Shown: piece by piece, positions 1 to 20,239 of the stretch
Position numbering within the stretch: position 1 is the first letter of the stretch
Layout of the letters: the number at the start of each line of letters is the position of its first letter
Virus record (IMG/VR): IMGVR_UViG_3300022467_001382
Location: 1 to 20,239 of that record
DNA from: a virus
DNA: 20,239 nt
Direction: 5' to 3' (one strand)
Notes under the pieces: generated by a model
Told to the model about the DNA's origin: nothing
Database searches by the model: none
What the model saw: the letters and a program-made list of their open reading frames with translations, nothing else
Position numbers and translations under genes: made by a program

Positions 1-1540
1 CGCCGATCGAGGTGGCCAGCTGACCGAACAGGCTGAGCACCGGGCCGAGGGCCTGGGCGAGCACCGGCAGGATCGGGGTGATCAGCGCGAAGCCCTGCGC
101 GATGCCGTTGATGGCCGCATTCAGGCCCTCGGAGACGATCGGCTGGGAAAGCGTCTTGGCGATCGCCTCAAGCAGCGAGCCGACGACCTGGCCGCCGGAG
201 CCGATGAAGTTCGCGATCGTGGAGGAGAGCGTGCCGAACAGCTGACCGATGGCCAGCAGCCCGGGAGAGAGCGCCTCGACCGCGGTCTGAGCGGCACGGA
301 AGAACGCGATCAGCGTGCCCTGGAAGGCCGGGCCATTCACCACGTCGGCGATGGTCTTCAGGACCGCTGCCATCGTGGACAGCCCGCCGCTGCCGGCCGC
401 CTGCGCGGCGCCGATCAGGCCGGTGATGATGTCCCAGGCGCTCTTCAGGCTCTCGCCGAGCAACTTCACCTGCGTCAGCGCGCCCTGGATCATCGTGGTC
501 AGCTGGCCGGTCGCATTCGCGCCCTGCACCCAGCCGTTGAACTGGGAGGCGATGTTCGCGATCCAGGTGCCGAACTGCGGCAGGAAGCCGGAGCCGACCT
601 GGGCAAGCGTGACGAAGCTCTTGACCATCGGGTCGATGGCTGACCGGATGTTCGTGAACATCTGCGCCACCGGGCCGAGGATGCTGGAGAGCACCCCGCC
701 GCCGAGCGCATCCTTCAGGCTGGTGCCGATCTGGCCGAAGACCCCACCGAGCGCCGTAGCGACGCCGCCCATCGAGGTCTTGATGTCCGGCGCCAGCGAG
801 CGGAAGGCGTCCTTGATCGGGTCCGCTGCCTCGTGCCAGAACGAGTCGGAGATCTGCTTGCCGATGTCCTTCGCCAGTGGCGCCAGCTCCTTGAGCTGGG
901 TGCCAGCGTCCTTGAAGGCCGGGATCAGCACGCCGACGGCGGCTCCGATGGCGGCGATCGCCGGAGCGATCAGCAGCACAAGGGGCAGCATCGCCACCAG
1001 CGAGCCCGCGATGCCGAGGATGCCCTGGCTGGCGTTCAGCAGCAGGCCGCCGAGCGCACCGATCCCCGAGGAGGCCAGCGAGATCATCCCGACCGAACGG
1101 ATCGTGGCCGTGAGCGCGATAAGCGCCGCGGCGCTCACCTTCGGGATAACGTTGATGATCCGGTCGCGCGTGAACACCGCGACCTTGGCGGCCGCCTCCT
1201 TGGTGTTCGCGTCGACCTTCAGGTTCTCGACCTGGGCCTTGATCCAGGCCTTGAAGCCACGGACCTCATCCTTCGCCGGCGTGGTGTCGCCGTCGACCGG
1301 GATCTCCGGGTGGTTCTCCCGCTCGATCTCCTCGGTGGTCTCCTTGACCTTGCCCTTCATCTCCTCGAGGGCAGGCTTCAGCGACGTGGCGATAGACGCG
1401 GCGAACGCCGCACCGAGGGCCTTCGAGAGGTCGCGTCCGGCCTTGACGGCGGCCTTGGTGACCTCGGCCTCGAGGTCGGTGTCGAATCCCGTGGCGTCGG
1501 CTTCGACGCCGATGGAGACGTCACCGAGATCGTCAGCCAC
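1..1540 (-). CDS. Tape measure protein, N-terminal part (runs off the left edge)
   Basis: The minus-strand frame is open from a GTG at 1540 to base 1, at least 513 codons, with no stop. The product begins MADDLGDVSIGVEADATGF and reads as a tape measure protein. An N-terminal helical, charged region is followed by strongly hydrophobic stretches around residues 130 to 210 (for example GILGIAGSLVAMLPLVLLIA) and then by long Ala/Gly/Leu-rich amphipathic helices, where phrases such as GGVFGQIGTSLKDALGGG are typical. Tape measure proteins set tail length and sit inside the tail tube. The gene lies directly after the tail assembly chaperone pair, the conserved siphovirus order. A TGA three codons upstream in frame makes the GTG at 1540 the first possible start. 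The only RBS candidate (GGTGA) lies in the arm of a long hairpin. The C-terminus is missing, so full length and any hydrolase domain are unknown. Confidence 0.9.
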   Translation of the reverse strand, partial: MADDLGDVSIGVEADATGFDTDLEAEVTKAAVKAGRDLSKALGAAFAASIATSLKPALEEMKGKVKETTEEIERENHPEIPVDGDTTPAKDEVRGFKAWIKAQVENLKVDANTKEAAAKVAVFTRDRIINVIPKVSAAALIALTATIRSVGMISLASSGIGALGGLLLNASQGILGIAGSLVAMLPLVLLIAPAIAAIGAAVGVLIPAFKDAGTQLKELAPLAKDIGKQISDSFWHEAADPIKDAFRSLAPDIKTSMGGVATALGGVFGQIGTSLKDALGGGVLSSILGPVAQMFTNIRSAIDPMVKSFVTLAQVGSGFLPQFGTWIANIASQFNGWVQGANATGQLTTMIQGALTQVKLLGESLKSAWDIITGLIGAAQAAGSGGLSTMAAVLKTIADVVNGPAFQGTLIAFFRAAQTAVEALSPGLLAIGQLFGTLSSTIANFIGSGGQVVGSLLEAIAKTLSQPIVSEGLNAAINGIAQGFALITPILPVLAQALGPVLSLFGQLATSIG

Positions 1541-1544
1541 TCGA

Positions 1545-1604
1545 GATCACCGCCCATCGCCCGAGACCGCAAAGAAGGCGGTCAATCTGGGCGAGGCGGT
1601 GATC
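1545..1604 (-). promoter_or_regulatory. Long hairpin covering the tape-measure ribosome binding site
   Basis: Three nested stems pair exactly: GATCACCGCC (1545-1554) with GGCGGTGATC (1595-1604), CGCCC (1558-1562) with GGGCG (1589-1593), and GACCGC (1565-1570) with GCGGTC (1578-1583). The terminal loop is 7 nt and the internal loops are small. That is 21 base pairs in 60 bases. In the mRNA the 3' arm reads GGCGGUGAUC and ends 4 nt before the GUG start of the tape measure gene, so the only SD-like sequence is base-paired. No U-run follows, so a simple intrinsic terminator is less likely than a translational control element. Its function is inferred. Confidence 0.7.
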
Positions 1605-1638
1605 TACGGCTCGCTGGTGTTAGAGTACCGGGTTTCGG

Positions 1639-1968
1639 CTACGATCCCTGAGATTTCGGCGGCACCGTCCCGGAGACCTGGGCCATCAGCGCGCTGAGCG
1701 CGGCCTTCTCGTTCTCCGGGTTCCACGGGTTGCGCTTGTCGGCCAGCGCCTCGGGCTCCGCCTTGGGCGGCGGCTGCCAAAGCCGGGCGCGCATCTTGGC
1801 GACGTCCTGCGGGTTCGCGCCCTGGGTGATGTACCACCAGACGAAGTTGCAGAACCGCTTGATCGGCATGTCCTCGAGATCCGGGAGACCGTGGGCGGCG
1901 GCGTAGCCGTCCAGGTCGTCCCAGTGCTCGCGCCCAGTCGCTACGAGGCGCTGGGCGACGAAGTAGGG
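1639..1968 (-). CDS. Tail assembly chaperone, downstream part reached by -1 frameshift
   Basis: This is the -1 frame relative to the preceding chaperone gene. It is open across the first gene's end and encodes a plausible 109-residue segment starting PYFVAQRLVATGREHWDDLD and containing RFCNFVWWYITQGANPQDVAKMR. It has no good start codon and SD near its 5' end; the first ATG in frame is at 1869, well inside the conserved-looking part. Siphoviruses commonly make a short chaperone and a frameshifted longer form from two overlapping frames just before the tape measure gene, as lambda G and G-T do. The layout here fits that. The joined product would be about 262 residues. Both forms help assemble the tail tube around the tape measure and are usually absent from the virion. 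The segment ends at a TAG, 98 bases before the tape measure start. Confidence 0.75.
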   Translation of the reverse strand, partial: PYFVAQRLVATGREHWDDLDGYAAAHGLPDLEDMPIKRFCNFVWWYITQGANPQDVAKMRARLWQPPPKAEPEALADKRNPWNPENEKAALSALMAQVSGTVPPKSQGS

Positions 1969-2426
1969 TTTCCGGTCGCGCGCTCCACCAGACGCTTGAT
2001 CAGCTCCATGATGTGCTCGAGGTCCAGCGGGTCCGCCGGGTCCGTCATCCGCGCGAGGACCTGCGGGGCGACCTGGCGGCCGAACAGCGCCGTGACGATG
2101 GTGTCGAGCTCCTTGCGGATCTTCTTGATGTCCTCGCCGGCCTGCTCGAGGCGCTCGCCGAAGTCCATCATCGCCAGCTTCTTCACCGGGAGCACCTTGT
2201 ACGGCGTTCCACCGAGCACGACGTTGTGCGGGACGATCGGCTTGGTCTCGATCACGATCGCGTTGTCGTTCTCCTGGAACTCCGGCGAGGTGTGCTGCGG
2301 CGCGAAGGCGGGCGAGATGGTCATCTTCTGGTCGTCGGAGACGACGGTGAGGGGCTCAGCAACGTGCGCGCCGAGCGTGGCGGTTGGGTCGGTCACCTGG
2401 GAGAAGTCGGTCATGCTCGCGATCAT
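1941..2426 (-). CDS. Tail assembly chaperone, upstream frame (G-like)
   Basis: A 161-residue protein lies immediately upstream of the tape measure region. Residues 1-60 are polar. A segment around 60-80 (VVLGGTPYKVLPVKKLAMMDF) resembles a small beta domain, and residues 88-150 are helical and charged (EDIKKIRKELDTIVTALF, EHIMELIKRLVERATG). Size, position and overlap with a second frame match the siphovirus tail chaperone; I do not see a diagnostic catalytic motif and none is expected. ATG codons at 2426 and 2414 are both possible and neither has a strong SD. The longer form is given. It starts 18 bases after the HK97 gp10-like gene ends. The last eight codons after the slip site are used only by the unshifted product. 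Confidence 0.7.
   Translation of the reverse strand: MIASMTDFSQVTDPTATLGAHVAEPLTVVSDDQKMTISPAFAPQHTSPEFQENDNAIVIETKPIVPHNVVLGGTPYKVLPVKKLAMMDFGERLEQAGEDIKKIRKELDTIVTALFGRQVAPQVLARMTDPADPLDLEHIMELIKRLVERATGNPTSSPSAS
1968..1974 (-). other. Probable -1 programmed frameshift site
   Basis: The minus-strand heptamer is C GGA AAC in the frame of the upstream chaperone gene (codons 152 and 153), eight codons before its TAG. Slipping back one base re-pairs the A site from AAC to AAA and enters the long open frame that continues to 1639. It differs from the canonical X XXY YYZ pattern only at the first base (C rather than G), so the P-site re-pairing is imperfect. This site was chosen because it is the only A AAC-like run in the overlap. 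Confidence 0.55.
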
Positions 2427-2444
2427 AGCGGACCAGCACCCGTA

Positions 2445-2855
2445 CTACGGCAGGTAGTCCACGCGTCGGATCTGATTCTTCGCACGCAGCATGAAGTGGT
2501 GCGCCGGCACCCCGCGCGTCTTCTTGGCGAAGACGAAGGTCGCCGCGCCCTTCGGCTTGAACACCAGCACGCCGCCTGGACGGGCCACAGAGCCGCGCGT
2601 GCCGTGCTCCGGGTACTTGGTGTACGGCGCGGTGCTGACGATCTCGTAGCGGCGGCGCAGCGGCGTCGAGGCCGGGCTCTCGCGCACGGTCACGCCCTTC
2701 AGCATCCGGCCGGTGTTCACCAGGCCGTCCGCGACGATGTTCCCGCGCACGTACCCCGCGCCGCGGTGGGCTGCGCGCTCAGCCGCCGCGTTGACCCGAC
2801 CGCCGACGATCCGGATCACCGCGGCGTGGTCGATGCGACCTCTGCTCACTGCCAC
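2445..2855 (-). CDS. HK97 gp10-like neck / tail-completion protein
   Basis: A 136-residue basic protein. An N-terminal helix with RGRIDHAAVIRIVGGRVNAAAERAAHRG is followed by YVRGNIVADGLVNTGRMLKG, then the pattern YEIVSTAPYTKYPEHGTRG and a C-terminal PAHHFMLRA. The pieces 'tGrLk.si', 'apYa.yvE.GT' and 'p..Fm..A' are hallmarks of the HK97 gp10 / phage head-tail joining family, which acts at the neck during head-tail joining. The neighbours fit: a probable tail terminator upstream and tail chaperones downstream. GTG at 2855 is taken as the start because GGAGG lies 4 nt before it; a second GTG two codons in is possible. Its RBS nearly repeats one arm of a large palindrome just upstream, so its translation may be controlled. 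Confidence 0.75.
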   Translation of the reverse strand: MAVSRGRIDHAAVIRIVGGRVNAAAERAAHRGAGYVRGNIVADGLVNTGRMLKGVTVRESPASTPLRRRYEIVSTAPYTKYPEHGTRGSVARPGGVLVFKPKGAATFVFAKKTRGVPAHHFMLRAKNQIRRVDYLP

Positions 2856-2889
2856 GATTCCTCCATTCGATTATTCGCCGGATTCAATT

Positions 2890-2923
2890 GATTCCCTCCA
2901 TATCTATAGATATGGAGGGAATC
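2890..2923. repeat. Perfect 34-bp palindrome in the neck-gene intergenic space
   Basis: Bases 2890-2906 (GATTCCCTCCATATCTA) are the exact reverse complement of 2907-2923, with no mismatch and no spacer. The centre is AT-rich (TATCTATAGATA), unlike the surrounding GC-rich phage DNA. It lies between the stop at 2953 and the GTG at 2855. As RNA it would form a strong hairpin whose 3' arm (AUGGAGGGAAUC) nearly repeats the true RBS (AUGGAGGAAUC) of the next gene. No U-run follows. It could be a protein-binding operator, an RNA switch or an mRNA processing or stability hairpin. Confidence 0.9.
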
Positions 2924-2949
2924 TCTGGAATAACCGGAATCCTGGAATC
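2918..2949 (-). repeat. Short phased GATTCC repeats leading into the palindrome
   Basis: On the minus strand, four GATTCC-like units (GATTCC, GATTCC, TATTCC, GATTCC) begin 8, 9 and 9 bases apart, running from just past the stop of the upstream neck gene into the first arm of the palindrome. Together with the palindrome they form an AT-richer island of about 95 bases. Phased repeats beside a dyad suggest a binding region, but this could be chance in a short low-complexity stretch. Confidence 0.5.
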
Positions 2950-2952
2950 AGC

Positions 2953-3444
2953 TCAGCAGGGCTGCGCGTCCGCCCGGAAGGTCACCGTCCAGCTGCCGCC
3001 TGAGGCCGATCCCGAGGCGATCGCCGGCGTCCACGGCCCGATCGCGTAGATCCGCTTGTTGGCCTGCGCGGTCTTCAGGATCTGGCTCATGTCGTGCATG
3101 ATCTGGTTCGCCGCCGCGGTCACCTTCTCCGGAGCCGGCGCCTGGCCGCCATTGTCAATGGTCGGGATGCAGCGCAGGATCTTGATCTCGATGATCACGT
3201 CCCACCAGTCGACCGCGCACGGCTGCCGCATCGAGACGCGCCCCGCTCCGTCGCGGTACTTCGGCGCCGCCGAGACGAACCGGAAGCTGAGCTGGCCGCA
3301 CGGCGAGTCCGCGGGGACCGCCTGGCCGTAGTAGTTCGGGTAGACCAGCGCCGGCGCCGGGTCGAGCTTGCAGTCGCCCTCGAGGAGCGCGGTCTTCAGC
3401 TCGTCCAGGAACGTCGCGATCTCCACATCGAGGTCCTGGGCCAT
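2953..3444 (-). CDS. Probable neck / tail terminator protein
   Basis: A 163-residue protein starting MAQDLDVEIATFLDELKTAL. An N-terminal helix is followed by a beta-rich region with LSFRFVSAAPKYRDG and WWDVIIEIKILRCIPTID, then a helix with TAAANQIMHDMSQILKTA and a C-terminal strand SWTVTFRA. This helix-strands-helix layout, with a 'W.v.i.v.R..P' strand, agrees with actinophage proteins that follow the head-tail adaptor and are usually called stopper or tail terminator; I cannot tell which. ATG at 3444 is preferred to the two GTG codons at 3453 and 3450 because GGTGG is then 5 nt upstream. That start lies 2 nt after the adaptor gene's TGA, so translational coupling is likely. Confidence 0.6.
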   Translation of the reverse strand: MAQDLDVEIATFLDELKTALLEGDCKLDPAPALVYPNYYGQAVPADSPCGQLSFRFVSAAPKYRDGAGRVSMRQPCAVDWWDVIIEIKILRCIPTIDNGGQAPAPEKVTAAANQIMHDMSQILKTAQANKRIYAIGPWTPAIASGSASGGSWTVTFRADAQPC

Positions 3445-3446
3445 GA

Positions 3447-4361
3447 TCACCACCGCCCGGAGTAGTTCGCCCGCGGAGAGCCCGGCTCGAAGCGCGGAGC
3501 GGCGTTCGCCGGCGTGTCCACGCTGCGCACACTAGCGTAGGGCCGCGGCATGTTGATCCCGGACATCCAGCTGTCGATCTCCCAGATGCCGGTGTCGATC
3601 TTCGGGATCTCCACGCTCGCGCGGGATGCGCCCTTCGTCGCGGCGAACGGGTCGACCACGCCGATCGTCACGCCCTCGCGGGTGACGGTCTGGATGCGCT
3701 TCGGGAGCTTGCAGTCGCCGCTGTCGACGGCCGCCAGGGCGAGCTGCTCCGCGAGGATGCCCGCCGCGACCTGGCCGCCGGTCGGCACCGGGACGCCCTT
3801 CACGTAGCTGACCTCCCAAGTGTTCGGCGCCGCCGGGCTGAGGTTCAGGTCCTGCCAGAACGGCCAGGGCTGCCCGTCCACGCGCTCGAGCCAGCGCTTC
3901 TGCCGCAGCCAGTAGGCCGTCGGGTCGAGCACCGCACCGTCGACGGTGATCTGCTTGACCTCCACGACCGGGCCGGGCAAGGCGATGGTCTTCACCTGGT
4001 CGCCGCGGCAGTAGCACTCCTCCTTGCCGCAGACGCCGCAGAAGATCGAGGCCCACGCCGCGCCGATCAGCACCGGCGACCAGTAGCCGAGGTTGAAGCC
4101 GACGGTCGAGTGGCCCGAGCCGTAGCCCGGGTTCACCGGCCACGGACCGAGGCCCTCGAAGGAGCTGGGCGCCCACGGCTTCGGGAAGCGCACCGGGCGC
4201 ACGTCGACGTCGCGGGTGCCGAAGATGCGGCCGGTCCAGTTCCAGAGGTTCTCCGTGGCGACCGCCTCGAAGATCGACTGGTCGACGCCGCTCTCCTCGA
4301 AGATGTCCGGCTGCCCCGCCGGATAGATGACCGGCCAGCTGCCGGGCTCGAAGTCCACCAT
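3447..4361 (-). CDS. Head-to-tail adaptor with cysteine cluster
   Basis: A 304-residue protein. Residues 1-110 include Trp/Pro-rich stretches (SFEGLGPWPVNPGYGSG). A cysteine cluster follows at 108, 111, 116 and 118 (CGVCGKEECYC), consistent with a zinc knuckle. Then come KTIALPGPVVEVKQITVDG, LRQKRWLERVDGQPWP and WEVSYVKGVPVPTGG, then a helix with AAGILAEQLALA and the segment CKLPKRIQTVTREGVTIG. This order, in particular 'LPGPV..V..v.vDG', 'L.R.dG..WP' and 'C.LP.R...vTR.GVt', is that of the actinophage head-tail adaptor family, which docks on the portal and forms the first connector ring. The start at 4361 has only a weak SD (TAGG, overlapping the previous stop codon). Confidence 0.8.
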   Translation of the reverse strand: MVDFEPGSWPVIYPAGQPDIFEESGVDQSIFEAVATENLWNWTGRIFGTRDVDVRPVRFPKPWAPSSFEGLGPWPVNPGYGSGHSTVGFNLGYWSPVLIGAAWASIFCGVCGKEECYCRGDQVKTIALPGPVVEVKQITVDGAVLDPTAYWLRQKRWLERVDGQPWPFWQDLNLSPAAPNTWEVSYVKGVPVPTGGQVAAGILAEQLALAAVDSGDCKLPKRIQTVTREGVTIGVVDPFAATKGASRASVEIPKIDTGIWEIDSWMSGINMPRPYASVRSVDTPANAAPRFEPGSPRANYSGRW

Positions 4362-4370
4362 GCGAGGAGC

Positions 4371-4658
4371 CTACTGGGCGTCGGGAGTCGGGTCGGGGAT
4401 CGGCGCGGAGGGAACGTCCGAGGCCGACAAGGCGGACGTCCCCTCCGGCTCGATTGTCGTCTGGGTGCCCTCTCCCCCGGGATCCCCCGCAGGCACCGTG
4501 ACGGCCTCCTCCGCGGAGCCGCCCGAAGGCTCCACCGGGAGAGTGACGGCAGCGCGCTCGTCGGGCTCCGCCGCTACCGGCTGAGCCTGCACGAAGCGGA
4601 CCCGGCTCGGGTGACCGAGCGGGTAGATGTTCGGAGCTCCGACGCGCGCGCTGCTCAT
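4371..4658 (-). CDS. Small Pro/Ala/Glu-rich protein of unknown function
   Basis: A 95-residue protein. The first 25 residues look structured (NIYPLGHPSRVRFVQAQPV); the rest is acidic, Pro/Ala/Gly/Ser-rich and probably disordered. It sits between the probable major tail gene (11 nt upstream) and the adaptor gene (9 nt downstream) and keeps the operon spacing. That is the main reason to believe it is expressed, since the SD before ATG 4658 is poor. No family is recognised. It may be a small head or neck accessory protein, or a remnant of a larger one. Confidence 0.55.
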   Translation of the reverse strand: MSSARVGAPNIYPLGHPSRVRFVQAQPVAAEPDERAAVTLPVEPSGGSAEEAVTVPAGDPGGEGTQTTIEPEGTSALSASDVPSAPIPDPTPDAQ

Positions 4659-4669
4659 GATCTGTCCGC

Positions 4670-5347
4670 TCAGGCCGCGATCGGAGCCGGCGAGGACGCC
4701 ACGGCGGGCGGCGCGACGGCGGTGTCGATCATCAGCAGGTGGTCGAACGGGTCGATAGCCGCGGGCAGGAAGTCCGGCACGCCGGGGCTGTCATCGTTGA
4801 TGACCACCTTGTACGGGCCGATGCCCCAGCTGTTGCCGCCGACCGTGTAGGCCTCGGTGAGCTGGAAGGTGACCGCCTTCTCGCCGTCGACCTTGATGTC
4901 GCCGAGGTGGCCACGGTGGACGTACGGGAGCAGGAAGTAGCCGTTGGCGGTCTCGTCGAAGAGCGCGCCACCGACGCCGGTCCAGAGCTCGAGCGCGAAG
5001 GCGCCGGTGATGATGCCCTCGCGGATGGTGAAGCCCGCCGCGTCGCCGGCGTAGTCGGCATAGGTCGCCGCGTTCGCCACGAAGGCCACCAGGGACGGGT
5101 TCACGCCGCAGAACTCGATCTCGACGTTGAAGCGCTTGAAGTTCGGGCTCAGCAGCTCGTTCACGCACAGGATGCCCGCGGCGTTGCGCTGCAGGATCTC
5201 GGTGCCCGCCTCGATCTGCGAGGAGAGCGTCAGCGTGATGAAGCCGTCGGTGACGATCTGCTGGGTGCCGAGGTCGCCTGCGTCGGTGAGCTGGGTGATT
5301 CGGATACGCCGGCCGAGGATCGGCACGAAGGCGTGGGTTGTGGGCAT
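4670..5347 (-). CDS. Probable major tail (tail tube) protein
   Basis: A 225-residue beta-rich protein: an N-terminal RIRITQLTDAGDLGTQQIVTDG segment, then GTEILQRNAAGILCVNE, FNVEIEFCGVNPSLVAFV, GAFALELWTGVGG, GYFLLPYVHRGHLGDIKVDG and a closing NSWGIGPYKVV, followed by a flexible Ala/Pro tail. The combination 'vtdG', 'NaaG..Cv.e', 'alElWT', 'lgDi.v.g....f.l' and 'WGiGPY.V' resembles actinophage proteins generally annotated as major tail protein; I recall the family by pattern and cannot search it. It would polymerise into the tail tube. Its place before the adaptor genes, rather than just before the chaperones, is less usual, so a head-associated structural role is the alternative. The SD AAGGAG lies 6 nt before ATG 5347 and overlaps the previous gene's TAA. 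Confidence 0.5.
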   Translation of the reverse strand: MPTTHAFVPILGRRIRITQLTDAGDLGTQQIVTDGFITLTLSSQIEAGTEILQRNAAGILCVNELLSPNFKRFNVEIEFCGVNPSLVAFVANAATYADYAGDAAGFTIREGIITGAFALELWTGVGGALFDETANGYFLLPYVHRGHLGDIKVDGEKAVTFQLTEAYTVGGNSWGIGPYKVVINDDSPGVPDFLPAAIDPFDHLLMIDTAVAPPAVASSPAPIAA

Positions 5348-5357
5348 TGTCCGCTCC

Positions 5358-6182
5358 TTATTCGGTGATGGTCACGGACCCGACGCCCGTGGGGTCGAAG
5401 CCGATGAGATAGGTCCGCTCGGCGACGGCGTAGAGGTCGTTCTTCGTCCGGTCGAGCAGGTCGCCACGGACCTCGCTCGAGGTGAAGATGTCCGACCGGA
5501 ATCCGAAGAGCGCCGGGGTGGCCCGGATGCTGCCCGACGGGTATCCCGCGCCGGCGACGACCGGCGTGCCGAGAGCGGTGAACAGCTTGGAGCCGTTGGC
5601 CTTGAGGGTGCCGCTGGTCATGCCGGCGGCGGCGAGCTGGCGGTTCATGTGGATGATGCCAAGGCTGCCGTACGTGTCGGCGATGAAGCGCTCGAGGGCA
5701 CCGATCGCCGCGTTGATCTTGGAGACGTCGAACGTGCCGTTGTCGATCACGCCGTCGGTGAGGTTGGGCTGGTTGCCCTTCTCGCCGGTCCAGAAGTTGT
5801 GCTCCGCCTCGCGCTCCTCGAAGGTGAGGAGGTTCTCGGTTGCGCGGGCCTGAGCCTGCTCCGGCGTCCAGGCGATCGGCGAGACGACGAAGTGGCCGTA
5901 GACGGTGAAGGTGTCCGAGTGGATGAAGCCCGGGTCGAGGTCGTCGCCGGACTCGTCCATCGGGAAACCGAGGTTCTTGGGCAGCCCCGCGGTGTCGCTC
6001 TGCGGGTTCTGCACGGGGCCGATCGAGTCGACCGTGAACGGGTCGAGGTACTCGTGCACGACACCGCCACCGCGCCAGTGCGCGGACTCGTCGGGACGCA
6101 GGTCCACGACGCTGAGAAGTCCGAAGGGCAGCGGGATGCGCTGCGCGCCGGCGACCAGATCGGCCGGGGTGTAGTTCGCCAC
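5358..6182 (-). CDS. Second head structural protein (capsid-associated)
   Basis: A 274-residue protein following the major capsid gene. Notable segments are LPFGLLSVVDLR (residues 18-29), HWRGGGVVHEY, then DTFTVYGHFVVSP (90-102), ARATENLLTFEEREAEHNFWTG (112-133), a long helix NAAIGALERFIADTYGSLGIIHMN, then LFTALGTPVVAGAGYPSG and a C-terminal RTYLIGFDPTGVGSVTI. The pattern 'F.Vy....s......ea...A...l...E....E..fWtG' followed by a loop and 'lG.PVv.G.GY' is shared with actinophage head proteins variously labelled minor, pentamer or major capsid protein. It probably forms vertices or another capsid surface element; the exact role is inferred. GTG at 6182 has GAGGAG 6 nt upstream, a strong RBS suited to an abundant product. 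Confidence 0.6.
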   Translation of the reverse strand: MANYTPADLVAGAQRIPLPFGLLSVVDLRPDESAHWRGGGVVHEYLDPFTVDSIGPVQNPQSDTAGLPKNLGFPMDESGDDLDPGFIHSDTFTVYGHFVVSPIAWTPEQAQARATENLLTFEEREAEHNFWTGEKGNQPNLTDGVIDNGTFDVSKINAAIGALERFIADTYGSLGIIHMNRQLAAAGMTSGTLKANGSKLFTALGTPVVAGAGYPSGSIRATPALFGFRSDIFTSSEVRGDLLDRTKNDLYAVAERTYLIGFDPTGVGSVTITE

Positions 6183-6217
6183 TGGGGACTCCTCTGGAGG
6201 GTGTTCGTCGGATGGGA

Positions 6218-6268
6218 GCTCGGAGGCCGAGCGGGTGGGCCGCCCCGGGGTCTATTCGGGACGGCCCA
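6218..6268 (-). terminator. Two tandem hairpins after the major capsid gene
   Basis: On the minus strand, TGGGCCGTCCC (6268-6258) pairs with GGGGCGGCCCA (6246-6236) around an 11-nt loop. One position pairs only as U-G, and only when the minus strand is transcribed. Next, GCTCGG (6232-6227) pairs with CCGAGC (6223-6218) across a 3-nt loop. Both lie between the capsid stop and the RBS of the next gene. No U-tract follows, so complete intrinsic termination is doubtful. Partial termination, or protection of the capsid mRNA 3' end, is more plausible. Confidence 0.5.
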
Positions 6269-6275
6269 GCCGGTC

Positions 6276-8147
6276 TCAGGCCGCGGTGCCGTTGGCGGCG
6301 ATGTCCGCGCCGATGTTGGTCACACCGGTCGGGCTGATCGACGTGGTGACGAGACGGGAGTCGACGCCCGCCTTGGCCACGAAGTAGCCCTCCTCCGTGA
6401 AGAGCGCCGTGAAGTCGTTCTGGCCGAGGAGCACCGAGTCGTACAGGGTGTCCAGGGTCAGCACGTCCGACGTGCCCTTCACCCAGGTGCCCGCCGCGTA
6501 CAGCAGGAACTTGACGCTGGAGGCCCAGCTGGTGAAGGCGGTGTCAGCCGTCTCCGACGGGCTCTGCCAGTCGTAGACGAACTGCGGGGCCACGCCGCGC
6601 TCGGCGAACCACTGCGCGATGCGGGCGTCGTTGACGTCCGTCATGTCGACGCCGAGACGGCGGGACAGGTCGGAGCGGATCGCGCCGCGGATCCAGAACG
6701 GGAAGACCGCCTCGAGGGTCGAGCCACGCGCCATGCGGTACGTGTCGCGGTAGTGCTCCGTCTGGAGCTCGATCGCGGTCAGGACCGGGGCGAGCGCGCC
6801 GGCCTGCACGTCGGGGAGCGCGACCGAGGTCGACCCGAGCGCCATCTTGGAGATGACGTCCGCGTTGATCTTGTGGTCGTGGGCGACGAGCGCACCGCGG
6901 ATCACACGGGCCAGGTGCTCCGGGTACCCCCGGGCACCGAGGAGGCCGGAGGTGATGATCAGACCGTCGATGTCGAGGCGGTAGTCCTCGAACTCCGGCG
7001 GCTCGACGTGGTAGACGGGCTTGGTCCCGGCGGTGCCGTTGCCGACGCCATTCGAGTCCACGCCGTACTCACCGTCGACGTCCTCCTGCTCGGAGAAGTG
7101 GAAGCCGCGGATGTCCTGGTAGATCTCCTTGAAGGAGGGGCCAGGCGTGATCTGCACACCACCGCGGGTGACACCGATCTCCGGGAGCGAGAGGATGCCG
7201 TCGCGGCTCTCCAGCTCGAGGAACTCGTTGTAGAGGATCTCCGACGGGGCGTGCCAACCACCGGAGGCCACGAGCGAGTTGCCCTTGAGGTTGCGCTCGT
7301 CGGTGGCCCGCGTGACGACCTCCATGACGTGCTGGCGGTCGGTCGAGGTGATCGTCAGGTCCGCGGGGATGTCCTTGCGGATCGCCGCGAAGGTGCCGAT
7401 CTCGCGCATCTGCTGGCCGCGAGCCGCCGCACCCTCGTACTGGGTGAGGTTGAACGTGGACAGGCGGCGGTCGAGCGCCTTGCCGAGGTCGTCAAAGTCG
7501 ACGCCCGCGTCCTTGGCGAAGCCAAGGCCCTCGCCGCGGAGCGTGATGACGTCCTTCGCCGTCTTGCCGGAGCGCGAGGCGAGCGCCATGCGCGCGGCGG
7601 TCTGGACCTCCTGGCGGTTGCGGCCCTTGGGCAGCATCACCTGGAGCTTGCGGCCGTTCTTGCCGGAGGCGACCAGGGAGTCACCCTCCTGCACGACGTC
7701 CTCGCCGGCCAGGGCCTCGAGGTCCTCGACCGCGAGCTCGACGATGGCGGAGCCGTCGACGGTCGCGTCCGGGGTGGGCTCGGTGGCCAGGGTCTCGCTG
7801 CCGGCGGCGTCGGCCGCGGGGGCCTCACCCTGCGGGCGGACGCGAGCGGCCAGCGCTGCGGCGGCCTCCGCGTTCTGCGAGGCGAGCTCGGCGCGCGAGC
7901 CCTTCTCGCTGGCGAGCTTCTCGATCGCGTCGGTGAGGACGCCGAGCTTGGTCAGCGCCTCTCCGGTGACGTTGCCGTCGCCGTACGCGGTGTCGAAGGC
8001 TGCCACGGCGTCCGCGTGCAGCTGCTCGACCTCGGCGTCCGAGAGCTTCGAGAGATCGGTGGGGAGCTTGAACTCGGCACCGGTCGCGGCGCCCGAGTAA
8101 GCGGTGAGGCGGTCCACCAGCGGGGACCGCTTGCGGGGCTGGTTCAT
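6276..8147 (-). CDS. Major capsid protein with N-terminal delta-like domain
   Basis: A 623-residue protein. Residues 1-105 are helical (EVEQLHADAVAAFDTAYG, a coiled-coil-like scaffold or delta region). Residues 106-160 are acidic and flexible and end in SLVASG (157-162). Residues 163-290 are basic and mixed (DVITLRGEGLGFAKDAGVDF). From 291 on comes the HK97-fold coat protein, beginning SLVASGGWHAPSEILYNEF and followed by LPEIGVTRGGVQITPGPSF, GLLGARGYPEHLARVIRGAL (axial helix), and WIRGAIRSDLSRRLGVDM. The LVASG|GWHAP border is a good candidate for the maturation cut and would leave a mature subunit of about 328 residues. The start at 8147 has AAGGAG 6 nt upstream, directly preceded by a hairpin. 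It has its own leader after a terminator, suited to very high expression. Confidence 0.92.
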   Translation of the reverse strand: MNQPRKRSPLVDRLTAYSGAATGAEFKLPTDLSKLSDAEVEQLHADAVAAFDTAYGDGNVTGEALTKLGVLTDAIEKLASEKGSRAELASQNAEAAAALAARVRPQGEAPAADAAGSETLATEPTPDATVDGSAIVELAVEDLEALAGEDVVQEGDSLVASGKNGRKLQVMLPKGRNRQEVQTAARMALASRSGKTAKDVITLRGEGLGFAKDAGVDFDDLGKALDRRLSTFNLTQYEGAAARGQQMREIGTFAAIRKDIPADLTITSTDRQHVMEVVTRATDERNLKGNSLVASGGWHAPSEILYNEFLELESRDGILSLPEIGVTRGGVQITPGPSFKEIYQDIRGFHFSEQEDVDGEYGVDSNGVGNGTAGTKPVYHVEPPEFEDYRLDIDGLIITSGLLGARGYPEHLARVIRGALVAHDHKINADVISKMALGSTSVALPDVQAGALAPVLTAIELQTEHYRDTYRMARGSTLEAVFPFWIRGAIRSDLSRRLGVDMTDVNDARIAQWFAERGVAPQFVYDWQSPSETADTAFTSWASSVKFLLYAAGTWVKGTSDVLTLDTLYDSVLLGQNDFTALFTEEGYFVAKAGVDSRLVTTSISPTGVTNIGADIAANGTAA

Positions 8148-8159
8148 TGGGTTCTCCTT

Positions 8160-8194
8160 GTTGAGAGTTGGGGACGATGAACGTCCGTCTCAAC
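8160..8194 (-). promoter_or_regulatory. Hairpin abutting the capsid-gene RBS
   Basis: On the minus strand GTTGAGA (8194-8188) pairs with TCTCAAC (8166-8160), and inside it GGACG (8186-8182) pairs with CGTCC (8176-8172) around the 5-nt loop TTCAT; the internal loop is 1 by 5 nt. The stem ends exactly where the AAGGAG RBS begins (8159-8154). Hairpins placed just 5' of an exposed RBS are known to stabilise mRNAs and keep the site open, and that is the likeliest role here. Confidence 0.6.
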
Positions 8195-8242
8195 GAGGCC
8201 CTGCCAGAGGCGGCAAATGCCGCGCCATCCGCGATCGAGCTG

Positions 8243-8251
8243 ATCGTAGCA
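8243..8251 (-). promoter_or_regulatory. Candidate extended -10 promoter of the capsid operon
   Basis: The minus strand reads TGCTACGAT: an extended -10 (TGn) followed by TACGAT, which matches 4 of 6 bases of TATAAT. It sits downstream of the terminator at 8290-8316 and 96 bases before the capsid start codon, the place where a separate promoter is needed. No convincing -35 lies at 16-18 bases, so the call rests on position and the extended motif only. Confidence 0.3.
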
Positions 8252-8263
8252 GACCGATCGGTC
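8252..8263. promoter_or_regulatory. 12-bp palindrome beside the candidate capsid promoter
   Basis: GACCGATCGGTC is a perfect palindrome directly upstream of the extended -10 candidate, in the spacer where an operator would overlap RNA polymerase. It could bind a dimeric regulator. Short GATC-centred palindromes arise often in GC-rich DNA, so this is weak by itself. Confidence 0.3.
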
Positions 8264-8289
8264 GATTTGCGCGGCCCACAATGAAAGGA

Positions 8290-8316
8290 ACCCGCCCAGC
8301 GTGTCGCTGGACGGGC
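8290..8316 (-). terminator. Rho-independent terminator after the lysin gene
   Basis: In the minus-strand RNA CCCGUCCAGCG (8315-8305) pairs with CGCUGGGCGGG (8301-8291) through 11 bp, including one U-G pair, around the 3-nt loop ACA. It is followed by UUCCUUU. The same hairpin made from the plus strand would carry a C-A mismatch, so the structure favours the minus-strand transcript. It lies 80 bases past the lysin stop and separates the upstream head genes from the capsid leader. Confidence 0.7.
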
Positions 8317-8395
8317 CCAATCTGATCTCCGGGGGAGGCGATCTGGCTCCACGCTACCCCCGAATTGGGGATGTCGTCTATGCCGGATCGGCGTG

Positions 8396-9469
8396 TCAGA
8401 ACTTGCCGGCGTTGAGCGCGTTCTGCAGCGCGCGGATCGTGTTCGGCCCGCGCACCCCGTCGATGCCGCCCGGGTTGAAGCCGCGGTTGGCGAGGTACTG
8501 CTGCAGGTGGCGGTTGGTGTCCGGCCCGCGCTTGCCGTCCACCCCGGCGCCGGTCTTGCGCTGCTCGGCAGCGATAGTGACCGGACCCTCGATGCCGTCG
8601 GCTGGCACGCCGAGCGCGCGCTGCTCCGCGGAGATCGTCGCGCGTCCGAGGATGCCGTCGACCACGAGGCCCACGCCGAACAGGTGGCTGTCGGTGACTG
8701 GGCCGTAGATCCCGTCCGCGGTGATGCCGACACTCTGCTGGAACGCCTTGACCGCCGCGGTGGTCTTCGGGCCGTACACCCCGTCCACGCCGCCGGTGTC
8801 GTAGCCGCGCGCCACGAGGGCCCGCTGCACGTCGATCGTCGCGCGCGAGGTGATGTTCGTCGCGCCCGCCGGAGCCGAGGAGCCGGAGCCACCGGAGGCC
8901 AGCTGCGTCGAGCCGCCGAAGTCCGCCTGCAGGTTGCGGCAGAAGTCGATCATCCCGTTGACGTTGTGGCCGTTGGAGTACTGGTAGACCGCGGCGCGCG
9001 GGTCGACCTGTCCGCCGGACCACGCGTAGGTCTGGAAGCCCCACTTCGTCACGCCGGCGTCGAGCGCCTTCTTGACCACCCAGTAGCCGCCGTAGACGCC
9101 GGCACGGCCGCCGAGCACGCTGTTCGCGCCGCGCAGCGCGTCGTTGATCGCCGCCTGCTGGGAGTCGTTGGCGTCGAAGTCCACGCAGAAGTAGATCGGC
9201 TGCGCGGGCAGGCCGTTGTTCTTCCGGTAGGTCTCCGCCTTCTGGGCGCAGGCCACGCCCGCGGCGTAGCCGCCGAGCAGCTCGCGGCCGTCCTCCTCGT
9301 AGATCAGGAACACGGCGACGCCGTTGCCCACGAGGTCGTTCCACTCGCTCTGGTTGATGCCCTTGCTGGCGGTGTTGTACCAGAGGTAGCGGCCGGCGAA
9401 CAGCTTGCCGGCGTTGTGGAGGACGGCGCCTCCGGGTCGGGCGAACGAGTAGTCGCAGCCTTCGGCCAT
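8396..9469 (-). CDS. Lysin: DUF1906 glycoside-hydrolase-like domain plus DG-repeat wall-binding tail
   Basis: A 357-residue protein. Residues 1-185 match the DUF1906 / Rv2525c-like fold, a TIM-barrel related to GH25 lysozymes: GCDYSFARPGG at the start, FAGRYLWYNTASKGI, then VFLIYEEDGRELLGGYAAG (acidic 58-60), PIYFCVDFDAND (acidic D97, D99) and GVYGGYWVVKKAL, ending with YQYSNGHNVNGMIDF. A Gly/Ser linker (190-205) leads to a peptidoglycan-binding region with six copies of D-G-x-x-G-x-x-T at residues 229, 252, 271, 291, 311 and 337. There is no signal peptide. It most likely cleaves host peptidoglycan as the endolysin, or as a virion-associated hydrolase given its place among head genes. AGGAG lies 9 nt before ATG 9469. 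No holin gene is recognisable beside it. Confidence 0.85.
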   Translation of the reverse strand: MAEGCDYSFARPGGAVLHNAGKLFAGRYLWYNTASKGINQSEWNDLVGNGVAVFLIYEEDGRELLGGYAAGVACAQKAETYRKNNGLPAQPIYFCVDFDANDSQQAAINDALRGANSVLGGRAGVYGGYWVVKKALDAGVTKWGFQTYAWSGGQVDPRAAVYQYSNGHNVNGMIDFCRNLQADFGGSTQLASGGSGSSAPAGATNITSRATIDVQRALVARGYDTGGVDGVYGPKTTAAVKAFQQSVGITADGIYGPVTDSHLFGVGLVVDGILGRATISAEQRALGVPADGIEGPVTIAAEQRKTGAGVDGKRGPDTNRHLQQYLANRGFNPGGIDGVRGPNTIRALQNALNAGKF

Positions 9470-9494
9470 GTGCTTCTTCTCCTGTCGGATCGGG

Positions 9495-9698
9495 TTACTT
9501 CGGGGCGATGGTCGCGCCGATGCGGACGGCCGCGGCCTGAGCCTCGAGCAGCGACCCGGTGAAGCTCTGGGTCTTGCCGCTCGAGGTCGTCAGCGTGAAG
9601 CTCTGGGTCTGGCTGGCCAGGCCGCCGGCCGGCGTCTGCCCGGACGGACGGCTCCCGTGGCCGTGAGCCTGCGGCTTCGGCTTGTTGCAGTCGCACAT
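9495..9698 (-). CDS. Small MCDC-motif protein (DUF7196-like)
   Basis: A 67-residue protein starting MCDCNKPKPQAHGHG. A short Cys/His-rich basic N-terminus is followed by FTLTTSSGKTQSFTGSLLEAQAAAVRIGA, a beta hairpin and helix. Tiny proteins that begin M-C-x-C-N and end with such a 'T..eA.a.a...G' element are common in actinophage head modules; I associate them with DUF7196, from memory. Function is unknown, perhaps a metal-binding accessory. It starts 2 nt after the protease gene stop with AGGGG 8 nt upstream, so it is probably translationally coupled. It lies 25 nt before the lysin start. Confidence 0.65.
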   Translation of the reverse strand: MCDCNKPKPQAHGHGSRPSGQTPAGGLASQTQSFTLTTSSGKTQSFTGSLLEAQAAAVRIGATIAPK

Positions 9699-9700
9699 GG

Positions 9701-12700
9701 TCAGATCCCCTTCCGCTGCAGCGCACGCTTCGCGGCGTACGCGCTCACCTTCGCCTCGGTGCTCGCGGCCAGCGCGCGGCTGCGGAGCTCCTCGGCCTGC
9801 ATGTTCCGCTCGCGCTGCGCCGCCTTCTTCAGGTAGCGCAGGTCCTCGAGCGAGAGCGCACCGGGCTTTCCCGGCGCGATGACGCGCTCCGGCGGGAGCA
9901 TCCCGGCCGCCTGCAGCGTCTGCAGCGCGCCCGAGGCCACCAGGCCACGCGGCCGCGGCACCGGGAAGCCGGGCTGGTTGACCGCAAGGCCCATCACCAG
10001 CTCCATCGAGCCGTCCGCCTGTCGGCGCCAGTCACCGGAGAGCGGGCTGGCCTTGAACGCGCGGATCTGCGCCGGCGTCGCGTCGGGACGCAGCGCGCCC
10101 GCGACCCAGATGCCGTACTCGTCCTCGCCCGCGTGCACATCGGCGATCGCCATTCCGGTGTTCTCGTAGTGGTCCAGCGTGCGCCGGGTGTTCCAGTGGC
10201 CCTCGGCGTGCCGGGTGTTCATCACCAGGCGGCCGACGCCGACGTCCTGGCCCTCTGCGGTCGTGACGACCCCGAGGTGGAACAGCGCGTAGCCGCTGCG
10301 GCTCTTCGGCGCGGTGACGCACTCGCTGACGCCGTTCGGCATCGCGAGGTGGCAGACGTCGAAGGTGGCCAGGTGGCCGTAGACGCGGCCCTCGGGCGTG
10401 ACGTGGATCGGCGTGCGGCCGGCCAGGTGCGGGTTCTCGAACCAGGCCTTCGGCGGCGCGATCGGCGCGGCCAGCGGGCGCTCGGCGATCTGGGCACCCG
10501 AGGCCACGAGGGCTCGCTGCTCCGGCTCGTAGCGCGGGCCGTTCTCGATCGAGAACTCGTCCTCGACCGCAGCCATCTTGGCCTTCGGCTTCTTGCCGGA
10601 GTCCTCACCCGAATCGGCCGGTGCGCCGGAATCCGCAGGAGCCCCGGAGTCCTCTGTCGCACCCGAGTCTGCCGGCGCACCGGAGTCGTTCGCTCCGGAG
10701 TCCGCCGCCCCGCTGTCCGCCGGAGCGGTACCGGAGTCGGCGGCTCCGGAGTCCTGCGCACCACTGTCGCCCGAGTCCGCGCCGCTGTCAACGCCGCTCT
10801 CGGCACCGGAGTCGGTGGCCAGCGGGTTCGTCGGCGCGGGCGGGTTCGCGTCCACGTCGTCGGTCGCCGCGAAGATCGCGTCGAGCACGGTCTTCTGGGT
10901 GCCGATCTCCGTGCCGTCCTCACGGGTGAGCGTCCACTCGGTCCCGTCCTCGTTTGGCGTGATCGTCCAGCCCACCTCGTTGGTGAAGCCATCGCCGCTC
11001 GGCTGGAACCCGAGTGCCTCGGCGACCGCGGCGTTGGCCTTGATCGTCGCGGCCTTCTTCTGGTCGTCGGTGAGCGCCGCGAAGTTCAGCTCGGCCGGGT
11101 TCAGCTCGACGGCGTGCTTGGCCGCCTTCTTGGCGCCGGTCGCCGCCTTCATCGCCTCCCACTGCGCGACGGCGGCCGAGGCCTTCGCCACGGTGGACGC
11201 GTTGACGTGCGGCGCCTTGGACTTGCCGGTCACGGTGCCGCCGCGGGCCCAGCGCTTCGCCACGTTGACGGCCACCGCGATCGCGCGCGACTGGCTGTAG
11301 CTCGGGTTCGCCTTGCGGATGTGGCTGGCCAGGAACTTGATGTAGGGCGGCAGTCCGCCGGCCTTCTCCACCCAGTTCTTGCGCTTGTAGGTGTCGGTCA
11401 GCGCGCCCCAGGCCGGAGCCGAGACGATGGCCGGCTCGATCGACACCGGCGTCGGCACGGCCTCCGGGGCCTGGCCGACGTTGATGTCGATGTCGAAGTC
11501 GCTGTCGATGCCGGGCTCGGTGACGCCGATGCCGTGGCGGTCCAGCGTCTCGTCCCAGTCCACCGGACCGGTCGGCTTGCCGGGGATCGTCTCGGCGACC
11601 GCGGCCTCCACGCTGCCCGCCGCCGAGTACGGCGAGAGCACGCGGGTCAGCTCATGCAGCTCCTTGCGGGAGACGTTGGTGGTCTGGTCCGCGTTCTCCG
11701 CCTTGTTCAGCGCGACCAGGGCGTCGTCGATGTCCTCCGGGCCCTGCTTGCCGAGCGCGGTGATCGCCTGGTTGATGAAGCTCTTGGCGTCCTGGCCGAT
11801 GTCCAGGCCCTCGAGGGTGGCCACCGCCGCCTCGATTGCCTCCGCCGCCTCGCCGAGGTCCTGCATGTAGTCGCCGGCCTCGATGAAGTCGCCGAGCACG
11901 CCGACCAGCTCGTCGCTGTCCATGTCCCAGCTGCGGCGGAAGGTGGCGACCGCGGCCTGCTCGTCGGCGGTGCCCTCGTACGGCGTCAGGAAGTAGGCGT
12001 TCCACGCGGCGTCGCGCACGGCGCGCGCGGCGGCCTCCACGACGATGCCCGACTCGCGGATCGTCTTGGAGTCGCCGGAGTTGATCGCCGCGGTGGAGTC
12101 CTCGGCCGCCTGGATCAGGTCGGCGAGCGCCTTGCCGATCGGCACCCGGTCGAAGGTCTCGGCGTGGTAGTCGGTGCCGAGGTAGTCGAGCACGTCGTCC
12201 ACGGTCACCGTGCCGAGGGTCGAGGTGTCGTCGGCCGAGATGATCTTGGCCAGGTCCTCGAGCACGGTGTTCAGCGACTCCACGAGGTCGGCCGGCTTGG
12301 CCAGCGGCCCCTTGTTGCCGAAGTCGTAGTCGTGCCAGTCCTCGGTGGCGTGCTTCACGTCCGCGAAGCTCGCGCCCTGACGGGCCAGCTCCATCCGGCG
12401 CTTGAGCGCAGCGGCCTGGTTCTTGGCGAGGATCTTCTGGAACAGCGCGTCGATCTCGTCCTTGAGCGCCTGGATGTCCTCGTCGTCGAGCGGCGCGTCG
12501 TCGCCCGCGGCGTCGTCGGTCGCGGTCTCGTCGTCGGCGATCTGGTCGCCGCTGTCCACACCGCTGTCCACAGCCTGTGCACCGCTGTCGGCCGGCTGGT
12601 AGTCGTGGTCGGTGTCGCCCGACTCGGTGAGGTCGTTGTCGCCGTCGTGGTCCGGGTCCGGGTTGGCCGGCGTCGGCTGCGCGCCGGAGTCCGCGGCCAC

Positions 12701-13291
12701 CGCGCCGCTGTCCTGCACACCGGAGTCGGCACCGGAGTCCTCGCCGCTGTCCTCCGTGGTCACCGTGTAATGCGCGATCCGCGCCGGCGCGAAGGCCGGG
12801 ATCGCCACGATCGTAGCGGCGCGCACACGCGCGGCCGTGGTGACCATGACGTCCTCCTCCTCGTTGGAGAGGGTGACGCCGTTGGAGGCCACGTCCACGC
12901 CGGAGCGCACCTCGAAGCCCACGTCGTCGAGGTCCATCGAGATGCCGTTGGTGAGCTTCTTCATGACGTGGCGCAGCGCCTCGGATCCCGCGACGCCCTC
13001 CTCGTCGAAGTCGCCGTCCGCCCAGATCACGCTGGTGTTCGCCGGAAGGTTGATCTCCGGCTCGCCCATCTCGGCCAGGCGGCTGTTCGCCTCGTCGAGG
13101 CCGATCCGCTCGAGGGACTCGATGTGGCCGACGACCTGCGCGCCGTCATGAGCGCCGACGTCCTCGGCGGTGTAGCGAAGCGGCACCGGGAGCGAGTCCC
13201 AGCGCAGTGCCTCCGGCTCGATGAAGCGGTTGTCCCCAGTGGGCGCGTTCTCGAAGCCGATCGGACCCTTCCAGCGGTTGAGCGTGCCCAT
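9701..13291 (-). CDS. Giant capsid maturation protease-scaffold polyprotein
   Basis: A 1196-residue protein in five parts. (1) Residues 1-178: the prohead-protease domain, with PTGDNRFIEPEALRWDSLPVPL, His 48 and His 56 in HDGAQVVGHIES, a probable catalytic Ser 118 in NGISMDLD, and the closing ATIVAIPAFAPARI. (2) 181-248: an acidic DSG-repeat linker. (3) 270-810: a helical middle with coiled coils (ALKDEIDALFQKILAK), including a basic domain at 635-716 (KRKNWVEKAGGLPPYI, then SRAIAVAVNVAKRWARGG). (4) 827-899: a second DSG linker. (5) 920-1196: the conserved actinophage C-terminal protease-associated domain (GRVYGHLATFDVCH, HYENTGMAIADVHAGEDEYGIWVAGALRPD, SGDWR, NQPGFPVPRPR). Such proteases usually reach 500-700 residues, so the extra mass is the middle, plausibly a built-in scaffold. 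LVASG at 928 and 1117 could be self-processing sites. GGGAG lies 6 nt before ATG 13291. Confidence 0.88.
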   Translation of the reverse strand: MGTLNRWKGPIGFENAPTGDNRFIEPEALRWDSLPVPLRYTAEDVGAHDGAQVVGHIESLERIGLDEANSRLAEMGEPEINLPANTSVIWADGDFDEEGVAGSEALRHVMKKLTNGISMDLDDVGFEVRSGVDVASNGVTLSNEEEDVMVTTAARVRAATIVAIPAFAPARIAHYTVTTEDSGEDSGADSGVQDSGAVAADSGAQPTPANPDPDHDGDNDLTESGDTDHDYQPADSGAQAVDSGVDSGDQIADDETATDDAAGDDAPLDDEDIQALKDEIDALFQKILAKNQAAALKRRMELARQGASFADVKHATEDWHDYDFGNKGPLAKPADLVESLNTVLEDLAKIISADDTSTLGTVTVDDVLDYLGTDYHAETFDRVPIGKALADLIQAAEDSTAAINSGDSKTIRESGIVVEAAARAVRDAAWNAYFLTPYEGTADEQAAVATFRRSWDMDSDELVGVLGDFIEAGDYMQDLGEAAEAIEAAVATLEGLDIGQDAKSFINQAITALGKQGPEDIDDALVALNKAENADQTTNVSRKELHELTRVLSPYSAAGSVEAAVAETIPGKPTGPVDWDETLDRHGIGVTEPGIDSDFDIDINVGQAPEAVPTPVSIEPAIVSAPAWGALTDTYKRKNWVEKAGGLPPYIKFLASHIRKANPSYSQSRAIAVAVNVAKRWARGGTVTGKSKAPHVNASTVAKASAAVAQWEAMKAATGAKKAAKHAVELNPAELNFAALTDDQKKAATIKANAAVAEALGFQPSGDGFTNEVGWTITPNEDGTEWTLTREDGTEIGTQKTVLDAIFAATDDVDANPPAPTNPLATDSGAESGVDSGADSGDSGAQDSGAADSGTAPADSGAADSGANDSGAPADSGATEDSGAPADSGAPADSGEDSGKKPKAKMAAVEDEFSIENGPRYEPEQRALVASGAQIAERPLAAPIAPPKAWFENPHLAGRTPIHVTPEGRVYGHLATFDVCHLAMPNGVSECVTAPKSRSGYALFHLGVVTTAEGQDVGVGRLVMNTRHAEGHWNTRRTLDHYENTGMAIADVHAGEDEYGIWVAGALRPDATPAQIRAFKASPLSGDWRRQADGSMELVMGLAVNQPGFPVPRPRGLVASGALQTLQAAGMLPPERVIAPGKPGALSLEDLRYLKKAAQRERNMQAEELRSRALAASTEAKVSAYAAKRALQRKGI
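10595..10813 (-). repeat. DSG-repeat linker 2 of the maturation protease
   Basis: Residues 827-899 contain 14 DSG triplets and one ESG, in units of four to seven residues (DSGA, AADSG, APADSG). The tract is acidic and almost certainly disordered. It separates the helical middle from the conserved C-terminal domain. At DNA level it is a degenerate tandem repeat, not an exact one, which suggests the protein composition rather than the DNA is under selection. Confidence 0.9.
12548..12751 (-). repeat. DSG-repeat linker 1 of the maturation protease
   Basis: Residues 181-248 carry eight DSG triplets in two bunches, around a segment rich in Asp, Pro and Asn. The tract follows immediately on the protease domain and precedes the helical middle. 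The phrase YQPADSGA at 231-238 recurs exactly in the neighbouring DSGA protein. Confidence 0.85.
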
Positions 13292-13372
13292 CGTGGTCTC
13301 CCGGTGTTGGCGGTGGCTATCGGGCAGATGCTACCATCCGGGATCACTTCAGCGTCGGAAGCGGCCCAGCGC

Positions 13373-14125
13373 TCAGCGCGGCGAGATCATCACGCAGCGG
13401 CAGTTGGCGATGTTCGCCAGGCTGCCACGACGGTCGCCGGGATACTGCAGCGGCTCGCCGCCGACCGTGAAGTAGCTCTCGATCGGCACGGTCTGGCCGT
13501 CCGCCTCGAGGTGGTCCGGCCGGGTGTGGTCGTCGTGGTGCGCGACCCAGCGCTTCTCCGCGCGCCGGCCGACACGGAAGGCCTGCTGCGCGACGAATCC
13601 GCTGAATCCGGTGAACCCGGTGCGCACCGTGCGCTTCACCCGGGCCCGCCAGGTCGCGCCGAGCTGCCGGAACTCCCCGTAGAAGTCGCGCTGGGCGATG
13701 TCGCCACCCGCCGCCGTGATGCTCGGCGTCTCGAGGTCGAGCGCGAGGTCCAGCGCCGCGCTGACAGCCTTCTCGTCGATGGTGGTCTTCAGCGTGTAGT
13801 CGACCCGGGTCGCCGCGGTCATCACCGCCATCGCACTGGCGTAGGCCTCCTCGCCGAGGTCCAGCTCCGCGAGGCTGTCCGAGAGGTAGCGCCACTCCTG
13901 GCTGCCGCGCTCCAGGCCACTGGCCGCCAGCGTGTCGACGATGGCCTGGTGCCAGCGGTTCGTTGCGAAGGCCGGCTGCAGGCTGCGAGCCAGCGCCTGC
14001 TTCTTCACCGCGAGGAGCATCGCCTTCGTCTCGCGCACCAGGGCGCGCTCGAGGCGGGACTCGTCCGCGGACTGCTGGCTGAGCGCCTTGCCGGGACTGA
14101 CGAAGCGCTCAGCCAGCGTGTCCAT
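13373..14125 (-). CDS. MuF-like minor head protein
   Basis: A 250-residue protein. The N-terminal two-thirds is helical (ETKAMLLAVKKQALARSLQPAF, SDSLAELDLGEEAYASAMAV). The C-terminal domain has the phage Mu F / SPP1 gp7 signature: RRAEKRWVAHHDDHTRPDHLEADGQTVP with R202-x-x-H205, then ESYFTVGGEPLQYPGDRRGS and a final IANCRC (Cys 242 and 244). These proteins bind the portal inside the head and may be ejected with or protect the DNA; a few carry toxin domains in the same position, but none is present here. ATG 14125 follows the TAA of the upstream gene with no gap, and GAGG lies 5 nt before it, so the two genes are coupled. The gap of 81 bases to the protease gene shows no promoter or terminator. 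Confidence 0.85.
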   Translation of the reverse strand: MDTLAERFVSPGKALSQQSADESRLERALVRETKAMLLAVKKQALARSLQPAFATNRWHQAIVDTLAASGLERGSQEWRYLSDSLAELDLGEEAYASAMAVMTAATRVDYTLKTTIDEKAVSAALDLALDLETPSITAAGGDIAQRDFYGEFRQLGATWRARVKRTVRTGFTGFSGFVAQQAFRVGRRAEKRWVAHHDDHTRPDHLEADGQTVPIESYFTVGGEPLQYPGDRRGSLANIANCRCVMISPR

Positions 14126-15112
14126 TTAGCCCTCGCTGATCGGGGTGTTCGGCTGCGCGGTCGTCGCGGGCAGCGGAGCGGCGTCCGAGGTGGTCTGCGC
14201 CTCGGTGTTGCTGACAGCCGGCGCCGCCACGTCACTGGCGTTCGCCGTGTTCTGCGGCTGCGCGGCGGCGAGCTTCTCGGCCACCGGGTCGGTGCTCACG
14301 GCGTCCGGAGGCAGCGGCGAGTTGTCGGCGGTGAGGTTCGTGCCCTCGCCCACGACGTCGCTGACGGCCACGGTCTGCGGGCTGTTCGGGTTGCCGTTGT
14401 TCACCGGCACCTCGCCGTCCGGCACCGCGTCCGCCGGCAGCGCGTCGCGCTCGGTGACCGAGCTCGGCTGCGCGTTGTCGGTCGAGTTGACGACGCCGGC
14501 GTCCTGCTGCGGCGTGCCCGGGTGGCTCACGATCTCGGCGTCAGCCGATGCGCCCGCGGATTCCCCGCTCGATGCCGAATCGGCAGGGCCGCTGGCGTCG
14601 GGGCCAGATGCCGTGGCCGTTCCCTCCACGTCGATCGGCTCTGCGCCGGATTCCGGAGCGCTCGCTCCCGAGTCCGCCACCGCGCCCGAATCCGCCGCAC
14701 CACTGTCCGAAGAGCTCGCATCGCCCGTACCCCCGGTGGCACCCTCGCTGGGTGCGCTCGGCTCGAGGGTAGCGGGCTCGCTCGCGGAGTCCTCGACCGG
14801 CGCGCCGCTGTCGGCGGGCTGGTAGGCCTCGACGGGTGGCAGCTCACCGGCGGCGACGGCCGAGCCGGAGTCCTCGGCGGCAGGAGTGGATGGCGTGGTG
14901 GCGGCGTTGCCGAACTCCTCGTTGAGGGCGTCCTCGATCAGCTCGATCTCGTCCTCCTCGGTCTGCTCGATGACCGCTTCGGCGCGGGCACGGATGTCGG
15001 CGAGCTTCTGCAGCTTCGGGTTGAGCTTCTTCTTGCCGGCGTCGCTCAGGTCCGCCTGGCCCAGGTCGGGCGTCTCGGACGTGTCGGGCGTTTCGGTGGG
15101 CTGGTCAGTCAT
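14126..15112 (-). CDS. Acidic disordered DSGA-repeat head-module protein
   Basis: A 328-residue protein. Residues 22-68 form a charged helix (KKLNPKLQKLADIRARAEAV, then EEDEIELIEDALNEEF), a likely coiled coil. From about 70 to the end it is low-complexity Ala/Ser/Pro/Asp/Thr-rich sequence. DSG occurs at 81, 101, 136, 141 and 147, with ESG at 154. No family is recognised. It lies between the CxxC protein and the MuF gene and has a strong RBS (AGGAG, 5 nt before ATG 15112, overlapping the previous TAG), so it is probably well expressed. A scaffold-type or internal head protein is a reasonable guess from its acidity, helix and location. Its resemblance to the protease linkers suggests the two work together or exchanged sequence. 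Confidence 0.75.
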   Translation of the reverse strand: MTDQPTETPDTSETPDLGQADLSDAGKKKLNPKLQKLADIRARAEAVIEQTEEDEIELIEDALNEEFGNAATTPSTPAAEDSGSAVAAGELPPVEAYQPADSGAPVEDSASEPATLEPSAPSEGATGGTGDASSSDSGAADSGAVADSGASAPESGAEPIDVEGTATASGPDASGPADSASSGESAGASADAEIVSHPGTPQQDAGVVNSTDNAQPSSVTERDALPADAVPDGEVPVNNGNPNSPQTVAVSDVVGEGTNLTADNSPLPPDAVSTDPVAEKLAAAQPQNTANASDVAAPAVSNTEAQTTSDAAPLPATTAQPNTPISEG

Positions 15113-15120
15113 CTCTGCTC

Positions 15121-15624
15121 CTACGCGTGAGTGGTCAGGGCGGGGGAGTCGCCCGTCAGGTCCTGACGATACACCGGCAGGCCCAGCTTGCTTTGCAGGC
15201 GGTACGCGAGCTCGTTGATGTCGTGTTCGGTGCCGGTGATGGCCAGGTCGTGCACGTAGACGTTGAGCAGATGCACCACCCGCGCCGCGTCATACTCGCA
15301 GCATCCGCCGTGCGTCTCGAGGAGGATCGGCACGACGTCCCAGGCGTTTCGGATCGCCTTCGCGACATAGCTGTCGTCGGCGCGCCAGACCGTGTGCGCG
15401 GTGTGCTTGGGCCGGTTGCCGAAGATCTGGTGTCGGCGGTCGCCGCGAGGCGCCCGGCGCACGATGTCGTTGCCGAGCCGCTCGAGGGCCTTGATCACCA
15501 GCACGTCGCAGACTGCGAGCAGGACGCTCATCTGGTACTCCGGCGCGAGGCTGTACGCCCCGCAGACCGGGCAGACGGACGGGATGTGCGCGGAGTGATC
15601 TACGGGCGCATCGGTGATGGTCAT
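15121..15624 (-). CDS. CxxC protein downstream of the portal, unknown function
   Basis: A 167-residue protein. The N-terminus has a single CPVC knuckle (Cys 18 and 21), then a hydrophobic helix MSVLLAVCDVLVIKALERLG, a basic loop VRRAPRGDRRHQIFGNRP and a second helical half with WRADDSYVAKAIRNAWDVV, a vicinal Cys pair at 108-109 and HLLNVYVHDLAITGTEHDIN. No known enzyme motif is seen. It starts 7 nt after the portal stop without a clear SD, so translation is probably coupled to the portal. It could bind metal; a role in portal or head assembly is suggested only by location. Confidence 0.7.
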   Translation of the reverse strand: MTITDAPVDHSAHIPSVCPVCGAYSLAPEYQMSVLLAVCDVLVIKALERLGNDIVRRAPRGDRRHQIFGNRPKHTAHTVWRADDSYVAKAIRNAWDVVPILLETHGGCCEYDAARVVHLLNVYVHDLAITGTEHDINELAYRLQSKLGLPVYRQDLTGDSPALTTHA

Positions 15625-15631
15625 GGTCTGG

Positions 15632-17836
15632 TCACTGTCCCGTCAGGTCGAGGATGTCGTCGTCGATGGTCGGTTCGGCCGGCGCGAAGCCGAGCTGCTG
15701 GCTGAGGCTGCCGCGCAGTCCCATCCCGGAGATGCTCATCGTCGCACCGCGCTGGATCTGGTAGGCGCCCACCGGCTCCGGCGTCCAGTCCTTCTCCACC
15801 GTCAGCTCGGTGGGCGTGAACTCGTACTCGCCGTCCGGAAGGTTCAGCAGCTGCTCCGGGGTGTCCGGGATCGTCGCGAGGGCCGGCGCCGCCAGCGGGC
15901 TGCCCGCCGTTGACGGAACCGCTCCCGGGTTGCGCGCCGGGGTCTGACCGTTCGTGCCGGACGGCGCGACCGGCGGGCTGACCGGCTCGATTGGCCGCGG
16001 GTTGTCCGCGTCCTCGGCGTTCGGGCCGCTGATCGCGTCCCCGGCCACGTCGGGCGGCGTACCGTCGGTCGGGCCCATCGGGGTGCCGGCCAGCAGCGCC
16101 TTCAGCTGCTCCACGAGGATCGCCAGTCCCGGGCGCAGCATCAGCGCCGGGTCCTGCTGGACCATCTCGAAGGCGGCATTGATGGCCGGGTCGTCGATCT
16201 CCTCCTTGGGCGCGTCCTCCTCGTCGAAGCCGTTCGCCTTGCGCAGCGCCTTCGCGCTGATCGCGCCCTTCTCGTAGAGCACCTGCGCGTCGGCGGACCG
16301 GTTCGGCCGCACGATCAGGTCGGAGACGTCGTACCAGATCACCCACTGCTCGGCCTCGTCGACGCTCATCCCGTTCGCTACGAGGATCGGCCGCAGGTAC
16401 TGGGTGGTCAGCGCGTCGCAGATCAGCTGCAGCGGCGGCTCGATGTGCGCGGTGACGACCTCCTCCTGGACCAGCCAGGCGCCCCAGTGGTTCATGCCGT
16501 CGGTGCCGAGCAGCAGCTCGGGCGGCGCATCGAGGCCCAGCGCCAGCCGGCGGATGGCCTCCTCGCGCAGCGGGCGCGCCTCGGTGTCCAGCGGCTTGTC
16601 GAAGGTGATGTGGTGGAACTTGTCCGCCACGTCGTCCGGCGCGGTAACCACGAGCGGCACGACCGCGCTGGCGTTCGAGCGGTCGCCGATCGGCGTCAGC
16701 ATCGACTGGATCAGCGCGTCGGTGAACGGGTCCTCTGGGCTGTCGTCCGGGATGCCCTGCGCGCGCTTCGCGGCGCGGGACGCGGACTCGGGCACGACGA
16801 ACAGGCCGGCGCCCGCCAGCCGGGAATCGACCTGCGCCGAGATGTGCATTGTCAGGCCGACCAGCTCGCGCAGCACCGGAAGCGCCGAGCGGGTGGGGCT
16901 GTCTGCGCTCCACCAGTACTTCGGGTGCGGCCGCCAGACCCGGATCAGGTACAGGTCATCCGGACGCGCCCGGACGATCTCCTGCTCGGTCGGTCCGAGC
17001 CGGAGCTGCACCAAGTCGCCCTGCATGAACTGGACCTCGGCGATGGAGAGCATCCGCCAGTCCAGGTCATCCAGCGTGCTCTGATCCAGCGGCTCGTCGT
17101 CGACCTCGGCGGCCGGGTCCTTCGGCGTGCGGTCGACGCGCTGAGGCGAGGTGATCTCGCCGTAGCCGCGCTGGTTCGCCGGCGTCGTGCCGTTGCCGAC
17201 CTCACGCGCGTCGCGCTCGGCCTCGCTCTCCTCGAGCATGTCCTTCGGGATGCCGACCAGCCAGCCGTCGCCCGGGATGAACAGGTTGATGGTCAGCCGC
17301 TCCACCAGGCGGGACAGTCCGAGGTGGCCGTCGCCGAGCGCCGAGAGAATCTGCTTCTTGCTCTCGTCCTCGGTCGGGATCGGGTCGGTGCCAGGGTCGT
17401 TGGCGACCGTGCCGACGAACAGCTTGGCCTTCGAGGTGCGCTGGGCCAGGGTGGTGGCGACGAAGCGGAGCTCGCTCACCAGGTCGTACATGCTCCAGCC
17501 GTCGTCCTGCCAGCTCTCGTGCGTCGTGCGACGGAAGCTGGTGGAGGCAACGGTCTTGTTCGTGATCCGCACCGCGGACGCCGTGATCGAGTTGATCGCG
17601 CCCGGCATTGGCGCCAGGTTGCTCTCCCGGCCGCTCTGGCTCGGGCTCACGATCTCGTCGAAGCCACCGGGCCGGTGCTCGCGCTCCCACCACTTCTCGA
17701 TGACCTCGCCGGACTCGATAGCCTGCGCCCGCGCCGCCTTGCGCGTGGCCTCCTCGGTGGGGTCGTACGGCATGGGAGCACGGAACCCGAGGGCCCGTCG
17801 AATGAGGCCAGGGCGGTTCGGCGCGGTGTCGGACAT
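15632..17836 (-). CDS. Portal protein
   Basis: A 734-residue protein at the head of the structural genes. Residues 35-140 contain IESGEVIEKWWEREHRPGGF, NLAPMPGAINSITASAVRIT and SMYDLVSELRFVATTLAQRTSKAKLFVG. The middle has FIPGDGWLVGIP, the wing-like beta region RMLSIAEVQFMQGDLVQLRLG, LYLIRVWRPHPKYWWSADSP and ALPVLRELVGLTMHISAQVDSRLAGAGLFVVP. Further on are FHHITFDKPLDTEARPLRE and LGTDGMNHWGAWLVQEEVVT, features shared by actinophage portals that form the dodecameric ring at the DNA-entry vertex. The C-terminal 150 residues are Pro/Gly/Asn-rich and loosely organised, which makes it longer than the usual 450-550. GGGAG lies 5 nt before ATG 17836. The terminase expected upstream is not in the window; other genes intervene. 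Confidence 0.88.
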   Translation of the reverse strand: MSDTAPNRPGLIRRALGFRAPMPYDPTEEATRKAARAQAIESGEVIEKWWEREHRPGGFDEIVSPSQSGRESNLAPMPGAINSITASAVRITNKTVASTSFRRTTHESWQDDGWSMYDLVSELRFVATTLAQRTSKAKLFVGTVANDPGTDPIPTEDESKKQILSALGDGHLGLSRLVERLTINLFIPGDGWLVGIPKDMLEESEAERDAREVGNGTTPANQRGYGEITSPQRVDRTPKDPAAEVDDEPLDQSTLDDLDWRMLSIAEVQFMQGDLVQLRLGPTEQEIVRARPDDLYLIRVWRPHPKYWWSADSPTRSALPVLRELVGLTMHISAQVDSRLAGAGLFVVPESASRAAKRAQGIPDDSPEDPFTDALIQSMLTPIGDRSNASAVVPLVVTAPDDVADKFHHITFDKPLDTEARPLREEAIRRLALGLDAPPELLLGTDGMNHWGAWLVQEEVVTAHIEPPLQLICDALTTQYLRPILVANGMSVDEAEQWVIWYDVSDLIVRPNRSADAQVLYEKGAISAKALRKANGFDEEDAPKEEIDDPAINAAFEMVQQDPALMLRPGLAILVEQLKALLAGTPMGPTDGTPPDVAGDAISGPNAEDADNPRPIEPVSPPVAPSGTNGQTPARNPGAVPSTAGSPLAAPALATIPDTPEQLLNLPDGEYEFTPTELTVEKDWTPEPVGAYQIQRGATMSISGMGLRGSLSQQLGFAPAEPTIDDDILDLTGQ

Positions 17837-17876
17837 CTGAGCTCCCTGCTGGTGGCGGTCGCTCGGATTCTAGCGG

Positions 17877-18281
17877 TTATCCGTCGATTCGCTTGGAGAT
17901 GTGGCCGACGACATAGTTGAGGCCCAGCGCCCCCAGCAGCGCGTTCCAGGCAGTTCTGAGGGGCTTGGGCACGGCGAGACTTATAACGATCACGACCAGG
18001 CCCACCCAGAAGCCGATGCAGAACGGGCAGTCCAGCCCGGCCATGAAACGCGCGCCGGCGGTCCGCGGCAGCGTCGGCTCGTAGTCCTCGAGGCTCTTCG
18101 GGTCGGTCCGGAACTGCTTCTCCACGACCTCGGCCTCGCGCGCGTACGCGGCCTTGCGCCACTTGCCGAGGACGAGCATCTCCGGCAGCTTGTCGGAGGT
18201 GATCAGTCGGGTCAACCGGGCGACGGCGAGCGGGACGAGGAGCCAGGTGGTCAAGGACGAGTGCGTAGTACGGCGAGTCAC
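17877..18281 (-). CDS. DUF1360 small membrane protein
   Basis: A 134-residue protein. A hydrophobic N-terminal segment (TTWLLVPLAVARLTRLI, residues 11-27) is followed by a charged middle and then GLDCPFCIGFWVGLVVIVISLAV, where a C-P-F-C pair (85, 88) leads into a membrane helix; a third hydrophobic stretch lies at 111-127. 'Ar.tRLit.D.lp' and 'l.C..C.gfW.gl' are the DUF1360 hallmarks. The function of that family is unknown; it occurs in actinophages and bacilli and is predicted to be in the host membrane. The GTG at 18281 is the first start after an in-frame stop, with a weak RBS. It could take part in lysis or superinfection exclusion, but nothing in the sequence shows this. Confidence 0.8.
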   Translation of the reverse strand: MTRRTTHSSLTTWLLVPLAVARLTRLITSDKLPEMLVLGKWRKAAYAREAEVVEKQFRTDPKSLEDYEPTLPRTAGARFMAGLDCPFCIGFWVGLVVIVISLAVPKPLRTAWNALLGALGLNYVVGHISKRIDG

Positions 18282-18314
18282 GGCCTGAGAGTAGCAGCTC
18301 CCGCGGCACGAAGC

Positions 18315-18608
18315 TCAGTCCTGCTCGAGCTCGTCGTCCGGTCGCTTCTCGAAGGTGATCGCGATATCGAAGCCCTCGTCCATCGCCTGCTGGAAGAACG
18401 CCGCGGCCTCCGGGTTCCCGATGGTCAGCTCGATCCGGCCGGACGGCGTGGCGGACGCCCAGGTCTCATTGGCCGGGTTCTTGCCGCCAGTGACCGGCTG
18501 CAGCACGACGCGATTGATCGGCGCCGGCGAGGCGTAGCCACCGCGCTTGGCGTAGGCGAACTGGGTGAGCTCCTGGACGTAGAACCGGGCGGCAACGCGC
18601 TTGGACAT
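18315..18608 (-). CDS. Conserved-looking small phage protein, unknown function
   Basis: A 97-residue protein starting MSKRVAARFYVQELTQFAY, with a central NPANETWASATPSGRIELTIGNPEAAAFF and an acidic end DELEQD. It reads as alternating strands with one helix (PEAAAFFQQAMDEGF). Small proteins with 'v.arFyVqevt', 'N..WasaTPsG...mtI.Np.A...F' occur in many phage and metagenomic contigs without a function. ATG 18608 is chosen over upstream starts at 18638 and 18620 because GGAG lies 6 nt before it. It follows the glycosyltransferase gene by 56 AT-richer bases containing a hairpin and precedes the DUF1360 gene. Confidence 0.7.
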   Translation of the reverse strand: MSKRVAARFYVQELTQFAYAKRGGYASPAPINRVVLQPVTGGKNPANETWASATPSGRIELTIGNPEAAAFFQQAMDEGFDIAITFEKRPDDELEQD

Positions 18609-18630
18609 GGTGGTCTCCATTTCAAGTGAA

Positions 18631-18660
18631 GTGCCCATTCGCTTGATATTGCGCGGGCAC
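18631..18660 (-). other. Hairpin between the glycosyltransferase and the 97-residue protein gene
   Basis: GTGCCC (minus strand 18660-18655) pairs with GGGCAC (18636-18631), and an inner GCG/CGC adds three pairs around an AT-rich loop. It begins 4 bases past the TAG at 18665. No U-run follows, so it is a weak attenuator or mRNA processing candidate. The TTCACTTGAA sequence just after it is also nearly palindromic. Confidence 0.35.
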
Positions 18661-18664
18661 AGTT

Positions 18665-19402
18665 CTAGGTGAGTTGCATGGAGGCCTGCGAGCCCGCGTG
18701 TGCGGCGACCGAGCCGAGACCCAGCATAGCGGGCAGGAGGTTCACCGGGAAGTTGTTGCCGGTGGACAAGAACGGCTCGTCGGCGAGGTCGGGCATCTTG
18801 TCGCTCGCCGAGAACACCTTCACGTCGTCGCGCAAGGCCACCGGGTACTGGTTCACCAGGTTGCCGTAGACGCTGCGCTTCGAGCCGCCGATCGCGAGGG
18901 CCTCCAGCATCCGGCCCTTGTGCACGAGGAGCGGGACGTGCCGCTCGTAGTCGTAGGTCGGGTGACCGCGCTCCTCGAGGATCAGTGAGGTCTTCTTGTT
19001 CAGACTGGCGTAGCGCCCGCGCGCGGTCTCGGTGCGCGGCGGCAGTGGCCCGCGCGACACGGCGCTGTGCCGCACGAGCTCGGCCAAGCCTACGGGCCGA
19101 CGCCAGTAGATGTCGTCGTTCGACCAGATGAACGGGTCGGTGACCTCCGGGTCCTCGCAGGCCGCGCGCATCGCCCGGTCGGTGTTCGCGATGTAGTCGT
19201 GGTCCTGCTCGAGGTCGATGGCGTGGCCGACCTGCGCGAAGTCGCCGACGTTGAACGGCGACCGGTACGGCCCGACGTGGCCCACGAGCACGACGCGCAG
19301 CTGCGGAGCGTGCTTGGCCAGGGTGCGGAGAACGAGGGGCAGGGTGTGGTTGGCCGGCTCGTTGGCGACCGGGATCACGATGTCCATCTCGTCCAGCAGC
19401 AT
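18665..19402 (-). CDS. Glycosyltransferase, Stealth-like
   Basis: A 245-residue protein. It begins MDIVIPVANEPANHTLPLVLRTLAKH with a nucleotide-binding-type first strand, followed by LRVVLVGHVGPY, IANTDRAMRAACEDPEV and the acidic motif FIWSNDDIYWRRPV (Asp 96 and 97), a probable metal/nucleotide-sugar site. Later comes YDYERHVPLLVHKGRMLEAL, KRSVYGNLVNQYPVALRDDVKV and a C-terminal FLSTGNNF. 'fi..nDDiyw..p', 'D.E.HvPll' and 'rS.YGn' resemble bacterial sugar-phosphate or glycosyl transferases of the Stealth type; the exact substrate cannot be read. In phage late regions such enzymes may modify virion proteins or host envelope glycans. ATG 19402 is preferred over 19414 since GGAG lies 6 nt before it. 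It begins 17 bases after the GDPD gene stop, so the two are probably co-expressed. Confidence 0.65.
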   Translation of the reverse strand: MLLDEMDIVIPVANEPANHTLPLVLRTLAKHAPQLRVVLVGHVGPYRSPFNVGDFAQVGHAIDLEQDHDYIANTDRAMRAACEDPEVTDPFIWSNDDIYWRRPVGLAELVRHSAVSRGPLPPRTETARGRYASLNKKTSLILEERGHPTYDYERHVPLLVHKGRMLEALAIGGSKRSVYGNLVNQYPVALRDDVKVFSASDKMPDLADEPFLSTGNNFPVNLLPAMLGLGSVAAHAGSQASMQLT

Positions 19403-19419
19403 ATCGGTCTCCATCCTCG

Positions 19420-20239
19420 TCAGAATGTCGGCGCGACGTTCCGCGGGTTGCCGATCATCAGACCGCGCACGCCCTTGCCGCGCAGCCGGGCCGCGTTGGC
19501 GGCATCCCCGAGGATGTGCGCGATCACGCGCCCCGCGCCGGCCGTCGCGATTGCCGGGTCGATCACCGCGTCGCTGGAGTGGTAGTCCAGCCCGACGAAG
19601 GTCCACTGCGCCTGCTTCGTGTTGAAGACGCTCATGTCGCCGCCGTCGAAGAAGTAGCCCCAGCTGTCGAAGCCCTGCGCCGCCACCTGGCTGAACAGCG
19701 TGCCGGTGCCCGCCTGCTTCCAGACGAACCAGGTCGGGCCGCCGTTGGCGTTGAGGATCGTCAGCAGCGCGTCGGTGTGCGTGTAGGTCTTGTCCTCCAC
19801 GAAGGCCACGCGCTTCTGCCCGTAGAGCTCCATCCACGAGACGTTGCTGATCCCGGCGATCGGGATGAACGGCATCAGCGGCTGGGTCGGCACGTTCGGG
19901 TTGTCGGTCTGCCAGGCTGTTGCCGCGTACGTGGCCAGTTGCGCGTCGGTCAGGCTCGCAACCGGCAGCGTCGTGCCGTTCACGTTCTGCAGCACCATCC
20001 GGTCGAGGTAGGCGTCGTGGCTCAGCCACGGGTGCCCGTCGGCCGACCACTGCAGGCTGACCTCCATCGCCTTCAGCGGCCAGCGCATCGCGACGGCCTG
20101 GTAGGCGATCGGGGAGTGCTCGATGTAGTTGCCGCTGCCGCCACGGTGCACGCAGTCGAGCGGGTCGGTGGCGGCCTTCATCTGCGGCCAGGTGCGGCCG
20201 ACGTTGCAGACGAACACCGCCTCCGAGGTGCCCTTCTCC
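19420..20239 (-). CDS. GDPD-fold phosphodiesterase (start beyond the right edge)
   Basis: At least 273 codons, open to the edge. A GTG at 20217 would start the visible form, but its GGAGG is only 2 nt away and the frame continues upstream (KGTSEAVFVCNVGRT), so the N-terminus probably lies outside. The GDPD signature is clear: a catalytic His-Arg in DCVHRGGSGNYIEHSP, MEVSLQWSADGHPWLSHDAYLDRMV with Glu and the second catalytic His (LSHD), and PIAGISNVSWMEL and AFVEDKTYTHTDALL, where the 'v.iE.K' metal-ligand strand reads FVEDK. The common E-x-D metal motif reads E-V-S, a variant. GDPD enzymes hydrolyse glycerophosphodiesters; in phages the fold appears in tail fibres and enzymes acting on teichoic acids. 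It may act on host wall or membrane polymer. Residue numbers are not given because the start is unknown. Confidence 0.8.
   Translation of the reverse strand, partial: EKGTSEAVFVCNVGRTWPQMKAATDPLDCVHRGGSGNYIEHSPIAYQAVAMRWPLKAMEVSLQWSADGHPWLSHDAYLDRMVLQNVNGTTLPVASLTDAQLATYAATAWQTDNPNVPTQPLMPFIPIAGISNVSWMELYGQKRVAFVEDKTYTHTDALLTILNANGGPTWFVWKQAGTGTLFSQVAAQGFDSWGYFFDGGDMSVFNTKQAQWTFVGLDYHSSDAVIDPAIATAGAGRVIAHILGDAANAARLRGKGVRGLMIGNPRNVAPTF

Follow-up and report, generated by a model that had tools for sequence, protein, structure and literature searches.

A short motif shared by capsid, maturation protease and portal as a likely head-maturation cleavage signal in a large group of actinobacterial phages

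Results

Head genes and motif copies in the analysed DNA

The DNA analysed here, called the window in the following, comprises 20,239 nt, i.e. positions 1-20,239 of the IMG/VR virus record IMGVR_UViG_3300022467_001382. Its head features are all found on the minus strand (Table 1); the protease gene is positioned before the capsid gene, and the gene order is the same in relatives. The protease polyprotein matches PHROGs 859, 21470, 18402 and 29860 with E values from 2e-73 to 1e-42 (2e-73 to 2e-51 without PHROG 29860), and its homologues are annotated as capsid maturation proteases. Pfam gave no protease family for this polyprotein (P0002) or for 27 homologues, and PDB sequence searches with the capsid, the protease and a profile of the N-terminal domain returned nothing relevant.

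Table 1. Features of the head proteins encoded in the window and candidate cleavage sites
Feature	Residues	Window position	Strand	Basis
Major capsid (hexamer) protein	623 aa	6276..8147	-	PHROG 777 major head protein, E 4e-128
Capsid, N-terminal scaffold region; HK97-fold coat	1-291; ~297/311 to end		-	AlphaFold2, Foldseek
Capsid site 1, LVASG, predicted cleavage site	158-162	7662..7676	-	motif kept in relatives, AlphaFold2
Capsid site 2, LVASG, predicted maturation cleavage site	292-296	7260..7274	-	border conservation, AlphaFold2
Predicted mature coat, 329 aa if cut is A↓S	295-623	6279..7265	-	inference
Capsid maturation protease polyprotein	1196 aa	9701..13291	-	PHROG matches; annotation of homologues
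N-terminal domain, possibly assemblin-like, conserved H48, S118, R155	1-178	12758..13291	-	
C-terminal protease-like domain, SGDWR motif, LVASG on both sides	945-1105	9977..10459	-	
Protease site 1, LVASG, N border of C-terminal domain, predicted self-cleavage site	928-932	10496..10510	-	
Protease site 2, LVASG, C border of C-terminal domain, predicted self-cleavage site	1117-1121	9929..9943	-	
LQAAG, imperfect copy of second C-border motif	1126-1130	9902..9916	-	
MuF-like protein, ITAAG, weak candidate site	136-140	13706..13720	-	
Portal protein, probable third substrate	734 aa	15632..17836	-	homologous to annotated portals
Portal ITASA, predicted cleavage site removing N-terminal tail	84-88	17573..17587	-	

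The pentamer LVASG occurs twice in the capsid and twice in the protease, exactly where the initial annotation had placed it. No other 5-mer reaches two copies in each of the two proteins, and none of 2000 composition shuffles gave a 5-mer shared in this way. The four copies are written in four distinct codon strings, hence the repeat exists at the level of the protein and not of the DNA. Among the window genes the strict form L[VTI]A[SA][GA] is restricted to capsid and protease, while the portal and the MuF-like protein each contain a looser version.

According to the AlphaFold2 model, the capsid protein is helical at residues 1-103, disordered at 108-192, folded at 197-291 and again disordered at 294-310 (pLDDT below 50 at 123-180 and 294-310), i.e. 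it carries a scaffold-like N-terminal extension on a flexible border. The HK97 fold of the coat part was found with 124 Foldseek matches at E <= 0.001 (best 2.6e-6), the best 50 of which are phage, GTA or satellite capsids and encapsulins. Capsid site 1 sits in a disordered acidic linker followed by a basic patch, and site 2 stands directly before GWHAPSEI at the scaffold/coat border. In the protease model, stretches with pLDDT below 50 at residues 810-942 and 1106-1140 flank the C-terminal domain; site 1 is located within the first of them, ahead of the confidently predicted domain (~945-1105), and site 2 lies within the second and precedes the last helix (1148-1195). All four copies belong to predicted-disordered or low-confidence stretches adjoining folded domains, the protease copies in and the capsid copies in or at the edge of those with pLDDT below 50, which agrees with the loose domain borders proposed initially; neither capsid copy is buried in the folded capsid.

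The two protease-like domains of the polyprotein differ in their distribution. The C-terminal domain is present in every relative found, with H981, H1028 and S1085 invariant in 81 of 81 proteases; the LVASG-flanked domain is thus itself a protease-like one. The N-terminal domain retains H48 in 72 and S118 in 73 of 74 relatives and gave the only protease-like structural matches, namely to herpesvirus proteases (Z 6.0-7.6, rmsd ~3, 105-121 residues), which stay below the caution line of Z 8. A search that detected it in positive controls did not find it in Bakery and Galadriel, whose genomes are complete, or in the 64.8-kb L087 contig; all three keep the C-terminal domain and the motif. Foldseek with the full protease model returned nothing below E 0.001, and the best rows were helical proteins aligned to the linker region. 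The predicted order of elements (His, strand, strand, helix, Ser-strand) looks similar in both domains. A sequence-detectable duplication was rejected, since the profile comparison fell short of significance (a single pair reached E 0.014, with a probability of 3%).

Conservation of the motif among relatives

The homologues share descent, therefore the counts given here and below are not independent. Of 88 distinct capsids anchored on the GW following the border, 67 have L at position -6, 78 have A at -4, 77 have A or S at -3, and 72 have G or A at -2. The linker equivalent to that of capsid site 1 contains the motif in 70 of the 88 capsids, compared to 13.7% of shuffled sequences and 9.4% of coat windows. 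A profile made from the capsid borders only was then applied to 81 distinct proteases, where it matched the N border of the C-terminal domain in 41 (shuffle 1.4%) and the C border in 56 (shuffle 1.6%), with frequencies of 3.3% elsewhere in the proteases and 1.9% inside the domain. Per 1000 aa the motif occurs 2.33 times in proteases and 1.99 times in capsids, which together is about 12-fold denser than in other plus-strand ORFs of at least 180 aa (0.17); shuffles gave ~0.1.

The initial annotation had suggested aligning actinophage proteins for conservation of L-V-A-[SA]-G. The motif is indeed kept at the same borders of both proteins in distant relatives, including the capsid border, but the exact pentamer is not conserved; the conserved unit is the degenerate consensus L-[V/T/I]-A-[S/A]-[G/A]. 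A second C-border motif, imperfect in the window, reads LVAAG in most relatives. Phage-specific co-evolution of the exact pentamer was rejected, because P2, P1' and P2' displayed no convincing covariation between capsid and protease (permutation p 0.03-1.0); residues that do not covary between both proteins of one phage point to a shared consensus rather than a phage-specific code. As an argument against a cleavage function, the N border lacks a strong copy in about half of the proteases, and one clade carries altered forms (LTAAV in the capsid, LTAAL or LVASL at the C border) and has no portal motif.

The same motif is found in the portal as well as in capsid and protease. In the window ITASA is located 25 residues upstream of the conserved WQxxxW, and 21 of 30 portals contain the motif within the 45 residues before WQxxAW (4.7% in shuffles, 6.3% in the remaining portal), in most of them just ahead of the folded part. 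The MuF-like protein was rejected as firm substrate and kept as a weak one, its candidate lying in a linker common to some relatives only. The pentamer protein, which has no N-terminal extension, was rejected because no conserved copy was found in it, an absence that speaks for the cleavage reading.

Discussion

The motif is conserved, occupies equivalent positions in disordered surroundings and is restricted to head proteins. Comparison across relatives hence supports the cleavage recognition sequence proposed in the initial annotation: throughout this large group of actinobacterial phages the motif in capsid, protease and portal is most likely cut by the own protease during head assembly. 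For the window we regard it as highly probable that LVASG is the recognition site with which the head maturation protease trims the capsid, the portal and itself. The protease might enter the procapsid as a long polyprotein and, during head maturation, cut the capsid at the scaffold/coat border (site 2). Site 1 is conserved, too, so the scaffold is probably cut a second time. Self-cuts at both protease sites would release the C-terminal domain, the candidate for the cutting activity, and the N-terminal tail of the portal would probably be removed at ITASA. The bond cut may well be A↓S (or A↓A); the coat left in the shell would then comprise 329 residues for the A↓S cut or 327 for a cut after LVASG, i.e. 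~327-329 residues.

An alternative assignment of the cutting activity is to the N-terminal, possibly assemblin-like domain with H48 and S118. Its herpesvirus-like structural matches and the conserved H48, S118 and R155 speak for it, however, Bakery, Galadriel and the L087 contig maintain the motif with the C-terminal domain alone as far as found, which makes this assignment rather unlikely. It would also be conceivable that the motif serves in docking, binding a pocket of the protease or capsid to gather proteins in the procapsid and staying uncut. Capsid, protease and portal are all procapsid components, and stand-alone proteases retain the motif near their N-terminus. One of them is that of Bakery (L007), encoded by a gene of its own that starts only ~10 residues before the first copy; a cut would remove only about ten residues, so release cannot be the whole purpose in this phage. 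Nevertheless, short small-residue cores by disordered linkers, at domain borders and on both sides of the C-terminal domain, resemble the way in which T4 and SPN3US cleavage sites are arranged, and a coat retaining a 290-residue scaffold would be unusual for a protease-encoding HK97-fold phage; docking is therefore considered improbable.

Shared ancestry of the border segments, one being copied from the other without a present function, appears very improbable. In the proteases of L077/L078, L062, L065, L056 and L037 the N border of the C-terminal domain is capsid-like (LVASGGWCAPSE in L077), and those of L008, L009, L010 and L001 have capsid-like sequence in another linker, which speaks for a shared cleavage signal. 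A common origin could be read from all of the former but L037, where the likeness extends well beyond the pentamer as GWCAPSE/D. However, most phages including the window share the five-residue core only, with different flanks, and signs of selection are seen in the several copies per protein, the four codon spellings in the window and the persistence of the motif within linkers that are not conserved otherwise. Chance recurrence, favoured by the richness of both proteins in A, L, V and G, is already refuted by the 2000 shuffles and the positional conservation and has a negligible probability.

Returning to cleavage by the phage's own protease, a more far-reaching version is put forward tentatively. 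This unstudied actinophage group may encode a polyprotein with two protease-like serine domains, of which the C-terminal one (uncharacterised fold, Ser-His-His, SGDWR) would excise itself at L-[VT]-A↓[SA]-[GA], with the same signal trimming the capsid twice and the portal; some members might reuse the capsid border (S)GGWCAPSE, with which the protease would begin once freed, and such a signal would obey the V/L-x-A↓S rule of herpesvirus assemblin. These proteins are encoded by more than 800 sequenced phages, whose hosts include Mycobacterium, Gordonia, Microbacterium and Streptomyces. The papers searched contained no cleavage rule for these actinophage proteins and no report of the motif, an experimental N-terminus or a virion mass spectrum for the family. 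A rule readable from the sequence would predict where the mature capsid, portal and protease begin and end, give exact borders for structural work and offer a simple test of which protease-like domain cuts.

Comparison with known systems

The capsid maturation proteases and MuF fusions of actinophages such as Rasputia, Jayden and Phleuron are direct homologues with the motif and show no difference in kind; their annotations record no cleavage site. In HK97, the gp4 protease removes the delta domain of the gp5 capsid, an N-terminal scaffold fused to the coat. The window capsid has the same arrangement and coat fold, with scaffold removal predicted, but its scaffold comprises 291 residues with two candidate sites instead of ~100 residues with one border, and its protease is much larger and has two domains. 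The T4 prohead protease gp21 cuts after L/I-x-E in many prohead proteins. A motif common to several head proteins including the protease is shared with T4, whereas its acidic P1 has no counterpart here.

The prohead protease gp245 of Salmonella phage SPN3US cuts after AXE in the capsid, the portal, other head proteins and itself, and the propeptides are mostly N-terminal (PMC10052503). One short motif for capsid, portal and protease is likewise predicted here; however, the SPN3US motif ends in Glu, while here the core is Ala with Ser/Ala and then Gly/Ala behind it, and a copy of the motif stands on either side of the protease domain. Sites of herpesvirus assemblin have the form V/L/I-x-A↓S, which LVA↓SG fits, and the fold of the N-terminal domain may be assemblin-like, although this structural match is weak (Z <8), is not accompanied by a sequence match and concerns the domain that the motif does not border in the window. 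In the manner predicted for the protease of the window, assemblin (pUL26/pUL80a) is fused to a further protein and freed by internal self-cleavage (PMC4498786, PMC8537868). If the A↓S bond is the one cut, the actinophage proteins would allow one further comparison of phage with herpesvirus maturation.

Results

Within this 20,239 bp IMG/VR virus record, the capsid protein matched PHROG 777 (major head protein, E 4e-128), while the protease matched four PHROGs, one of which is named head maturation protease. Searches with tblastn detected relatives of the capsid in 848 phage records and of the protease domain in 831, nearly all from actinobacterial phages. The initial annotation had placed LVASG twice in each protein, at loose domain borders, and both statements were confirmed: the four copies occur at the claimed residues (Table), and all of them fall within, or border on, regions of pLDDT <50. 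They are encoded by four distinct codon strings. LVASG is the sole 5-mer present at least twice in both proteins, a situation that none of 2000 shuffles produced for any 5-mer, and the strict motif L[VTI]A[SA][GA] was restricted to these two genes in the window.

Table. Coordinates of head genes, motif copies and neighbouring features
Feature	Nucleotides	Strand	Residues
Pentamer capsid protein homologue, after the hexamer capsid gene	5358-6182
Capsid (hexamer) protein	6276-8147	minus	623
GWHAPSE at the capsid border	7251-7259
Capsid LVASG, site 1		minus	158-162
Capsid LVASG, site 2		minus	292-296
Probable lysin, protease-to-capsid interval	8396-9469
Protease polyprotein	9701-13291	minus	1196
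C-terminal serine-protease-like domain	9977-10459		about 945-1105
N-terminal serine-protease-like domain	12758-13291		1-178
Protease LVASG, first copy		minus	928-932
Protease LVASG, second copy		minus	1117-1121
Neighbouring protein with acidic repeats	14126-15112		328
Portal	15632-17836	minus	734
Portal ITASA			84-88

In the capsid model, the N-terminal part is helical and leads into a long disordered linker that contains site 1; residues 197-291 are folded, and a second disordered stretch, which contains site 2, forms the border to the HK97-fold coat. In the protease, the confidently predicted N-domain is followed by a long, mostly low-confidence linker, the confident C-domain, a disordered stretch with the second LVASG and the last helix. 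Acidic DSGA-type repeats are common to this linker and the neighbouring 328-residue protein. The probable lysin, in an unusual position for a lysis gene, combines, as judged by eye, a glycoside hydrolase-like domain with downstream repeats of the peptidoglycan-binding type.

The motif was compared among 14 annotated phages and 80 metagenomic contigs, which share descent, so that the counts are not independent. GW and the downstream residues appear conserved because the contigs were gathered by the pattern GW[CH][AS]PS[EQ]xxY; the residues upstream of GW are free of this selection. In the proposed alignment of actinophage capsids, a degenerate consensus is kept at the scaffold/coat border, reading S-L-[V/T]-A-[A/S]-[G/A]-G when anchored on GW (88 distinct sequences). 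At site 1, 70/88 capsids carry a motif copy in the linker, compared with 13.7% in shuffles, and basic residues come next in most of them. The distant phage Pumpernickel has a capsid without GWCAPSE, yet LVAAG is found in its capsid and at both protease borders. One clade shows altered or missing motif forms. GWCAPSE is present at 87/88 capsid borders, its near-invariant Cys being replaced by His in the window alone. The annotated start of the TPA2 capsid (L009:6255-7496) looks too late, the frame being open upstream to 581 instead of 413 aa, and the longer frame includes a site 1 motif (VVAAGKN).

A profile built on capsid borders alone was run over 81 distinct proteases and matched 41 of them at the C-domain's N border (shuffled borders 1.4%) and 56 at its C border (shuffled borders 1.6%), with a background of 3.3% elsewhere in the same proteases and 1.9% within the C-domain. 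The protease flanks around the motif are weakly conserved in a separate comparison aligned on the motif, a procedure that biases the motif's own score upward. Per 1000 residues, the strict motif occurs 2.33 times in proteases and 1.99 times in capsids, versus 0.17 in other plus-strand ORFs of at least 180 residues. In some proteases the likeness to the capsid border extends well beyond the core: in those of L077 and L078, LVASGGWCAPSEW stands precisely at the C-domain's N border, and those of L062, L065 and L056 have forms close to it. Cluster B type proteases (L008, L009, L010) show [AS]GGWxAPSE in a different linker; in these and in L001 (ASGGWGTPYA), the capsid border copy lies away from the C-domain border.

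The portal form, [L/I]-[V/T/I]-A-[S/A]-[A/S], was found in 21/30 portals, against 4.7% in shuffles and 6.3% in the remainder of the portal, mostly 21-29 residues upstream of the conserved WQxxAW. No conserved copy was detected in the pentamer protein, which is without N-terminal extension. Pentamer counterparts exist at 85 loci, some annotated as 'major capsid pentamer protein', hence the shell probably has one protein at its vertices and another on its faces.

Discussion

The motif is best read as a predicted signal for cleavage by the head maturation protease, because capsid, portal and protease all carry it at loose borders and because it flanks a protease-like domain on both sides; the comparison of relatives thus supports the recognition sequence suggested initially. 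Release by itself is insufficient as an explanation in Bakery, where the protease has a gene of its own and the motif lies close to the start of that gene. Residue-level covariation between capsid and protease of one phage was not seen, therefore it is partly chance, within a fixed consensus, that the four copies in the window are identical.

Regarding the domain that reads the motif, the N-domain keeps H48, S118 and R155 and structurally resembles several herpesvirus proteases with Z 6.0-7.6, below the caution line of 8 (about 105-121 residues, rmsd about 3). The C-domain has H981, H1028 and S1085 in 81/81 proteases. Neither the complete genomes of Bakery and Galadriel nor the contig of L087 yielded an N-domain, while the search did recover its controls. 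Since these retain C-domain and motif, this argument from absence favours the C-domain as reader.

Conservation is focused on L, on A and on the small residue following A, hence A|S or A|A is a first guess for the cut bond. A cut at A|S would give a predicted mature coat of 329 residues, a cut after LVASG one of 327. Herpesvirus assemblin sites have the form V/L/I-x-A|S, which the candidate A|S bond would fit. Direct cleavage data for these head proteins were not found in the literature. A close precedent for a single protease motif in capsid, portal and the protease itself is phage SPN3US, whose gp245 cleaves after AXE not only its own chain but also the capsid, the portal and further head proteins (PMC10052503). 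Collectively, the data support a new cleavage consensus, with a predicted mechanism, in a process of known kind.
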